From contig NZ_KE387171.1 in the NCBI RefSeq assembly GCF_000430625.1, forward strand, positions 162,240-226,239: a stretch of DNA of 64,000 bases, given 5' to 3'. The first letter of the stretch is position 1; each line of letters starts with the position of its first letter. Both the position numbers and the translations under genes were made by a program. This stretch comes from Aneurinibacillus terranovensis DSM 18919 (lineage in GTDB: Bacteria > Bacillota > Bacilli > Aneurinibacillales > Aneurinibacillaceae). The notes beneath the pieces are model-generated. The model was not told the origin of the DNA and searched no databases. It saw nothing but the letters and a program-made list of their open reading frames with translations. Positions 1 to 64,000 of the stretch are shown here, piece after piece.

Positions 1-169
1 CATACACTCATGCTACAGTAAAATTAATTATTAAACAACCCGCCTTTTTTCCTGAACTTTTAGAAGAAAGTACATTGTGTTCCTTCACCCCAATATGGTA
101 ATTTAATGGGAGATAGTTTATTTATAAACTTTTATATAGTTGAGTAGAGTAAAGAGAGACCAGTTATGA

Positions 170-331
170 GTGAGAAATCATGTCAGGGCACTTCCGGCTA
201 CGTCTTTGTTTGCCCTTATCTGTTTTATTCTTATCTTTATCGGTGTTGTCATAACTTCTCCGATCTATGGAACCATTATAAGCCTTGCTACAATGCTGCT
301 GATTGCAGTTAGCTACAAAATCACCCAGTAA
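170..331 (+). CDS. Possible small membrane protein (53 aa)
   Basis: A GTG-started frame of 53 codons ends with TAA at 329-331. The first 13 residues are polar and basic, and the rest is almost wholly hydrophobic, enough for one long or two short membrane segments. A purine-rich stretch (AAAGAGAG) lies about 10 bases upstream as a weak ribosome binding site. I recognise no family. It could be a genuine small membrane protein or the 3' remnant of a longer membrane protein gene, because an overlapping ATG frame at 166 encodes nothing convincing. The rest of positions 1-437 shows no other gene. Confidence 0.3.
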   Translation: MRNHVRALPATSLFALICFILIFIGVVITSPIYGTIISLATMLLIAVSYKITQ

Positions 332-497
332 CGTTAAGTGAATTTTCAGTCGCCATTTAGAATATTCTCAGGTCGATCATTTATAATAAAATAGATTGTC
401 ATCACTCCTACAGTGTGAGGGGTAACAATAGCGGCAGTTGCCTGCGTTTTTTACAAACACAAATCTATTCGTGTTACATGAAGCAGAGGTGATCGAA

Positions 498-1181
498 ATG
501 CGGCAGACCAAGGAAATTAAAATACTAATCGTAGACGATGAACCAAATATCGTTCAGTTTTTGGAATTTGGGCTGCAAAATGAGGGATTTCAAGTACTTA
601 CCGCCCATGACGGTGTAACCGCAGTGAATTTGGCCAAGCAGTTTCATCCGCATGTCGTGGTACTTGATGTAATGATGCCAGGCATGGACGGGTTTGAAGT
701 ATGCCGCATGTTGAAAAAAGTGGAGAATACCTCTGTTATTATGTTAACGGCTAGAGACGAAGTGGAAGACCGGGTCAAAGGGTTAGAACTCGGCGCCGAC
801 GATTATATGATAAAACCGTTTAGCTTTGAGGAACTGTTGGCCCGCATACACGCCAGGTTGCGAAACCAGTTTCCCCAATTATTAAGTGAAGTGGCAATCG
901 GGCCTTTTCGCATTGATGATGGACGCATGGAAATTCGCTACAATAACAGTGTACTTGAACTTTCTCCAACCGAATATGAGTTGCTCAAATTCCTCGTCAT
1001 CAATCACGGGCTTGTGCTCAGCAAGTCAACCATTTTGGATCGGGTATGGGGATACGATTTTGGTGGGGAAAAAAATATTGTAGAAGTGTATATCCGATCG
1101 TTAAGGGATAAACTCAATGACTCGGAACATCAATTAATTCGCACCATCCGCGGTGCAGGTTATCGGGTCGACTTTTTATGA
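498..1181 (+). CDS. OmpR/PhoB-family response regulator
   Basis: Two-component response regulator of about 227 residues. The N-terminal receiver domain has the acidic pair DD near residue 13, the phosphoacceptor Asp at about residue 57 (VLDVMMPG), and the conserved Thr and Lys (LTARD, IKPF). The C-terminal half is a winged-helix OmpR-type DNA-binding domain ending GAGYRVDFL. I chose the ATG at 498 because AGAGGTGA lies just upstream; a frame open from 438 would add 20 unconserved residues. The stop overlaps the start of the downstream sensor kinase (ATGA), so the two are translationally coupled and are almost surely partners. The signal sensed is unknown. Confidence 0.93.
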   Translation: MRQTKEIKILIVDDEPNIVQFLEFGLQNEGFQVLTAHDGVTAVNLAKQFHPHVVVLDVMMPGMDGFEVCRMLKKVENTSVIMLTARDEVEDRVKGLELGADDYMIKPFSFEELLARIHARLRNQFPQLLSEVAIGPFRIDDGRMEIRYNNSVLELSPTEYELLKFLVINHGLVLSKSTILDRVWGYDFGGEKNIVEVYIRSLRDKLNDSEHQLIRTIRGAGYRVDFL

Positions 1182-2677
1182 AAAATGTTATACGAGATCG
1201 CCTGCGGCGTTTCTTTATGCCCCATTCTCTACGCTTACAGCTGTTATTTCGTTCTTTCTTCATTCTGTCCGTCCTCCTGCTGCTTGTCGGCATTTTTCAG
1301 TATGTCCTGATGCGTCACTTTTTGTACGTGAATAAAGCGGACAGCATGAGGAATCAAATGCGCTCTATTCCATATCCGGTATGGGAACAGATCGGGGAAA
1401 ATTGGAAGATCGTAAGCCTGCCTTCGCTCTTTCCTTTATACAATCCCGCTTCAACAGCCGCATTTGTCGATACGGACGGCAATGTGTATGATCTGTTCGA
1501 AAACCTGGACCATCCGCCAGTCCCGCGGCTGCCTGCGCAAACGTATGAGGACGTGTTAAACCAGGACGGGAAAAGCCTGAACTACAACATCGTAAAAGAT
1601 GCCAGCGGAGAAAGCCAGTTAGTCGTGCTGCAGCCCATAGGAATACACGGAGCGCCATTGGGTATTGTGCAGCTAAGCACACTTGTCAGACCGTTGCAGG
1701 ATGTACTTGTCCGGGAGCTGGTAACCTACGTATCTCTTTCGCTGGCTGCGCTGATAGTTGGCCTCTTCGCATTTTTGCCCACTTTGCAGCGAACGCTGAT
1801 CCCGTTATCACATATCGTGGATACCGTAGAACAAATTAATGCCGGGAATTTAGATGAGCGGCTGCCAACCGATCAAGGGCAAATCGAAATCGACCGCCTG
1901 TCCACTTCCTTTAATGGCATGTTGGAAAGACTTGAATCCTCTTTTACAGCCGAAAAAGAGGCGAAGGAACGAATGCGCCAGTTTATTGCCGATGCTTCAC
2001 ACGAGCTTCGCACACCTTTAACATCTATACACGGTTTTTTGGAAGTACTACTGCGGGGTGCAGCCGACAATCCGGATCAGCTTAGAAAAGCGCTCAACAG
2101 CATGTATGGCGAATCGGAACGTCTGAATAAGCTGGTTGGCGACCTTCTGTTTTTGGCCCGGGTAGACCGGGCACCGTCCTTTCAGATGAAGGAAGGGCGA
2201 TTGGACCTTGTCGTTCATGAAATGGAATCGCAGCTCCTACTGCTGGCAGGAGAAAGACGTGTTCACTTTTCCATAGCTCCCGGCGCCACGTCTGTGTTCG
2301 ATGAGGACCGGATTAAGCAGGTCATCCTAAACCTGTTTCACAATGCCGTGCAGCACACCGATCCGAAAGAAGGGGAAATTCACCTCTCTTTACAATTGGC
2401 TTCTGATGGGATCATCTTGTCTCTTCAGGATAATGGATTCGGGATTCCCGAAGAGCATTTGCCTCATTTATTCGAGCGTTTCTATCGAATAGATTCATCC
2501 CGTGCGAGAAAAAATGGCGGGTCGGGATTGGGGCTCGCTATCACGAAATCGATTATCGACATCCACGGCGGCTCGATTCGTGTCGAAAGCAAACAAGGTT
2601 CAGGAACCATATTTAACGTCTGGTTACCTTCTGTTAAATCTGATCCTGATAGTGATACAGGTGATGATATTGCTTGA
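1178..2677 (+). CDS. Sensor histidine kinase, HAMP type
   Basis: Membrane sensor kinase of 499 residues and partner of the response regulator just upstream (4-base overlap). It has one membrane segment near residues 22-45, an extracellular sensing region to about residue 180, and a second membrane segment near 181-203. A HAMP linker follows, then a HisKA dimerisation helix with the phosphorylated His at about residue 275 (DASHELRTPL). The C-terminal ATPase domain shows N (NLFHNAVQH), G1 (DNGFGIP), F (LFERFYRID) and G2 (GGSGLGLAI) boxes, so it should be active. The extracellular region has no family I recognise. The layout resembles Bacillales sensors of the ArlS/CssS kind, but I would not assign one. 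Confidence 0.93.
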   Translation: MKNVIRDRLRRFFMPHSLRLQLLFRSFFILSVLLLLVGIFQYVLMRHFLYVNKADSMRNQMRSIPYPVWEQIGENWKIVSLPSLFPLYNPASTAAFVDTDGNVYDLFENLDHPPVPRLPAQTYEDVLNQDGKSLNYNIVKDASGESQLVVLQPIGIHGAPLGIVQLSTLVRPLQDVLVRELVTYVSLSLAALIVGLFAFLPTLQRTLIPLSHIVDTVEQINAGNLDERLPTDQGQIEIDRLSTSFNGMLERLESSFTAEKEAKERMRQFIADASHELRTPLTSIHGFLEVLLRGAADNPDQLRKALNSMYGESERLNKLVGDLLFLARVDRAPSFQMKEGRLDLVVHEMESQLLLLAGERRVHFSIAPGATSVFDEDRIKQVILNLFHNAVQHTDPKEGEIHLSLQLASDGIILSLQDNGFGIPEEHLPHLFERFYRIDSSRARKNGGSGLGLAITKSIIDIHGGSIRVESKQGSGTIFNVWLPSVKSDPDSDTGDDIA

Positions 2678-2817
2678 ACCCCTTTTATTGCACCTAAAAT
2701 CAAAAACAACTTTTACATATAAAGCCGATGTATATTTCGAACTAAATCTTAACCCAAACCACATCGTACATCGGGAATTTACACGCATCGACGACTAACG
2801 ATGGTAACGATGAATAT

Positions 2818-2856
2818 AGACCGTTTCCTTACAATGAAAAGGGCGGTCTGTTTTCT
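2818..2856 (+). terminator. Probable intrinsic terminator after the two-component operon
   Basis: AGACCG (2818-2823) pairs with CGGTCT (2844-2849) across a 20-base loop and is followed by GTTTTCTTTA. It lies about 140 bases after the kinase stop and before the next gene. Confidence 0.5.
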
Positions 2857-2938
2857 TTAGTGGATAAAAAAGGTTTATTTTTCATAAAAAAGCCAATACT
2901 AGTGATAGTTTCATAGTTTTAATAGGAGTGATGTAAAA

Positions 2939-3550
2939 ATGAAAAATAACCAGGGTTTTGAAGTCAGCGATTATTATATACGAAGATACGGAAAACCCGC
3001 GAATGACAATGAAGCTATTGAATTGCTGGCTGATATTTTTAAAGAACTGATGGATTCTCAAACGGTGACGATGGAGATTAAAGACGGAATTGCAGATTAC
3101 TATCACATTTTACTTAATCGGGATGTGCCGGCTTTTGAATGGATGGTTGAAGCGTTTCATGTGACGTCAAAAAAAGACAGCCATAAACGAAACTTTCCTT
3201 ATGTGTGCGGTATGCTGCGCCAGTGGCTGAAACACGGATACGGGCATATTCCCTCGCAGGAAGAAGAAGATATAATCAATTATTTTGAGGAAGTCTCCGG
3301 CGAAGAGACAACCATGGAAGCCAGGTGGCTGATTAAGAAATATATGGCGACATACGGGGCGATAAAAGTTACCCGCATGATAGGAAGCTTACATAAAAGT
3401 AACGATGTCTCCTACATCATGGCTTTGGTTTTAGGTGAACTACTGCAAATTAAATTTGGTGATACCATGCCTAATAAAACCTCTTCCACGGGGGCAACCG
3501 GCAAGAACGGTGATAATTCCATCTATATTAAAATGAGAGTAAACAAATGA
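2939..3550 (+). CDS. DnaD-like domain protein
   Basis: Protein of 203 residues, started by ATG after TAGGAGTGATG. Around residues 88-105 it carries a Tyr-x3-Met-Leu-x2-Trp pattern (YVCGMLRQW), which resembles the YIxxILxxW signature of the DnaD/DnaB_2 domain found in Gram-positive replication initiators and phage proteins. The flanking helices are acidic, and the C-terminal 25 residues look disordered. It stands alone: the kinase upstream is separated by a terminator-like hairpin and the gene downstream is convergent. It is not the housekeeping dnaD by length or context. Function is unknown, and the family assignment rests on one motif. Confidence 0.75.
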   Translation: MKNNQGFEVSDYYIRRYGKPANDNEAIELLADIFKELMDSQTVTMEIKDGIADYYHILLNRDVPAFEWMVEAFHVTSKKDSHKRNFPYVCGMLRQWLKHGYGHIPSQEEEDIINYFEEVSGEETTMEARWLIKKYMATYGAIKVTRMIGSLHKSNDVSYIMALVLGELLQIKFGDTMPNKTSSTGATGKNGDNSIYIKMRVNK

Positions 3551-3593
3551 TCAAGAAAACTCGTGAGCAGACTGCGCTCACGAGTTTTCTTGA
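3551..3593. terminator. Bidirectional terminator hairpin
   Basis: A perfect 18-bp stem (3551-3568 with 3576-3593) encloses a 7-base loop. The outer stem is A/T-rich on both sides, so it can end transcription in either direction. It sits between the convergent DnaD-like gene and the ftsW-like gene. Confidence 0.85.
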
Positions 3594-3612
3594 TTTGAGA
3601 AAGGAAAGAAGT

Positions 3613-4761
3613 CTATACTTTAGCCGCATGCTCTATCCCTGTTTTTTTCATTTTTTTCTTATACATATCCCGGGAAATATTTAATACGATCCCAATGCTT
3701 GTCATATACAGCAATAAAGACGTGCCCCCGTAACTTATAAAAGGGAGCGGGACACCGGTGATGGGAATCAGCCCCTCCGTACCGCCAATATTGATAAACG
3801 CCTGAATAAATGTCATGCTGACGATCCCGATCCCTACAAGCTTTGCAAATGTGTCGTCCACCCGCAGTGCAATCACTAGCACCCTCCACAGGAAAAATAA
3901 ATACACCAGCAGAAATAATGTAATGCCGATAAATCCAAGCTCTTCTCCAATGATGGCAAAAATAAAATCTGTTTGCACTTCAGGAAGATACAGGTATTTT
4001 TCTATACTTTTCCCGAGACCCATGCCTCCAATTCCGCCGTCCGCCAGCGCGAAATATGAATGGACCAGTTGGTATCCATTTCCAAGGCCATTAAAGCCGT
4101 CGTTCCAAGGATTGCTGAAATTGATAATCCGTTCCCAGCGGTACGGAGATATGACTGTATAAATCACACTAAATACGGCAACCGGGACAACCATGTAGGC
4201 CAGATGCTTCAAATTTGCTCCACCGCTGTAAATGACCGTGCCGGCAGTAATGATAAAAATTCCCGCCATCCCAAAAGCGGGTTGTAAAGCAATCGCAATA
4301 AAAAACAGCGCCACCACAGCCATAGCTGGCAGCAACCCTCTTTTAAACTCACGAAATCGTTCGCCTTTTTTAGCGATCATTCCCGAGAGATAAATGACAA
4401 TAGCCAATTTGGCCAGTTCCGCCGGTTCGAGTGAAACAGGGCCGAAATCCAGCCAGCTGCGTGCCCCCTTATGTACGGATCCGATGCCGGGAATTAACGT
4501 GGCAAATAAAATAAAAAAGGTCACGATCATAATGATAAAAAAATTTTTCTTATAAAATCTATAGGGGATATTCATCACGAGAATCATACTAATCAACCCC
4601 AAAATCCCCCATATGCACTGCCTCTGCATGTAATAAGCGGAGTTGTTGTTGTGAATATAAGCAAAAATAGAACTCGCGCTGTAGACCATGACAACACCGA
4701 AACCTACCAAAAGTATCGTCAGACTAAAAAGCAAAAAATCGGGCCGTCCTCTCACATTCAT
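3613..4761 (-). CDS. FtsW/RodA/SpoVE-family protein (divergent paralog)
   Basis: Polytopic membrane protein of 382 residues with about ten hydrophobic segments, from the SEDS family of peptidoglycan glycosyltransferases. Family marks include a divergent EPAELAKLA (usually QPSEfaKLa), the region from about 222 to 262 with GGIGGMGLG, TDFIFAIIGEELGFIG (the Asp near residue 265 matches the catalytic Asp region of RodA/FtsW) and the C-terminal PFISYGGTSLL. Oddly, the normally conserved QPDxGT motif reads QPAFGM near residues 161-165, so its Asp and Thr are replaced. There is no penicillin-binding protein gene beside it. It may be an accessory, sporulation-type or altered SEDS protein. Confidence 0.88.
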   Translation of the reverse strand: MNVRGRPDFLLFSLTILLVGFGVVMVYSASSIFAYIHNNNSAYYMQRQCIWGILGLISMILVMNIPYRFYKKNFFIIMIVTFFILFATLIPGIGSVHKGARSWLDFGPVSLEPAELAKLAIVIYLSGMIAKKGERFREFKRGLLPAMAVVALFFIAIALQPAFGMAGIFIITAGTVIYSGGANLKHLAYMVVPVAVFSVIYTVISPYRWERIINFSNPWNDGFNGLGNGYQLVHSYFALADGGIGGMGLGKSIEKYLYLPEVQTDFIFAIIGEELGFIGITLFLLVYLFFLWRVLVIALRVDDTFAKLVGIGIVSMTFIQAFINIGGTEGLIPITGVPLPFISYGGTSLLLYMTSIGIVLNISRDMYKKKMKKTGIEHAAKV

Positions 4762-4838
4762 ACATCCCTTTTTTCAATTCATTTGGGATTATTTTAAATG
4801 ACAGGAATTAAAATTTAATGAAAGAAAGAAGAAAAGGC

Positions 4839-7349
4839 CTAGTCTCTTACCCAGCAAGCCGCAACTTCCTGCAAGCTGGAAAACACGTTTTCCAGTTCTT
4901 CCGCGCTTAAGGGGTGACTAAAATAGTATCCCTGTATTTCATCGCAATGATTCTCCTGTAAAAATACCGCCTGGCTCTTCGTTTCCACCCCTTCAGCGGT
5001 TACTTTTAATTGCATGTTGAGCGCCATCGTAATAATGGCCGTTACGATCGCTGCATTGTTTGGATTGGCTGTTATATCCCGGATAAAGGAACGATCAATT
5101 TTCAGACGATCAATTGGTAGCTTTTGCAAATAGTTTAATGAACTGTATCCGGTTCCGAAATCATCAACGCTGATTTTTACCCCCAGTTTCCTTAATTCAA
5201 AGAGAACTTTAACGATGTTATTAATATCTATCGTCATGCTCTCCGTGATCTCCAATTCGAGTAAAGCCGGATCCAGCTCCGTCTCCCTTAATATCTCTTC
5301 GACTGTTTGAACAAGATGCGATTTCAGAAACTGGCGCGTTGAGAGATTAACGGCAACAGGAAACGCCGGGAAGCCTGCCCGTATCCAGGCCTTGCTTTGC
5401 CGGCATGCGGTTCGGAGCACGAATTCACCGATAGGAACGATAAGCCCTGTTTCTTCCGCAAGCGGGATAAACTCTCCAGGAAGTACAAGTCCGCGTTCAG
5501 GGTGATTCCAACGGACAAGCGCTTCCAAGCCGGAAATTTGACCATTCTGCACATTAATCTTCGGTTGATAGTACACGATAAATTCATTGCGTTCAAGCGC
5601 TTTGCGCAAGTCGTTCTCCAGAATCATCTGTTCAAATGAAGGGTCGTTATGAACAGGATTGTATATCGTGTAGTTGTTTTTCCCCTGATCCTTAACCCTG
5701 TACATGGCTGTATCCGCCCGCTTAATCAACGTCTCCGCGTCTTCTCCGTCTGCGGGGTAAAAAGCGATACCAATGCTTGCGTTTACCGCCAGTTCATACC
5801 CTTCCAGAATCCATGGTTGATTAAAGCAACGCAAAATTTCTTCTGCAGTATCAATCGCTTCCTTTGCATCCGAGATTGCGGGAAGGAGTATAGTGAATTC
5901 ATCCCCTCCCATTCTTGAAATCATAGCTTTTTCCTGCAGGCACGATGTGAGCACCCCCGCTACATGTTTGAGGACAAGATCGCCAAACTCATGACCAAGT
6001 GAATCATTAATTGACTTAAAGCGGTCTAAATCCAAAAAGAGTACCGCGAGCTGCTGCTCCGGGTGTTCTTTTGCCCGTTTCAGAACTTCAACCAAACGTT
6101 CTTTAAATAAGCGGTAATTCGGCAGACCGGTTAAATAATCATAGTAAGCAGACCGCTGGAGAGATTCAAGTGCCGTGGCTCTGTCCAGAACAATCGCGAT
6201 CTGGTTCGTAAAAGCCATGACCTCTGTGCGTTTTTTGTCATCATAAAAATCAATGTGACAGCTGCCAAGATTTAAGGTGCCAATTACTCTACTGCCTGTA
6301 ATTAAAGGGAGTATCAACGTGGAACGTACGCCTTCACTTACCAAAACATGTTCCCGCGGGAAGAGCTCAGCAGACATCATGCTATTGCGAATAAATGGCA
6401 TTTTATTCTTAATAACCATGCTTATTGGCGTATCTGCTAAAGCAATCGTTGTTTTTTCTATCGTTCCATTGCCAGTCAATATGTATAGATAGACAAAATC
6501 ATTCTCGAACTCATTATAAAGTGCAAGGGAAAGCTTATCGGTCGGGATAAATTGCGCGATTTGAGAAAGAATCGCACCTATGACCTCCCTGCGGTTGAAA
6601 TCGTTCTCTATTACCGTACGTGAGATTTCCCTCATCGTCTCCAACATTTTTACTTTTTCCGACAGCTTCTGTGTCGCCCGCGTTATCTCTTCCATCAAAA
6701 TATTTTCATGGCTGGCAATTGTTTCGGCCATCTGATTAAAAGAAACGGATAATTCATGAATTTCTGTCGTGCCTTTCTCAAGAACTACAATATTTCGTTC
6801 TCCCTTTATCATTTGCCTTGTTGCATCAATTAAATTTTTCAAGGGCGCACTTAATCTCCGGCTGGCGAAATAGGACAGCAGGGCCGCGAGCAGAGAAGTA
6901 ACGACAGAAACAATCAGGGTATAAATAAAAAGTGTTGTTCGCTGCTGCTTAAGCGTATCCGTACGCAGCGCTATCTCGATTTGTCCTACCCTTTTTTGAA
7001 AATAGAGAATGGGAACTTTCTCAACAAGAAAAGGATTGGTTGTGATTGTTTCACCTTTCTGGTTTACAACCGTTCCGGCCGTATCCCGGACAATGACGTA
7101 TTGAACATTTGGCTGGTCGAGAAGCGAATACACAAGCGGGCTGATCTGGTCATAATTTCCCTTCATCATATCAAGACCGATGGCAGAACTTAGGAAATTC
7201 GCGGCAGTTATGCCTTCGTTTCGCAAAAAGCCCTCAAGATGTCTCGATTCCATCCATAAATAAAGCCCGCCCAGCAATATGACACCTGTAACGATTAATG
7301 TGTTAATCGCTATCCATAAGCGAAAGGCGAAATGGTTAGACCATTTCAT
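4839..7349 (-). CDS. Membrane GAF-GGDEF-EAL cyclic-di-GMP protein
   Basis: Signalling protein of 836 residues. The order is: membrane segment (about 10-33), extracellular sensor to about 137, membrane segment, HAMP, GAF (about 255-390), GGDEF and EAL. The diguanylate cyclase active site GGDEF is intact (about 481-485). No RxxD inhibitory site is present at the expected spacing before it. The phosphodiesterase domain keeps EAL (about 609-611), ELEITES and DDFGTGYS, so both activities look possible. The chosen ATG overlaps the stop of the upstream binding-protein gene (ATGA), with GAGGAGGT inside that gene's end. A longer start at 7382 lacks this. The coupling suggests that the binding protein feeds the sensor domain. 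Confidence 0.92.
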   Translation of the reverse strand: MKWSNHFAFRLWIAINTLIVTGVILLGGLYLWMESRHLEGFLRNEGITAANFLSSAIGLDMMKGNYDQISPLVYSLLDQPNVQYVIVRDTAGTVVNQKGETITTNPFLVEKVPILYFQKRVGQIEIALRTDTLKQQRTTLFIYTLIVSVVTSLLAALLSYFASRRLSAPLKNLIDATRQMIKGERNIVVLEKGTTEIHELSVSFNQMAETIASHENILMEEITRATQKLSEKVKMLETMREISRTVIENDFNRREVIGAILSQIAQFIPTDKLSLALYNEFENDFVYLYILTGNGTIEKTTIALADTPISMVIKNKMPFIRNSMMSAELFPREHVLVSEGVRSTLILPLITGSRVIGTLNLGSCHIDFYDDKKRTEVMAFTNQIAIVLDRATALESLQRSAYYDYLTGLPNYRLFKERLVEVLKRAKEHPEQQLAVLFLDLDRFKSINDSLGHEFGDLVLKHVAGVLTSCLQEKAMISRMGGDEFTILLPAISDAKEAIDTAEEILRCFNQPWILEGYELAVNASIGIAFYPADGEDAETLIKRADTAMYRVKDQGKNNYTIYNPVHNDPSFEQMILENDLRKALERNEFIVYYQPKINVQNGQISGLEALVRWNHPERGLVLPGEFIPLAEETGLIVPIGEFVLRTACRQSKAWIRAGFPAFPVAVNLSTRQFLKSHLVQTVEEILRETELDPALLELEITESMTIDINNIVKVLFELRKLGVKISVDDFGTGYSSLNYLQKLPIDRLKIDRSFIRDITANPNNAAIVTAIITMALNMQLKVTAEGVETKSQAVFLQENHCDEIQGYYFSHPLSAEELENVFSSLQEVAACWVRD

Positions 7350-8761
7350 TTTTGCCTTACCTCCTCTAAACAGCGCAGCCACCGCTCGTAATGCTTTTCC
7401 TGCTCGGCACGGCCATATTTGTCAGTGATTTTGTTCCACTCAGCTACAGTGGAGCGAAGAGCTTGTTCCGGGCTTAATTTATGAATGAGGGCAAGCCCAA
7501 TATTACGGTCCAAAACCTGCATATATTCCCATCCACCCGGAATCATTAGATCCGCATTCGTATTCAAAAGGCTTTGTTTAACGGTAGCCAGAAAATCCCG
7601 GTTAATTTCCGCACTGGGAAAGGCCCCTTTTCCCTGGATGGTAAAATGGCTTTGGCGGTATGGATCATTGATGGTGTCGAGAGAAGTAACAGCCTGTTTG
7701 CTTATTTCAGGAGAGGTAAGGTACTGAATAATCTGCCAGGCCTTGTCCGGCTGCTTCGATTGGCTTGAAATGGCGAGTACGCGCCCGATCCATACACCGC
7801 CCCGCGGCGATCCTGGATTTTCACCGGGAACCAGCGTCCAGCCAACTTTGCCTTCAATTTGTGACCCCCAATGCGCTTTATCAAATGAAAAACGGGACGT
7901 ATCGCTCCACTGGACCACCATGGCTGTTTTGCCATGCAGAAATGCGTTATTAAGATCAATCCAGTCGTACATAGCCTCTGGCGGCGTTGCCCCGCTATCC
8001 TTAAGGTTTATCCAGTCTTTCAGCGCCTGAACGCCCTTCGGCTGGTCGATTAATGGGTTCATTTTTTCATCAAAATACCTGCCCCCCATCGATAAATACC
8101 GTTCAGCAAACCAAATGTATCGTTTAGCATCTCCGCCAAAAGAAGCCGTTCCGTATATATCGATTTTCCCGTCACCATCCAAATCGCGCGTTAAAAACCG
8201 GGCTATCCGGTCGTATTCTTTCCATGTCCGGGGAGGACGAAGATCCTGGCCGTATTTTTGCCGGTATTCATCTTTAAACCGGTCGAATATATCTTTTCGG
8301 TAGAATAATAAATGCGCATCTCCGTCATAGACCATACCGTAATCGTGATTGGCATAATTCATGTAAAGTTTGCGGTAGATGGGCATCACATCATTAAGCG
8401 TCGGATCGTGAGCGGTGAAGCGATCGAGCGGAAGCAGCATGTTGCGCTCAACATATTGAGGAATTTTCGCAGGAAAAAGCACGTAGATATCATAGCTATC
8501 ATGGCTGGCAAACAGAAAATCCTCAAGATTATCGCTTAATCGCTGAGGATAGTGGTATTCGAGCCGAACACCGAATTTCTTTTGGATAGAAGGCTCCTGA
8601 ATCCGAAAGGCAGCAAGAGCCTGCTCAGAGTCTCCAATTACTTTGATAACAGGCAGGGATCCCCGGTTCATTTCTTTTATCTGAGTTGATTGGCTTGTAC
8701 TGCATCCTGTTAGAAAAAAAACCGATACCAGAATCCCTGAAATCCATTTACGGGGGTACAT
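7346..8761 (-). CDS. Extracellular solute-binding lipoprotein, sugar type (family 1)
   Basis: Binding protein of about 471 residues with a lipoprotein signal (hydrophobic stretch then LTGCSTS, Cys near residue 20). The body resembles sugar-binding family 1 proteins, with the usual acidic and aromatic pattern, such as LLFYRKDIFD, PPRTWKEYD and TAMVVQWSD. No permease or ATPase gene is next to it. It is instead translationally coupled to a cyclic-di-GMP enzyme. This suggests a sensory role rather than transport, in the way that periplasmic binding proteins can serve as ligand receptors for membrane sensors. I prefer the ATG at 8761 (AGGAG eight bases upstream) to the GTG at 8770. Confidence 0.88.
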   Translation of the reverse strand: MYPRKWISGILVSVFFLTGCSTSQSTQIKEMNRGSLPVIKVIGDSEQALAAFRIQEPSIQKKFGVRLEYHYPQRLSDNLEDFLFASHDSYDIYVLFPAKIPQYVERNMLLPLDRFTAHDPTLNDVMPIYRKLYMNYANHDYGMVYDGDAHLLFYRKDIFDRFKDEYRQKYGQDLRPPRTWKEYDRIARFLTRDLDGDGKIDIYGTASFGGDAKRYIWFAERYLSMGGRYFDEKMNPLIDQPKGVQALKDWINLKDSGATPPEAMYDWIDLNNAFLHGKTAMVVQWSDTSRFSFDKAHWGSQIEGKVGWTLVPGENPGSPRGGVWIGRVLAISSQSKQPDKAWQIIQYLTSPEISKQAVTSLDTINDPYRQSHFTIQGKGAFPSAEINRDFLATVKQSLLNTNADLMIPGGWEYMQVLDRNIGLALIHKLSPEQALRSTVAEWNKITDKYGRAEQEKHYERWLRCLEEVRQK

Positions 8762-8836
8762 TCTCCTCACTCCTGTTCTGGCATCTACTACTTTTTATCT
8801 ATATTTTCAGTTTAATTATATATGATTCGGACCATT

Positions 8837-9133
8837 TTAGGCATTTTTAACATGTTTAAAAAATGAATTTTTTAGGGTTAATTGTCGAATCACATTTACA
8901 TGAATCTCCTTTAGTAAGAAAGTAAGTTTTCCAAGATTAATTAACTGCTCTCTATCCAATTCCATCTGCACTCCCGTCGCAATCGAGAGAACAGCAACCT
9001 GTAAAGCATGTAAATAAGTTTCGCGAACCGTTTGATCGTCCACCAGAGAGTTAAAAACTTCCTCAATATGCAGCATCAATTCCGGACAAACTTTTACCTC
9101 ACCTGTAACTCTGCTAACAGTGAGGTTTCTCAC
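8837..9133 (-). CDS. Hypothetical protein (98 aa)
   Basis: A 98-codon frame begins with GTG and has no convincing ribosome binding site. The middle holds an amphipathic to hydrophobic stretch (ALQVAVLSIATGV) and the C-terminus is basic. The stretch faintly recalls the repeats of spore coat X/V proteins, such as the one at 11152-11634, but the match is too short to claim. No family is recognised. It may be real, with an uncertain start. Confidence 0.4.
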   Translation of the reverse strand: MRNLTVSRVTGEVKVCPELMLHIEEVFNSLVDDQTVRETYLHALQVAVLSIATGVQMELDREQLINLGKLTFLLKEIHVNVIRQLTLKNSFFKHVKNA

Positions 9134-9177
9134 ATATCAGTAGGTCTTATGTTATAAAAAGATTCCTGAAATGTTGA

Positions 9178-9338
9178 TTATAAGTAAAATGAACGCTAAC
9201 TAATAGTATAATTTTACTATATATTTTAATTAGACTCAATGAAATGGTTTGAGTTTTCGCAACGCGATTATACTAATCACTTATGTTTACTTATAAATAC
9301 TTACAAATGATTGTCAACATCTTGCTTTTTACTTATAA
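9178..9338. promoter_or_regulatory. Three copies of the TTTACTTATAA operator-like motif
   Basis: The 11-mer TTTACTTATAA occurs at 9286-9296 and 9328-9338, 42 bp apart (four helical turns). It occurs again inverted at 9178-9188. The most downstream copy overlaps the -10 box of the promoter at 9311-9339. Such multiple sites with helical phasing are typical of DeoR-family repressors, so this is the likely autoregulatory operator. The binding itself is inference. Confidence 0.55.
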
Positions 9339-9339
9339 T
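9311..9339 (+). promoter_or_regulatory. SigmaA-type promoter of the deoR-family operon
   Basis: TTGTCA (9311-9316), a 17-bp spacer and TATAAT (9334-9339) lie 46 bases before the ATG at 9386. Confidence 0.75.
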
Positions 9340-9385
9340 AATCATAAAGACTTACCGCAAACAGAGCGGAGGTGAAGCAAAATAA

Positions 9386-10186
9386 ATGTACCAGGAAGAA
9401 CGGCTGCTTGCGATTTTACAGCATATAAAACAACATCACCGGGTAAGTGTTCAGGAGATTTGTCATTTGTTTGGCGTCTCCCGCGATACAGCCCGGCGTG
9501 ACATTGTAAAACTGGAAGAACAGGGCGCGATTGTGCGAACCCGCGGAGGCGCGATACTGCCCACTCTTACAAAGGAAATCAACAATTATAAAGAACGCTT
9601 GCTGTTCGAATCGACAGGAAAGCGAGCAATCGGAAGAACCGCTGCTTCCTTGATAAAAAACGGTGATTACATCATTATGGATGCATCTACGACGGTACAA
9701 TTCGCAGCGGAATACTTCTGCTCAGAAAATAATGTTGTTGTCACCAATTCAATTGACATCGCCGGAATTCTCACGAGTAAAAAACAGGTGTCCATCCATT
9801 TGCTCGGGGGCAAACTGAATAGTGAACACCGCCATGTATGCGGTGCACAGACGATTGCGATGTTAGCCGATTATCAAGTCGATAAGTTGTTCCTCGGAGC
9901 CTGCGGGATTACTGCCGAGGGCCTTTCTTACCCTCATGAAGAGGATGGGAATGTAAAGAGAGAAATGATTAAACGGGCCGACCAGGTCATCGTTCTAGCC
10001 GATCACTCAAAATTCGGCAAAAAATTATTTTACCGCGTTGCCAGTCTTGACGATATCGATCTGATCATCACGGACCGGGAACCCGATGGAGACATTGCTG
10101 ACATCTTACATCAACATGAAATTGAAATGATGGTAGTACCGGGAGAACATACAAATATGGAAAGGGGCAGCGGGAGATGGAATTAA
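9386..10186 (+). CDS. DeoR/GlpR-family transcriptional regulator
   Basis: Repressor of 266 residues. The N-terminal DeoR-type helix-turn-helix spans about residues 5-60 (VSVQEICHLFGVSRDTARRDI). The C-terminal sugar-phosphate sensor domain of the DeoRC type carries the marks TRGGA, DASTT, TNS, LLGG and LADHSKFG. GGAGGTG precedes the ATG. The gene overlaps the downstream HAD phosphatase by 10 bases, so the pair is one operon. Family members respond to phosphorylated sugars, so it probably controls a sugar-phosphate clearing function. The ligand is unknown. Confidence 0.92.
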   Translation: MYQEERLLAILQHIKQHHRVSVQEICHLFGVSRDTARRDIVKLEEQGAIVRTRGGAILPTLTKEINNYKERLLFESTGKRAIGRTAASLIKNGDYIIMDASTTVQFAAEYFCSENNVVVTNSIDIAGILTSKKQVSIHLLGGKLNSEHRHVCGAQTIAMLADYQVDKLFLGACGITAEGLSYPHEEDGNVKREMIKRADQVIVLADHSKFGKKLFYRVASLDDIDLIITDREPDGDIADILHQHEIEMMVVPGEHTNMERGSGRWN

Positions 10187-11037
10187 TTGCATTGGATATG
10201 GATGGAACGCTACTCACCAGCCGGGGGGAAATTAGCAAGGAAAACGCTCACGCTATTAAAGAAGTGCAACAAAAAGGAATTAAAGTCGTCATTGCAACGG
10301 GAAGATCCTTGGATAGCGCAAAAATAAGGCTCGAACAGGCTGAATTGATATGTCCAATCATTAGCGTGAACGGGGCGGCCATTTTTTTAGAAGATGGAAC
10401 AAAAGTGGATAGTACTCCTTTGAGTTTGAACACCGTTCACGAGATTCTTACGATCCTGCATGAAAAATATATATACTGTGAAATCTATACAAACTATGGT
10501 ACATACACGACCGATGATGTGAAGCAAAAATTAATGGTAGAAGTGGATTATGTTAAAAGTATTAATTCCGAACAAAACGCAAACCAACTATTGAATGCTG
10601 TTGAGAAGCAAAATCAGCAGGCTCTGCTTCATTTTGTTAAAAGTTTTGATGAGGTATTATCCAGGGAAGACCTTGAAATCTATAAAATTTTAACTTTTTC
10701 TCTGGATGAAAAAAAATTAACGGAGATACGTTCCAAATTAACAGGCATGAGCGATTTGTTTATTAGCTCTTCGGCCTACCACAATATTGAAATCACGAAT
10801 ACAGAAGCCCACAAAGGAAATGCATTGCGTAAGATAGCCGATTATTATCACATTCCCCTGAAGAAAACGATGGCAATCGGGGATAACATGAATGACTTAA
10901 CCATGCTGCAAACAGCCGGGATCGGTGTGGCCATGGGAAATGCCGTCGATGAAATAAAAAACATTTGCCGCTTCACGACTAAAATAAACGACGAGCACGG
11001 CGTGCAATACGCGATTGAACATTTTACCGGTCGTTAA
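10177..11037 (+). CDS. Cof-type HAD-superfamily sugar phosphatase
   Basis: Hydrolase of 286 residues from the Cof/YwtE/YidA group of HAD phosphatases with a C2b cap. It has the nucleophile motif DMDGTL at residues 7-12, motif II in ATGRS (about 45), and the conserved Lys in KGNAL (about 211). Motif III/IV reads GDNMNDLTML (about 235). It follows the DeoR regulator with a 10-base overlap and a GGGAG site, and should dephosphorylate the sugar phosphate that the regulator senses. The exact substrate cannot be read from sequence. Confidence 0.92.
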   Translation: MELIALDMDGTLLTSRGEISKENAHAIKEVQQKGIKVVIATGRSLDSAKIRLEQAELICPIISVNGAAIFLEDGTKVDSTPLSLNTVHEILTILHEKYIYCEIYTNYGTYTTDDVKQKLMVEVDYVKSINSEQNANQLLNAVEKQNQQALLHFVKSFDEVLSREDLEIYKILTFSLDEKKLTEIRSKLTGMSDLFISSSAYHNIEITNTEAHKGNALRKIADYYHIPLKKTMAIGDNMNDLTMLQTAGIGVAMGNAVDEIKNICRFTTKINDEHGVQYAIEHFTGR

Positions 11038-11100
11038 TCTTGTTGTTTAATCTTTACCTGCTGGCGTGACAGTTGATATTCAGGCTGGCGTGACAGGGAT

Positions 11101-11144
11101 GTAGATTGAAGCCCTTTCCTAAACAGGAAGGGGCCTCATCTACG
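11101..11144. terminator. Hairpin between convergent genes
   Basis: An imperfect inverted repeat starts with GTAGAT (11101) and ends with ATCTAC (about 11143), with GCCC and TTCCT arms inside. It lacks a long T-run. It is probably the terminator shared by the HAD gene and the CotX gene. Just before it, the 13-mer GCTGGCGTGACAG is repeated at 11060-11072 and 11084-11096. Confidence 0.45.
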
Positions 11145-11151
11145 GTTTACT

Positions 11152-11634
11152 TTAAAAAGTCGATAAAATATCAAGCTTTACAATTAGGGCCATTAATACC
11201 TGAATTAAGAGCCGGATATTGGCCGCAATGTCTAGATTTGTTGCCGTTACACTAACGCCGCGTGAATTTGCGATATACGTCTTTTGATGACTGATTTGTT
11301 TCATTTGCGTTTTCTGGAGAAGCTCCTGTATGATTTGTGCCCCTCTTTCACTGCTTGCAATTGAAACACTTACAATAGCGGTAATTGCAACCTGCAGTGC
11401 TGCCTGAAGATTTACTGCCGCTTGTGTATCTGTAGTCGTTACTGTTATATCACAAGAGTCTTTAATAATAATAGCTTCCTCGGATTTTTGCAGGGTATCG
11501 GCGAGTGCGATAGCTTTCTGTTCAATTGCAGCGTTGGCATGTTCCAACGGATGAACACCACTTTTATCTAATGCACGAATCCTTTTAGATTCGTTTCGGT
11601 GGTGCCTGCCCGATTTTCTTACTTTTTTAGACAT
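11152..11634 (-). CDS. Spore coat protein X/V family
   Basis: Protein of 160 residues from the CotX/CotV family (spore coat X/V repeat), which forms the insoluble outer coat or crust of spores. It contains two copies of the family repeat. The first is around residues 55-100 (IIKDSCDITVTTTDTQAAV then LQAALQVAI). The second is around 115-160 (ANSRGVSVTATNLDIAANI then RLLIQVLMALIVKLDI). The N-terminus is Arg/Lys/His-rich. AAGGAG precedes the ATG. The CotW-like gene lies upstream on the same strand, which supports a coat locus. Expression in the mother cell late in sporulation is expected from the family. Confidence 0.88.
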   Translation of the reverse strand: MSKKVRKSGRHHRNESKRIRALDKSGVHPLEHANAAIEQKAIALADTLQKSEEAIIIKDSCDITVTTTDTQAAVNLQAALQVAITAIVSVSIASSERGAQIIQELLQKTQMKQISHQKTYIANSRGVSVTATNLDIAANIRLLIQVLMALIVKLDILSTF

Positions 11635-11734
11635 TTATTATCTATCTCCTTTTCAGCTTATAAGTGTACAATTTTCGCTTTTGTATAGACAGTTCTCTAC
11701 GCAATCGTACCTTGCCTTATTAAAGAAAACTTGG

Positions 11735-11872
11735 CTAGCGCCAAACCGAAGGCGCAGATGATAGCCTTAGTTGCACTTATGCGTATAGGAAAGTTATACT
11801 TTCCTATCTTGAAATAACTTTATTTCATCATCTGTTGGTGTTGCGTTAGCGGCATGGATGTCTATACGCATA
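11735..11872. repeat. Nested inverted repeats between coat genes
   Basis: No gene is seen here. ATGCGTATA (about 11778-11786) is matched by TATACGCAT (about 11862-11870), and CAGATGAT (about 11756) by ATCATCTG (about 11827). Two small inner hairpins (GGAAAGTTATACTTTCC and TGAAATAACTTTATTTCA) lie between. The nested layout suggests a small non-autonomous element or a structured RNA. Confidence 0.4.
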
Positions 11873-11874
11873 AA

Positions 11875-11919
11875 AAGAAAGTAGCCGTGACGCGGTTCGT
11901 CTACGGCTGCTTTCTTTTT
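11875..11919. terminator. Terminator of the CotW-like gene
   Basis: AGAAAGTAGCCGTGACG pairs with the complementary arm CGTCTACGGCTGCTTTCT, with A- and T-runs outside on both sides. It ends just past the stop of the minus-strand gene at 11921. Confidence 0.7.
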
Positions 11920-11920
11920 A

Positions 11921-12160
11921 TCATTGCTTCTCTGAACTGGCATCTAACTCAACCAACCGGGTATTATGTGCATGCAAAAACTCGTCCACCTGTTTTTTCA
12001 GGTTTTCAACCAATGTTATTATTTCTTGCTTTTGTTCTTCCGAGAGATTGGTTTTTTTATCCGGTGTAATTTCATATTTATTTAATACGTCTGAAACTAA
12101 TATTTTGGCTATATCGAATGTAATATCATCCAACTGTTTCATACTATTCGAATCGCTCAA
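11921..12160 (-). CDS. CotW-like spore coat protein
   Basis: Acidic, helical protein of 79 residues. The pattern of a short acidic N-terminus, then DIAKILVSDVLNKYEITPDK, then a stretch ending in EEQKQEIITLVENLKKQVD resembles CotW of Bacillus subtilis as I remember it (MLVQNIF..HGVTKDK..EEKEMLLNLVKDL). It lies upstream of a CotX/V gene, as cotW does beside cotX. A GGAGGAATGAG-type site precedes the start. It is shorter than CotW and lacks the long basic tail. Coat or crust assembly is a likely role, but the homology is from memory. Confidence 0.65.
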   Translation of the reverse strand: MSDSNSMKQLDDITFDIAKILVSDVLNKYEITPDKKTNLSEEQKQEIITLVENLKKQVDEFLHAHNTRLVELDASSEKQ

Positions 12161-12209
12161 AACTCATTCCTCCTTTTTAATTCTATATATGAAAAAATAA
12201 CCATCACGG

Positions 12210-12338
12210 TTACTTGGAAAAAGAAAAAAAAAGGGGCTGTCCTAAAAAGGGCCCAGCTGCCTGCTGATTAGCTTCCTGGAACGCTTGCTGCTCGCTCTCG
12301 CTTTTATACCGGTTGTATATTTGTTCAAGATTGTCCAT
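12210..12338 (-). CDS. Small Gln/Glu-rich protein (42 aa), possible spore protein
   Basis: A 42-codon frame has an excellent ribosome binding site (GGAGGGTGATACAA before ATG). It starts MDNLEQIYNRYKSESEQQ and is rich in Gln, Glu and Ala. The last seven codons run through a T9 tract and then C and T5, so the C-terminus is Phe-rich and length changes in the tract would alter it. It lies between the CotW-like gene and the alpha-glucosidase, on the same strand as the coat genes. I recognise no family. The start signal makes it likely to be translated. Confidence 0.5.
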   Translation of the reverse strand: MDNLEQIYNRYKSESEQQAFQEANQQAAGPFLGQPLFFSFSK

Positions 12339-12428
12339 TTGTATCACCCTCCTACCCTTTTATGCATTCTTCCAAATGCAATTTTATTCATTCGGCACAC
12401 CGTGGATCTTGAGTTAAGAGAGCACAAC

Positions 12429-14114
12429 TTAACGAGATAATTTGTATACGCGCGATTCGTACGGACGAAGGAGAAACTCTTTTATATCCTGATTTACATC
12501 GACCGTGTAATTGCTTATTAGCAGCTCTTTCGAATGAAATTGAATGTCTGGCGGCAGCGTAAAGACCGTTTCTTGCTGATAGAAATTATTAAGGACCAAA
12601 AGCTCTTCCTTTCCTAATTTTCTTGTATAGGCGAATATTGAATCATGGTCTTCTAAAATCAGATCATAGGAGCCATACACAATAATTTCATGCCGCTTAC
12701 GAAGTTCAATTAACTTTTTATAATGGTAAAACACAGAGTTTGCATCCTCTAAAGCCCGGGCCACATTAATTTCTTTATAATTAGGATTGGCCCGAATCCA
12801 CGGCGTTCCTGTTGTAAAACCTGCATGCGGCCCGCTGGTCCACTGCATCGGAGTTCTGCCATTATCACGGCTTTTTGCATAAATTGATTCCATTACTTCT
12901 TTTGGATTCAAGCCTTGTTTGTCCACTCTATCCCTGTAAATATTTGACGTTTCAATATCTTTATATTCCTCAATCGTTTCAAAACGTACATTTGTCATTC
13001 CAATTTCTTCACCCTGATAAATGTATGGGGTTCCCTGCATCATATGGAGCAGTGTAGCGAGCATTTTTGCCGATTCAGTCCGATATTCCTTATCGTTTCC
13101 AAACCTTGAAACAATTCGCGGCTGGTCATGATTGTTCCAGTATAAGCTGTTCCATCCTTGTTCCCCCAGGCTTTTTTGCCATTTTGTCAGGTTTTCTTTT
13201 AAATCATGCAGGTCGAGAGGTTTTAGATCCCACTTTCTTTTCCCTGGTTGTTTGTCTAAGCTCATATGTTCAAACTGGAATACCATATTTAATTCATGGC
13301 GTTCTTCGGCAGTATACAACCGGGCCTGCTCCGGGGTCACTCCGGGGCATTCCCCTACGGTTAAAATGTCGTACGCTGACAAAACTTCCCGATTCATTTC
13401 TTGAAGAAAATCATGAACCCGTTCCCCATTTGGGTGATATTCTTTATTATGGATGTTTCCATTCTTGAAATCTTCATAGGAAGAGAGAAATTCTTTTTTA
13501 GAAATCATGTTGATCACATCCATCCGGAAACCATCAACACCTTTATCCAGCCAAAATCTAATCATGTCATAAATTTCTCGGCGAACTGAGGGATTCTCCC
13601 AGTTTAAATCCGGCTGTTTTTTGGAAAACATGTGAAGATAGTATTCTCCCGTCGCGTTATCATACTGCCAGGAAGAGCCGCCGAATGAGGCAGTCCAATC
13701 CGTCGGCTCTTTTCCGTCTACACCCGGACGCCATATATAATAGTCACGATACGGACTGCCTTTTGACTTGCGGGATTCAACAAACCATGGATGCTCATCC
13801 GATGTGTGGTTAACGACTAAATCCATCACCAATTTTATCCCTCGTTTATGCATCTCTTCAAGCATGTGTTCCCAATCCTGCATGGTACCAAATTCATCCA
13901 TTATGTCCCGGTAATCGCTAATATCGTACCCGTTATCATCATTGGGTGATTTGTAGACAGGAGATAACCATACAACGTCTATCCCAAGCTTTTTTAAATA
14001 ATCCAGCCTGGAAATAATCCCTTGAATATCCCCGATTCCATCCCCGTTGCTATCCATAAAGCTTCTTGGGTAAATTTGATATACGACACTCTCTTTCCAC
14101 CACGCTTTTTTCAT
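12429..14114 (-). CDS. Oligo-1,6-glucosidase / alpha-glucosidase (GH13)
   Basis: Cytoplasmic glycosidase of 561 residues, GH13 subfamily 31 (MalL, oligo-1,6-glucosidase, trehalose-6-phosphate hydrolase group). Family motifs are present: the N-terminal KESVVYQIYPRSF, the calcium site DSNGDGIGD, DLVVNHTSDEHPWF, the nucleophile Asp in DGFRMDVI (about residue 198), the general acid Glu in TVGECPGV and the transition-state Asp in NHDQPR. It has no signal peptide. The ATG at 14114 with GGAAGG eight bases upstream is preferred to the GTG at 14123. A sucrose-locus operator lies 18 bases upstream, so it is probably co-regulated with the PTS genes. Isomaltulose or sucrose-type substrates are plausible. 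Confidence 0.92.
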   Translation of the reverse strand: MKKAWWKESVVYQIYPRSFMDSNGDGIGDIQGIISRLDYLKKLGIDVVWLSPVYKSPNDDNGYDISDYRDIMDEFGTMQDWEHMLEEMHKRGIKLVMDLVVNHTSDEHPWFVESRKSKGSPYRDYYIWRPGVDGKEPTDWTASFGGSSWQYDNATGEYYLHMFSKKQPDLNWENPSVRREIYDMIRFWLDKGVDGFRMDVINMISKKEFLSSYEDFKNGNIHNKEYHPNGERVHDFLQEMNREVLSAYDILTVGECPGVTPEQARLYTAEERHELNMVFQFEHMSLDKQPGKRKWDLKPLDLHDLKENLTKWQKSLGEQGWNSLYWNNHDQPRIVSRFGNDKEYRTESAKMLATLLHMMQGTPYIYQGEEIGMTNVRFETIEEYKDIETSNIYRDRVDKQGLNPKEVMESIYAKSRDNGRTPMQWTSGPHAGFTTGTPWIRANPNYKEINVARALEDANSVFYHYKKLIELRKRHEIIVYGSYDLILEDHDSIFAYTRKLGKEELLVLNNFYQQETVFTLPPDIQFHSKELLISNYTVDVNQDIKEFLLRPYESRVYKLSR

Positions 14115-14131
14115 TCTAAACACCTTCCTTG

Positions 14132-14145
14132 TGTAAAGCTTTACA
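14132..14145. promoter_or_regulatory. LacI-type operator TGTAAAGCTTTACA
   Basis: Perfect 14-bp palindrome just upstream of the alpha-glucosidase start, identical to two sites upstream of the PTS gene. It is the likely binding site of the LacI regulator at 14208-15260. It also fits a CcpA cre loosely. Confidence 0.75.
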
Positions 14146-14207
14146 TTTTATTGCCTTTTGCGAAGAGGATTTTCATCCACCTGCAAAAGTTGAAATTGCT
14201 GCCGCCT

Positions 14208-15260
14208 TTACTGCGGAGAAAAAATATTGCCTATCATCCGTCCATCCGATGGTTTTACGCGTGCAACACTTTCCCTTAAATGAATCGTATAAGGAATCAA
14301 GTGCTTTTCAAATTTCAACTCATTTGATTCGATTTGCTTCAATAAAATTTCAGCGCCCACTTTTCCCAGATCAGTATAAGAATAATGGACGCCGGATAGT
14401 TTCAGGCGTAAAGCTTTCGCTAATACGGTATCATCCAGTCCCAGAACAGAAATTTCATCGGGTACGTTCACACCGTGATCCTGTAAACAGTTTATCGCCC
14501 CTATTGCCATCCCATCATTAACCGCAACAACGGCGGTTAGTTCCTTCTTTTCAGAAAGGAGCGATTCCATTTTCCAGTAACCATCCTCGATGGTGTAATC
14601 TCCATTTTTTATAAGGGCTTCCTCAACTTCCAATCCGCTTTCCAGAAGTGCGTGTACAAACCCCTGCTGTCTTTCGATAGCGTTTGTCGCATTAACAGGT
14701 CCTCCGATAAAGGCAAATTTTGAATGGCCAAGTTCGAATAACCGTTTGGTCGCTTCCTTAGCAAACCTATAGTTATCAAATGCAACATAAGGAATTTTTT
14801 CTTGGCTGGTTTTTTGCAACAGCACAACGACCGGGATGGGCAGTTTTTTAATGATTTTACTATGCTCTTTTTTAAACTCCCGTGTCGCAAATAAAATGCC
14901 TTCCACACGTTTCGAACGAAAGATTTCAAAATGTTTCATTTCGCTTTCAAAGCTGCCGTTTGAACAGGAAATGAGCAGATTAAAATCATGCTGTTGAAGC
15001 ACATCGTTTACCCCATTGATCGTACGTGGCAGGCCTTCCCCTATCATACTGTGAACAATCATCCCAACTAGATGCGTTTTCTTTTCCGCCAGTTCCCTGG
15101 CAAGTACATTAGGCCGGTATCCCGTTTCTTCAATGATCTTTTCTATTTTCTTACGCGTACTCTCTTTCACCGGCCCGGAGTTGTTGAACACCCGTGAGAC
15201 GGTCGCTATCGACACACCGCATTTTCTCGCAACTTCCTTTATGTTAATGTCTTTTTTCAT
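14208..15260 (-). CDS. LacI-family repressor of the sucrose/oligosaccharide locus
   Basis: Regulator of 350 residues. The LacI helix-turn-helix lies near residues 5-26 (IKEVARKCGVSIATVSRVF) with the hinge RPNVLAREL. A periplasmic-binding-protein-like effector domain follows, with conserved AVNDGMAIGA and EISVLGLDDT. The gene lies inside the locus, downstream of the GH32 gene. Four copies of a matching palindrome flank its targets: one before the glucosidase gene and three before the PTS gene. Repression relieved by sucrose, a sucrose phosphate or fructose is the likely logic, as in ScrR-type systems. Confidence 0.9.
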   Translation of the reverse strand: MKKDINIKEVARKCGVSIATVSRVFNNSGPVKESTRKKIEKIIEETGYRPNVLARELAEKKTHLVGMIVHSMIGEGLPRTINGVNDVLQQHDFNLLISCSNGSFESEMKHFEIFRSKRVEGILFATREFKKEHSKIIKKLPIPVVVLLQKTSQEKIPYVAFDNYRFAKEATKRLFELGHSKFAFIGGPVNATNAIERQQGFVHALLESGLEVEEALIKNGDYTIEDGYWKMESLLSEKKELTAVVAVNDGMAIGAINCLQDHGVNVPDEISVLGLDDTVLAKALRLKLSGVHYSYTDLGKVGAEILLKQIESNELKFEKHLIPYTIHLRESVARVKPSDGRMIGNIFSPQ

Positions 15261-15327
15261 TAATGCCTCCTAAGTAACTGAAATAACTAGGAACATTATA
15301 CACAAGCCTACAAACGAAGGGGGGTGA

Positions 15328-16797
15328 CTAATAATCCCATTTCATTGCTTTGAAGCGGGCCTCCCCGCCGATAGCAAAGAATTGAATCTTCCTGCTTTCT
15401 GGTTTGGAAAATATCCTGCCTGTAAACACTTCTTCCCCATCGTTGACAAAAATCTCTACTGATGATGAATCAACAAAAATGTGAAACTTTATTTTTTCCG
15501 CTTCCAGCCGGCATTTTCTTACCGTTCCATATTCCGCCGCCACTGGTTCTCCCGAATCGCTCCGGTCAAAAACCACCTTTTTATTGAGCCAATCAAACTT
15601 TATGATTGTTTTTTCTTTTTCTCCTACCCGCAGGTGTATGCCAAACTCATCCGCATCCTTATTATGAAACTCACATATCAATTCATACACCGCACCTTCG
15701 AACCCATTAAATGCTTGGATTTCATTATTGAGCGTTTCTTCCATCTCTTGTTTTTGTGTACGCAATGTTTGCAACTCCGGGATCGGCTGTTGAATTAATT
15801 TATTATTTTTGATTGACAGTTCTCTGGGCAGTGTTAAACAATGCGCCCAGCCATTTACACTAGTCGGAGTCTCAATATCAGGCAATCCCATCCATCCGAC
15901 CAAAAGGCGCCGTCCGTTCGGGTCCAGCATCGTTTGCGGCGCATAAAAATCAAACCCCCTGTCCAATTCAATAAATTCACCGTGAATAAAACACCGGGTT
16001 TCAAGGTTTATCTTTTCGCCCATCAGGTAACCGGATTGGTAAATATTTTGATAAAAATCACCTTCCGGCTGCAATCCCTGCGGAGAAAACATAAGAATCC
16101 CGTTGTTTTCCAATTCAAAGTAATCGGGGCATTCCCACATGAATCCAAAGGTTTGTAAACCGGTTTCAATTTCACCCACGAACTCCCAGTGAGTGAGGTC
16201 AGGAGATCGGTACAGTACAGCACACCCGGTTTTATTCACACGCTGAGCGCCAATTACGGCATAGAATGTATCCCCTTGTTTCCACAGCTTCGGGTCGCGA
16301 AAATGATCCGTATACCCTGCGGGAACACTTCGGATGACAGGCTCCGCAAATTTTGCAATCTTACCTTGTCTGTCCATCACCGCCATACACTGATATGGAT
16401 GTCTTATCCAGTTCTCATCCCGCGTATTGCCGGTATAGAACAGATAAAGCTTTCCGTTATATTCCAGAGCACTACCTGAATACACACCGTGGCTTTCAAA
16501 ATACTCTTTCGGTTCAATTCCTATTCTACCATTATCCCAATGGACCAGGTCCTTTGATTTCATATGATACCAGTATTTCAATCCATGAACCGGACCTAGC
16601 GGGAACCACTGGTAAAACAAATGATATTCACCATTAAAATAAGAAAATCCATTTGGATCATTTAATAATCCTGTCTCCGGTTGAATATGAAATGTCTGCC
16701 GCCACAAACAGTTAGCCACCCGCATTTTTAATGCATCCAGTTCTTCACGGGCAACATCTTCAATGCGCCGATAACGTTGTTCATTTGTCCATTCCAT
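15328..16797 (-). CDS. Sucrose-6-phosphate hydrolase (GH32)
   Basis: Cytoplasmic beta-fructosidase of about 489 residues. The GH32 nucleophile Asp is in LLNDPNGFSY (about residue 47), the transition-state Asp in FRDPKLW and the acid/base Glu in WECPDYF. A C-terminal beta-sandwich follows, with SSSVEIFVNDGEEVFT. There is no signal peptide. This fits an enzyme that splits sucrose-6-phosphate delivered by the PTS permease encoded just upstream. The ATG at 16797, with GAGGG upstream, is preferred to a TTG seven codons earlier. Order PTS-hydrolase-repressor-glucosidase supports one regulon. The symbol scrB or sacA would fit; I leave it empty because the naming depends on the organism. Confidence 0.93.
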   Translation of the reverse strand: MEWTNEQRYRRIEDVAREELDALKMRVANCLWRQTFHIQPETGLLNDPNGFSYFNGEYHLFYQWFPLGPVHGLKYWYHMKSKDLVHWDNGRIGIEPKEYFESHGVYSGSALEYNGKLYLFYTGNTRDENWIRHPYQCMAVMDRQGKIAKFAEPVIRSVPAGYTDHFRDPKLWKQGDTFYAVIGAQRVNKTGCAVLYRSPDLTHWEFVGEIETGLQTFGFMWECPDYFELENNGILMFSPQGLQPEGDFYQNIYQSGYLMGEKINLETRCFIHGEFIELDRGFDFYAPQTMLDPNGRRLLVGWMGLPDIETPTSVNGWAHCLTLPRELSIKNNKLIQQPIPELQTLRTQKQEMEETLNNEIQAFNGFEGAVYELICEFHNKDADEFGIHLRVGEKEKTIIKFDWLNKKVVFDRSDSGEPVAAEYGTVRKCRLEAEKIKFHIFVDSSSVEIFVNDGEEVFTGRIFSKPESRKIQFFAIGGEARFKAMKWDY

Positions 16798-16905
16798 TTC
16801 GTTTACCCTCACTATCAAGAAAATAGGTGAAAAGAAAACCTGTCCGCTCTTTGTTTACTATTTAAAAAATACAGGAGAATCCTGGGATTTTCCTGTATTG
16901 CTCCG

Positions 16906-18360
16906 TTATCCAACTTCTAATCCGCTATCTTCACCTGCATTTTTCCGTTTTTCATATCTTCTGGACAAAATAATCGTAAATCCGAATGCAACGACAAAAG
17001 AAATGACCATACCGATAATATAATACAGCATACAATCAGGGCGAATCGAAATAATTCCCGGCAACCCGGCTGCACCCATGGCAACGGCCTTTACTTTAAA
17101 AAACGTACAGTAGGCGGATGCTACAGCAGAACCAACAATCGCACCGATAAACGGATATTTGAGCTTTAAATTAACCCCAAACATAGCAGGCTCCGTAATG
17201 CCAAGCAGGGCAGAGATCCCCGACGCTGAAGCAATACTCTTCATTTTGGCGTTTTTTGTAATTAACAGTACTGCCAATGTGGCTGCACCTTGGGCTACGT
17301 TAGACATTGCGGCTGTTGGGAAAATAAACGAGCCACCTGTTTTCGGAATATTGGCCAATAATTGCGTCTCCACTGCAATAAAGCTATTATGCATCCCGGT
17401 AATAACAATCGGTGCATAGAATAGCCCAAATATACCTCCGCCGATAAATCCGGTTGTGTTATAGAGCCAAACAAGGCCGTCTGTCAACAAATTACCTGCT
17501 GAACGTGTGATAGGACCCACAATTGTAAATGTCAAAACACCTGTAATGAAAATGGATAATAAAGGAGTTACTAAGTTATCTAACCAGGATGGGACGACCT
17601 TCCTGAGTGCCTGTTCTATTTTCGCCAGAATGTAGGATGATACGAGAACAGGCAGTACGGTTCCCTGATATCCAACCTTTTCGATGTTAAATCCAAAGAT
17701 ATGCCATGCCGGAACATTCCCTTTTACCAGTGCTGCACCATAACTATACCCATTTAACAAGTCGGGGTGAACCATTAACATACCAAGGGCAGCCCCTAAA
17801 AACGCATTGCCGCCAAATCGCTTCGTCGCGGAAAAACCAATCAAAATCGGCAAAAATACGAAGGCGGCATTGGCAAACGTGTTTATCATTGCAGCCAAGT
17901 CCGCAATATTCGGGTACGCTTGAATTAATGATTTACCTTTTACAAAAAAATTCTGAGCCGTAAACAGGTTATTAATCCCCATTAATAAACCACCGGCAAC
18001 AATCGCCGGAATGATCGGCACAAAAATATCGGACAGCGTTTTCACAAACTGCTGCAGAAGGTTTAACTTTTTTGCTCCGGCTCTCTTCACATCAGCGGTC
18101 GACATTTCTGTCATCCCGGTGAGATCAGCGAACTCCTTATATACTTGATTTACCGTTCCTGAGCCTATGATAATCTGAAATTGTCCTGCGGTTGAGAATG
18201 TCCCCTTAACAGCATCCATGCTGTCTAATTTCGCCTGGTCAACTTGCCCTTCATCTTTTAAGGCAAGGCGCAGCCGTGTAGCACAGTGCGCCGCAGCCGC
18301 AACATTCTCACTGCCGCCAACCGCGTCCAAAACTTCCTGGGCCACTTTTTTGTAATCCAT
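16906..18360 (-). CDS. PTS sucrose-type EIIBC permease
   Basis: Phosphotransferase transporter of 484 residues. The N-terminal EIIB domain has the phosphocysteine at residue 26 (HCATRLRL). It is followed by a membrane EIIC domain from about residue 105, with GITEPAMFGVNLK near 385-400, typical of the glucose/sucrose superfamily. There is no EIIA domain, so it must borrow EIIA from another PTS protein, as sucrose permeases commonly do. It is first in the locus and has three operator-like palindromes upstream. Trehalose or another disaccharide cannot be excluded, but the neighbouring GH32 gene favours sucrose. Confidence 0.92.
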   Translation of the reverse strand: MDYKKVAQEVLDAVGGSENVAAAAHCATRLRLALKDEGQVDQAKLDSMDAVKGTFSTAGQFQIIIGSGTVNQVYKEFADLTGMTEMSTADVKRAGAKKLNLLQQFVKTLSDIFVPIIPAIVAGGLLMGINNLFTAQNFFVKGKSLIQAYPNIADLAAMINTFANAAFVFLPILIGFSATKRFGGNAFLGAALGMLMVHPDLLNGYSYGAALVKGNVPAWHIFGFNIEKVGYQGTVLPVLVSSYILAKIEQALRKVVPSWLDNLVTPLLSIFITGVLTFTIVGPITRSAGNLLTDGLVWLYNTTGFIGGGIFGLFYAPIVITGMHNSFIAVETQLLANIPKTGGSFIFPTAAMSNVAQGAATLAVLLITKNAKMKSIASASGISALLGITEPAMFGVNLKLKYPFIGAIVGSAVASAYCTFFKVKAVAMGAAGLPGIISIRPDCMLYYIIGMVISFVVAFGFTIILSRRYEKRKNAGEDSGLEVG

Positions 18361-18378
18361 ATGATTTATCCTCCCTTT

Positions 18379-18469
18379 TGTAAAGCTTTACATTATGCAT
18401 TAAAAAAATAAGAGCGTTACGTGTAAGCCATTACAATTTGTGAAACAAAAGCCTTTGTAAAGCTTTACA
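18379..18469. promoter_or_regulatory. Operator array upstream of the PTS gene
   Basis: Perfect palindromes TGTAAAGCTTTACA lie at 18379-18392 and 18456-18469. A degenerate copy, TGTAAGCCATTACA, lies between them at 18422-18435. The outer sites are 77 bp apart, suiting repression by DNA looping. The first lies directly before the PTS ribosome binding site. Confidence 0.75.
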
Positions 18470-18524
18470 TTTTTCTTAATAATAAATACTCTTTAAATAT
18501 AATAAATTTTAGCCTTCCGGTCAA

Positions 18525-18571
18525 TAAAAATTGAGGACTCCCCCATCCGACATGTGGCGTTTTTCGCCTCA
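18525..18571 (-). terminator. Possible terminator
   Basis: On the minus strand TGAGG and CCTCA bracket an inner GGCGAAAAACGCC hairpin and are followed by ATTTTTATT. It would end the transcript of the gene at 18640-19023. Confidence 0.4.
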
Positions 18572-18639
18572 GCTTTCTGACGTTGAGAAAATCCTATGCT
18601 TCGTATATCATTGGATGTTATTTAAGTTTCTTTCTTTTT

Positions 18640-19023
18640 TCATTTTGCCGCTTTAAAAGCTGGTCCATAATAATCGCTCGGCTGCAGCACCTTCGTAATA
18701 AACCATCCTTCTTTACCGTTTACAGGCAGTTTTTCAACAACAAATTGTTCCGTGCCTGTTCCGCTGTCACCCCCGGATGTTACTTCAGGGTAGATAATCG
18801 TGTATTGTACGGCTGTTTCGCTTAATTTCTTCTCTTCTTTTACTGTAATGGGGCCAACCCATGGGCTTGATCCGCCGGTCACCCAGTTTCTTTCGCGCAG
18901 ATTCTCTCTAACCTGATCGCGCAATTCCGGGGATAGGGCGGCATATTCGAGAGCTCCGCTGCGAGCCTGCTCTCCGCGCCCCCACAGTTTCATCGCTATA
19001 AGAGAAGTGAAAAAAACAAGCAT
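18640..19023 (-). CDS. Hypothetical secreted-type protein, probably 5'-truncated
   Basis: Frame of about 127 codons from an ATG at 19023, with no ribosome binding site. The first residues (MLVFFTSLIA) are encoded by the T-run arm of a terminator hairpin, which makes them an unlikely native N-terminus. The body, with GALEYAALSPELRDQVRENL and then alternating beta-like strands ending WFITKVLQPSDYY, looks like the C-terminal part of a small extracytoplasmic domain. In such proteins a signal peptide and about 50 residues usually precede this. So the 5' part has probably been lost. No function is assigned. Confidence 0.45.
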   Translation of the reverse strand: MLVFFTSLIAMKLWGRGEQARSGALEYAALSPELRDQVRENLRERNWVTGGSSPWVGPITVKEEKKLSETAVQYTIIYPEVTSGGDSGTGTEQFVVEKLPVNGKEGWFITKVLQPSDYYGPAFKAAK

Positions 19024-19092
19024 GAATCCGCATAATTCACTATTATGCATAGTATTCATGCTTATTTCTCTGCTTATTCAGAGGTATATTCG
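19014..19092 (-). repeat. Terminator-repeat, copy A
   Basis: On the minus strand AAGCATG and CATGCTT form the outer stem and GCATAA/TTATGC the inner stem, followed by GTTTTTTTC. This is an intrinsic terminator at the end of the catabolic operon, about 140 bases past the permease stop. The hairpin and about 35 bases on its upstream side (CTCTGCTTATTCAGAGG) recur in diverged form at 25457-25545, at the end of an unrelated operon. Confidence 0.65.
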
Positions 19093-19210
19093 ATAATATA
19101 GCATATTTTATACAAGATATACCCTTAGCATTCCCCTTCCATACAACAGGTGTCTGAAACATTGGGAATGGTAGGATTTTGTAAGTTTAAAAACATTCTT
19201 GTTAACAACA

Positions 19211-20653
19211 CTATACGTTTTTGATAGCCTCATCATTAAACTCTTTTGAACTATTGTGAAACAGTTTTGCCAACATGTAATACAACAGGGCCCCAACGAT
19301 GGCGGATGAGGTAAAACTTAAATCTATGCCCCCAACAGCATGTACGAGCGGGCCAGTGTAAACGCTGGTGCCTGTGAACAACAATCCTACAATGACACCA
19401 ATAATCCAAGAAACCATTGCGTAAATGTTAAACCCACCAGAGTACCAATAGCTACTTGACTGCGAACTGATGTGTAGATCTAAAGGCTCATATCGTCCCT
19501 TCACTAAAAAGTGGCCGACAAGATTGATCGCTAACCATGGTGACACGCCAACGATGATAATAATAACGAACGCATCTATAAGGTCTACCATATTGGACAC
19601 ATATACGCCCATAAGCACTAATATAAACCCGATAACGGCCATTATTACTGTGGTCGTAACCCGTTTAAGCGTCCACCCTATCGTTTCGAGAGAAAGCCCG
19701 GCACTGTATAAACACAAGCTTCCGTTTGGCAGACTTCCAAATATCCCGGCAACCATAAGTGGTGCAGCCCACCAGATAGGAGACCCATCGATGATGCCCT
19801 CAACAAAGGGAGTCGATAGATCTTTCACCGTTGACATCATATATGCTGCAGGTACCATAGCTAACCAGCAACCCACAAACATTCCTAGAGACGTCGCCCA
19901 AGTTAGCTTTGTCGAACTATTGTGATTAGGAACATACCTGCTATAATCTCCAATAAACGGTGCATAAGAAATGGGAACGGATGCGGCTGTGATCATGGCG
20001 AGAACCCACGTAGGCCAAAAGCTTTCTAATAGGTATTTGCCCCCTTCATAACTCGCGTTAAAGTGTGAACCAAATATAAACAAAGATAAAATGACAATGG
20101 TTCCAACAAACCAAGTTCCTATTTTTTCAAACAAAACCACCAATTTATGGCCAATGATAGCCACTGTGGCGGTTACTGCGCTGATGATGATGCACCCTAT
20201 CAGTAAAGTGCCGTTTCCTTGTGACCATCCAAACAACCTGTGACCACCCGAAACGAAGGCTTGAGCACCAGTCCAAACCATTAAGCCGTAAAATCCTAAC
20301 GCTATGACGATGTCAAGAATCGATCCGATCACACGACCTTTAACTCCAAAGTGCGCTCCACTAGCGAGCGCTCCATTGGTACCTGTTCTCTGTGACAAAA
20401 TAGCCAATGGCCCAATAACCAATGAACCAATCGCAAGCCCCACGGTTAATGCCCAGAAGGCAGCCCACCATCCAAGCCCAAACACAATGGGCAGCGAACC
20501 GATGGCCATAATTCCATAAGCAAACTGCGAACCGCACAATACATAAAACACATTTGATGCTTTAGAATTCCGCTCATTCTCCGGAATCATATCAACACCC
20601 CGTGTTTCAATCGGGGAATGCTCTTTAAGATAACCCATTTTGTCACTCAACAT
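19211..20653 (-). CDS. NCS1-family permease (nucleobase/pyridine type)
   Basis: Membrane transporter of about 480 residues with roughly 12 hydrophobic segments, from the NCS1 cytosine/purine/allantoin permease family. The acidic N-terminus ENERNSKASNVFYV and SYAPFIGDYSRYVP near the middle are typical of CodB-like proteins. It is the last gene of a catabolic operon with NicX- and NicD-like enzymes, so a nitrogen heterocycle such as a hydroxypyridine or a pyridine carboxylate is the likely cargo. The ATG at 20653 has GGAGGGG directly before it, whereas the ATG at 20665 overlaps that site. The substrate is inference from context. Confidence 0.9.
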   Translation of the reverse strand: MLSDKMGYLKEHSPIETRGVDMIPENERNSKASNVFYVLCGSQFAYGIMAIGSLPIVFGLGWWAAFWALTVGLAIGSLVIGPLAILSQRTGTNGALASGAHFGVKGRVIGSILDIVIALGFYGLMVWTGAQAFVSGGHRLFGWSQGNGTLLIGCIIISAVTATVAIIGHKLVVLFEKIGTWFVGTIVILSLFIFGSHFNASYEGGKYLLESFWPTWVLAMITAASVPISYAPFIGDYSRYVPNHNSSTKLTWATSLGMFVGCWLAMVPAAYMMSTVKDLSTPFVEGIIDGSPIWWAAPLMVAGIFGSLPNGSLCLYSAGLSLETIGWTLKRVTTTVIMAVIGFILVLMGVYVSNMVDLIDAFVIIIIVGVSPWLAINLVGHFLVKGRYEPLDLHISSQSSSYWYSGGFNIYAMVSWIIGVIVGLLFTGTSVYTGPLVHAVGGIDLSFTSSAIVGALLYYMLAKLFHNSSKEFNDEAIKNV

Positions 20654-20736
20654 ATACCCCTCCATTTAATGGTTGTTTTACTTATTTGTAATTCGCGCAA
20701 TCCCTGCATAGAAGTTTCAACACATTTACAATAGGG

Positions 20737-21795
20737 CTATTTTTTACCATGCACTTCGTAATGCTGTGATGTAACGGGTTTCATCTCGTCGATGACAATA
20801 TCTCCGTCTTTAACAATCAACGTGTCGTCGAGATATAATGTACAATTTTTCATAGGTAAATCAAGATGGCAAGGGGTATCGTTGCTTCCTCCTAATTCGG
20901 AATTGGGACCCAACGAGAATAGGACATTTCCATAAAACGCTCGCCCATCCATTCCGAATACCTGATTGTCAAACGCCAAACTATGCCATTGCGCTCGCTC
21001 ATTAAGTCCCCAACCAATATGTGATATCGCATAAGCACGAGGATCTTTAAAGCTGTCCATATATTCCTTCATCAGCATGGCGTCAAATCCACCTTCTATC
21101 TTCGTGACATACCCATTGTTTATCGTTAAATGTATTGGCTCCTGTACATACCGATTAAAGGGGAACAAAATATCTCCTTTATCCATAACGACGATCCCCT
21201 CGACTCCGCCATCGTTGGAAGATGTTGCAGAAAAACAGCTTGGTAAATGGTCCCATTTTCCTGGTTCATCGGCAAAACCATATTCGATAAGGATTGGATA
21301 TTGTCCCAACTGGTATCTGACGTCCGTACCCGACTGATTGGTGAATCTTAGTTCCTTAGCGTTTCTTAACAACTCTGTTGCATAAAGCACCCTTTGCTTA
21401 TCGCTTTCTTTTGGAAACATTCTTTTGATAACATCGAATGGTTCGACTACCATCAATATTCTTACGCCTTCGTTTTGGAGCTCCAACTGTTCTTTTGAAA
21501 ATAAAAGGAGAACTAAGTCAATGACCAGATCTGCCTTTTTCAAGCATTCCACAGCTACTCGATTATCTGTTAAAGGAGTGATACCGAATGAGCCTGTATG
21601 GCCTCTGTTGGCAGATGGTAGTTTCAATTCAAAAGCATTTGCACCAATTTGGGAAGCAGCGTTTAAAAATGCTTTTGCATAATCTGCCCTAATCTCTCCA
21701 GAAGTTAAAACTGCCATAGTTTCTGTCGGCTTTAATTTGCATAACTCAAGTTCATCTTTAAATAAAGCAACCATTTCATCAAACTCAGCGTTCAA
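20737..21795 (-). CDS. nicX: 2,5-dihydroxypyridine 5,6-dioxygenase (NicX-like)
   Basis: Iron(II) ring-cleaving dioxygenase of 352 residues, which turns 2,5-dihydroxypyridine into N-formylmaleamate. The similarity to Pseudomonas putida NicX, recalled from memory, runs end to end: QYPILIEYGFADEPGKWDH, AISHIGWGL..RAQW, MDGRAFYGN and TPCHLDLPMKN. The metal ligands His (about 259), His (about 310) and Asp (about 312) match the two-His-one-Asp site of NicX. With a TTG start at 21795 (AGAGGTG upstream) the length and N-terminus match NicX. A TTG six codons earlier is the alternative. The operon neighbour is a NicD-like deformylase, the next step in the pathway. Confidence 0.9.
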   Translation of the reverse strand: MNAEFDEMVALFKDELELCKLKPTETMAVLTSGEIRADYAKAFLNAASQIGANAFELKLPSANRGHTGSFGITPLTDNRVAVECLKKADLVIDLVLLLFSKEQLELQNEGVRILMVVEPFDVIKRMFPKESDKQRVLYATELLRNAKELRFTNQSGTDVRYQLGQYPILIEYGFADEPGKWDHLPSCFSATSSNDGGVEGIVVMDKGDILFPFNRYVQEPIHLTINNGYVTKIEGGFDAMLMKEYMDSFKDPRAYAISHIGWGLNERAQWHSLAFDNQVFGMDGRAFYGNVLFSLGPNSELGGSNDTPCHLDLPMKNCTLYLDDTLIVKDGDIVIDEMKPVTSQHYEVHGKK

Positions 21796-21823
21796 TATAC
21801 ACACCTCTTTCAATTTGATAGAT

Positions 21824-22645
21824 TTATTGATTTATAGTTTTTTCAATAAAAGAAACAATAAAATTAGCAGTTTGTTCAGGATCATCCTTATATACCATGT
21901 GTCCCACACCTTTGATCCTTTCCACCTTCATTTGGGGATTGAGCCTCTTTAACACCTCTAATTCATTATCACGAATCGTATCTCCAAACTCGGCAGCCAA
22001 AAGCAATGCAGGCGCAGAAAGCATTCTTATGAACACTTGGAAAGGCTCCCTTAAGAGTGATTCATATGATTGAATGATGGCTTGTAAACTATTATTTCGA
22101 TATTCTTCAGCTCTTTCGGCCACTTGTTCTTCCGTGAAAGAAGGAAAAAAACTCCGGAATAATTCCATATCACCCTGGTCAACAGCCTCCTTTTGTTTTA
22201 TAAACATAGACAACGGGTTTGGGTATATCTCTCTTTGTCCTGGGCCATTAATTGGAGGGTCAATTAATACCATACCGGAGATTAGAGATGAATAGCGACT
22301 ACCGAAAGCGGCGGCAATTCTGGCTCCCATGGAATGACCCACCAAAACCGGCGGAACTGGATTATCTACTAATGCGTTAACTACATTCAGCAAGTCCTCT
22401 GTATAGTCTTTTAACAAGTAACCTTCTTTAGGCGAATCGGACAGCCCCCTGCCCCTTATATCCATTGACAGCGAATAATACTTTTCCGGCATAAGATTTA
22501 GGACTTTTATAAATGAATAGCTGTAACTCGTGATGCCATGCAAGAAGATAACCGGAATGCCGCTTTCATTCCCTTTGGTAATAAGATGAATTTTGGCGTT
22601 TACACCCTTCACGAATAAGTGTTCAAAATATTCAATTTTATTCAC
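21824..22645 (-). CDS. nicD: N-formylmaleamate deformylase-like alpha/beta hydrolase (NicD-like)
   Basis: Alpha/beta hydrolase of 273 residues. The nucleophile Ser is at 105 (VGHSMGAR), the oxyanion region is LHGIT, the acid is in the stretch AAEFGDT and the base is His 249 (GVGHMVY). DIRGRGLSDS and the stretch VLIDPPINGPGQRE closely recall P. putida NicD (DVRGRGLSSS, LVDPPVSGPGRR). NicD hydrolyses N-formylmaleamate to maleamate and formate. The gene starts with GTG after GGAGG and lies 28 bases before the nicX-like start, so they are cotranscribed. A related esterase role cannot be excluded from sequence alone, but the context is strong. Confidence 0.85.
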   Translation of the reverse strand: MNKIEYFEHLFVKGVNAKIHLITKGNESGIPVIFLHGITSYSYSFIKVLNLMPEKYYSLSMDIRGRGLSDSPKEGYLLKDYTEDLLNVVNALVDNPVPPVLVGHSMGARIAAAFGSRYSSLISGMVLIDPPINGPGQREIYPNPLSMFIKQKEAVDQGDMELFRSFFPSFTEEQVAERAEEYRNNSLQAIIQSYESLLREPFQVFIRMLSAPALLLAAEFGDTIRDNELEVLKRLNPQMKVERIKGVGHMVYKDDPEQTANFIVSFIEKTINQ

Positions 22646-22741
22646 TTCTTATTCCTCCTTTCGACACATATTTTATCTAAAAATATACCGCTAGTTATGA
22701 CAACGTCAGTGAATTTCATCGGCCTCTACAAGAATCTTTTA

Positions 22742-24250
22742 TTATGCCAGAGGAAGTCCAATCGATTTACGGATTTGGTTCATGAAAGGCGTTCTATCAT
22801 ATTCGTGATAGAGGCGCTCACGAAGCAGCGGTGCGGGCAACGCGTTCACGTTTTCGAACAGACCTACACGACCTGCATGGGAATCGGTCGTAATATCCCA
22901 AATAAAGTTCATTAACAGGTTCTTCTGCTTGGATGTTAATCCGCGACCAAATAACAGTTCCTCTAATTTTCCACCAATATACGGATGTTCATAATCTTTT
23001 TCCGAGAACCTCATGACCAGCCCCTGTCCACACAGCTCCTGGAGGTGATGAATCATTTGCGGATAATGTACAATTCCATAGAGTCGCCCTGCTGTAAGCA
23101 TATTGACATCCGGCCACATGACTCCATCTTCGGTCAGTTTAGCTAATTCCTCAGAAGCTAGCACATACGCTCTCAGCGTTTGAGCATACTGGATGACTTC
23201 CGATACGATGGAACGCACTCCTGGGATTTTTCCTGTTCCCAGCGCCTCGACAATGAGTTGGGCAGCCCCCACATACATTTCAGCCTTGGTAGCCAAACGC
23301 GAAAGAACGTGCCAATGCACCCCTAATACTACACTGCCATATAACTCATTGAGTTCCGGAACCCCGTAGTTAAAAATTCTCCATTTTTCCACAAAAACGT
23401 TATCAAAAATCAAGAAGGAATCCATTTCTTCCCCGCGTGATTTTACCGGGTGATCGTAGGAACTGGCAGAATCCACAGATACCGTTTCGCGGCATACAAT
23501 ATGGACGCCCGGCGCATTGATGGGAACAGCTAACCACAAAGATTCTTCCGGTAACAGACCGGGGCGCATCAAGTTAGAGAGTATCATTTCATTTCCTTGG
23601 GAAGAAACAGAACCCACCGCCTTCGCTCCGCTAATATAAATCCCTTCTTCCGTTTCTTTCACCACCCTCAACAGGGCTGGCGTTGAGTCTCCCCCTTTCA
23701 TTTTGCTCCCTAATTCCACATCGAACAAACGAGCACCCGCTGCGGCGGCTTTGGAGCGGTCATTTTGAGGATCTACCAACACCTCCGGTCCCATCAGATT
23801 GTTTTTTTGCGCATAGTCGATATAGTGAAGAACATTCTCCGCATATTCCGGCCTTTTTTTGCGGAACTGGGAGAGGTACGCGGCCATCCCTACAGGCACA
23901 AGGGGAGCAAGATCAAATGGGCGGCCAAACACTCCAAAAGTTTCCTGAGCGACGTAATCGATGAGTTCCCGGCGGCTTTTAAGATCTTCTTTCGTCCTTG
24001 GAATCATCCAGGCTTTACTTACACGTTCACCTAACTCCGGGTTCAGATACGTAAGTCTATCCTGCATTTCCGGATCATGCTGGGCATCAAAAATTTTAGC
24101 CATGATATTGATGCCACCGCTGGTAGCCGGGTGAGCTGTCACATCCGGAATGAGTTCACCCTTGTAATACACAGCACGACCATCACGAAGGCTTTCTTTG
24201 TACATCTCACCTGTTTTCAAATATTTCGATAATACCTGGGTCTTTTCCAT
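22742..24250 (-). CDS. HpaB-family flavin-dependent monooxygenase
   Basis: Protein of 502 residues from the 4-hydroxyphenylacetate 3-hydroxylase (HpaB) large-component family, with the acyl-CoA dehydrogenase fold. It uses reduced FAD supplied by a separate reductase. Recognisable parts include HPATSGGINIMAKIFDAQHD (about 55), IYISGAKAVGS, the flavin-site stretch LAVPINAPGVHI, SRGEEMDSFLIFDNVFV and the C-terminal MRFSEKDYEHPYIGGKLEE. AAAGGAGGAGA precedes the ATG at 24250; the frame open to 24307 is not needed. It heads an operon with nicX- and nicD-like genes, so it probably hydroxylates a pyridine ring to give 2,5-dihydroxypyridine. In P. putida a different monooxygenase type (NicC) does this. 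No reductase gene is visible nearby. Confidence 0.88.
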   Translation of the reverse strand: MEKTQVLSKYLKTGEMYKESLRDGRAVYYKGELIPDVTAHPATSGGINIMAKIFDAQHDPEMQDRLTYLNPELGERVSKAWMIPRTKEDLKSRRELIDYVAQETFGVFGRPFDLAPLVPVGMAAYLSQFRKKRPEYAENVLHYIDYAQKNNLMGPEVLVDPQNDRSKAAAAGARLFDVELGSKMKGGDSTPALLRVVKETEEGIYISGAKAVGSVSSQGNEMILSNLMRPGLLPEESLWLAVPINAPGVHIVCRETVSVDSASSYDHPVKSRGEEMDSFLIFDNVFVEKWRIFNYGVPELNELYGSVVLGVHWHVLSRLATKAEMYVGAAQLIVEALGTGKIPGVRSIVSEVIQYAQTLRAYVLASEELAKLTEDGVMWPDVNMLTAGRLYGIVHYPQMIHHLQELCGQGLVMRFSEKDYEHPYIGGKLEELLFGRGLTSKQKNLLMNFIWDITTDSHAGRVGLFENVNALPAPLLRERLYHEYDRTPFMNQIRKSIGLPLA

Positions 24251-24316
24251 TCTTTCTCCTCCTTTAATACGATAGAAAATTCTTTCCATAAGCAAAGAGT
24301 AAAACATTAAAACTTC

Positions 24317-24352
24317 ACCAAATCCACCAAATCAACCAAACTTACCAAACCT
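24317..24352 (-). repeat. Four 9-bp tandem repeats in the leader of the catabolic operon
   Basis: On the minus strand TTTGGT recurs every 9 bases four times (plus-strand ACCAAA at 24317, 24326, 24335 and 24344). They lie downstream of the predicted promoter (24364-24392) and 65-100 bases before the start codon. They would therefore be transcribed. They could bind a regulator as DNA or as RNA. Confidence 0.7.
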
Positions 24353-24363
24353 TCCATGACCTT

Positions 24364-24392
24364 ATTCTATCTTGTGCCTTTTATTTTGTCAA
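24364..24392 (-). promoter_or_regulatory. SigmaA promoter of the catabolic operon
   Basis: On the minus strand TTGACA (24392-24387), 17 bp and TAGAAT (24369-24364). This is close to consensus and places the start of transcription just before the TTTGGT repeats. Confidence 0.75.
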
Positions 24393-24431
24393 TATAGAAC
24401 GTTTTAAATTTGCTGAATAATTTAAAAAGAA

Positions 24432-24468
24432 GAAAACCGTGATTATCTTAACGATAATTCACGGTTTC
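24432..24468 (-). terminator. Terminator of the regulator gene
   Basis: AAACCGTG and CACGGTTT arms, with TTATC/GATAA inside, are followed on the minus strand by TCTTCTTTTT. It separates the regulator from the catabolic operon. Confidence 0.8.
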
Positions 24469-24476
24469 TTATACGC

Positions 24477-25262
24477 TTAATCCAGCTGCTCTATCGGCGG
24501 TTTCATGCCTTTTAATACCTTCTCCAGATTCATTACATCTGCGTATCTCGCGTTTAGGTCTATTAATGTCGAGTTCTGCAAGGTTTGATTACGATCTCCT
24601 ACAGCTTCTTTAGGAATGATTACTCTGTAACCCCTTTGGAGGGCATCTACCGCGGTCGCTCTTATACTTCCACTGGTTGTAGCACCAGCCAATATTACAG
24701 TATCTATCTGGCGTTTTTTCAGAAAATCATCTACTTCACGATTATATACGTCAGTGATATGTACTGTAGGATTAATCATATCGTAAGAATGATCACTAAG
24801 GGCTGGATGAATGTTGACCCACGTACTTTGACGATCTAAAATTTGAAGTGATGGGAATTTTTGGCACCATAACCTAGATACCTCATTAGTTGAGTCGTAT
24901 ATTGTTATACTAAAGATAATCGGTATGTTATGTGAAACTGCTTCTTCTATAAGTTGTTTTGTTGCAGAAATTTGATTTTCAATCTTAATGGATAATTGAG
25001 AATGTGGTTCAGTAAAAGCTATCGTTAAATCACGAATGAGAAGCGCCGGTTTTTTACCAAACCCAATTTGTCCCGAAAATCCTTGTTCAGAGTAAAGTTG
25101 TTGTAACTCATCTAGAATATATCTTCTTTGTCCTCCAGGAGTATATAAAACCTTTAAACCATAGCCTTCAATCATTCCATTCTTCTCTAACCGGCGCAAT
25201 GTACTGGGTGAAACTCCCAGTCGCTTTGCAGCTTCAGATATATTTAAAAGATTCTCATACAT
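24477..25262 (-). CDS. MerR-type HTH fused to an inactive isochorismatase/maleamate-amidase-like domain
   Basis: Fusion protein of about 261 residues. Residues 6-54 form a MerR/excisionase-like helix-turn-helix (ISEAAKRLGVSPSTLRRLEKNG then TPGGQRRY). Residues 67 to the end form an isochorismatase-family hydrolase of the N-carbamoylsarcosine amidase/NicF kind (KKPALLIRDLTIAFTEP; AGATTSGSIRATAVDALQRG). The catalytic Asp (about 78) remains. The nucleophile Cys of TTSGC is Ser (about 199), and the usual Lys position appears to be Pro (about 165), so the domain is probably not an amidase. It lies upstream of the nicX/nicD operon with its own terminator. I infer a regulator that senses a maleamate-like intermediate. 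The ATG at 25262 has AGAGG upstream. Confidence 0.85.
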   Translation of the reverse strand: MYENLLNISEAAKRLGVSPSTLRRLEKNGMIEGYGLKVLYTPGGQRRYILDELQQLYSEQGFSGQIGFGKKPALLIRDLTIAFTEPHSQLSIKIENQISATKQLIEEAVSHNIPIIFSITIYDSTNEVSRLWCQKFPSLQILDRQSTWVNIHPALSDHSYDMINPTVHITDVYNREVDDFLKKRQIDTVILAGATTSGSIRATAVDALQRGYRVIIPKEAVGDRNQTLQNSTLIDLNARYADVMNLEKVLKGMKPPIEQLD

Positions 25263-25352
25263 ATTAATTCCTCTTTTCACAGAACTCAGTTTAAATGTTC
25301 AAACAACTTGTTAAAGTTACAAAAAGTATATAAACCTCTTGAAAATACCATT

Positions 25353-25380
25353 ATTATATCATAACAAGAGTGTTGATTAA
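25353..25380 (-). promoter_or_regulatory. Possible promoter of the regulator gene
   Basis: On the minus strand TTAATC (25380-25375), 16 bp and TATAAT (25358-25353), about 90 bases before the start. The -35 match is weak. Confidence 0.4.
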
Positions 25381-25456
25381 CCGGTTTTAGCACACTGTTT
25401 CCATATAAATTTGAAAGAATTGTTGCTTATTTATGTTACAACCACACAAAAAAAAT

Positions 25457-25545
25457 AAGCATGCACCCGCATAGTTTCACTATCCTATGCCTTGTGTTCA
25501 TGCTTACCTTCATTCTTGTTCTCTGCCTATTCACAGACGTATTCG
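25457..25545 (-). repeat. Terminator-repeat, copy B
   Basis: On the minus strand AAGCATG and CATGCTT arms, with GCATAG/CTATGC inside, are followed by ATTTTTTTTG. This ends the glycerol-3-phosphate operon. About 70-85 bases align with copy A at 19014-19092, including the flank with CTCTGCCTATTCACAGACGTATTCG. Confidence 0.7.
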
Positions 25546-25573
25546 GTTTTTTCAAATGGATGGTGTATAACTA

Positions 25574-26302
25574 TTATCTCCTCGCCGAAAACCAGCGCTC
25601 TGGATAATTCGTGCAGATTACTATCCGTTCATCCATTGATGCGATCTCCCGCATATATTTTGGATCATCAATCGTCCATGCCACAAATTCGACTCCCCGG
25701 TTAAGTAATGGTCTTACAAATTCCTCCGTTAAATATTCATATCCCATGGATAATACGGATGCCTTCGTATAATCAAGCACCTCATCAACCAATACAGGGA
25801 ACCCGTAGATTAAATTTCCTGTTTTTATATCAGGCGCTATTTTTGCAAATGTATGAATCGTTTCATGGTTAAAACTTGTAATCATGATATCGGATACCAT
25901 TTCATATCGACGGACTAATTCCGCTACTTTTATTTCTATGCCAGGATACCAATCGCCTGCACGTTTGATTTCAATATCTAATTTTACCTTTCCCATGGTT
26001 TCTCGCAGAACCTCTTCTAAAGTAGGAACCATTTCTCCGGCATAAGCAGAATTGAACCAAGATCCCGCATCAAGTTTTTTAAGTTCCTCCAGAGTGAGAG
26101 CCCCAACTCTTCCTGTACCATTGGTAGTGCGGTCAACCGTATAATCGTGGATAACGACCGGTATACCATCTTTGCTCATTTGAACATCGATTTCAATCAT
26201 TGAAATGTCAGGTTCATTAGCAGCCATTTTGATCGCAGCTAATGTGTTTTCGGGTGCCCGACTCGACCATCCGCGGTGGGCTGCACATAAATTCTTTAAC
26301 AT
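25574..26302 (-). CDS. ugpQ: Cytosolic glycerophosphodiester phosphodiesterase
   Basis: Enzyme of 242 residues that splits glycerophosphodiesters to glycerol-3-phosphate and an alcohol. The GDPD fold is shown by the N-terminal AHRGWSSRAPENT with catalytic His, EIDVQMSKDG with metal-binding acids, VVIHDYTVDRTTNG and the C-terminal VAWTIDDP. It has no signal peptide, so it acts on imported diesters. GAGGAG precedes the ATG. It is the last gene of an operon with a glycerol-3-phosphate-type ABC transporter and glpP, which matches the UgpQ role. Confidence 0.92.
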   Translation of the reverse strand: MLKNLCAAHRGWSSRAPENTLAAIKMAANEPDISMIEIDVQMSKDGIPVVIHDYTVDRTTNGTGRVGALTLEELKKLDAGSWFNSAYAGEMVPTLEEVLRETMGKVKLDIEIKRAGDWYPGIEIKVAELVRRYEMVSDIMITSFNHETIHTFAKIAPDIKTGNLIYGFPVLVDEVLDYTKASVLSMGYEYLTEEFVRPLLNRGVEFVAWTIDDPKYMREIASMDERIVICTNYPERWFSARR

Positions 26303-26393
26303 TGTTTTCTCCTCGTAAAGAAAGTTTCCGCTTTATTCTGTGTGAAAAACAGGAGACTGCTTACGCTGCCAGCAGTCTCCCCTACTAAAATGA

Positions 26394-27689
26394 TTATTTC
26401 TGCAGCAGTTGATTAGCTTTATCTGCAGCTGCCTTCAGCGCATCCGCCGGAGTAGCCTGACCTAAGATTGCTCGCTGGATTTCATTCATAATAACTTCCT
26501 GCAGTTCTTTATATCCAGGGGATGCTGGACGAGGTTGCGCATATTTTAATTGATCTACAGCCACCTTAAATTGCGGATGCTCGGTAAAGAATTTCTTCAT
26601 TTCCGGGCTGTCGATAGCAGATTTACGCACAGGCATATACCCTGTATTCTCGGTCACTTTAATGGTTTGTTCCTTGTCCGTCATATACTTAATAAATTTC
26701 CATGCCGCATCTTTCTTTTGTGACTTCGCCAGCATAACCAGGTTGGCTCCCCCGGCAGCTACTCCATAATTTGCTTTTTTCGGCAAAAACGCAGTTCCCA
26801 CTCTGAATTTCGCCTGATCAAGAAGCATATTTAAACTGCCCGTTGAGTCAAATATCATGGCTGCTTTACCGTTCACAAAATCATTGTCAGCGGCTTCCCA
26901 CGCGTCATATTTGGCACCCGGAGGCATTTTCATGCTCCCCTCGTCCATCATGCCTTTCCAGAATGTAATCGGTTCAATCGCCTGCGGTGAATTAAAGAGG
27001 GCTTGTTTTCCGTCTTCGCTTAAAATTTTACCGCCATTTTCGAACACCATTGCTTCATAAAACCAGATATCAATTGGAGTTGAGAATCCCCATTCCTGCC
27101 CTTTTTTAGACAGCTTTTCGGAATAGGATTTTAATTCATCCCATGTTTTCGGCCCGTTTTCATCTAAGCCGGCCGCTTTTAATTTATCTTTATTTATATA
27201 AAGGAGAGGTGTCGAGCGGTTGAACGGAATTCCGTAGAATTTCCCCTTCCAGTAAGAATTACCAAGAAGTCCGGGTACGAAATCATTTTTATCTGTGCCG
27301 TTTTTGCCTGTTACATAGGGGGTTAGATCTTCCAAAGCTCCACTGTTAGCAAACGACGCCATAGAGGCCACCTCGATTTGCGTTACATCCGGTTGATTTC
27401 CAGCAGCAATCGCAGACAGTACTTTTGCGTGGTTATCATAATAGTTGCCCTGGAAAGTGGCATTAACCTTCACTTCGTTTTGAGAATGGTTAAAATCATC
27501 CACCATTTTCTTTACGGCTTCCCCATTTTTCCCGCTCATAGCATACCAGAAATCGATAGTTGTAGGCCCGTTTGAACTTGCCTGCTTGTCTGCTGAAGCA
27601 CTGGGTTGGCTGGCTGAAGATCCGCACCCGGTTAAGATAGAACCTAATAAAAAAACGGAAGAGAGTACAGAAATAATACCTTTTTTCAC
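26394..27689 (-). CDS. ugpB: Glycerol-3-phosphate-type solute-binding lipoprotein
   Basis: Binding protein of 431 residues with a lipoprotein signal (LLGSILTGCGSS, Cys near residue 22) and a Ser/Ala-rich linker. The UgpB-type pattern is seen in TIDFWYAMSGKNGEAVKKMVDDF near the start, PFNRSTPLLYINKD, and PGYKELQEVIMNEIQRAILGQ at the end. Translation starts with GTG after a GGGGG stretch. The order with two permeases, an ATPase and a phosphodiesterase makes glycerol-3-phosphate or a glycerophosphodiester the likely ligand. Confidence 0.9.
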   Translation of the reverse strand: MKKGIISVLSSVFLLGSILTGCGSSASQPSASADKQASSNGPTTIDFWYAMSGKNGEAVKKMVDDFNHSQNEVKVNATFQGNYYDNHAKVLSAIAAGNQPDVTQIEVASMASFANSGALEDLTPYVTGKNGTDKNDFVPGLLGNSYWKGKFYGIPFNRSTPLLYINKDKLKAAGLDENGPKTWDELKSYSEKLSKKGQEWGFSTPIDIWFYEAMVFENGGKILSEDGKQALFNSPQAIEPITFWKGMMDEGSMKMPPGAKYDAWEAADNDFVNGKAAMIFDSTGSLNMLLDQAKFRVGTAFLPKKANYGVAAGGANLVMLAKSQKKDAAWKFIKYMTDKEQTIKVTENTGYMPVRKSAIDSPEMKKFFTEHPQFKVAVDQLKYAQPRPASPGYKELQEVIMNEIQRAILGQATPADALKAAADKANQLLQK

Positions 27690-27711
27690 GAAAGATACCC
27701 CCGAAAATTAT

Positions 27712-28539
27712 TTATTTTACACCTGAGTAGACAAATGCCTTTATAATTTGACGTTGAGCAATGAAAAATGCCAGCAAAATAGGAACGACTAAAATCATAT
27801 TCCCCGCCATTACAATATTCCAGGCTACACCCCCTTCAGATGCTTTTAACCTTGCGATTCCTACCGGCAGCGTCCGTACGGTATCCTGATTTGTCATTAC
27901 TAACGTCCAGAAGTAGTCATTCCAGTGATAAATAAAGCTGAACAATCCAAACGTTACAAGAACAGGACGTGCCATCGGAACCATGATCCTCCACAGAATT
28001 CTCCACTCACTTGCCTGGTCCAGCCGCGCCGCTTCCAGAACTTCTTCAGGCACTTGCATAAAGGATTGGCGTAACATAAAGATTCCAAAAGCGCTCGCAG
28101 CATAAGGTAAAATAAGTGGAACATACGTATTAATAAATCCCCATCCGCTCATTTGTATAAAAACAGGCAAGAACGTAACTTGGGGCGGGATCATAAGCGC
28201 AATGAGCGTTAATCCAAATAAAATTTTTGAGCCCTTAAACCGAAACCTCGCAAAAGCATAAGCTGCAGGAATTCCTGTAACCAACTGCAAAATCAGAATG
28301 CCAAAAGTGACAAAAATACTATTCATGAAATAGGTCATAAACGGGCCAGCTTGCCATGCTTGGACAAAATTTTCCCAATGGAATATGTGTGGGATCCATT
28401 TCGGCGGAAATACCGTTGTCTCATCCAAACTCTTCACCGAAGTTAAGACCATCCATATAAAAGGGAAGAGAAAGATTAAAGCAACCATTGCAAAACCGAC
28501 CCATTCTATACCCTTCAACGATAATCGAAGTATGCTCAT
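27712..28539 (-). CDS. ugpE: ABC transporter permease (UgpE-like)
   Basis: Inner-membrane permease of about 275 residues with six hydrophobic segments. The ATPase-coupling EAA loop reads EEVLEAARLDQASEWRILWRI near residue 185. The N-terminal LFPFIWMVLTSVK is typical of the MalG/UgpE group. The ATG at 28539, with GGGAGGTG upstream, is preferred to the GTG three codons before. It pairs with the UgpA-like permease encoded 18 bases upstream. Confidence 0.9.
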   Translation of the reverse strand: MSILRLSLKGIEWVGFAMVALIFLFPFIWMVLTSVKSLDETTVFPPKWIPHIFHWENFVQAWQAGPFMTYFMNSIFVTFGILILQLVTGIPAAYAFARFRFKGSKILFGLTLIALMIPPQVTFLPVFIQMSGWGFINTYVPLILPYAASAFGIFMLRQSFMQVPEEVLEAARLDQASEWRILWRIMVPMARPVLVTFGLFSFIYHWNDYFWTLVMTNQDTVRTLPVGIARLKASEGGVAWNIVMAGNMILVVPILLAFFIAQRQIIKAFVYSGVK

Positions 28540-28557
28540 CTTTTTCACCTCCCGAAT

Positions 28558-29424
28558 TTAGCGGTAATGGACTCGTTTGGACAAAAATTTAAAGTGAAAC
28601 AGCGTGACAATCGCTACCAAAAGAAGCAGTACAACACCTGCAGCCGAGGCATATCCGATTTTAAAGAAATCAAACCCATATTGATAAATGTAGTACACTA
28701 ACATATTGGTGCTATTAACAGGGCCACCCTGTGTCATGATCTGTACATTATCAAACACTTGAAATGAGTTAATGGTATTGATAATAAGGAGAAAGAACAG
28801 CGTCGGAGATAGCATCGGAATGGTAATCCGTGTAAGCTTCTTCCACCAGGATGCCCGGTCAATTTGGGCAGCTTCATAAATTTCTTTCGGTATGCTTTGT
28901 AAACCCGCAATAAAAATGAGCGTATTATATCCGATATGCTTCCATACGTTCACCAATACGAGAGAATAGAGAGCTGAACCGGTATCAGCCAGCCATTTTG
29001 AAGGCGGCAGCCCTACTAAAGAGAAAAGCCAGTTCAACAACCCGTATTGCGGATCCATCAACCACATCCAGAGAAGGGAAATAGAAACCAATGATATAAT
29101 ATAAGGACTAAAGATAGCCCCCTGTATAAACCGGTAAATCCACTCTTTTCGATTCAACCAAATGGCACAGAGCAGGGAAAGAACGATTGAGATTACAACG
29201 GTTAAAATTGTATAAACAATCGTATTGGACAACACTTGCCAAAACTCCGGATTAAAAAACAAGTCTTTGTAATTTTGTAACCCGACAAAATTTTTTGTAG
29301 GGCTAATTAAATCCCAGGATGTAAAACTAAGATAAATCATGTAAAATATAGGGTAGATAAAGAATAGCAGGAATACGATAATCGCTGGTGAGGTAAAGAG
29401 ATAAGGGAGCCATCGCCTCATCAT
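28558..29424 (-). CDS. ugpA: ABC transporter permease (UgpA-like)
   Basis: Inner-membrane permease of 288 residues with six hydrophobic segments of the MalF/UgpA group, beginning LPYLFTSPAIIVFLLFFIYP. The EAA loop reads KEIYEAAQIDRASWWKKL near residue 187. The start ATG overlaps the stop of the ATPase gene (ATGA) behind GGGAGGGGG, so translation is coupled. Confidence 0.9.
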   Translation of the reverse strand: MMRRWLPYLFTSPAIIVFLLFFIYPIFYMIYLSFTSWDLISPTKNFVGLQNYKDLFFNPEFWQVLSNTIVYTILTVVISIVLSLLCAIWLNRKEWIYRFIQGAIFSPYIISLVSISLLWMWLMDPQYGLLNWLFSLVGLPPSKWLADTGSALYSLVLVNVWKHIGYNTLIFIAGLQSIPKEIYEAAQIDRASWWKKLTRITIPMLSPTLFFLLIINTINSFQVFDNVQIMTQGGPVNSTNMLVYYIYQYGFDFFKIGYASAAGVVLLLLVAIVTLFHFKFLSKRVHYR

Positions 29425-30461
29425 CTTACCCCCTCCCTTAACCGAACTTCATTTTCATCAAAACTATGAAGAGAATCAAATGGCACTTCTACTTGAACAC
29501 GGGTTCCATTTATCACTTGCTCCTCCTCATGGGATTTGACTGCAAATCGTCCGATGGAAGAATTAATATAATACAGGGTTTCAGATCCTAACATCTCTCT
29601 GGCTACAATGGTTCCCTGAATATAACAAGACTCTTTACTTGAGCTTGTCTCGTCACCGTAATGCAGCTTCATACTTTCCGGACGGATTCCTATTTTTGTT
29701 GTACGATTCACGCCGATGCCTAATTGATCGGCTGAGAAGATATTCATTGGCGGACTTCCAATGAATTGCGCCACAAATATATTGGCCGGTTTATGGTAAA
29801 CATCCATAGGGGTAGCCGCCTGTTGAATATTCCCTTTATTCATGATGACAATTTGATCACCCAGGGACATCGCTTCCACCTGGTCATGAGTAACATAGAT
29901 AAAAGTAGTCTTTAGTTTTTGATGCAGTTCCATTAATTCAAAACGCATTTGCTGACGCAGCTGCGCATCCAGGTTGGATAACGGTTCATCCATAAGAAAC
30001 ACTTTTGGTTTTTTTACCATGGCTCGCGCCAGTGCCACCCTTTGACGTTGCCCCCCGGACAATTCAGATGGTTTTCTGGATAAGTAGTCTGTTAGGCCAA
30101 CCGTTTCAGCCATTTCTCTAACCATTTCTTCTCGTTCTGCTCTTGGAACCTTACGATTTTTCAAACCAAATTCAATATTTTCTTTGACCGTCATAGTAGG
30201 ATACAAAGCATAATTCTGAAATACCATGGCAATATCCCGTTTACCCGGGTCTACCTGGTTAACCTTTTGACCATCTATGCGTATTTCCCCGCTGCTTGGA
30301 TGTTCCAGCCCCGCAATCATCCGCAAGGTGGTTGATTTTCCACATCCTGACGGACCAACCAACACCGTAAAAGAACCAGAAGGAATCGTTAAATTAATCT
30401 GCGGGATAACGTCTTTTCCATTAAAAGTTTTCTTAATATCTTTTAAAACCACTTGAGACAT
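29421..30461 (-). CDS. ugpC: ABC transporter ATP-binding protein (UgpC/MsmK-like)
   Basis: ATPase of about 346 residues. Walker A GPSGCGKST (about 38), Q-loop QNYALYP, signature LSGGQRQRVALARA, Walker B VFLMDEPLSNLD and switch His in VTHDQVEAM are all intact. The C-terminal TOBE-type domain of about 110 residues is of the kind found in MalK/UgpC (KIGIRPESMKL). The ATG at 30461 with AGGTGG upstream is preferred to 30485. It could also energise other sugar importers, as such ATPases often do. Confidence 0.92.
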   Translation of the reverse strand: MSQVVLKDIKKTFNGKDVIPQINLTIPSGSFTVLVGPSGCGKSTTLRMIAGLEHPSSGEIRIDGQKVNQVDPGKRDIAMVFQNYALYPTMTVKENIEFGLKNRKVPRAEREEMVREMAETVGLTDYLSRKPSELSGGQRQRVALARAMVKKPKVFLMDEPLSNLDAQLRQQMRFELMELHQKLKTTFIYVTHDQVEAMSLGDQIVIMNKGNIQQAATPMDVYHKPANIFVAQFIGSPPMNIFSADQLGIGVNRTTKIGIRPESMKLHYGDETSSSKESCYIQGTIVAREMLGSETLYYINSSIGRFAVKSHEEEQVINGTRVQVEVPFDSLHSFDENEVRLREGVR

Positions 30462-30472
30462 GACGATCCACC

Positions 30473-30772
30473 TCATTTCTTCCATGTAAATCTTTTAAGA
30501 ACGCAACAAACTCTATTTGATATTGCCTTAAATATAGGCTCTGCTGCAGGCTTTCCTTTCTTCACATCTTCAATACAGATAACTACCTGAAGTAAATCAT
30601 GAATACCCGCAAGAGCCACTCCCATTTCAGCCAGTTGACGTTCTTTATTTGTCACAATCCCCATTTGATATCCCAGGTTGTGGAGTATAGTAAGTCCTTC
30701 TTTAACAAAAGGATAGGGTTTGACAAGTTGATCATGATTTTTTTTAACCTGTTCGATGTAGTCTCTGATCAT
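30473..30772 (-). pseudogene. HAD-hydrolase fragment
   Basis: This 99-codon frame matches the middle of a phosphoglycolate-phosphatase-like HAD protein (YPFVKEGLTILHNLGYQMGIVTNKER, then KKGKPAAEPIFKAI). It lacks the N-terminal nucleophile motif DxDGT and the last motif GDxxxD, and the C-terminal SNRVCCVLKRFTWKK is unrelated. It lies between glpP and the ATPase gene. It looks like a remnant left by deletions at both ends and cannot be an active phosphatase. Confidence 0.7.
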
Positions 30773-30774
30773 AC

Positions 30775-31377
30775 CTAGGACATACCCTGATTCAAATCAA
30801 CTCCCCATAAGTCCGGATTTCCTGTCGATATGGCAATGGCGCCGTGTTTTAATGGTTCTCTCATCTCTTCGGCTGTTGATATGAGTCCACCTGTGATAAT
30901 GGGAATGTCCGTTAACGCTCTAACTTTTTCAATCATTGTTGGGATGATTCCCGGCATCAGTTCGATCGCATCCGGCTGCACGGTTTCGCATGTTTCAATC
31001 CCATGCTGCAAAGCATCTGAATCGACCAGGAAAACACGTTGAATCGTCCGTAAGCCTAACTTCTTTGCTTGTTTAATGGTTGAACTCTTCGTGCTAATAA
31101 TGCCTGTCGGTTTTACATAGGAAGCAATGAATTCAAGACCTTCCCGATCAACCTGAAGCCCTCCGATTTTCTCCAGGTGGAGAAAAACAAACAATCTGTT
31201 TGAAATGAATAAATCTACATATCGTTTAATGATTCCTATATTTCCAGTGAGTAAAAATACACCACTCACATTGCTTTCAATTGCCTTTTCTAAATGCTTA
31301 TTAGATTTAACTGATGCAATTTTCCTGTGCGTTCTAATCTGTTGATATAATTCCTGTTGATTCACAGAAAATTCCAC
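30775..31377 (-). CDS. glpP: Glycerol-3-phosphate responsive antiterminator GlpP
   Basis: RNA-binding regulator of about 200 residues. The GlpP-family pattern is complete: the N-terminal RKIASVKSNKHLEKAI, VFLLTGNIGIIKRYVD, VFLHLEKIGGLQVDREGLEF, the stretch ending GIISTKSSTIKQAKKLG, and the C-terminal DAIELMPGIIP with PIITGGLI. With glycerol-3-phosphate bound it stabilises antitermination in glp leader RNAs. Here it heads the ugp transport operon rather than glpFK, and its own leader holds a terminator hairpin (31391-31464), so it probably controls the operon including itself. Confidence 0.93.
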   Translation of the reverse strand: MEFSVNQQELYQQIRTHRKIASVKSNKHLEKAIESNVSGVFLLTGNIGIIKRYVDLFISNRLFVFLHLEKIGGLQVDREGLEFIASYVKPTGIISTKSSTIKQAKKLGLRTIQRVFLVDSDALQHGIETCETVQPDAIELMPGIIPTMIEKVRALTDIPIITGGLISTAEEMREPLKHGAIAISTGNPDLWGVDLNQGMS

Positions 31378-31390
31378 TCCTTCTATATGA

Positions 31391-31464
31391 GAAAAAATAA
31401 AGAACCTATAGTAACAGTAAAGCTGTTAAAAATTGTAAGCAACTTTAGCTGTACTATGGGTTCT
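31391..31464 (-). promoter_or_regulatory. Leader terminator, candidate GlpP antitermination site
   Basis: On the minus strand a stem of about 22 bp (31464-31443 with 31422-31401) is followed by TTATTTTTTC, just before the glpP ribosome binding site. It is an intrinsic terminator inside the predicted leader. TATAAT boxes on the minus strand at 31508-31503 and 31546-31541 lie upstream but lack good -35 boxes. Confidence 0.75.
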
Positions 31465-31649
31465 CCAAATTCTCCGCCCGAAAATTTATCTACTTGTCAC
31501 CTATTATATTAGTCTGGTTTTATTAAGAGAGTTTATGAAAATTATAAAAGAAGTTAGCGTTATATTAAGTAATTGTAAAACTTCTCATTCGTATTTTTTC
31601 AAAACGATCACCGCGTTGTGCCCCTCGAAAGCAGAAGTTGAAGCGGCTG

Positions 31650-31736
31650 ATGGAAAAAAGGGAGACCCTGTCGGAAACATCAGGGCAGCTCAAAAATGGA
31701 GCTAGTCGGCAGGAAATATGTCTCCCTTTTTTCCAT
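31650..31736. terminator. Long compound hairpin
   Basis: A perfect 17-bp outer stem (31650-31666 with 31720-31736, containing GGAAAAAAGGGAGAC) encloses two smaller stems, CCTGTCG/CGGCAGG and AGCTC/GAGCT. It lies about 95 bases past the stop of the decayed permease and probably ends that operon. The compound shape is unusual for a terminator. Confidence 0.55.
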
Positions 31737-31829
31737 AGGAATATTTTTGTTCGTTGCTAAGTTCAACCGTAAACCATTAAACAACTGCAGGTAATTTCAC
31801 TTCACAACCGGTTTTTCCTTCCTCATGTC

Positions 31830-32375
31830 CTATTCCTTCACCGCACCTGCAGTAACACCGGAGACAATACTTCGTTGAAAAAACAGTACGAGAATGATAA
31901 TCGGAACCGTTACAATAATGGCGGCAGCTGATATTTCGCCCCACGGCATCGTATACTGCCCCTGGAACAATGCAATCCCAACCGGCACAGTTTTCATGCT
32001 TTCTTTCGTGTTAATCGTGAGTGCGAATAAGAATTCATTCCACGCAGCGATAAAGACAAGAATGGCGGTCGTAAACGTTCCCGGCAGGGCAAGCGGAAGA
32101 ATGACTCTGCCGAATGTCTGAAGAATAGAGGCCCCATCCATCTTGGCTGCTTCCTCCATATCGTAAGGAATCTGCCGAAAAAACGTCGTCAAGTTCCAAA
32201 TCGCCAGCGGCAGGGCAAATGTTGTGTAAGGAATAATTAACCCTAAATAACTATTCGTTAACCCAATGGACTGCAAAAACATGAAAATAGGCGAAATCGT
32301 CGCGATTTGCGGAAACATTGAGACCGCAAGCACAAGCCCAAGAATAACGAAACGACGAATAATGTGCAAGGCCAA
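31830..32375 (-). pseudogene. ABC sugar permease, C-terminal remnant (MalG-like)
   Basis: The 181-codon frame keeps the C-terminal four membrane segments of a MalG-type permease. The EAA loop EEAAKMDGASILQTFGRVILP and the tail FFQRSIVSGVTAGAVKE are intact. The usual first 90 or so residues, with two membrane segments, are missing. Its 5' end is joined, in a different frame, to the start of another permease gene. A deletion that removed the end of one gene and the start of the next is the simplest cause. Confidence 0.85.
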
Positions 32376-32943
32376 TGAAGTTGGGATTGATTAAAGAAAC
32401 TTCTAATCCGTGAAGCAGGCCAAGGAGTTCGTGTTGATTTTTCAAACTATGCTTGCCGGATATGTTAACAAGGCTGAACTCAAGGTTCTTTATTTCACTT
32501 TTGATTTGCCCGGCTTTGACTGCGCTAATCTCCGCATATTTTACATTGTCCGGAATGACCTGGTATTCGCTCAGCATTTTTTCAACCAGCGGATACCGTG
32601 CAGCCACCTGGCTTTCGCTGTTTATTTCGTTTTTAAGCTTCTCTGCCTTTTGTTGAACAGTCTGCAGTTCCTGCCGCACCCCGGGATTTGCACTTTCTCT
32701 TTCCTTCTGTAAATCATTAAGTACGTATGGAATCGTATCTACATATTGCTCCATATCAATCCCGTAGGAACGATGAATGGCTGCTTTTGCCGGGTCGTTT
32801 AACCGGATATCATACAAGCTAATCCAAAAAGAACGAACAACCGGCCAGATTGCGATTACTAAAATAATGATAAGGGCCGGCAGAACAAATAAGTATCCCA
32901 TCTGTTTTTCGGTCAGGCTGCTTCCTGAGTTCTTTTTCACCAT
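32366..32943 (-). pseudogene. ABC sugar permease, N-terminal remnant (MalF-like)
   Basis: Starts normally with ATG after a GGGTGA site. It has TM1 (YLFVLPALIIILVIAIWPVV) and an extended helical extracellular insert of about 140 residues (Lys/Glu-rich, coiled-coil-like), ending at NPNFIGLAHY. This is the usual stretch before TM2. From there the frame runs out of phase into the other permease gene, giving about 30 nonsense residues to 32251. The EAA loop and most membrane segments are gone, so the transporter cannot work. Confidence 0.85.
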
Positions 32944-32959
32944 GTTCACCCGCTTTCCA

Positions 32960-34249
32960 TTATCCTTTCATTGCTTCTTTCATCTTAATTTCCATATTCT
33001 TTACCGATTGTTTCGGTGTTTGCTCACCGGCGAGCGCCTTCGATACTTCAATCTGAATGATGTCAGAAATCTTCGGATAGATGGGCGATACGGGACGCGG
33101 AACGGCAGCTTTAATACCCTGGACAAAGTTTTTGTTACCAAAAAGCTCGTTCTTCTTTATTGCTGCGTCATTGTACAGCGGCAAATACGTGGGTGCAGAA
33201 CCTCCGTAGAGGGCCGTGATTTTCTGGCCTTCAGCCCCGGTCATAAACTTGACAAACTCCCACGCTTCCTGGGGATGTTTCGAATATTTGTTAATTCCTA
33301 TCAGCCATCCGCCCAGTGCGGCTGCCGAGCCGGCATCGCCCGCAGGCAGCGGAGCTACGCCAACTTTTCCGCTAATCTTCGACTGTGCCGGATCTTGGGC
33401 CAGTTCGTACTGGTACGGCCAGTTTCGGATGAGCGGAGATTGCCCCTCAATGAAAGCGGTATGGGATTCAAGTTCGGTAAACGTCTTAATGTTGCTTGGC
33501 ACATATTCGGATTGAACGATCTGGATCATCTTTTTCAATCCTTTTACCGTGTTTGGGCTATTGATGACAACATCACCTTTTTCGTCAATCACTTTGCCGC
33601 CGTAAGCATTTACGAATTCAATAAAGTTGCAGACAACCCCTTCATACTGTTTGGCCTGCATCAGATACCCGAATTTTGTCCCTTTCTCGCCCTTTGTTTT
33701 TTCGGCCATCGCAATGAGTTCATCCCATGTCTTCGGCGGCTGCTTCACAATATCTTTTCGGTAAAACAGAAGCCCCGTATCGATAAACTTAGGCATAGCC
33801 CATTGTTTTCCGTTATAATTTCCAGCGTCTACCGCACCTTGGATATAGTTGTTCATATTGATATGGTCGCGTTCAATAAAGCGGTTTAACGGCCAGATAT
33901 AACCTGCCTGTGCAAATTCGGCCGGCCAGACAACATCCAGGTCGAACACATCGATTTCCGAAGATTTTGCGCTAAACATAGTGACATATTGGTCATGGCT
34001 TTGTCCGACATCAGCCGGCATTTCACGAGACTCGATCTGAATGTTCGGATGTCTGGCTTCAAACGCCGCAATCAGCTTCCTCGTACCTGGCGTTACATCT
34101 TTCCCCCGTGCATAGACAAGTTTCACTTTCTCATTCGGTTTTGCCTGCTGTGCGTTTGAAATCTGATTCTGACCTGTGCCGCAGGCAGCCAGAGAACCAG
34201 CAAGACTAAAAGCGACAGCCAAGCGTAATCCTTTTTTCCATATTTTCAT
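32960..34249 (-). CDS. Trehalose/maltose-type solute-binding lipoprotein
   Basis: Binding protein of 429 residues with a lipoprotein signal (LAGSLAACGTG, Cys near residue 23). It resembles the ThuE / trehalose-maltose binding group: VKLVYARGKDVTPGTRKLIAAFE near the start, DVFDLDVVWPAEFAQAGYIWPL, PKFIDTGLLFYRKD, and PRPVSPIYPKISDIIQ near the end. GGGGAG precedes the ATG. The gene itself looks intact, but the two permease genes downstream are broken. It is therefore stranded unless another transporter uses it. Confidence 0.9.
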   Translation of the reverse strand: MKIWKKGLRLAVAFSLAGSLAACGTGQNQISNAQQAKPNEKVKLVYARGKDVTPGTRKLIAAFEARHPNIQIESREMPADVGQSHDQYVTMFSAKSSEIDVFDLDVVWPAEFAQAGYIWPLNRFIERDHINMNNYIQGAVDAGNYNGKQWAMPKFIDTGLLFYRKDIVKQPPKTWDELIAMAEKTKGEKGTKFGYLMQAKQYEGVVCNFIEFVNAYGGKVIDEKGDVVINSPNTVKGLKKMIQIVQSEYVPSNIKTFTELESHTAFIEGQSPLIRNWPYQYELAQDPAQSKISGKVGVAPLPAGDAGSAAALGGWLIGINKYSKHPQEAWEFVKFMTGAEGQKITALYGGSAPTYLPLYNDAAIKKNELFGNKNFVQGIKAAVPRPVSPIYPKISDIIQIEVSKALAGEQTPKQSVKNMEIKMKEAMKG

Positions 34250-34281
34250 TGTGAAACACTCCCCTCTTTCCGAGGAACGAT

Positions 34282-35967
34282 TTAATTAAGCCGATAAACC
34301 AAAGCCTCATAGGGCTGTAAAATTAATGAGTGAATGGTTTCAGAGCGGTCTGTCTGATAGTTTCTAATCATTACTTGTGCTGTCGCATTGGAAAGCGAAT
34401 CCGGCAGTTCAAACGGCACAGTTTCCCTGGTGAAATTCAGGATAACAAGAATGGTCTCATTTTCAAACGTTCGCGTATACGCATACACTTTTTCATTTTC
34501 TTCCGCAATCAAATCATACGTTCCGTATATAAGCGCCGGATTTTGTTTGCGCAGCGCAATCAACCTTTTATAGTAATGGAGAATGGAATCCGGATCCTGC
34601 AGCTGCTGCTGCACATTAATCTGACCATAATTGGGATTCACCTTGATCCATGGCGTGCCGCTGCTGAATCCCGCGTTCTGTGTGGCATCCCACTGCATCG
34701 GTGTGCGGGCGTTATCCCGGCCTTTTGAATAGATAGATTCCATCACATCGTGTCCGGCTTTACCTTCTTTAAGTGCTTCCCGGTAGTAGTTCAAGATTTC
34801 AACGTCCTTATAGTCGTCAATCGAGGAAAAACGAACGTTCGTCATACCGATTTCCTGCCCCTGATAAATATAAGGAGTTCCCTGAAGCATCATGAAGAAT
34901 GTGGCCAGCATCTTGGCTGATTCCTTATGGTATTTGTGGTCATCGCCGAATCTGGATACAGAGCGGGGCTGATCGTGGTTTTCCAGATACAGCGAGTTCC
35001 ACCCTTTTCCTTCGAGTCCTTTCTGCCATCTGGTTATCACTTTTTTTAAATCGCGGAGCCGCCAGAGCTTGAGATCCCACTTTCCGCCCGGGCCGCTGTC
35101 GATCTCCATAAGCTCGAACTGGAACACCATATTGAATTTTCCGGTCATTTCATTTACGTACTCTAAGGCATCTTCAGGAGAAACACCCGGGGTTTCACCA
35201 ACCGTCATAGCTTCGTATTTGGAAAGCGCCTCGTCCTTCATCTCCTGCAGGAAGTCATGAATGCCCGGCCGGTTTAAATGATGTTCCAATGCAGGAACAT
35301 AAGGTTTTCCTTCGGGATTTGCCGCGTCAGGCAGCCCCGCTGTTTTTTTAATATGGGTAATGGCGTCGATCCGGAAGCCATCAATGCCTTTCGCCAGCCA
35401 CCACTTCATCACATTATAGATTTCATGGCGCACAATTGGATTTTCCCAGTTTAAATCCGGCTGCCTGGCAGAGAACAAATGCATGTAATATTCACCGGTC
35501 GTTTCATCGTATTTCCAGGCTGGACCGCTGAAAATGGATTCCCAGTTATTTGGTTCCTTCCCGTTTTTGCCGGGACGCCAAATATACCAATCCCGCTTCG
35601 GGCTGTCTTTCGAGGAACGCGATTCGATAAACCATGGATGTTCATCTGACGTATGGTTGGGCACGAGATCCATAATCAGCTTCATTCCACGTGCGTGCAC
35701 GTCAGCAAGCAGTTGTTCCCAGTCCGACATCGTGCCGAATTCATCCATAATTTCCTGATAGTCACTAATATCGTAGCCATTATCATCGTTGGGAGATTGA
35801 TAGACCGGCGAAAGCCAGATAACATCAATCCCGAGGCTTTTTAAATAATCGAGCTTTGATATAATTCCTTGCAGGTCGCCGATCCCGTCCCCGTTGCTGT
35901 CCATAAAGCTGCGGGGGTATATCTGATAGACAACGCTTTCTTTCCACCAGTATTTATTCACGATCAT
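34282..35967 (-). CDS. Alpha-glucosidase / oligo-1,6-glucosidase (GH13), second copy
   Basis: Cytoplasmic enzyme of about 561 residues, a paralog of the one at 12429-14114. It shares the stretch beginning ESVVYQIYPRSF, nucleophile Asp in DGFRIDAI (about 200), general acid Glu in TVGETPGV, and Asp in ENHDQPR. An insertion near residue 215 (GLPDAANPEGKPYVP) differs from the first copy. It lies upstream of a trehalose/maltose-type binding protein gene, so it probably hydrolysed imported alpha-glucosides. The ATG at 35967 is used with AAGGA upstream. A GTG two codons later is equally possible. Confidence 0.92.
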   Translation of the reverse strand: MIVNKYWWKESVVYQIYPRSFMDSNGDGIGDLQGIISKLDYLKSLGIDVIWLSPVYQSPNDDNGYDISDYQEIMDEFGTMSDWEQLLADVHARGMKLIMDLVPNHTSDEHPWFIESRSSKDSPKRDWYIWRPGKNGKEPNNWESIFSGPAWKYDETTGEYYMHLFSARQPDLNWENPIVRHEIYNVMKWWLAKGIDGFRIDAITHIKKTAGLPDAANPEGKPYVPALEHHLNRPGIHDFLQEMKDEALSKYEAMTVGETPGVSPEDALEYVNEMTGKFNMVFQFELMEIDSGPGGKWDLKLWRLRDLKKVITRWQKGLEGKGWNSLYLENHDQPRSVSRFGDDHKYHKESAKMLATFFMMLQGTPYIYQGQEIGMTNVRFSSIDDYKDVEILNYYREALKEGKAGHDVMESIYSKGRDNARTPMQWDATQNAGFSSGTPWIKVNPNYGQINVQQQLQDPDSILHYYKRLIALRKQNPALIYGTYDLIAEENEKVYAYTRTFENETILVILNFTRETVPFELPDSLSNATAQVMIRNYQTDRSETIHSLILQPYEALVYRLN

Positions 35968-36019
35968 CCACCATCCTTATCTGCTAAATAAAAAATCACG
36001 AAACACAAATTTATAAAAT

Positions 36020-36632
<613 letters not shown>

Positions 36633-36649
36633 GGTGTAAGAAACACTTA

Positions 36650-36667
36650 AACGTAAACGTTTACGTT
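36650..36667. promoter_or_regulatory. LacI-type operator AACGTAAACGTTTACGTT
   Basis: Perfect 18-bp palindrome just upstream of the broken glucosidase, on its promoter side. It is a near match to the site before the LacI gene at 37702-37719, and both are followed by GAGTT. Confidence 0.75.
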
Positions 36668-36681
36668 GAGTTCAAAAAATA

Positions 36682-37686
36682 TTATGTTATATCTTTGACG
36701 GTTTCCCGTTCAACCACGGTGTAGGGCATAATAAGATTTTTTGCACGGCTCGGGTCTTCCATCATAGTGAGCAGCATCTGCGCTGCCTCTTTCCCCATCT
36801 CGTGCAGCGGCTGTGATACGGTCGTCAGCGGGGGAATCGCCATTTCAGCAATCTGAGTATTATCGTATCCAATAACCGATAATTCATCAGGAACGTGCAC
36901 CCCGTGTTTATGGGCCGCCAGAAGGGCCCCGACCGCCATTTCATCGCTCGCAGCAAACACTGCCGTTATATTGGGGGCCTGCTCCCACAGCTGTTCCATG
37001 CCGGACAGTCCGCTTCGATACCCGAAATCCCCGTAAACAATATACGGTTCTCTTACAGGAATGTCATAATCCGTGAGTGCCTGCATATATCCCTCGACCC
37101 GCGGCCTTCCGGCAATCATGTCATCCTTTGTCCCGGCAATCATGCCAATATGCCGGTGCCCTTTTTCTATCAGAAACGTTGTGGCACTGTAGGCGGCTTT
37201 ACTATCATCCACTTTTATGTAAGGCAAATCATACGGATGGGGTAAGGTAGCAACAAGAACGACAGGAATCTGCATCGCCATAAGCGCCCGGTACGGTTCC
37301 TCCTGCAAGGCACCGCTTACAAAAATAATGCCGTCTACCTGTTTTTCTCTTAACACCTGCAAGTACTTCATGATTCGTTTTCCATTTGAGTCTGTATTGC
37401 ATACGATAACACTATGGTTCAAACGATTGGCTGTATACTCAATGCCATTTAGAAGTTTCGAAGAGAACATACTCGACACATCGGGAAATAAAACACCGAT
37501 CGTCTGTGTACGTTTATTAATTAACCCGCGCGCGATCGCATTTGGCTGATAACCCATCTCTTCAATGACATTCATTACTTTTGTCTTTGTCTCCTCCGAG
37601 TACCCGGGTAAATTGTTTAAAATGCGGGATACTGTGGCAATCGAGACATTCGCTGCTTTTGCTACATCCTTTATGGTTGGTTTCAT
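36682..37686 (-). CDS. LacI-family repressor of the alpha-glucoside locus
   Basis: Regulator of about 334 residues. The helix-turn-helix is near residues 4-25 (IKDVAKAANVSIATVSRIL), the hinge is YQPNAIARGLI and the sugar-binding core contains FAASDEMAVGALLAAHKHG and ELSVIGYDNTQIAEM. The ATG at 37686 with GTGAGG upstream is chosen; the frame open to 37794 adds residues unlike the family. An operator 16 bases before the start suggests autoregulation. A second site lies upstream of the decayed glucosidase/ABC genes, its probable target. Confidence 0.92.
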   Translation of the reverse strand: MKPTIKDVAKAANVSIATVSRILNNLPGYSEETKTKVMNVIEEMGYQPNAIARGLINKRTQTIGVLFPDVSSMFSSKLLNGIEYTANRLNHSVIVCNTDSNGKRIMKYLQVLREKQVDGIIFVSGALQEEPYRALMAMQIPVVLVATLPHPYDLPYIKVDDSKAAYSATTFLIEKGHRHIGMIAGTKDDMIAGRPRVEGYMQALTDYDIPVREPYIVYGDFGYRSGLSGMEQLWEQAPNITAVFAASDEMAVGALLAAHKHGVHVPDELSVIGYDNTQIAEMAIPPLTTVSQPLHEMGKEAAQMLLTMMEDPSRAKNLIMPYTVVERETVKDIT

Positions 37687-37701
37687 GTATACCTCACTGC
37701 T

Positions 37702-37719
37702 AACGAAAACGTTTACGTT
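37702..37719. promoter_or_regulatory. Operator at the LacI gene
   Basis: AACGAAAACGTTTACGTT differs by one base from the perfect palindrome at 36650-36667. It lies between the promoter region and the ribosome binding site of the regulator gene. Confidence 0.7.
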
Positions 37720-37798
37720 GAGTTTAGTATAGCAATGCACTGGAAAAATAGCAATCAAAAAGTTTGGGGGCTGGTTGCGGCATGAGTCGGACACAACG

Positions 37799-37836
37799 AA
37801 AGCAGCTTTCCTGGATCAAATCAGGTAGCTGCTTTT
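37799..37836. terminator. Terminator of the ABC export operon
   Basis: AAAGCAGCT and AGCTGCTTT arms, with CCTG/CAGG inside, lie just past the minus-strand permease stop. The T-rich flank is stronger on the plus strand, so it may act both ways. Confidence 0.65.
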
Positions 37837-37848
37837 GTTTTCCTTTTA

Positions 37849-40503
37849 TTACAAGTTTCTCAACGATTGAGAGATATCCTTTCTCGAATAGTTAATCATT
37901 CCAAGTATAACTACTATCATAAAGGCAATGCCTGTCACTATTAAGATTACTAAGTATCCCCAAGGAATGTTTAAAAATTCAGGCGGTGGATCAAACACAC
38001 CTTCCAGCACTTTTACTAATATTTGAGCTATCAACATCCCAAACCCTAATCCAATTACTCCTCCAACGGTTAAAATAAGCAATCCCTCACTCCAGAGAAA
38101 GGCACCTAATTGATTGCGTTTGGCGCCAATTGCAGTCAAAATGGAATAAATCCTTCTGCGTTCATTCATGCCCAATGCCAGAACTAATCCTGTTGCACCT
38201 GCAATGAATAGGATGGAAAACACGAGTTCCAGCCTTGTTAAGCCATGCAAGTTAACGGACGTCAAACTCGTACTTATCGTTTTTTGTGTTGAATTAATTT
38301 CCGTAACCTTCACACCCGGTAAATTAACAACCACTTTTTTAGCCTGTGACGCAAGCTTCTCCGGAGAGATATTGGTGTGCATTAATATTGTTTCATATGC
38401 GTTCACACCAGTTTTCTCAGCTATATAACCAGCATTCGCTACTAAAAAAGAATCCTTCGGGGCTGTTGGGAATTCACGGACGATTCCAACAAAGTGAAAT
38501 GGAATCACATGATATTGATGGTCTTTACCCTGTAAACGAAGATTTATTTGATCTCCTGGCTGTAATTGATAATCTGTCGCGGTTTCTGCTGATACAAAAA
38601 TTCCATCTTTTTGTTGGGATAACTTAGATAAAGATGCCCTTGCATCCCCGTTTTCGAAATAAGCATTTGAAATATGTGTTGCTTGGCCAATATGCTGTGC
38701 GTCTATTCCAAATAAATCCTGCAAATCATTCCCAACATACGCAAAACGATGCTGCATTGGTTGAATGTCTACGACTCCGTTTAATTTACTTAATTCCTGA
38801 AGCTTGCTCGCTGGATTTGCTGCAGTTGAACCTGATACTGTTACATCCGCTCCATTAGTTAACTGTGCATCCACTAATCCTTGTGCATTGTAAGAAGTAT
38901 TAAATACAGCTGTTGAAGTAGCAAAAGAAAAGGATAAGGAAACTAAAATAATTCCTCGCACTAATAGCTTTCTCTGTCTACTAAAAGAGCTGGATACTAC
39001 ATGAGATAAATTGTGGGCGACTGGTCGAAAAATCTTTGACAAGATATTCTTTCCCTTATCTAACGCAATGGATAGCAGTCTCATAAAGAGAAGAGTGCCA
39101 CCCAGCCATAGACAAAACGGTGCAATAAATGCCTCATAATGAACAGAAGTTTGAGCTACTCCTTCGGGTGCCAGTACGAGTTTATAGCCTGTATTTGCGG
39201 AATTCACAAAGGATACAGCAGAGATAACCAAAAGGATAATATCTAAATAGATACGTCTCCATAGCGGTTTTCTTTTCCTCCCAATGATTGCTTTTGCAGA
39301 ATCGACTGTTGAATATCTGGCATCTTTCCATGCTGGCAATAAAACTGAGAAGATAGAAAGAAAAAATCCAGATATGGCGGCCAAAGAAACCCAGATGATA
39401 GTGGAAGTATTAAAAATCAAGCTTGCACCTGTAATAAATTTGGAAGCAAAAACAGACAGAAGTAATCCCGCTATCACTCCAAATATTCCAACCAACAGAG
39501 CTTCTACCGTGGCGAAATTCAATACTTGCGCTATAGAAGCTCCACGTGTTCGAAGAAGTGCCTGTTGTTCACGCCTTAACTGTGATCCAGAAGCAGCGAT
39601 TGAAACCGTAAGTAATGCAGCTAAAATAGCACCGGGAAGACCTAAGAATAAAAATAGAATTCTTGCATATAAACTATCTTCCCTTACTCCACCTAACCTT
39701 GCAGCAAGATTGTTCCCTACTATTCCACTGCCTGACATCAAGGCCTCTACATGGTTGGCCAATTGCTGGACATATACATAAGCCGAACTTGGGTCATGCG
39801 GCAGCTGATGAGAGATGTTTAAGTGAAGCTCCGTTTTCACAGAATCCGGGTGTCCACTCATTTGTGCATCAAAAATTTGATGCCACTTTGAACTTGGCAA
39901 TAATAGAACATTATCCGGTGGTGCCTGTGGCGCCGCATTTGCAGGTACGCCCACTGCCTGAAAAAGTGAATCGGCATTAGGGAGATCAACAACACCGTCA
40001 ATCTTTACTTTTACTGGTGGCAATCCGACGCGCTTAATAGTCACTTGATCGCCAACGGAAACGTGTAAATTTGCTGCCGTTTGTTGTGCTATTAACACGC
40101 CGTCCGTTGAACCCAGTAAATATCGGATTTGTGAAGGAAAAAGGCGGGCGTACTGTTGTGAAACTCCAACTACCTGTCCTGCACCAGTTGTCTGTGTTGT
40201 CCCAGCCGCTGTAGCAGAAAAACCTGTGGTATCTGCATAAACAACCTCTGACAGAGAATGGTATGAGGTCGTATCCTGAACGGCTTTAATAACCTTCTGT
40301 CGGTCTGAAGGATGGGAAAGTAAAATTTGCCAATCAACGGGTACATCTTTCACCGCTCTTGCCGTCATAATGGAATCGCTTGCTGAGATAAAGGCACCCA
40401 AGGATGCTAATAGAGCCACTGTCAATGCGACTCCTACTATTGCCCCCCACATTCGGACACTGTTACGTAACAATAATCCCTTTATCCATATTAAATAATT
40501 CAA
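37849..40503 (-). CDS. FtsX-family ABC transporter permease (large)
   Basis: Membrane protein of about 884 residues. It has an N-terminal membrane segment (near residues 18-40), a large extracytoplasmic domain, and an FtsX-like block of three segments (about 270-400). A further segment pair, a second extracytoplasmic domain (about 510-720) and a C-terminal FtsX block (about 745-880, with GMNERRRIYSILTAIGAKRNQLGAF) follow. This two-block layout is that of MacB/LolCE-type permeases that move lipids, lipoproteins or peptides outward. I place the start at a TTG (40503) overlapping the stop of the ATPase gene, with GGAGGAGG upstream. The longer ATG frame at 40542 lies inside that gene. Confidence 0.88.
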   Translation of the reverse strand: MNYLIWIKGLLLRNSVRMWGAIVGVALTVALLASLGAFISASDSIMTARAVKDVPVDWQILLSHPSDRQKVIKAVQDTTSYHSLSEVVYADTTGFSATAAGTTQTTGAGQVVGVSQQYARLFPSQIRYLLGSTDGVLIAQQTAANLHVSVGDQVTIKRVGLPPVKVKIDGVVDLPNADSLFQAVGVPANAAPQAPPDNVLLLPSSKWHQIFDAQMSGHPDSVKTELHLNISHQLPHDPSSAYVYVQQLANHVEALMSGSGIVGNNLAARLGGVREDSLYARILFLFLGLPGAILAALLTVSIAASGSQLRREQQALLRTRGASIAQVLNFATVEALLVGIFGVIAGLLLSVFASKFITGASLIFNTSTIIWVSLAAISGFFLSIFSVLLPAWKDARYSTVDSAKAIIGRKRKPLWRRIYLDIILLVISAVSFVNSANTGYKLVLAPEGVAQTSVHYEAFIAPFCLWLGGTLLFMRLLSIALDKGKNILSKIFRPVAHNLSHVVSSSFSRQRKLLVRGIILVSLSFSFATSTAVFNTSYNAQGLVDAQLTNGADVTVSGSTAANPASKLQELSKLNGVVDIQPMQHRFAYVGNDLQDLFGIDAQHIGQATHISNAYFENGDARASLSKLSQQKDGIFVSAETATDYQLQPGDQINLRLQGKDHQYHVIPFHFVGIVREFPTAPKDSFLVANAGYIAEKTGVNAYETILMHTNISPEKLASQAKKVVVNLPGVKVTEINSTQKTISTSLTSVNLHGLTRLELVFSILFIAGATGLVLALGMNERRRIYSILTAIGAKRNQLGAFLWSEGLLILTVGGVIGLGFGMLIAQILVKVLEGVFDPPPEFLNIPWGYLVILIVTGIAFMIVVILGMINYSRKDISQSLRNL

Positions 40504-41174
40504 ATGTCTTCCTCCTCCAGTCTGCCTCGATGCATGTGCCATTTCGAATCAAATCGTTTAGCAACCTCACTATCATGTGTAGCGACAACGATAGCTGCTC
40601 CGCTTTCATTTATATTTGATAAAAGAGTATCCATCATAAAATTTGCTGTTGGATGGTCGAGTTGTCCCGTTGGCTCATCTGCCAGTATTAGTTTTGGTTT
40701 ACCCGCCAACGCTCTTGCGACAGCTACTCTTTGTGCTTGTCCTCCTGACAGTTCCTCGGGCAATTTATTGGCAAGGCGATGCATTTCCAATCGTTCCAAA
40801 GCATTCATCGCTTCAGCTCTTGCCTTATTTGCCTCTACATTGTTTAACAAAAGCGGGATTTCCACATTTTCTATAACTGAGAGTGGCGCTAGTAAACTAG
40901 GCATTTGAAAAATAAAACTTATATGGACAGGCCGAAGAACGTTTCTTTCTCCTAAAAGTGGCCACGTAATCGAACCTTTCGTAGGTATTTCAAGCCCCCC
41001 TAAAATTTGCAGAAGTGTCGACTTTCCACTACCCGATGGGCCAACCAGTGCAATTTTATCTCCAGGTTTGATTTTACAAGTAGCCGATTCAAGTGCGACC
41101 ACATCAGTTTGTCCATTTCTATATGAACAGCCAATATTTGTTGCATCCACAAGTAATTGCTGGGAAATCACCAT
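40500..41174 (-). CDS. ABC transporter ATP-binding protein (LolD/MacB type)
   Basis: ATPase of 224 residues. Walker A GPSGSGKST, signature LSGGQAQRVAVARAL, Walker B LILADEPTGQLD and switch His in ATHDSEVAK are intact. It overlaps both neighbours by a few bases (GTGATG at the start, TTGA at the end). It is one of two adjacent but different ATPases that serve a single permease, so a heterodimeric ATPase is likely. Confidence 0.9.
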   Translation of the reverse strand: MVISQQLLVDATNIGCSYRNGQTDVVALESATCKIKPGDKIALVGPSGSGKSTLLQILGGLEIPTKGSITWPLLGERNVLRPVHISFIFQMPSLLAPLSVIENVEIPLLLNNVEANKARAEAMNALERLEMHRLANKLPEELSGGQAQRVAVARALAGKPKLILADEPTGQLDHPTANFMMDTLLSNINESGAAIVVATHDSEVAKRFDSKWHMHRGRLEEEDI

Positions 41175-41833
41175 CACTCTACAATCCTTCCATCATTTAA
41201 ATGTACGATTCGATCTGCACGGCTACCTAACATACTACTATGTGTGGCAATCAGTACAGCACCGCCTTTTGTCCGCTGCTGGTCAAATAAATCTAAAATA
41301 CGCTTTTCAGTTTCCTCATCCACTTCTCCAGTTGGTTCGTCTGCCAGCAAGATTGAAGGTTCCTTTGATAATGCGACAGCTAATCCAACACGTGCTGCTT
41401 CTCCACCTGACAATTGAGAGGGATATGCCTTTTTCCGATGACTGAGTCCCACCATATCGATTAATTGATTTAAGTGTTCCTTATTATACTTGTTTGCCAG
41501 CCTCATCTGGAGCAATATATTTCCCTCAACAGTAAGATGATTTAACAAATTTCCTGATTGTTTCAAAATACCTATATGCTTTGCCCGCATTGCTGCACGC
41601 TCTGTTTCCGGCCGACGGGTTATTCGCTGCCCGTGCAACTCCACGTAACCCCCATCCGGTTCATCCAAACCAACAAGGCATGACAATAGTGTTGATTTTC
41701 CACTACCTGATGGTCCCATCAACGCAACCATTTCCCCCGATTTGATCTCAATGCTTACACCCTTTAACGCAAGTGTTTCATCTTCTTCTGAATGATAAAA
41801 TTTATAAATATCATTCGCACGCAGGACCGTCAT
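41174..41833 (-). CDS. ABC transporter ATP-binding protein (LolD/MacB type), second
   Basis: ATPase of about 219 residues with Walker A GPSGSGKST, signature LSGGEAARVGLAVAL, Walker B ILLADEPTGEVD and switch His in ATHSSMLGS. The ATG at 41833 has GGAGGTGG upstream, and the preceding lipoprotein gene stops one base earlier. The signature LSGGE and the less usual VGLAVAL differ from the partner ATPase, supporting two distinct subunits. Confidence 0.9.
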   Translation of the reverse strand: MTVLRANDIYKFYHSEEDETLALKGVSIEIKSGEMVALMGPSGSGKSTLLSCLVGLDEPDGGYVELHGQRITRRPETERAAMRAKHIGILKQSGNLLNHLTVEGNILLQMRLANKYNKEHLNQLIDMVGLSHRKKAYPSQLSGGEAARVGLAVALSKEPSILLADEPTGEVDEETEKRILDLFDQQRTKGGAVLIATHSSMLGSRADRIVHLNDGRIVE

Positions 41834-41834
41834 T

Positions 41835-42560
41835 TTATTTCCACCTCCAGCTCTCGGATATTTTTTTCCATTGATCAACGTTGTCTGAACCCAGTGGCGC
41901 CCACACAGTAAGGGAGCCTATCTTTCCATTTTTGTTGAAATAGAAGGTTTCATTTTCTAATCGAATTTGTTTGTTAGTTACAGGATTTGGGTCAGAGTTC
42001 GAATTATATTTCACTACTACGGATTTTCCACCAGGTAGAGTAACCTCTTTTATTTCGACTATTTTAATTGCGCGGCCATTCGCGATCAAATCTTTTACCT
42101 GATTATTCTTAATATTATCTAATGTGAAAGGCCTGGCATCTGTGCCAATCGTTGTTTTTACTCCGTCAAACTTATCTACAAAACGAGCATCAGCCCCGTT
42201 TTCTGTTCTGGACCAGCCCTCAGGTACTGCAATAGAATAACCACCCTGATTAGAGGTATAATTTACGAATGCCTGCGAATCAGGAATATCACCTACAGGA
42301 TTTTTTTCTGGTGGTAGAGGTTTTTCATTACTTTTCACTGGATTCTCCTGATTGGTTGCTTTTTCGGATTTTGGCGAACCCCCATTATCCGATGATGATG
42401 TTGTGCTTGACTGGTTAGAATTAGTAGTCGACACCTGGTTTGTATGCGTACTATTATCGGTACTAGAGGTGGTTGAAAGCTGCTTACTTCCGCAACCTGC
42501 TAATAGAAAAATTAAAATTAGTGCCAGGGCTGTTATTCCCATCTTCATTTTCATCTTCAT
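41835..42560 (-). CDS. Lipoprotein of the ABC export module
   Basis: Secreted lipoprotein of about 241 residues. It has a basic MKMKMKM start, a hydrophobic stretch and LLAGCGSK (Cys near residue 23), a Ser/Thr/Asn-rich linker to about residue 90, and a folded domain with GGYSIAVPEGWSR and FYFNKNGKIGSLTVWAP. That domain resembles the PsbP/MOG1-like fold seen in many Gram-positive lipoproteins. The start could be any of the first three Met codons; the third has the best spacing from GGGAGG. It is the first gene of the operon with two ATPases and the permease. Its role may be substrate delivery or envelope-stress buffering. Confidence 0.82.
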   Translation of the reverse strand: MKMKMKMGITALALILIFLLAGCGSKQLSTTSSTDNSTHTNQVSTTNSNQSSTTSSSDNGGSPKSEKATNQENPVKSNEKPLPPEKNPVGDIPDSQAFVNYTSNQGGYSIAVPEGWSRTENGADARFVDKFDGVKTTIGTDARPFTLDNIKNNQVKDLIANGRAIKIVEIKEVTLPGGKSVVVKYNSNSDPNPVTNKQIRLENETFYFNKNGKIGSLTVWAPLGSDNVDQWKKISESWRWK

Positions 42561-42603
42561 TTCCTCCCTATATGTTTATTCTAATTACAAACTTGATTAT
42601 GGA

Positions 42604-42641
42604 TTTTTCATATAAAAAAACGGTAGTATGAATATGAAAAA
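42604..42641. promoter_or_regulatory. Inverted repeat upstream of the export operon
   Basis: TTTTTCATAT (42604-42613) is matched by ATATGAAAAA (42632-42641). It lies in the promoter region of the lipoprotein-ABC operon and is a candidate site for the response regulator encoded upstream. Confidence 0.35.
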
Positions 42642-42703
42642 ACAATGAAAATTAAAAAAGAGATTTTCATAATAGTAAATAGATAGAAACGTCTGCATTT
42701 AAA

Positions 42704-42743
42704 CTAAAAAACACAGTGCCATTTTAGACACTATGTTTTTTAG
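42704..42743 (-). terminator. Terminator of the two-component operon
   Basis: CTAAAAAACA..AGTG pairs with CACT..TGTTTTTTAG, giving a stem with a T-run on either strand, just downstream of the kinase stop. Confidence 0.7.
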
Positions 42744-42783
42744 GAATACATTATATTTGCTGCATATAAAAAGATTACCAGTT

Positions 42784-44133
42784 TCATTTTCTAGGTAACT
42801 TGATTACAACCTCGGTGCCAATTCCTTCTTTTGATAAAACATGAATAGCACCTCCATGCTGAATAACAATGGATTTCGCAATAGATAGGCCGAGTCCTGT
42901 TCCTCCGGTTTTGCGCGCACGGGATTTATCTACTCGATAAAACCTGTCGAAAATAAGATCTATCTCTTCTTCTGGTATACCAATTCCATAATCTTTTACT
43001 TTAATAAACGTTTGTTCAGGATTTTGATTCAAATGAATTTCCACAGCTTGTTTGCTGTATTTAAGAGAATTATCTACTAAAATAAGCAGCAGTTGTTTTA
43101 TTTTTAAGGAGTCTCCAACTATAAACATTGGATTCGAGATAGAAATTATTTTTATTGACCGATGATACAATTTCCTTAGTAATTTTCCGACATTTTCACA
43201 TAAACCAACGAGGTCAAACTCCTGTATTGTAAGGTTATCTTCCTTTTCCGACGAAGCTAAATCTAACAATTGTTGAGTTATCTTTTTCATGTGAAGCGCT
43301 TCTTCATGAATAGACGTAATGGCTTCTTTTTGAATTTCAGCGTCGTTCATTCCCCATCTTTTTAACATGTTCGCATAACTTTCTATAATGGTTAATGGCG
43401 TTTTCAATTCATGGGAGGCATCGGAAACAAACTGCCGCTGCTTCATAAAATCCGTCTCTAACCGTTCAATCATATGATTAAATGTAGAAATTACCTGATA
43501 TATTTCATCTTTCGGCTTATCTTCCACTGGAATTTTCTTGAATGTTAAACTTGTATCAATTTCTTTCATCGTATGAATCATGTTAGAAAGTGGGCGTAAC
43601 ATCATCCTGGACAGCAACATCCCACTAACAATAGTAAGAAGAACAGCACCTAACGAAGAAAAAAGCAAAACAGAAATGAGCGTATTTATATTCCCTTCTA
43701 AGGAAACAAGCTTCTCCCCCATTTCTAACGTTCCTATAACAGTCCCTTCTACTCGTATCGGGGAACGTACGATAAGGATTTTATGTCCATTAACAGAATA
43801 TAAATCCGAGTTAGATGCTTGCGTTAATTTTTGCTTAATTTTTATAGCATCTGGATCATCTGTGATTTGATTAACGATGTTAAAATCTTTATCTACTACC
43901 CGAATCATGGAATTGTCCGGTAAGAATTTTTGAAGGACATTTTCTTTATGTTGTGTCAGTAAATCACTTACACTTACATTCTCTACAATATTATCTGCCT
44001 TGGAAAAGAGCATCTCTTTTTCATTTGCTGTCGTTATTTTTATAAATAAAAAATAGATAATAAAATTAACAAGTAGTAGAATACAAATAACCCAAATAGA
44101 AGTGAACAGAGATATTTTAAATTTAAAACTCAT
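42784..44133 (-). CDS. Sensor histidine kinase of the export module
   Basis: Membrane kinase of 449 residues. It has a membrane segment near 11-33, an extracellular domain to about 148, a second segment near 150-175, HAMP, and HisKA with the phosphorylated His at about 241 (SDASHELKTPLTIIESY). The ATPase domain has DNSLKYS, DYGIGIP, FDRFYRVDKSRARKTGGTGLGLSI. The layout matches kinases of the CssS/YkoH-like group. It is translationally coupled (ATGA) to its response regulator and lies next to a lipoprotein-ABC operon that it probably controls. Confidence 0.92.
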   Translation of the reverse strand: MSFKFKISLFTSIWVICILLLVNFIIYFLFIKITTANEKEMLFSKADNIVENVSVSDLLTQHKENVLQKFLPDNSMIRVVDKDFNIVNQITDDPDAIKIKQKLTQASNSDLYSVNGHKILIVRSPIRVEGTVIGTLEMGEKLVSLEGNINTLISVLLFSSLGAVLLTIVSGMLLSRMMLRPLSNMIHTMKEIDTSLTFKKIPVEDKPKDEIYQVISTFNHMIERLETDFMKQRQFVSDASHELKTPLTIIESYANMLKRWGMNDAEIQKEAITSIHEEALHMKKITQQLLDLASSEKEDNLTIQEFDLVGLCENVGKLLRKLYHRSIKIISISNPMFIVGDSLKIKQLLLILVDNSLKYSKQAVEIHLNQNPEQTFIKVKDYGIGIPEEEIDLIFDRFYRVDKSRARKTGGTGLGLSIAKSIVIQHGGAIHVLSKEGIGTEVVIKLPRK

Positions 44134-44837
44134 TGTTCACTCTCCCGAATACAGTAACCAACACCACGAATCGTTTGTATATAATGAGTGTTAAACTTAT
44201 AGTCTATTTTTTTTCGCAAATATCGAATATAGACATCTACTACATTTGTTTCGCCAATATAATTAAAACCCCATACGTGATTAATGATTTGCTCCCTATC
44301 TAAAACCATATTCTTGTTTTTCATTAAAAAAATAAGCAAATCAAACTCTTTAGGAGTAAGATCAATTTTCACACCTTCACGTTCCACTTCTCTAGTCAAC
44401 GTATGAACTACGAGCGAGTCGTTTCTCATAATAGGAGGGTATGTTTCTTTTATACCTTCATTAACAAGTAGGCGATTCCGGATACAAGCACGAATTCTCG
44501 CTAACAATTCTTCAATATCAAATGGCTTCGTAATATAATCATTTGCTCCTTGGTCTAACCCACTTACCTTATCTGGAATGGTATCTCTTGCCGTTAAAAA
44601 AATAACCGGAGTCAAGGAATCAATCTTACGTAATCTTCTTAATACCTCCGTGCCACTAAGCTCTGGAAGCATGATATCCAGTAAAATTAAATCCCAAGAT
44701 TGCTCAAGTGCTAAATCCAAACCTTTTCTCCCCGTATTGGCCTTTTCTACATAATATCCTTCATAGCTTAATTCCAACTGCAACAATCTGCTTATTTTCT
44801 CTTCATCTTCAACAATTAGGATGCGTTCACTCATTTT
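44130..44837 (-). CDS. OmpR-family response regulator of the export module
   Basis: Regulator of about 235 residues. The receiver domain has EDEE (about 9-12), the phosphoacceptor Asp at about 53 (LLDIMLPEL), LTARD and ITKPFD. The DNA-binding winged helix has VWGFNYIGETNVVDVYIRYL and ends IRGVGYCIRE. The ATG at 44837 has GGAAGGTGA upstream, and a TTG five codons earlier overlaps that site. It likely activates its own operon and the neighbouring ABC operon. Confidence 0.93.
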   Translation of the reverse strand, partial: KMSERILIVEDEEKISRLLQLELSYEGYYVEKANTGRKGLDLALEQSWDLILLDIMLPELSGTEVLRRLRKIDSLTPVIFLTARDTIPDKVSGLDQGANDYITKPFDIEELLARIRACIRNRLLVNEGIKETYPPIMRNDSLVVHTLTREVEREGVKIDLTPKEFDLLIFLMKNKNMVLDREQIINHVWGFNYIGETNVVDVYIRYLRKKIDYKFNTHYIQTIRGVGYCIRESEQ

Positions 44838-45016
44838 TTCACCTTCCAACAATAAAAAATTCCCTCAAGTTGGAGTAAAAGACCGTTGTAACAAACGGGC
44901 TTTTTAGCACTGTCAACCATAAAGGAATAATATCATACTTTTTTGGGACCAGCCTTATGTCTTGACACTTTCTGAGTTTTCAAGTTATCCAAAGCAGATA
45001 CAAAATTCGGGAATAT

Positions 45017-45646
45017 TTATTTATATGGCGATATCTTTAATAATTCAGTAATCGTAACGAGCCGGTATCCTTCTCTACGTAATGTCTCAATCACGACCGG
45101 GAGAGCTCTTACAGTATCTTCCAAACTTTCACCTCGTCCCCCCGCACTATGCTGTAAAACAATTGCACCCGGCCTAATATTGTACAGAATGTTATGCGCT
45201 ACTTGTCTGGCAGTGAGTCCATCCCAATCAAGGCTGTCCACGTCCCAGTATATAATCCTATAATTTAGTTTGATGGCTTCTCTGATGATTTCTTCGTTTA
45301 GTGCGCCATAAGGCGGCCGTAAAAAACGCGTTCTTACTCCAATAATTCGATGGATTTCATCTTCACATCTCTTAATTTGGTTGATGACCTCTTTTATTGG
45401 GATTTTGGTTAAATTAGGGTGATCCCAGCTATGATTGCCAATGATATGTTTTTCCTGAAACATCCGCCTTAAGACCTGAGGATTTGCTGCAGCCCTCTTA
45501 CCTACACACATAAAGGTAGCTTTAACATTATGCTTCCTCAGGACGTCCAAAACGAGCGGCGTCCAAGTATCGTCAGGACCATCGTCGAAAGTTAAAGCTA
45601 TTTCCTTTCTAGGTGGACCATTAAGGATTACTTCACCGGGGAACAA
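45017..45646 (-). CDS. Polysaccharide deacetylase (NodB domain), uncertain start
   Basis: NodB-type deacetylase of about 209 residues. The motifs are TFDDGPDDTWT (metal and catalytic Asp), the stretch from NHSWDHPN (metal His), RFLRPPYGALNEE, WDVDSLDW and IVLQHSAGG. The most 3' likely start, a TTG at 45646, has no ribosome binding site. The same frame stays open about 40 codons further with protein-like sequence (HIDWSSLFPGEV) but offers no ATG or GTG and no signal peptide. So the gene has probably lost its 5' end. The catalytic domain is intact. Substrate could be peptidoglycan, chitin oligomers or another amino sugar. Confidence 0.75.
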   Translation of the reverse strand: MFPGEVILNGPPRKEIALTFDDGPDDTWTPLVLDVLRKHNVKATFMCVGKRAAANPQVLRRMFQEKHIIGNHSWDHPNLTKIPIKEVINQIKRCEDEIHRIIGVRTRFLRPPYGALNEEIIREAIKLNYRIIYWDVDSLDWDGLTARQVAHNILYNIRPGAIVLQHSAGGRGESLEDTVRALPVVIETLRREGYRLVTITELLKISPYK

Positions 45647-45837
45647 GCTGGACCAGTCAATATGGTGGGTATGAGGCGGACGTTCAGAGGCTCTTTCCGG
45701 CCCATCATTTAACGGAATCTGTTGTAGGGGCAGTTCAGATGTTAAAAGTTTTCCATATCATATTCTAAATTTGTTATCTTACTTCCATTACATTATGATT
45801 TATATAGTATTGATTCTACTCCATATAGGTGATTGCT

Positions 45838-46815
45838 GTGCATGTTTTATTTTTCGCTCCCTATTTTAACCAGCCCAGAGGAAACTCAACAACGATTAAA
45901 CGACTTGTTCATTTTCTACAGCAGCAAAATATCAGTACATCTGTTATTCCTTACTTAGAGGATGATCATTGGCATTATCCCGATGCCGATATTTTCCATA
46001 TTTTACACGCTACCCGATTTATACAGTGGGCAAAAGAAAACCGCATCATCTTAAATCGTCCTTATCTTGTTACGATGGGGGGGACGGATATTAATATTGA
46101 TTTACAGGCAAGCATGGATGATGAAATGTTTTCCTTCTTAAATAATGCAGCTTATATTACCGTTTTTACAGAGGATGCAAAGGAGAAGGTAAAAAAATTA
46201 TTCCCAAAATGGATGGATAAAACTTTTGTTATCCCTCAGGGTATTTGGCTGCCCTGGAGTATATCAGCAAGAAAAGAAGAAATGGTCCCCCGTATTCTTC
46301 TCCCTGCCGGTTTACGTCCGGTCAAAGATGTTTTGCATGTTCTTCCGGCACTTGATGAGCTAATTCATAAGTATCCTAACATGAATTTTATTATTCTTGG
46401 TGCAAATTTGGATGAGGATGTCTATAAGCAGGTACAAAGAAAGACAGAGCAGCGTCATTGGATGAAGTATGCCGGCGTTGTTCCTTATGAGGTTATGAAA
46501 TTATGGTACGAACAAGCCGACATTGTGATTAACACTTCGATATCTGAAGGTCAGTCACTTGCGATTATGGAAGCAATGGCGATGGGCCGACCTGTTATCG
46601 CACGAAAAAATGAAGCCAATATACAGTTAATTCGCCATGAACAAACAGGTTGGCTTTATGAAACAATGAATGGGTTTACAGAGGCCGTTCATTCAATTGT
46701 GAAAAACGTCTCCTTACGGGAGAAGGTTGTTAAGCAAGCAAAGGAATGGATTGCTGAACACAGTTCACCGGCGAAGGAGGCCCTTGCTTATATAACCCTG
46801 TATAAACAATTGTGA
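45838..46815 (+). CDS. Glycosyltransferase family 4 (GT-B)
   Basis: Glycosyltransferase of about 325 residues. The N-terminal HVLFFAPYFNQPRGNSTT is the usual glycine/loop region of GT4 enzymes. The C-terminal nucleotide-sugar domain has RILLPAGLRPVKDVLHVLPA, YAGVVPYEVMKLWYEQADI, and the EX7E-type motif in SEGQSLAIMEAMA then GRPVIA. It starts with GTG (45838) behind AGGTGA. A GTG at 45829 would be part of that site. It is divergent from the deacetylase gene. Donor and acceptor are unknown. Confidence 0.88.
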   Translation: MHVLFFAPYFNQPRGNSTTIKRLVHFLQQQNISTSVIPYLEDDHWHYPDADIFHILHATRFIQWAKENRIILNRPYLVTMGGTDINIDLQASMDDEMFSFLNNAAYITVFTEDAKEKVKKLFPKWMDKTFVIPQGIWLPWSISARKEEMVPRILLPAGLRPVKDVLHVLPALDELIHKYPNMNFIILGANLDEDVYKQVQRKTEQRHWMKYAGVVPYEVMKLWYEQADIVINTSISEGQSLAIMEAMAMGRPVIARKNEANIQLIRHEQTGWLYETMNGFTEAVHSIVKNVSLREKVVKQAKEWIAEHSSPAKEALAYITLYKQL

Positions 46816-46934
46816 AACTGGATATTTTGTTTTCGTATACCCCAAAACGTGCACGAACATTCAATTCAATAAGAGTTTTTCCAAGACGAATGAGGAATTG
46901 ATGCAAAAGATAGCACACAAGAAATTGTGACAAT

Positions 46935-46970
46935 AAGCAGACCTTTTGTTACATAACAAAGGTCTGCTTT
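46935..46970. terminator. Bidirectional terminator
   Basis: AAGCAGACCTTTTGTT pairs with AACAAAGGTCTGCTT and is followed by TTCTTG. It lies between the convergent glycosyltransferase and yebC-like genes. Confidence 0.8.
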
Positions 46971-46980
46971 CTTGTATGTA

Positions 46981-47700
46981 TTATTCACCCAAATCCACGT
47001 TGTGATACACTTGTCGAACATCTTCTAAATCTTCTAGCGCATCAATCAATTTTTCAAATTGTGCTTGTGCGTCTTCTGGAAGTGTTACATCATTTTGCGC
47101 TAGCATTGTTAGTTCTGCAACTGTAAATTCAGTTATTCCAGCATTCTTCAATGCTTCTTGCACTGCATGGAACTGGTCAGGTTCGGCATAAACGATAACC
47201 GCTTCATCTTCTTCTAAAATGTCACGTGCGTCTACATCTGCTTCCATTAATATTTCAAGCACTTCATCTGCTGTTTTACCTTCAAGACCGATGACAGCCG
47301 TTGCATCAAACATATAGGCTACAGATCCAGTTACTCCCATGTTACCGCCGTTTTTACTAAATGCAGCACGCACATCGGATGCAGTACGGTTCACGTTATT
47401 TGTCAGTGCATCTACGATTACCATTGATCCATTTGGTCCGAAGCCTTCATAACGAAGTTCGTCATAGCTTTCTTCTGAACCGCCTTTCGCTTTTTCAATC
47501 GCACGGTCAATAATCGCTTTCGGTACACTGTACGTTTTTGCACGCTCAAGTACGACTTTTAAAGCCCGATTTGATTCTGGGTCAGGTTCACCCTGCTTTG
47601 CTGCTACATAAATTTCTTTTCCAAATTTTGCAAATATACGACTCGTATTTGCATCTTTTGACGCTTTTTTTTCCTTAATATTGTTCCACTTACGGCCCAT
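46981..47700 (-). CDS. YebC/PmpR-family protein (YeeN subtype)
   Basis: Protein of about 239 residues from the YebC family, cytoplasmic three-domain proteins described as DNA-binding regulators and, more recently, as translation factors that relieve stalling at proline runs. The N-terminus [20 protein letters not shown], with the Asn-Asn form, is the YeeI/YeeN subtype. The core includes [19 protein letters not shown] and [18 protein letters not shown]. The ATG at 47700 is used; a GTG three codons earlier is less likely. It stands alone, ended by a terminator shared with the glycosyltransferase. Confidence 0.9.
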
Positions 47701-47970
47701 ATGTTCCACTCTCTTTCAACTTCACAAAAATTATTAATTATGAAATATGCTGCTTCTTCAACACTTGTCAGAATACCTGTAAGGCGTTACCATTTCATAT
47801 TACTGACAAACAATGCTAATTGAAGACGATTCATTCATTAGATTATATTATACCTTAATTGCATACTTAGTTACGAGTTTAATCACATAACAAAAAGCAA
47901 TCCTTCTTAATGAAGAATCGCCCCCGATCGTTAAAAAGGAAGTTTTTTTACCTTTTGGCCCGTACCTAAA

Positions 47971-48000
47971 ATAAAAAAGATCGAATAAAAAAGTCGATCT
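47971..48000 (-). terminator. Probable terminator downstream of ssrA
   Basis: On the minus strand AGATCGA and TCGATCT form a 7-bp stem followed by TTTTTTA. It is about 120 bases past the tmRNA 3' end. The region 47710-47970 otherwise holds only the yebC-like gene's upstream region. Confidence 0.55.
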
Positions 48001-48122
48001 CTTTGTTTATAGACATTTTAAAATGGATTATTACCGCGAGTATTTTGAAGCATATGCTTCTTGCCGCAACGGCAAACTTTTGGTTCAATTCTCAAACAAA
48101 ATTAGGTACTCCACTATGTATT

Positions 48123-48486
48123 TGGTGGAGGCGGTGGGAATCGAACCCACGTCCGAAGACTCCGACACATAAGCTTCTCCGAGCGCAGTCACCTGTGGTT
48201 ATTTCGCCTATCTGGCTGCCAGGTAACCCACTACCTGATAGGCTAGTCTGATTAATCTCTTCCCTTAGCTCCAGACGGAAGCCTTAGGCGTAGTCCACTA
48301 AAGGGTGAGTCCTATTCCCGCCACATGGACGATGGAGAGAGAGGACCGCTACTGCTTATTAGGCAGCTAAAGCGAAGTTGTTTTGTTCTTTAGCGTTTAT
48401 ATTTACGCTTGCGTTGTTTACGGAATCGCAACCCACCGGCTCGCTACTCATGCTCGAACCATCCCCGTCGAATCCAGAACGCCCCC
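48123..48486 (-). ncRNA. ssrA: Transfer-messenger RNA (tmRNA)
   Basis: tmRNA of about 364 nt that rescues stalled ribosomes with SmpB. The 5' end GGGGGCGTTCTGG pairs with the 3' end, which carries the T-arm GGTTCGATTCC and an encoded CCA (minus-strand end at 48123). The tag reading frame ends AKEQNNFALAA followed by TAA, matching the LAA ending of tags recognised by ClpXP. The gene is downstream of smpB as in other Bacillales. The 5' boundary is inferred from the acceptor-stem pairing. Confidence 0.93.
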
Positions 48487-48545
48487 GTATAATAAGGGTC
48501 GCTCCTGGGAAAAAGAGCAATTGCAACTTATGAAGTTGTATATAA

Positions 48546-48574
48546 AGTATATCACACAATGATATATAGTGCAA
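48546..48574 (-). promoter_or_regulatory. SsrA promoter
   Basis: On the minus strand TTGCAC (48574-48569), 17 bp and TATACT (48551-48546) are placed about 55 bases before the mature 5' end. That leaves a short leader for RNase P removal. Confidence 0.7.
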
Positions 48575-48627
48575 CTTACGTATAATGGTATATGCCACTA
48601 CATGAACCATGTTTTATTCGGATCATT

Positions 48628-49092
48628 TTATCTATTCCGCTCCCGCAGCGCGCGTTGAATTTCCCGTTGCGCATCCTTCTGCTTCAATGTTTCGCGCTTA
48701 TCATAATTTTTCTTACCCTTGGCAAGACCGATTTCCACTTTGCAGAATCCACCTTTTAAATACAGCCGGAGAGGAATTAAAGAATAGCCGCTTACTTTTG
48801 TATGTCCGATCAGTTTATTAATCTCACTGCGGTGCATCAGCAGCTTGCGGGTACGGAGCGGTTCATGATTGTAGCGGTTTCCCTGCTCATAAGGGCTCAC
48901 ATGCATATTGTAAAGGTAGGCCTCCCCATCCCGAATCCTGGCGAAGCTGTCTTTGAGGTTTGCCCGCCCTGCCCGAATCGATTTAATTTCTGTTCCCGTC
49001 AGGACGATGCCCGCTTCATATGTCTCCTCGATAAAGTAGTCATGCCTTGCTTTTTTGTTTTGGGCGACCACCTTGATTGCGTCTTTACTCAT
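48628..49092 (-). CDS. smpB: SsrA-binding protein SmpB
   Basis: Small RNA-binding protein of 154 residues that brings tmRNA to stalled ribosomes. The family pattern is complete: [57 protein letters not shown] and the basic C-terminal tail [16 protein letters not shown]. The ATG at 49092 has GGAGAAGG upstream. The ssrA gene follows it immediately, the usual Bacillales order. Confidence 0.95.
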
Positions 49093-49227
49093 AACCTTCT
49101 CCTTCAATCCAACGTATTATTCATATTACCACAGATTGGCCAGACAAAAAAGGCACGGCGATTGCGTGCCATCGATATCAAAAAAAATGTTGCAGTCGGT
49201 CGGTTTGGGACTCGGGTCTTCTCCACC

Positions 49228-49281
49228 AAAAAAGTAACGACCTGTGATCTGCTGATTTAATTATAATTAGCAGGTCACAGG
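49228..49281 (-). terminator. Terminator of the GH1 gene
   Basis: CCTGTGA..CTGCT pairs with AGCAG..TCACAGG, and on the minus strand it is followed by TTACTTTTTT. It lies directly downstream of the 6-phospho-beta-glucosidase. Confidence 0.85.
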
Positions 49282-49305
49282 CCGAAACATTTTCATTCAA
49301 TTTCA

Positions 49306-53200
<3,895 letters not shown>

Positions 53201-53234
53201 ACTTATCCTCCTTTACACAAACATTAGCCATCTT

Positions 53235-53990
53235 CTATTTTTTCTCCGGAATCACGCGGGAAATAAATGCATGTACGTCCCGAAAAACCTGTTCCCGTTC
53301 TCGATCCAGGGTGAGAATATGGCCTGAGTTCCCGTAATATTTCAGTTCTTTATAGTCTGCACCAATCTGAGAATAAATATAACGTGCACTGGCGGGTTCT
53401 ATCGTTTCATCATGTTGAGACTGCAGCACAAGTACAGGGGTTTTCACCAAGCCTATTTCTTTCTTTACAACCCGAATTAATTCCCAGAGACTGGCGACAC
53501 AGACGAGAGGGAATCGCTCATACGGAAACATCTCTTTCTCAATGTGCACTTCTTTTTTGTCTCCCCGCGGGATAAACGGTCTAAGATAGTGTACATATTT
53601 AGCCCATTTAATGCGCTTATCCCGCACTTCGATGGGCGTGTTGAGCGAAATAAGAGCATCCACCGGCCTATGGAGGGTTAACCGTAGCGCAAGCAATCCT
53701 CCCATCGATAAACCGGCAGCAAACACTCGCTTACATCCAAACGAGGCAAGCCGATCATACCCCTGCAGAACGCTCTTCCACCAATCCTGCCAGCGTGTTT
53801 GTTTCATTTCCTCGGGCACGGTTCCATGTCCGGCCAGCAGCGGCGCATGAACGGTATAACCTTGATTCTGAAAAAAACGGCCCATTGGTTGCATTTCTGC
53901 TGTACTCCCGGTAAATCCGTGAATGAGCAGCATGCCCGTTTGCGCTCCTTCATAAAAAAAGGATTCCGGCGAACGCGGTTTAATTTTCAT
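53235..53990 (-). CDS. Carboxylesterase (Est/YvaK type), second copy
   Basis: Alpha/beta hydrolase of 251 residues of the short-chain carboxylesterase/monoacylglycerol-lipase group. It has the oxyanion region LLIHGFTGS, the nucleophile Ser in GLSMGG (about 96), Asp in QSQHDETI and His in NSGHILTLDRE. Its start overlaps the end of the first esterase gene by 11 bases. About 30% or more of residues appear shared with that gene by eye, so it is a tandem duplicate that diverged. The usual secG-yvaK-rnr order has one copy. Confidence 0.9.
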   Translation of the reverse strand: MKIKPRSPESFFYEGAQTGMLLIHGFTGSTAEMQPMGRFFQNQGYTVHAPLLAGHGTVPEEMKQTRWQDWWKSVLQGYDRLASFGCKRVFAAGLSMGGLLALRLTLHRPVDALISLNTPIEVRDKRIKWAKYVHYLRPFIPRGDKKEVHIEKEMFPYERFPLVCVASLWELIRVVKKEIGLVKTPVLVLQSQHDETIEPASARYIYSQIGADYKELKYYGNSGHILTLDREREQVFRDVHAFISRVIPEKK

Positions 53991-54702
53991 GCCCCGACTC
54001 CCCTTTCTCTTCCCCTTTACCCGTTAAGAAGCGGTCGATTAACATAAGTAAACGTTTTTGGTCACGGTCGTGGCATATAATGTGCTTTGATTCGGGCAGG
54101 ATATGCAGCTCCTTTTCCCTGGATTGAATGGTATCGTAGATATACTGCGCACTGCGCGGCTCTACCAGATTATCTTGGCCCCCCTGAATGATTAACGTTG
54201 GTACCGTTATGTGAGAAAAGTCGTTTTTGAGCACTTTAATCAGATGGCGAAAATGAATAATGGACCTGGGAGGAGTTGCTGTGGCCTTACTTAAATATCG
54301 CCGGAAAAGCTCCCTGCTTTCCGCTGCATAAGTAAAATTGCTCTTAATAAGGGAAGCCACATCTTTAAAAAGCTGTTGGGGATTAATGTAAAAAACGCTT
54401 GCGTTGAGCAGAACAAGCTTGGCAACCGGATATTTTACAGCAAGATGGGCCGCAATCATCCCGCCCATCGAAAATCCGATAAGATACACCTTATCACAGG
54501 TTGAAAGCATATCTTTTAACGGGATCTCTGCGGATTTAATCCAGTCCTGCCATGTTACCTGTCTCATCGAGGCCGGAGGATTGTCGTGTCCGGCTAAAAC
54601 CGGCATTTCAATGCGCCATCCGCGACCGGCAAAATGAGCCGCGACCGGTTCAACTTCATAAGGACTTCCCGTAAACCCATGTATTAGCAGACATCCAATC
54701 AT
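53980..54702 (-). CDS. Carboxylesterase (Est/YvaK type), first copy
   Basis: Alpha/beta hydrolase of about 240 residues. LLIHGFTGSPYE, nucleophile Ser in GFSMGG (about 91), the Asp in GGQDNLVEP and the His in ESKHIICHDRD show the family. The ATG at 54702 with AAAGGGA upstream is chosen; the frame open to 54768 adds an unlikely extension. It follows secG and overlaps the second esterase. Cytosolic ester hydrolysis is expected; the natural substrate is unknown. Confidence 0.9.
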   Translation of the reverse strand: MIGCLLIHGFTGSPYEVEPVAAHFAGRGWRIEMPVLAGHDNPPASMRQVTWQDWIKSAEIPLKDMLSTCDKVYLIGFSMGGMIAAHLAVKYPVAKLVLLNASVFYINPQQLFKDVASLIKSNFTYAAESRELFRRYLSKATATPPRSIIHFRHLIKVLKNDFSHITVPTLIIQGGQDNLVEPRSAQYIYDTIQSREKELHILPESKHIICHDRDQKRLLMLIDRFLTGKGEEKGESGHEN

Positions 54703-54750
54703 CGTAATCGTCCCTTTCTGAAACTGGTCCTGTGCTAATGTAACCTGCCG

Positions 54751-54788
54751 GCTAAATAAAAACAGCAAGCCTGATGTACTTGCTGTTT
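54751..54788 (-). terminator. Terminator after secG
   Basis: AACAGCAAG and CTTGCTGTT arms with a 9-base loop are followed on the minus strand by TTTATTTAG. Confidence 0.8.
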
Positions 54789-54829
54789 CATTACCCTTTT
54801 GCCGTGCGTATAAGTATGAGATTGTCTGG

Positions 54830-55066
54830 TTAGGTACGGGAAAAATAAGCGACTACAATCGTAAGGACTAGAAAACATACGGCGAGAATTACTGTCACTC
54901 TATTTAAAACGGCGTCAATTCCGCGCGCTTTCGCTTTTCCCATAATTTGTTCAGCACCACCGGCGATGGCTCCTGAAAGGCCTGCACTTTTACCGGATTG
55001 GAGTAAGACAACGAGAATAAGTGCGATTGATACAATCACAAGTAGAATGTTTAAAGCAACTACCAT
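54830..55066 (-). CDS. secG: Protein translocase subunit SecG
   Basis: Small membrane protein of 78 residues with two hydrophobic segments (about 4-24 and 53-74) joined by a Gly/Ser/Ala loop ([26 protein letters not shown]). This matches SecG, the accessory subunit of the SecYEG channel. The ATG at 55066 has AGGAGGAAC upstream; the frame open to 55141 is not needed. It has its own likely promoter and a terminator after it. Confidence 0.93.
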
Positions 55067-55112
55067 TTTTGTTCCTCCTCTTTTCGGAGCTAGACACTTT
55101 TTGCTCCAAATT

Positions 55113-55141
55113 ACTGTACCATAAAAGGGGCCTTTCCTCAA
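55113..55141 (-). promoter_or_regulatory. SecG promoter
   Basis: On the minus strand TTGAGG (55141-55136), 17 bp and TACAGT (55118-55113). It lies between the Fur-family gene and secG. Confidence 0.6.
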
Positions 55142-55143
55142 GT

Positions 55144-55572
55144 TTATTCCTTACCCTTTACCCGACATTCCTGACAAATTCCGTGCAGAACTACTTCTGT
55201 TTCAAACGGCGCAAATTGATTCTCGGTAGGTTGGCTAACGTGAACGGTTATATCCCCGCGGTCAATATCCACCAGTTTTTCACAATTTACGCAATGAAAA
55301 TGGTGGTGGGGGTTTTCACTTATTTCAAAGCGGGAGCGCTCGTCCTGATAATACTCCCGTACAACATCAAGGTCTTTTAACGATTTGAGCGTATTATAGA
55401 CCGTCGTGAAAGAAAGGGTAGGGAACTCGGGCCGCATAAACTGGTAAATCTCTTCAGCCGTTGGATGGTCAAGACGCATAAGCACGTTAATAATCGCCAA
55501 GCGCTGTACCGTAACGCGACCCCCTCTTTCCTTAATCCGCTGAATAACCGTATCAATAATACCTGGATTCAT
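55144..55572 (-). CDS. Fur-family regulator, PerR-like
   Basis: Metalloregulator of 142 residues. The winged helix is at about 15-80 ([33 protein letters not shown]). The structural zinc site has two CxxC pairs ([16 protein letters not shown]). The regulatory-site position equal to B. subtilis PerR Asp104 is Asp (LVDID), where Fur has Glu, so it is PerR-like. The position equal to PerR Asp85 appears to be Glu (RFEIS). A PerR-box-like sequence overlaps its promoter. A peroxide-sensing role is likely but not certain. The gene lies between eno and secG. GGAGG precedes the ATG. Confidence 0.88.
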
Positions 55573-55590
55573 CGGGCTCCTCCTTTCTCA

Positions 55591-55632
55591 TTCCAGTAAT
55601 TATAATATACTATTTATTAAAAATCATTACAA
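55591..55632 (-). promoter_or_regulatory. Promoter and PerR-box-like site of the Fur-family gene
   Basis: On the minus strand TTGTAA (55632-55627), 17 bp and TATATT (55609-55604). TTATAATTACTGGAA (55605-55591) matches about 11 of 14 positions of the PerR box TTATAATnATTATAA, just after the -10. It suggests autoregulation. Confidence 0.5.
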
Positions 55633-55652
55633 ACAAATCCAGGAAATAAAAC

Positions 55653-55694
55653 AAAAAAGGTGGCACCCTCTTTACAGGGTTACCACCTTTTTTT
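55653..55694 (-). terminator. Terminator of the glycolytic operon
   Basis: GGTGG..CCCT and AGGG..CCACC arms lie between T-runs on both strands, just after the enolase stop. Confidence 0.85.
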
Positions 55695-55720
55695 CGACGT
55701 TGTATAAACCGCAAACCGTA

Positions 55721-57019
<1,299 letters not shown>

Positions 57020-57108
57020 TCATCTCCTTATTTTATGTATTGTAGGGCAGAAAAAAGGTAGGACTTTCCTCTCTCATGCTGCCTTGTACCACTTGGCCAT
57101 ACAGTTCA

Positions 57109-58641
57109 TTAAAAAAGTGGGGTTCCTGTCATTTCTTTAGGTTGTTCAACTCCCAGCAATTTTAAAATCGTGGGCGCAATATCCGCCAGAATACCGCCTT
57201 CACGCAGATGTACACCTTTCTTCGTCAAAATAAACGGAACCGGGTTAGTCGTATGGGATGTCACAGGATTCCCATGCTCATCAAGAATAATATCGGCATT
57301 TCCGTGATCCGCGGTAATCATCGCCACACCACCTTTCGCCACGATAGCCTCCGTTACTTTACCGACGCATTCATCCGTTACTTCGACCGCTTTAATGGTA
57401 GGCGCCATCTTTCCGGAGTGGCCAACCATATCGCAGTTAGCGAAATTAAGGATAATGACATCGGGCGTATCCTGTTCGATTTCCTTAAGAAGCGCATCCG
57501 TTACTTCATAAATGCTCATTTCAGGCTTTAAATCATAGGTAGCAACTTTCGGCGAGTTGATCAGGATTCGTTTTTCTCCGTCAAATTCTTCTTCTCTGCC
57601 GCCGCTGAAGAAGAACGTAACATGCGGATACTTCTCGGTTTCGGCAATGCGAAGCTGTTTCAGGTGGTGCTGGGCAAGTACTTCACCGAGCGTATTATCC
57701 AGATTGGTCGGCTGGTATGCCACATAGCCATCCACAGATTCACTAAACTTCGTCAGGCAGACAAAGAACAAATCGCGTGGAAACTTGTCGCCCCGGTCAA
57801 ACCCCCGGAAGTCTTCATTTGTAAACACCTGTGAAAGCTGGATCGCACGATCAGGACGGAAGTTAAAGAAAATGACGCTGTCGTGGTCTTTCACAGTCGC
57901 GACGGGCATTCCATCTTCGTGAGTAATAACCGTAGGCATGACAAATTCGTCGTAGACGCTCTTCTCATACGATTCACGGATCGCTTTAACCGGGTCACTG
58001 TAGTGCGGCCCTTCGGCGTACACCATGGCTCGGTAGGATTTTTCCGTACGCTCCCACCGTTTATCACGATCCATCGCATAATAACGGCCCTGTACTGTGG
58101 CGATTTGTCCAACGCCGATTTCCTTAATTTTTTCCTGGAGCTGCTCAATAAACTTGACAGCACTGTCAGGTTCTACATCCCGACCATCGAGAAAGGCATG
58201 AATGTAAACCTGCGTTACGTTCTGGCGTTTGGCCAGTTCCAGCAGTGCAAATAAATGGTCAATATGGCTATGGACACCGCCGTTGGATACGAGACCATAT
58301 AAGTGCAAAGCGGAGTCATGTTCTTTCACATTGTTAATAGCATGGAGAAACGTTTCGTTCTCAAAGAATCTGCCTTCCCTAATTTCTTTCGTTACGCGAG
58401 TAAGTGACTGATACACAACACGGCCTGCTCCTAAATTAAGATGGCCCACTTCTGAATTTCCCATCTGTCCGTCGGGGAGGCCTACAGATTCTCCGCTGGC
58501 ACCGAGCCTTGTGTTTGGGTATTCCTTCATATAGCGGTCATAATTCGGCTTATTGGCCTGATTCACAGCATTGCCGTAATCTTCTTCCCGCAGTCCGAAA
58601 CCATCCATAATAATTAATGCAACAGGTTTGGGTCGGTTCAT
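57109..58641 (-). CDS. gpmI: Cofactor-independent phosphoglycerate mutase
   Basis: Manganese-dependent enzyme of 510 residues that interconverts 3- and 2-phosphoglycerate. The N-terminal [10 protein letters not shown] has a metal Asp, [14 protein letters not shown] has the phosphorylated Ser (about 62), and the C-terminal metal residues are in [17 protein letters not shown] and TSHTTNPVP. Length is as in other Bacillales. Its start overlaps the tpiA stop (ATGA). Confidence 0.97.
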
Positions 58642-59411
58642 GATGTTTTGCCTCCTACTACAGCTTCCACCAATTTTAAGAATGATTCAGGAGCCAAGCT
58701 TGCTCCGCCGACGAGCGCGCCGTCAATATCTGTTTCAGACATATACGATGCGATATTCTCCGGCTTAACCGAACCGCCATATTGAATGCGAACCTGGTCA
58801 GCCACCTGCTGGTCAAACGCGCCGGCAACCGCAGTCCGGATGAAAGAAATAACATCCTGCGCATCCTGGGCAGACGATGATTTACCGGTTCCAATCGCCC
58901 AAATCGGTTCGTATGCGATGATAAGTTTTGCTGCTTGCACGGAAGTCAGGCCTTCAACCGCAGCCAGCACCTGCTTGCGGACAAAGTCTTTCGTTTGGCC
59001 CGCTTCACGCTGGGTTAAATCTTCGCCTACGCAAACGATTGGCGCCAGATTGTGGGCGAACGCGGCTTTTACTTTTTTATTGACCGTCTCATCCGTCTCC
59101 GCAAAATACTGCCTGCGCTCCGAGTGACCGATAATGACATACTGCACGCCAAGGGATTCCAGCATTACCGGACTTACTTCGCCGGTGTATGCACCGGACT
59201 CCTCCCAGTGCATATTTTGCGCACCGATCCCCACAGGAACATTTTTCAATTCATCGACAAGTGCAGGCAAAGCAATAAACGGAGCGCAAATGACCGTATC
59301 CACTTGGGATTTATCCGCATGAAGTCCGCTTACCTTGTGTGCAAACTCCTTCGCTTCGTCTACTGTTTTATACATTTTCCAGTTTCCCGCAACAATGGGT
59401 ATACGTTTCAC
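58638..59411 (-). CDS. tpiA: Triosephosphate isomerase
   Basis: Enzyme of 257 residues that interconverts dihydroxyacetone phosphate and glyceraldehyde-3-phosphate. It has Lys in GNWKMY (about 12), His in IIGHSERR (about 95), catalytic Glu in [11 protein letters not shown] (about 170) and the phosphate loop YGGSVKPEN. It follows pgk by 7 bases and overlaps gpmI, so translation is coupled. Confidence 0.97.
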
Positions 59412-59418
59412 TATTTTC

Positions 59419-60603
59419 TCACTCCTTATCTGCTAATACGGCAACACCGGGAAGTTCTTTCCCTTCCATAAATTCCAGAGAAGCCCCGCCGCCGGTGGAA
59501 ATATGGCTCATCGCCTCGGCAACACCGGCTTTTTCGACCGCAGCGACCGAATCACCGCCGCCAATAATGGTTGTCCCTTTCACTTCTTTTAGTGCTTGGG
59601 CAATTTCATTCGTTCCTTTAGCAAAAGCATCCATTTCAAACACGCCCATCGGACCGTTCCAAATCACCGTTTTGGATGTAACGATAGCTGCTCTGTACCG
59701 TTCAACGGTTTTCGGGCCGATATCCAATGCCTGCCATCCCTCAGGTATCGCATTTACATCCACGACTTTCGTGTCGGCATCGTTAGAGAATGCGTCCGCT
59801 ACCACCACGTCAACCGGAATGAGGAAAGTAACCCCTTTGTTTTTTGCCTTCTCCATAAACGATTTCGCAAGGTCTACCTTTTCTTCTTCTAAAAGCGAGT
59901 TTCCAACGTCGTAGCCTTCCGCTTTTATAAACGTATTGGAAAGGCCTCCGCCTACAATTAACGTATCGACTTTCTCCAGTAAATTCTCGATGACACCAAT
60001 TTTATCTTTAACTTTGGCTCCCCCGATAATGGCCGTAAACGGACGTTCGGGGTTGGACAAAGCTTTTCCCATAAATTCAATCTCTTTTTCCATCAGGAAA
60101 CCGGCTACACTTTCTACATACTGTGCAATACCGGCGGTCGATGCATGGGCCCGATGTGCGGTTCCGAACGCATCATTCACAAACAAATCAGCCAATGATG
60201 CAAATTGTTTGGAAAGTTCTTCGTCATTTTTTTCTTCGCCAGGATGGAAGCGGACATTCTCCAGCAGCAGCGCATCACCGTCAGCCAGCTTATTGACTGC
60301 ATCGCGAACGTTGTCACTATACACCTCATCCAACTTAATAACATCCCGCCCGATTAATTTTGCCAGCCGGTCCGCAACAGCGTTTAAACGCATTTCCTCC
60401 ACAACTTTTCCCTTTGGACGCCCGAGATGGCTTGCCATGATAATACGGGCTCCATGCTCCATCAGGTACTGAATGGTTGGAAGTGCGGCGCGAATGCGTG
60501 TATCGTCTGTAATCCGGCCGTTTTCCATCGGGACGTTGAAATCGAAACGGCAAAATACACGTTTTCCTTTTACGTCTACATCACGAATTGACTTTTTGTT
60601 CAT
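59419..60603 (-). CDS. pgk: Phosphoglycerate kinase
   Basis: ATP-forming glycolytic enzyme of 394 residues. The N-terminal [14 protein letters not shown], substrate arginines in ASHLGRPKG, the [11 protein letters not shown] nucleotide region (about 197), and the C-terminal [19 protein letters not shown] are all family marks. AGGAGGGC precedes the ATG. It follows gapA across an 83-bp gap with a hairpin. Confidence 0.97.
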
Positions 60604-60630
60604 GAAAAGCCCTCCTTAAATAAAGCGAAA

Positions 60631-60665
60631 AGAGGAGAGAACAAGCTGTGTTTTCTCCCCCTCCA
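60631..60665 (-). terminator. Hairpin between gapA and pgk
   Basis: GGAGAAAACA and TGTTCTCTCC arms on the minus strand are followed by TCTTTTCGC. It may reduce read-through or mark an RNA processing site, allowing gapA to be expressed above the downstream genes. Confidence 0.5.
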
Positions 60666-60686
60666 TGACTTTATTTATTTTATAGT

Positions 60687-61706
<1,020 letters not shown>

Positions 61707-61722
61707 TTATTATTAAACGTTC

Positions 61723-62778
61723 TTAGCGCAGCCGTTCTTCATCAAGCTTTACACCATCCACCAATAATTCACGCATAGCGGCCTCATCCGTCACAAGAAC
61801 GTAATTATGCCTCTGCTGAATATAAGATAGAATGGCTTCCGCTTTACTTTTTCCTCCGGCGACGGCAAGAACAGTATCTAACTTTTCTACATTCTCCATC
61901 TGCATGCCCATCGTACTCATGCGGTAAACAAGCTCACCGATCCGATTGAAATAATATCCAAATACTTCGGAGACAGCATTTCGCTCCTTTAGTATGTGAA
62001 TGATTTCCTCTTTCAAACCACGGCGGCGCGACATTTCTTCCGCTTCACCAATGCCGTGCATCAGAATACGTGCATTCTCAATTAAATCAAGCACATCAGA
62101 GATGGTGGGGTCTCGTTTCACATTGCGCCGGACTTCTTCCTCCATGACGTCCGGTATATGTAAAAGGCGGTAAGAAGCGTTCAATTCACGCGCCATTCGG
62201 GCAGCAATGGTATTCGCCTGGATATCCACTTCTTCACCAAGCGCTCCCCGGGCAGGCACCACTTTAACTCCCCGAATGCCGCTGAGAGGATGCAGATGAT
62301 TAGCCACCCCTGCCATAGTGGTTCCGCCTGTTACCGCAACAATGGAGTCATCGGTTAAAAGGCCCATAAGTTCAATTGCAGCGTGACGTGCCAAATCATC
62401 CTTTACCCATTCACTTTCATCCGCATTGCCCGGGACAATCACAACACGGCGAATTTGCAAACGCTTGGCCATTTCCCTTTCAAGAAATCCAATGCCCCCT
62501 ATTTCCTTCCAAAACGGATGGAATTCCTCAAGCATCTGATCTCCGTCAGGTGTTACATACATGCCGGCACGATTGTAATCAATCAGTTGCTGTTCCCGTA
62601 AAAAATCAACTTCACGTCGTATAACCCGTTCTGTACTTTGGAGCACATCGGCCAGCATTCTTCGTCCGACCGGCTGAAGCAGCCGGATCTGACGCAAAAT
62701 CCTGTACCGCTTCTCCAGCATATCAATGGCTTCAGGCGAGATTCGTTGGAGTAAAGAAATCCATGTAAAATCAGGCAA
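61723..62778 (-). CDS. cggR: Central glycolytic genes regulator CggR
   Basis: SorC/DeoR-type repressor of 351 residues that binds the gapA operon operator and is released by fructose-1,6-bisphosphate. The N-terminal winged helix spans about residues 25-80 (RRMLADVLQSTERVIRREVDFL). The sugar-phosphate domain carries TGGTTMAGVA, the stretch VPARGALGEEVDIQANTIAA and VLAVAGGKSKAEAI. Translation starts with TTG behind AAAGGTGATG. The operator sits 23 bases upstream and matches the spacing of the known site. Confidence 0.95.
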   Translation of the reverse strand: MPDFTWISLLQRISPEAIDMLEKRYRILRQIRLLQPVGRRMLADVLQSTERVIRREVDFLREQQLIDYNRAGMYVTPDGDQMLEEFHPFWKEIGGIGFLEREMAKRLQIRRVVIVPGNADESEWVKDDLARHAAIELMGLLTDDSIVAVTGGTTMAGVANHLHPLSGIRGVKVVPARGALGEEVDIQANTIAARMARELNASYRLLHIPDVMEEEVRRNVKRDPTISDVLDLIENARILMHGIGEAEEMSRRRGLKEEIIHILKERNAVSEVFGYYFNRIGELVYRMSTMGMQMENVEKLDTVLAVAGGKSKAEAILSYIQQRHNYVLVTDEAAMRELLVDGVKLDEERLR

Positions 62779-62800
62779 TCGTCATCACCTTTTCACAAGG

Positions 62801-62836
62801 GACTCGTAATGTCCCTATGTGTTATTTTTTGTCCCA
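62801..62836 (-). promoter_or_regulatory. CggR operator
   Basis: On the minus strand TGGGAC-N6-TAAC-N4-AGGGAC-N6-AGTC. The two direct repeats and their spacings (6, 4, 6) match the B. subtilis CggR operator (CGGGAC-N6-TGTC-N4-CGGGAC-N6-TGTC). Confidence 0.85.
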
Positions 62837-62845
62837 GTAGGGTGT

Positions 62846-62870
62846 TAAAAAAAACCTGTTACTAAACAGG
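62846..62870 (-). terminator. Terminator between the thioredoxin-like gene and cggR
   Basis: CCTGTT and AACAGG arms with a 4-base loop are followed by an 8-T run on the minus strand. It lies only about 12 bases after a predicted transcription start. Confidence 0.75.
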
Positions 62871-62888
62871 AATTTATTTCCCACGTTT

Positions 62889-62917
62889 ATATTATCAAAA
62901 ATCATCATTTTATTCAA
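62889..62917 (-). promoter_or_regulatory. Candidate promoter upstream of cggR
   Basis: On the minus strand TTGAAT (62917-62912), 17 bp and TAATAT (62894-62889). The -35 overlaps the stop of the thioredoxin-like gene. A terminator follows at once, so whether this is the operon promoter is unclear. Confidence 0.5.
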
Positions 62918-63200
62918 CTCGTTGTTCCAACTTTCGCTCGTTTACCCGTGCTTCTAACTCCCTGCGCAGCCACAATTCCGCCATTTTTGAAACAAACACT
63001 TTGTCTCCATCAATATGGACGACAGGGATCAACAAATGATATTCCTTTTGGATGGCTTCATCCCGCGTAATATCGAACATCTCAAGTTGGATAGGAAAAT
63101 CCTTCGCTACTTTTTCTACCTTCTCCTTCACCTGTTCACACAGGGAACAGCCTGGACGGGTATAGATTGTGATATGAAACGGTTTTTGCTTCGGGAGCAT
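62910..63200 (-). CDS. Glutaredoxin/thioredoxin-like small protein
   Basis: Thiol protein of 96 residues with a thioredoxin-fold start (ITIYTRPGCSLCEQVKE, CxxC near residues 18-21), a cis-Pro in LIPVVHIDG, and a charged C-terminal helix. It belongs to the glutaredoxin-like DUF836 group. GGAGGTAAC precedes the ATG. Its place between sigL and cggR is conserved in several Bacillales. The redox partner is unknown. Confidence 0.9.
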   Translation of the reverse strand: MLPKQKPFHITIYTRPGCSLCEQVKEKVEKVAKDFPIQLEMFDITRDEAIQKEYHLLIPVVHIDGDKVFVSKMAELWLRRELEARVNERKLEQRVE

Positions 63201-63529
63201 GTGATGTTACCTCCGTCGTCTTTTGCTTTCTGTATTTCTCCAACGTTATTTTCTCCTGCAGCGTTGAGTTAGCCAAACGTAAAACCTAAAGGTAGTGGGC
63301 AATAGAATCGTTCCATTCCATTGCAGACACCAGCTCGTGTGTTTACGTTTCGGTTACTCAGGCGATTCAGATCCAAAAGGTGATAAACAATGAAATTGCG
63401 ATGAATGCTAAAGAAAACGTTCCTAGATGCACCGAAATCCGTTTATTTTTACTTTTTTCCCGCAGATCAGTGCTCCTCTGGAGTTTGAGGACGCTTTTAG
63501 GCCCGACTGTCTCCCTCTTCGAACTACCC

Positions 63530-63590
63530 CGGATGTTTCGGGCCGGTCCCCAAGCGGAAGATGATCACGGACAGTGGCGCTTCCGCGCAA
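63530..63590. other. GC-rich hairpins in a long intergenic region
   Basis: Positions 63201-63630 carry no gene I can support. CCCG..CGGG (about 63530-63545) and GCGGAAG..CTTCCGC (63554-63586) form two stem-loops, and the base composition is higher in GC than the surroundings. It may be a repeat element, a terminator region for sigL or a structured RNA. Confidence 0.35.
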
Positions 63591-63630
63591 GGGAAAACTC
63601 CGCAAAAATAGAACGAATTCGATGTATCTG

Positions 63631-64000
63631 CTAAAAACGTTTCCTCTTAGAAGACGCCGCAATACCTAGTTCCTCTCTATATTTTGCAATCGTGCGGCGA
63701 GATATTTCAATCCCTTCCTTCACAAGAGTATCCATAATCTTTTGGTCGGAAAGCGGTTTTTTCTTGTCCTCCGCATCAATCATTTCTTTTAATTTTTTCT
63801 TCACTGTGAGCACGGAAGCGGATTCTCCATCCGAGCGTCCTAACCCAGTCGTAAAAAAATACTTTAATTCAAATAATCCACGCGGTGTTTGAACGTATTT
63901 ATTGCTGGTGGCACGGCTGATCGTCGATTCATGCAGCTCGACCTTCTCTGCAATATCCCGCAGTGTCATCGGCTTAAGACCTGTTACACCTTGTTCGAAA
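63631..64000 (-). CDS. sigL: RNA polymerase sigma-54 factor SigL (C-terminal part)
   Basis: The frame runs off the window end and contains the C-terminal 120 or so residues of sigma-54. It has the helix-turn-helix LRDIAEKVELHESTISRATSNKYVQTP and the RpoN box ISRRTIAKYREELGI, which reads the -24 promoter element. The basic tail SSKRKRF ends the protein. The order sigL - thioredoxin-like - cggR is conserved in Bacillales. The rest of the gene lies beyond position 64000. Confidence 0.95.
   Translation of the reverse strand, partial: FEQGVTGLKPMTLRDIAEKVELHESTISRATSNKYVQTPRGLFELKYFFTTGLGRSDGESASVLTVKKKLKEMIDAEDKKKPLSDQKIMDTLVKEGIEISRRTIAKYREELGIAASSKRKRF

Follow-up and report, generated by a model that had tools for sequence, protein, structure and literature searches.

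A tandem 9-bp repeat array, most likely an operator of the adjacent HTH-NicF fusion protein, in a hydroxypyridine/maleamate gene cluster of Bacilli

The gene cluster and its phased repeats

The window (the whole stretch of 64,000 nucleotides analysed here, from Aneurinibacillus terranovensis DSM 18919) carries on its minus strand a set of catabolic genes led by an hpaB-like gene, upstream of which, on the same strand, lies the gene of a protein designated HTH-NicF. The features that matter for what follows are these:

19211-20665, minus strand: NCS1-family transporter (domain match)
20737-21813, minus strand: 2,5-dihydroxypyridine 5,6-dioxygenase, NicX (7cn3, E 7.7e-95)
21824-22645, minus strand: alpha/beta hydrolase, NicD-like (Abhydrolase_1; the name NicD comes from pathway context)
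22742-24250, minus strand: HpaB-like flavin-dependent monooxygenase, first gene behind the array (domain match)
24307-24357, minus strand: 16-codon frame MEGLVSLVDLVDLVKF, from an ATG at 24357 (predicted +1) to TAA (sequence)
24314-24358, minus strand: 9-bp phased array, a degenerate CATGGAAGG (24358-24350) followed by four units (24349-24314) (sequence)
24364-24392, minus strand: sigma-A type promoter of the hpaB-like gene, TTGACA-17-TAGAAT (11/12 match)
24477-25262, minus strand: HTH-NicF, wHTH (~residues 1-57) plus isochorismatase/NicF-type domain, proposed repressor (domain and profile matches)
25307-25324, minus strand: two-unit degenerate copy of the array, TTTTGTAAC/TTTAACAAG, in the leader of the HTH-NicF gene (matrix scan)
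25353-25361, minus strand: extended -10 TGATATAAT of the HTH-NicF gene (read by eye)

Judged by gene content (NicX with an HpaB-type monooxygenase, the hydrolase, the transporter and the genes of contig C82 of the same assembly), this cluster is a 2,5-dihydroxypyridine-to-maleamate route; the substrate with which the route starts we infer. C82 encodes an Asp/Glu racemase-like protein (Amdase) and a NicF, together with a flavin reductase and an FAD synthetase whose names are taken from annotated Peribacillus relatives. A literature search at title and abstract level, with thin coverage of subscription journals, returned no paper on an HpaB-type maleamate cluster of Bacilli.

Each end of C82 (L070) is identical to the window over exactly 95 nt, one at the hpaB stop (22836-22742), the other within the array (24331-24237). 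These shared ends imply that two hpaB copies have probably been collapsed into one by the assembler (window 22742-24331). The genes that C82 carries (racemase-like, flavin reductase, NicF and FAD synthetase) are those expected between hpaB copies. The true order is likely to be HTH-NicF, leader, hpaB, the C82 genes, second leader, hpaB, nicD, nicX, an order that fits the presence of the four-unit leader next to HTH-NicF; where the window joins hpaB directly to nicD, ~5 kb may be missing. The frame of the second leader reads MKGLESLVDLVKF up to its stop.

The repeats consist of four TTTGGTNNN units in perfect 9-nt phase (TTTGGTAAG, TTTGGTTGA, TTTGGTGGA and TTTGGTGAA) on the coding-strand side, just as an earlier note on this DNA had described them, and dinucleotide shuffles of the window generate 0 arrays in 100. 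The near-consensus promoter that the same note had placed just upstream is likewise borne out. The first, degenerate unit starts at the predicted +1 of the hpaB-like gene (24357), and the gene itself, which starts at 24250, is preceded by its own ribosome-binding site. A search of the 64-kb window for the array at up to three mismatches matches a single place, in two overlapping registers, and no second place with three phased units was found in the 4.25-Mb assembly.

Conservation of the array and its recurrence at other promoters

The search for close HpaB relatives yielded ten loci, and most of the clusters have two hpaB genes, each with a separate leader. The leader set comprises 21 distinct hpaB leaders of 11 genomes (this genome, with the window and C82, plus ten others); the Pfri2 leaders, from a second Peribacillus plasmid and identical by eye to those of Pfri1, are left out of the counts, as is one Brevibacillus hpaB leader that lacks the element. 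The array element follows the promoter in all 21. (The earlier note had made conservation of the repeats in relatives a test of its proposal; they are kept.) The best match to TTTGGTAAGTTT is 12/12 in 13 leaders, 11 in four, 10 in one and 9 in three. The element lies 13-15 nt past the -10 box in 20 of the 21, and the spacer between -35 and -10 is 17 nt in every one. The number of units varies from leader to leader, making a natural series of 2-5 repeats across species. Shuffle tests overstate the significance of such figures because the leaders are related by descent.

Some leaders and clusters show further features. Inspection by eye shows, in about half of the hpaB leaders, an extra unit-like stretch, AACTTTGATAACTTC, some 46-48 nt downstream of the first (for example at ~3938-3957 of L005), which might serve as another site, for looping. 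Of the second hpaB in Bacillus massiliglaciei (L088) only a fragment is left; its promoter and array remain. The entire cluster of Peribacillus frigoritolerans (L083, L084) resides on plasmids of 250-305 kb, which suggests possible horizontal transfer. The array-free hpaB cluster of Brevibacillus massiliensis (L012, 33-1949) adjoins an XylR_N/PucR-type activator, and the HTH-NicF of this species (L102) belongs to a different, nic-like cluster with reversed as well as sense arrays.

Recurrence of the array at the promoter of HTH-NicF itself was assessed with a scoring matrix of nine columns, for which hpaB leaders were the only training set and which was then applied to HTH-NicF promoters. Among minus-strand places in the window the HTH-NicF leader scores highest after the hpaB leader; the two-unit degenerate copy there (25324-25307) corrects the earlier impression that no other leader of the window holds anything similar. 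For the 11 cluster genomes, pairs in the HTH-NicF promoters score z 8.3 at a spacing of 9, the top of spacings 5-20 (the runner-up is 19, with z 5.9). The score for pairs at spacing 9 is 4.7 or more at 9/11 of these promoters, the matrix scan of the 11 cluster genomes having found no array at those of REN2 and G173; single-site p is <0.03 at 7/11 and 0.066 at the window's own.

HTH-NicF homologues are present in 10 genomes of the 398 Bacilli searched. A further set of 10 promoters (nine more homologues and a paralogue from Bacillus sp. V5-8f; L111 was dropped, its start not being placeable) gives z 7.9 at spacing 9; no other spacing exceeds 3.5, and 9 is the top spacing in five of the ten. In four homologues of 35-62% identity (L109, L110, L112, L113) the matrix scan found no clear array. 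The divergent HTH-NicF/NicF promoter of the Bacillus sp. V5-8f paralogue holds the top-scoring pair of its 11-kb locus (19.5).

The orientation and the company of the array also vary. In the homologues of two distant relatives, Brevibacillus (G109) and G649, the array is antisense to transcription, just after a -10-like TATAAT (scores 18.0 and 22.0). Brevibacillus has further copies, one ahead of a nicD-like gene (14.7) and a weaker one (6.3) ahead of an FAD monooxygenase gene. In G001, a genome of the same genus in which no hpaB relative was found, the array precedes a nicF gene that adjoins HTH-NicF (22.1). Several relatives have HTH-NicF leaders whose first unit starts 1-2 nt past TATAAT, which puts it partly upstream of +1. 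In Neobacillus sp. PS3-12 (L066, ~5776-6553) the HTH-NicF gene is broken into two frames, and the putative operator array is intact. A 15-mer of the array was rejected as a specific marker: 27 of the 398 genomes contain it, of which 23 gave no HTH-NicF match, and this is about the rate of a reversed control pattern.

HTH-NicF: a BldC-like head on a NicF-type domain

The N-terminal domain of HTH-NicF is a MerR-like wHTH by domain match. The HTH_BldC model is matched by all 11 HTH-NicF members (best 2.9e-8); against the curated BldC cut-off (NF033787, 77 bits) the window protein scores 24.7 bits and falls below. BldC is the top sequence match of a PDB profile search with the HTH (E 0.0055), and that search alone reached it; single-sequence phmmer of the HTH did not. 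The predicted full-length model is poor (pLDDT 57.7), and the structure search used a model of the HTH with pLDDT 72.5, for which Foldseek also puts BldC at the top (prob 0.99, E 0.05); VIA-align gives BldC a Z of only 4.4, level with other wHTH proteins including Xis. The HTH resembles HspR, CueR, ZntR and SoxR models as well.

According to published work (PMC5859096), Streptomyces BldC (PDB 6AMK, 6AMA) binds 9-bp direct repeats head-to-tail at whiI and smeA-sffA, one protomer occupying 9 bp; the repeat is AATT-N4-C, Arg30 reads a YpG step, Arg47/48 are in the wing, and this type of binding is described for a small wHTH without input domain. Both systems have a MerR-like wHTH and sites, putative ones for HTH-NicF, that are variable numbers of 9-bp direct repeats combining an AT tract with a C-G pair. 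The complement of the array, ACC-AAA-CTT-ACC-AAA, has CAAA steps 9 bp apart, similar to the CAATT steps in the site of BldC. The recognition arginine and the Arg-Arg pair of the wing are conserved: BldC Arg30, Arg47, Arg48, Gly44, Thr27 and Lys33 correspond to R24, R46, R47, G43, T21 and K27 of HTH-NicF, invariant in 11/11.

On the other hand, BldC is a bare wHTH of 68 residues without effector domain and a developmental regulator, whereas HTH-NicF has a 200-residue enzyme-like domain and sits in a catabolic cluster. HTH-NicF further differs in five residues inserted ahead of the wing, in Gln at the place of His46 and in Pro at that of Leu43. The head-tail interface residues Arg22, Trp31 and Leu43 of BldC become Gly16, Leu/Met25 and Pro42; its hydrophobic core (Phe21, Val23, Trp31, Leu43) becomes Leu/Val15, Val17, Leu/Met25 and Pro42, nonpolar and different residues; and of the Arg22-Glu16 pair, Glu16 is kept as Glu/Asp and Arg22 is replaced by Gly. 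Because the interface residues partly differ in this way, we only infer a head-to-tail assembly of HTH-NicF. Because it lies below the curated cut-off and has an effector domain, HTH-NicF is not filed in the BldC family, although it would act in the manner of BldC: by its sequence it is BldC-like only. Its wHTH fold is also similar to those of Xis and RdfS, oligomeric wHTH recombination directionality factors (Pukovnik Xis, RdfS; VIA-align). Factors of this type oligomerise on DNA, according to PMC11963761; they differ in that they control excision and conjugation and are connected neither with catabolism nor with a pseudoenzyme.

The C-terminal domain is related to NicF and carbamoylsarcosine amidohydrolase (26st, E 9e-37; 4l08, E 2.5e-24), sharing fold family and sequence with NicF/maleamate amidohydrolase and N-carbamoylsarcosine amidohydrolase (4l07, 26st, 1nba). 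It differs from NicF in its active site, where Cys is replaced by Ser199 and Lys by Val167 in 10/10 and Asp78 is retained; the separate, true NicF on C82 retains both the catalytic Cys and the catalytic Lys. From these residues the domain looks like a pseudoenzyme sensor. No paper on an HTH-isochorismatase fusion regulator was found at title and abstract level, where subscription journals are thinly covered.

The array as operator, and other explanations

The array is most likely, on comparative sequence evidence, a real and conserved tandem 9-bp DNA operator that serves the adjacent HTH-NicF. Each 9-bp unit (TTTGGTAAG in the sense strand, CTTACCAAA in the other) would be the footprint of one BldC-like wHTH, and two to five units would accommodate several HTH-NicF subunits in a head-to-tail row. 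Since the array is located at the predicted start of hpaB transcription, and in leaders of HTH-NicF lies across +1 or behind it, such a row should block initiation or promoter escape, repressing both the HTH-NicF gene and the catabolic operon. Because it has lost its nucleophile, the NicF-type domain could bind maleamate or a related intermediate and not hydrolyse it; once the ligand is bound, the row would come apart and the operon would be derepressed. Taken together, the account that we consider probable is a BldC-like operator at which HTH-NicF keeps both its own gene and the hydroxypyridine/maleamate operon repressed until a pathway ligand releases the protein. The suggestion in the earlier note that several HTH subunits might occupy one groove after another is well supported by recurrence at the regulator's own promoter, by the occurrence of both orientations and by the 9-bp unit of BldC. 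Given BldC, the mismatch that it remarks on between a 9-base period and the helical turn of DNA is no objection.

Since 9 nt are three codons, the repeats also fall inside a reading frame, and the array could instead be a leaderless upstream ORF (AUG at +1, M-x-[AG]-L-V-S-L-V...) that would control hpaB through its translation, through stalling or through termination. Leader peptides of the TnaC and Erm types are examples of such control. An ATG stands 5-7 nt past the -10 box, at the predicted +1, in 20/21 hpaB leaders, with intervening bases that vary; the operator model has no need of it. A frame of 8-16 codons ends before hpaB in 19/21 leaders (Pfri1_a by eye), G173_b keeps its frame (MTAIVGLF, then stop) despite a degraded array (9/12), and the nicF leader of G001 again has an ATG, 6 nt past TAGAAT. 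Yet a purine at +1 and the TG of the repeat unit can explain the ATG, and the frame of G001 is not short: it runs through 30 codons or more without a stop. Variability is lowest at the third codon position (mean entropy 0.48; the other two positions have 0.61 and 0.65, over codons 2-8 of 17/21 leaders; C82_b was missed by the position filter, and REN2_a, V58f_b and G173_a are out of register), which is the reverse of selection at the protein level. In two of the 21 leaders the frame is broken and the array kept (REN2 has ATA; G173_a has ATG-TGG-TAA). No such frame at +1 was seen at the HTH-NicF promoters, the paralogue promoter or the reversed copies, and the leader has neither an intrinsic terminator (0 found) nor a conserved structure. 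Control by the peptide frame is therefore unlikely, though it stands above the alternatives that follow, and the 16-codon frame that overlaps the array in the window is, from its sequence, probably incidental.

A DNA operator for an ordinary dimeric MerR-like mode, or for another regulator, in place of a head-to-tail row of HTH-NicF, is still less likely. The resemblance of the HTH to the HspR, CueR, ZntR and SoxR models and the differences at key BldC interface residues speak for it. Classical MerR activators have their operator inside a spacer of 19-20 bp (PMC5859096), whereas the spacer here is uniformly 17 nt and the repeats are downstream and direct, not inverted; a classical MerR promoter was rejected on the spacer. 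No other regulator is listed beside hpaB in the annotated Peribacillus cluster.

TRAP binds triplet repeats in RNA. The proposal that a protein likewise binds UUUGGUNNN repeats in the leader RNA as a linear array, which the earlier note had entertained and for which it can be cited that the repeats of all 21 hpaB leaders lie past the promoter and in the sense strand of the transcript, is very improbable in view of the two homologues with antisense arrays, of first units partly upstream of +1, of a neighbouring regulator with a predicted DNA-binding wHTH and of the lack of a conserved RNA fold. (Conserved structure was rejected, RNAalifold finding 0 consensus pairs in 12/21 leaders, with the L070 row slightly out of register, and the window leader alone having a fold z of -0.87.)

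Recurrence at HTH-NicF and paralogue promoters and in reversed copies thus argues for DNA as the target, and not for RNA or a leader peptide. The DNA operator of HTH-NicF may be extended to a ligand-gated version of the BldC mode, in which a dead enzyme of the pathway senses maleamate or a precursor and sets the number of heads on a 9-bp ladder at +1, in which the threshold for induction of a given promoter is adjusted by its number of repeats, and in which the ladder can also be read as a leaderless peptide frame; as a whole this is a tentative picture, possible and somewhat short of probable.

If HTH-NicF does bind the ladder, the BldC-type mode would extend to a metabolite-sensing regulator, and that regulator would be a wHTH head fused to a retired enzyme of its own pathway. 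The series of 2-5 repeats across species would then be a ready set of operators for relating repeat number to affinity and induction, and the poorly described hydroxypyridine/maleamate route of Bacilli gains a candidate regulator and operator.

Follow-up and report, generated by a model that had tools for sequence, protein, structure and literature searches.

A candidate ligand-relieved repressor with a degenerate maleamate-amidase domain beside a 2,5-dihydroxypyridine operon in Bacilli

The window analysed here, a 64,000-nucleotide stretch of contig NZ_KE387171.1 of Aneurinibacillus terranovensis DSM 18919, carries a gene in which a MerR/BldC-like winged helix-turn-helix (HTH) is fused to an isochorismatase-type amidase domain that has lost its catalytic Lys and Cys. 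Judging from sequence, we think it reasonably probable that the product is a one-component repressor of the adjacent 2,5-dihydroxypyridine operon, relieved by ligand, whose dead amidase pocket would sense a compound of the pathway.

Results

Domain structure of the fusion protein

24477 to 25262, minus strand: HTH-pseudoamidase fusion gene of 261 amino acids (coding 25262-24480, stop TAA 24479-24477)
25089 to 25262, minus strand: MerR/BldC-like winged HTH, residues 1-58 (Pfam MerR 7-48, HTH_17 5-58, AlphaFold2 model)
24507 to 25079, minus strand: isochorismatase domain of the NicF/N-carbamoylsarcosine-amidase type, very probably inactive, about residues 62-252

The gene starts at an ATG preceded by GAGG. 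The architecture given in the initial annotation, a MerR-type HTH joined to a domain of the isochorismatase/NicF family, is borne out by Pfam matches above their cut-offs in both halves: MerR (PF00376) on residues 7-48 (E = 2e-8; 34.2 bits versus a cut-off of 28.2) and Isochorismatase (PF00857) on residues 73-247 (E = 5e-24; above the gathering score). An AlphaFold2 model based on 13 homologues (mean pLDDT 83, pTM 0.71; confidence low near the domain junction) has NicF (3OT4/3UAO) as its top Foldseek matches, with a TM score of 0.90 on the target. By sequence, the closest PDB entries are N-carbamoylsarcosine amidohydrolases (26ST, 1NBA), the maleamate amidase Ami (4L07/4L08) and NicF (3OT4/3UAO).

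In this model the HTH comprises helices at residues 8-15 and 19-27 and a hairpin at 36-50, with SPSTLRRLEK as the recognition helix and TPGGQRRY as the wing. The coiled-coil dimerization helix after the HTH is absent from the model, in which just a helix at 52-60 precedes the amidase fold. In Streptomyces, the MerR-like protein BldC lacks a coiled-coil dimer domain and occupies 9-bp direct repeats head to tail (PMC5859096). The fusion resembles it in having a short winged HTH of this kind with no dimer helix, and repeats of that length make up its candidate site (see below). However, BldC has no effector domain, and the HTH of the fusion scores 20.6 bits against the HTH_BldC family, below the cut-off of 77; this match is sub-threshold in 12 of 13 fusion members.

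Loss of catalytic residues in the amidase domain

24765 to 24767, minus strand: codon for Thr166, at the catalytic Lys position (Lys144 of N-carbamoylsarcosine amidase), from alignment with 1NBA, 3OT4, 4L07 and 26ST
24666 to 24668, minus strand: codon for Ser199, at the position of the nucleophilic Cys in the same-position alignment with PDB amidases; motif TTSGS

Alignment with structures of NicF and N-carbamoylsarcosine amidase, the check proposed in the initial annotation, places the catalytic Asp at D78 of the fusion (1NBA, 3OT4, 4L07, 26ST) and finds both Lys and Cys lost. The Ser previously noted in place of the nucleophile is Ser199, within TTSGS. Loss of the Lys was also called correctly, but the residue aligned there is Thr166 and not the Pro that had been named, Pro165 being its neighbour. 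Across the 13 full-length fusions aligned, the Lys position is invariably Thr or Ser, whereas at the Cys position the 11 close members have Ser, L042 has Ala and L041 retains Cys, so that the expectation of a missing Cys in every fusion holds for 12 of the 13. The complete Asp-Lys-Cys triad is present in four PDB amidases and in 33/33 stand-alone relatives from Bacillota, a count that leaves out the L032 row, in which the neighbouring fusion had been picked up twice. The Lys is required in the catalytic mechanism of the NicF/N-carbamoylsarcosine-amidase family, and its loss in all 13 fusions, together with that of the Cys in 12, makes it very probable that the domain is catalytically dead. With Cys kept and Lys lost, L041 is possibly an intermediate state between enzyme and sensor.

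Fold, whole-domain sequence similarity and the catalytic Asp are thus common to the fusion and to NicF (3OT4, 3UAO), Ami (4L07) and N-carbamoylsarcosine amidohydrolase (1NBA, 26ST); the fusion differs in Lys-to-Thr, Cys-to-Ser, an added N-terminal DNA-binding domain and a replaced ASAFFGT loop. The NicF sequence KKYASAFFGT is swapped in close fusions for a different conserved one (T-V/P-H/Y-I/V-T/S/N).

Conservation and origin of the fusion family

Full-length fusions are found at at least 12 other loci in Bacilli, at 33-91% identity: in Aneurinibacillus, Bacillus, Neobacillus and a Peribacillus plasmid, with more distant ones in other Bacilli. The Peribacillus protein is named in RefSeq just as 'isochorismatase family protein'. 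Outside the Bacilli, a search of 399 Bacillota genomes, plasmids, viral contigs and candidates in Salipiger, Rubrobacter and Acidiphilium yielded domain-only or HTH-only matches. The identity range, together with a dN/dS of about 0.05-0.14, excludes a chance open frame. For the amidase domain by itself dN/dS is 0.05-0.12, versus 0.13 for active NicF; strong purifying selection on a dead domain, similar to that on the live enzyme, argues that the domain is retained for a function. The fusions form one clade (support 95/90), and by this phylogeny the family has one origin. We rejected a recent duplication of nicF from the operon itself as its source, with long branches between the clades and a sister relation that is unsupported (14/0).

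Several irregular copies were seen. The fusion gene of Neobacillus sp. PS3-12 (L009:7001-7766) is frameshifted between the HTH and the amidase domain, by decay or sequencing error. An HTH-only copy of 97 amino acids (L045:8155-8448, genome G002) and a partial amidase domain (L031, genome G286) are perhaps remnants of second fusion copies. Near each of the distant fusions L041:9075-9851 and L042:9345-10076, which adjoin other pathways, an active amidase from the same superfamily is encoded; these fusions may control other amide pathways.

The operon and its collapsed hpaB repeat

22742 to 24250, minus strand: HpaB-type two-component flavin monooxygenase (Pfam HpaB_N/HpaB); apparently a collapsed repeat standing for hpaB1 and hpaB2
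21824 to 22645, minus strand: NicD-like N-formylmaleamate deformylase (best PDB match 4L0C, a deformylase, E = 8e-26)
20737 to 21813, minus strand: NicX-like 2,5-dihydroxypyridine dioxygenase (sole PDB match 7CN3, 2,5-dihydroxypyridine 5,6-dioxygenase, E = 1e-94)
19211 to 20665, minus strand: NCS1-family permease, probable substrate importer (Pfam Transp_cyt_pur, E = 8e-50)

The gene order in the window is fusion, hpaB, nicD, nicX and NCS1 permease, and the PDB matches of the third and fourth genes agree with the NicD- and NicX-like enzymes expected beside the fusion. The HpaB protein is nearest, among PDB matches, to 4-hydroxyphenylacetate, nitrophenol and chlorophenol monooxygenases. A 3.7-kb contig of the same genome (C82; locus L044) carries nicE, a small gene, a flavin reductase gene, an intact nicF and an FAD synthetase gene (ribF), and its ends are identical, over 95 nt each, to window positions 24237-24331 and 22742-22836. 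The best PDB match of the maleate isomerase (nicE) is 4FQ7 (2e-90), and those of the operon's NicF are N-carbamoylsarcosine and maleamate amidases (6e-60). On the simplest reading, two near-identical hpaB copies were merged in the assembly, which would explain why the window lacks nicE, the flavin reductase gene, nicF and ribF; the true order would then be fusion, hpaB1, nicE, small gene, flavin reductase, nicF, ribF, a second promoter, hpaB2, nicD, nicX and permease. This order, minus the small gene and the permease, can be read directly in the Peribacillus frigoritolerans plasmid NZ_OY970401 and is partly present in L006 and L009.

FAD synthetase-like genes accompany the HpaB-type pyridine operon at L004:11999-12841, L006:11744-12493 and L046:19763-20641 as well as on C82, and probably supply the two-component monooxygenases. 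Elsewhere in the window, the sugar-transporter permease frames at 31830-32949 seem disrupted or fused: a short MalF-like frame continues into a MalG-like frame that is truncated.

Linkage to the lower pathway

Most close fusions adjoin genes of the nicX/nicD/nicF/nicE set, with nicX, nicF or both next to them, and with upper pathways of either the hpaB or the nicC type; in Neobacillus niacini (L008) and at L036, L037, L038 and L039, the fusion lies near nicF, nicX and a nicC-type monooxygenase gene, without hpaB. Co-occurrence with nicX, as anticipated in the initial annotation, was tested in 400 Bacilli genomes: a close fusion is present in nine, a NicX match in seven and both in six (hypergeometric p = 1e-10, which is optimistic, some of the genomes sharing ancestry). 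The single NicX-positive genome without a fusion, G010, has only a 41% NicX match. Fusions without adjoining nic genes occur in G002 (L043), where the contig is short, and in G308 (L040), where the copy has no start. At L005 (genome G009) only nicF is left beside the fusion, with the same operator as described below, and a NicX match is absent from the genome. Since the fusion occurs with nicC-type loci without hpaB as well as with hpaB loci, the regulator, on this gene-neighbourhood evidence, is one that tracks the lower pathway from 2,5-dihydroxypyridine to fumarate, and not one starting substrate.

This distribution bears on the nature of the ligand. We hold it possible, without favouring it, that the regulator responds to the pathway's first substrate, pyridine or a nicotinate-like compound, or to 2,5-dihydroxypyridine, and not to a lower-pathway amide. 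NicR and BpsR, MarR-family proteins unrelated to the fusion that serve proteobacterial nicotinate pathways with the same pathway genes, are reported to respond to the early intermediate 6-hydroxynicotinate (PMC6837509), and the catalytic loop of the fusion's pocket is remodelled. On the other hand, two unrelated upper pathways (hpaB, nicC) occur with the regulator, the lower pathway alone being common to them, and the L005 fusion precedes only nicF. This last locus, which keeps nicF and the operator with no NicX match in its genome, weakly favours an amide-type ligand such as maleamate. With the loop after the Lys replaced, the pocket may hold something other than the NicF substrate, and since the distant L041 and L042 fusions adjoin other pathways, not every family member has to bind maleamate.

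Promoter and direct repeats ahead of hpaB

24424 to 24470, minus strand: stem-loop with T-run separating the fusion gene from the operon, a probable fusion-gene terminator (RNA fold -17.6 kcal/mol, z = -4.9)
24364 to 24392, minus strand: predicted hpaB operon promoter, TTGACA-17-TAGAAT (11 of 12 consensus bases; predicted start about 24357)
24313 to 24349, minus strand: candidate operator of four 9-10-bp direct repeats, TTTGGTAAG TTTGGTTGA TTTGGTGGA TTTGGTGAAG, at about +9 to +45

The hairpin was missed by a simple terminator scan; comparable ones are present in L004, L006, L007, L008, L009 and L046. The promoter and the repeats, which follow a 9-bp TTTGGTnnn pattern, are kept ahead of hpaB in five related genomes, ahead of hpaB2 in three and in C82, and ahead of nicF at L005 and L008, and are absent upstream of the fusion gene itself. 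At an offset of 9 the repeats match themselves at 0.74-0.77 in the window; the corresponding z-scores are 8.4 over 13 promoters, 4.8 for the window alone and 3.4 for the divergent L036, although the 13 promoters are related sequences and scores from shuffling overstate their independence. The repeats are plainly visible in the window, L036 and L007, and weak or absent in L038 and L039. A genome-wide operator scan allowing up to two mismatches returned 9 sites versus 26 in a reversed control, which leaves the two that adjoin nic genes as the only meaningful ones.

The geometry of this region also bears on the mode of control. The HTH exceeds the Pfam MerR cut-off and most MerR proteins are activators, which would suit a classical MerR activator, always bound at its promoter and twisting a long spacer in response to ligand. 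We nevertheless consider this unlikely, having rejected it as the leading explanation because of the spacer length and the geometry of the site: spacers across related loci are of normal length, 17 bp (18 in L037), and not 19-20 bp, and the conserved element consists of direct repeats downstream of the -10 and not of a palindrome within the spacer. With classical MerR regulators the fusion thus has the HTH family in common, and it lacks their dimerization coiled coil, palindrome and 19-20-bp spacer, as far as the predicted site allows this comparison.

A short frame (MEGLVSLVDLVDLVKF; window 24357-24308, minus strand) begins with an ATG at the predicted transcription start and has counterparts at the matching promoters of L004-L009, L046 and C82. 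Such an ATG lies 5-7 bases past the -10 in 11 of 12 promoters, L007 being the exception, and opens frames such as MEALVSLVDL; it may mark either a leaderless leader peptide or a by-product of the repeats. That the repeats belong to such a peptide, which would control the operon while the fusion acts elsewhere, is very improbable in spite of the constant position of the ATG: L007 has the repeats without it, and L036 and L037 retain related repeats at other spacing. RNA-based control of the operon was likewise rejected, an Rfam search giving no match.

Discussion

A proposed mechanism

The reading in the initial annotation, in which a dead maleamate-amidase domain binds a pathway intermediate and controls the operon, is partly borne out. 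Sites placed immediately after a consensus promoter are compatible with a repressor that is released by ligand. We infer that the MerR/BldC-like HTH sits on the 9-bp direct repeats and blocks transcription from the strong 17-bp-spacer promoter, and that the maleamate-amidase fold, without catalytic Lys and Cys, would hold a lower-pathway compound that it cannot hydrolyse, most likely maleamate or a closely related compound (N-formylmaleamate, maleate). Binding would alter the arrangement of subunits and release the protein from the repeats, allowing expression of hpaB-nicE-flavin reductase-nicF-ribF and of hpaB2-nicD-nicX-permease; active NicF, itself a product of the operon, would then clear the inducer and reset the switch. 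Residual catalysis through a Ser nucleophile, which would make the protein a bifunctional enzyme-regulator, is scarcely credible even though Ser can act as a nucleophile, Asp is retained and L041 keeps its Cys, as every member has Thr or Ser in place of the mechanism-essential Lys and the same operon encodes an intact NicF.

A further proposal is held tentatively, at somewhat short of even confidence: that the fusions are a new regulator family, in which a dead isochorismatase/maleamate-amidase sensor is combined with a BldC-like HTH on tandem 9-bp direct repeats, possibly as a cooperative multimer that forms on the DNA and is disassembled by the substrate of the active amidase next to it.

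Relation to known regulators and implications

The initial annotation knew of no described regulator of this build for pyridine breakdown, and a search of the open-access literature found no HTH-isochorismatase regulator. The underlying idea of a dead enzyme as sensor, however, has precedents. BzdR joins an HTH to a shikimate-kinase-like domain with benzoyl-CoA as ligand (PMC3602430); its HTH and its sensor fold are both different, an enzyme-derived sensor being what the two concepts share. Regulators of the NrtR/AraR type (Nudix) and the MocR/GabR type (aminotransferase) reuse metabolic enzyme folds unrelated to that of the fusion (PMC4666351, PMC8739950). What is added here seems to be a regulator family whose sensor domain is new to the literature and whose candidate operator can be tested, the enzyme-to-sensor concept being already known.

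If the proposal is correct, the isochorismatase fold would join the enzyme folds that have been turned into gene switches, in a clean case of enzyme-to-sensor conversion with a dead sensor and a live enzyme of the same superfamily in one cluster. The protein could then also serve in a biosensor for maleamate or the pyridine pathway, and Bacilli would have a candidate regulator for the breakdown of 2,5-dihydroxypyridine and nicotinate.
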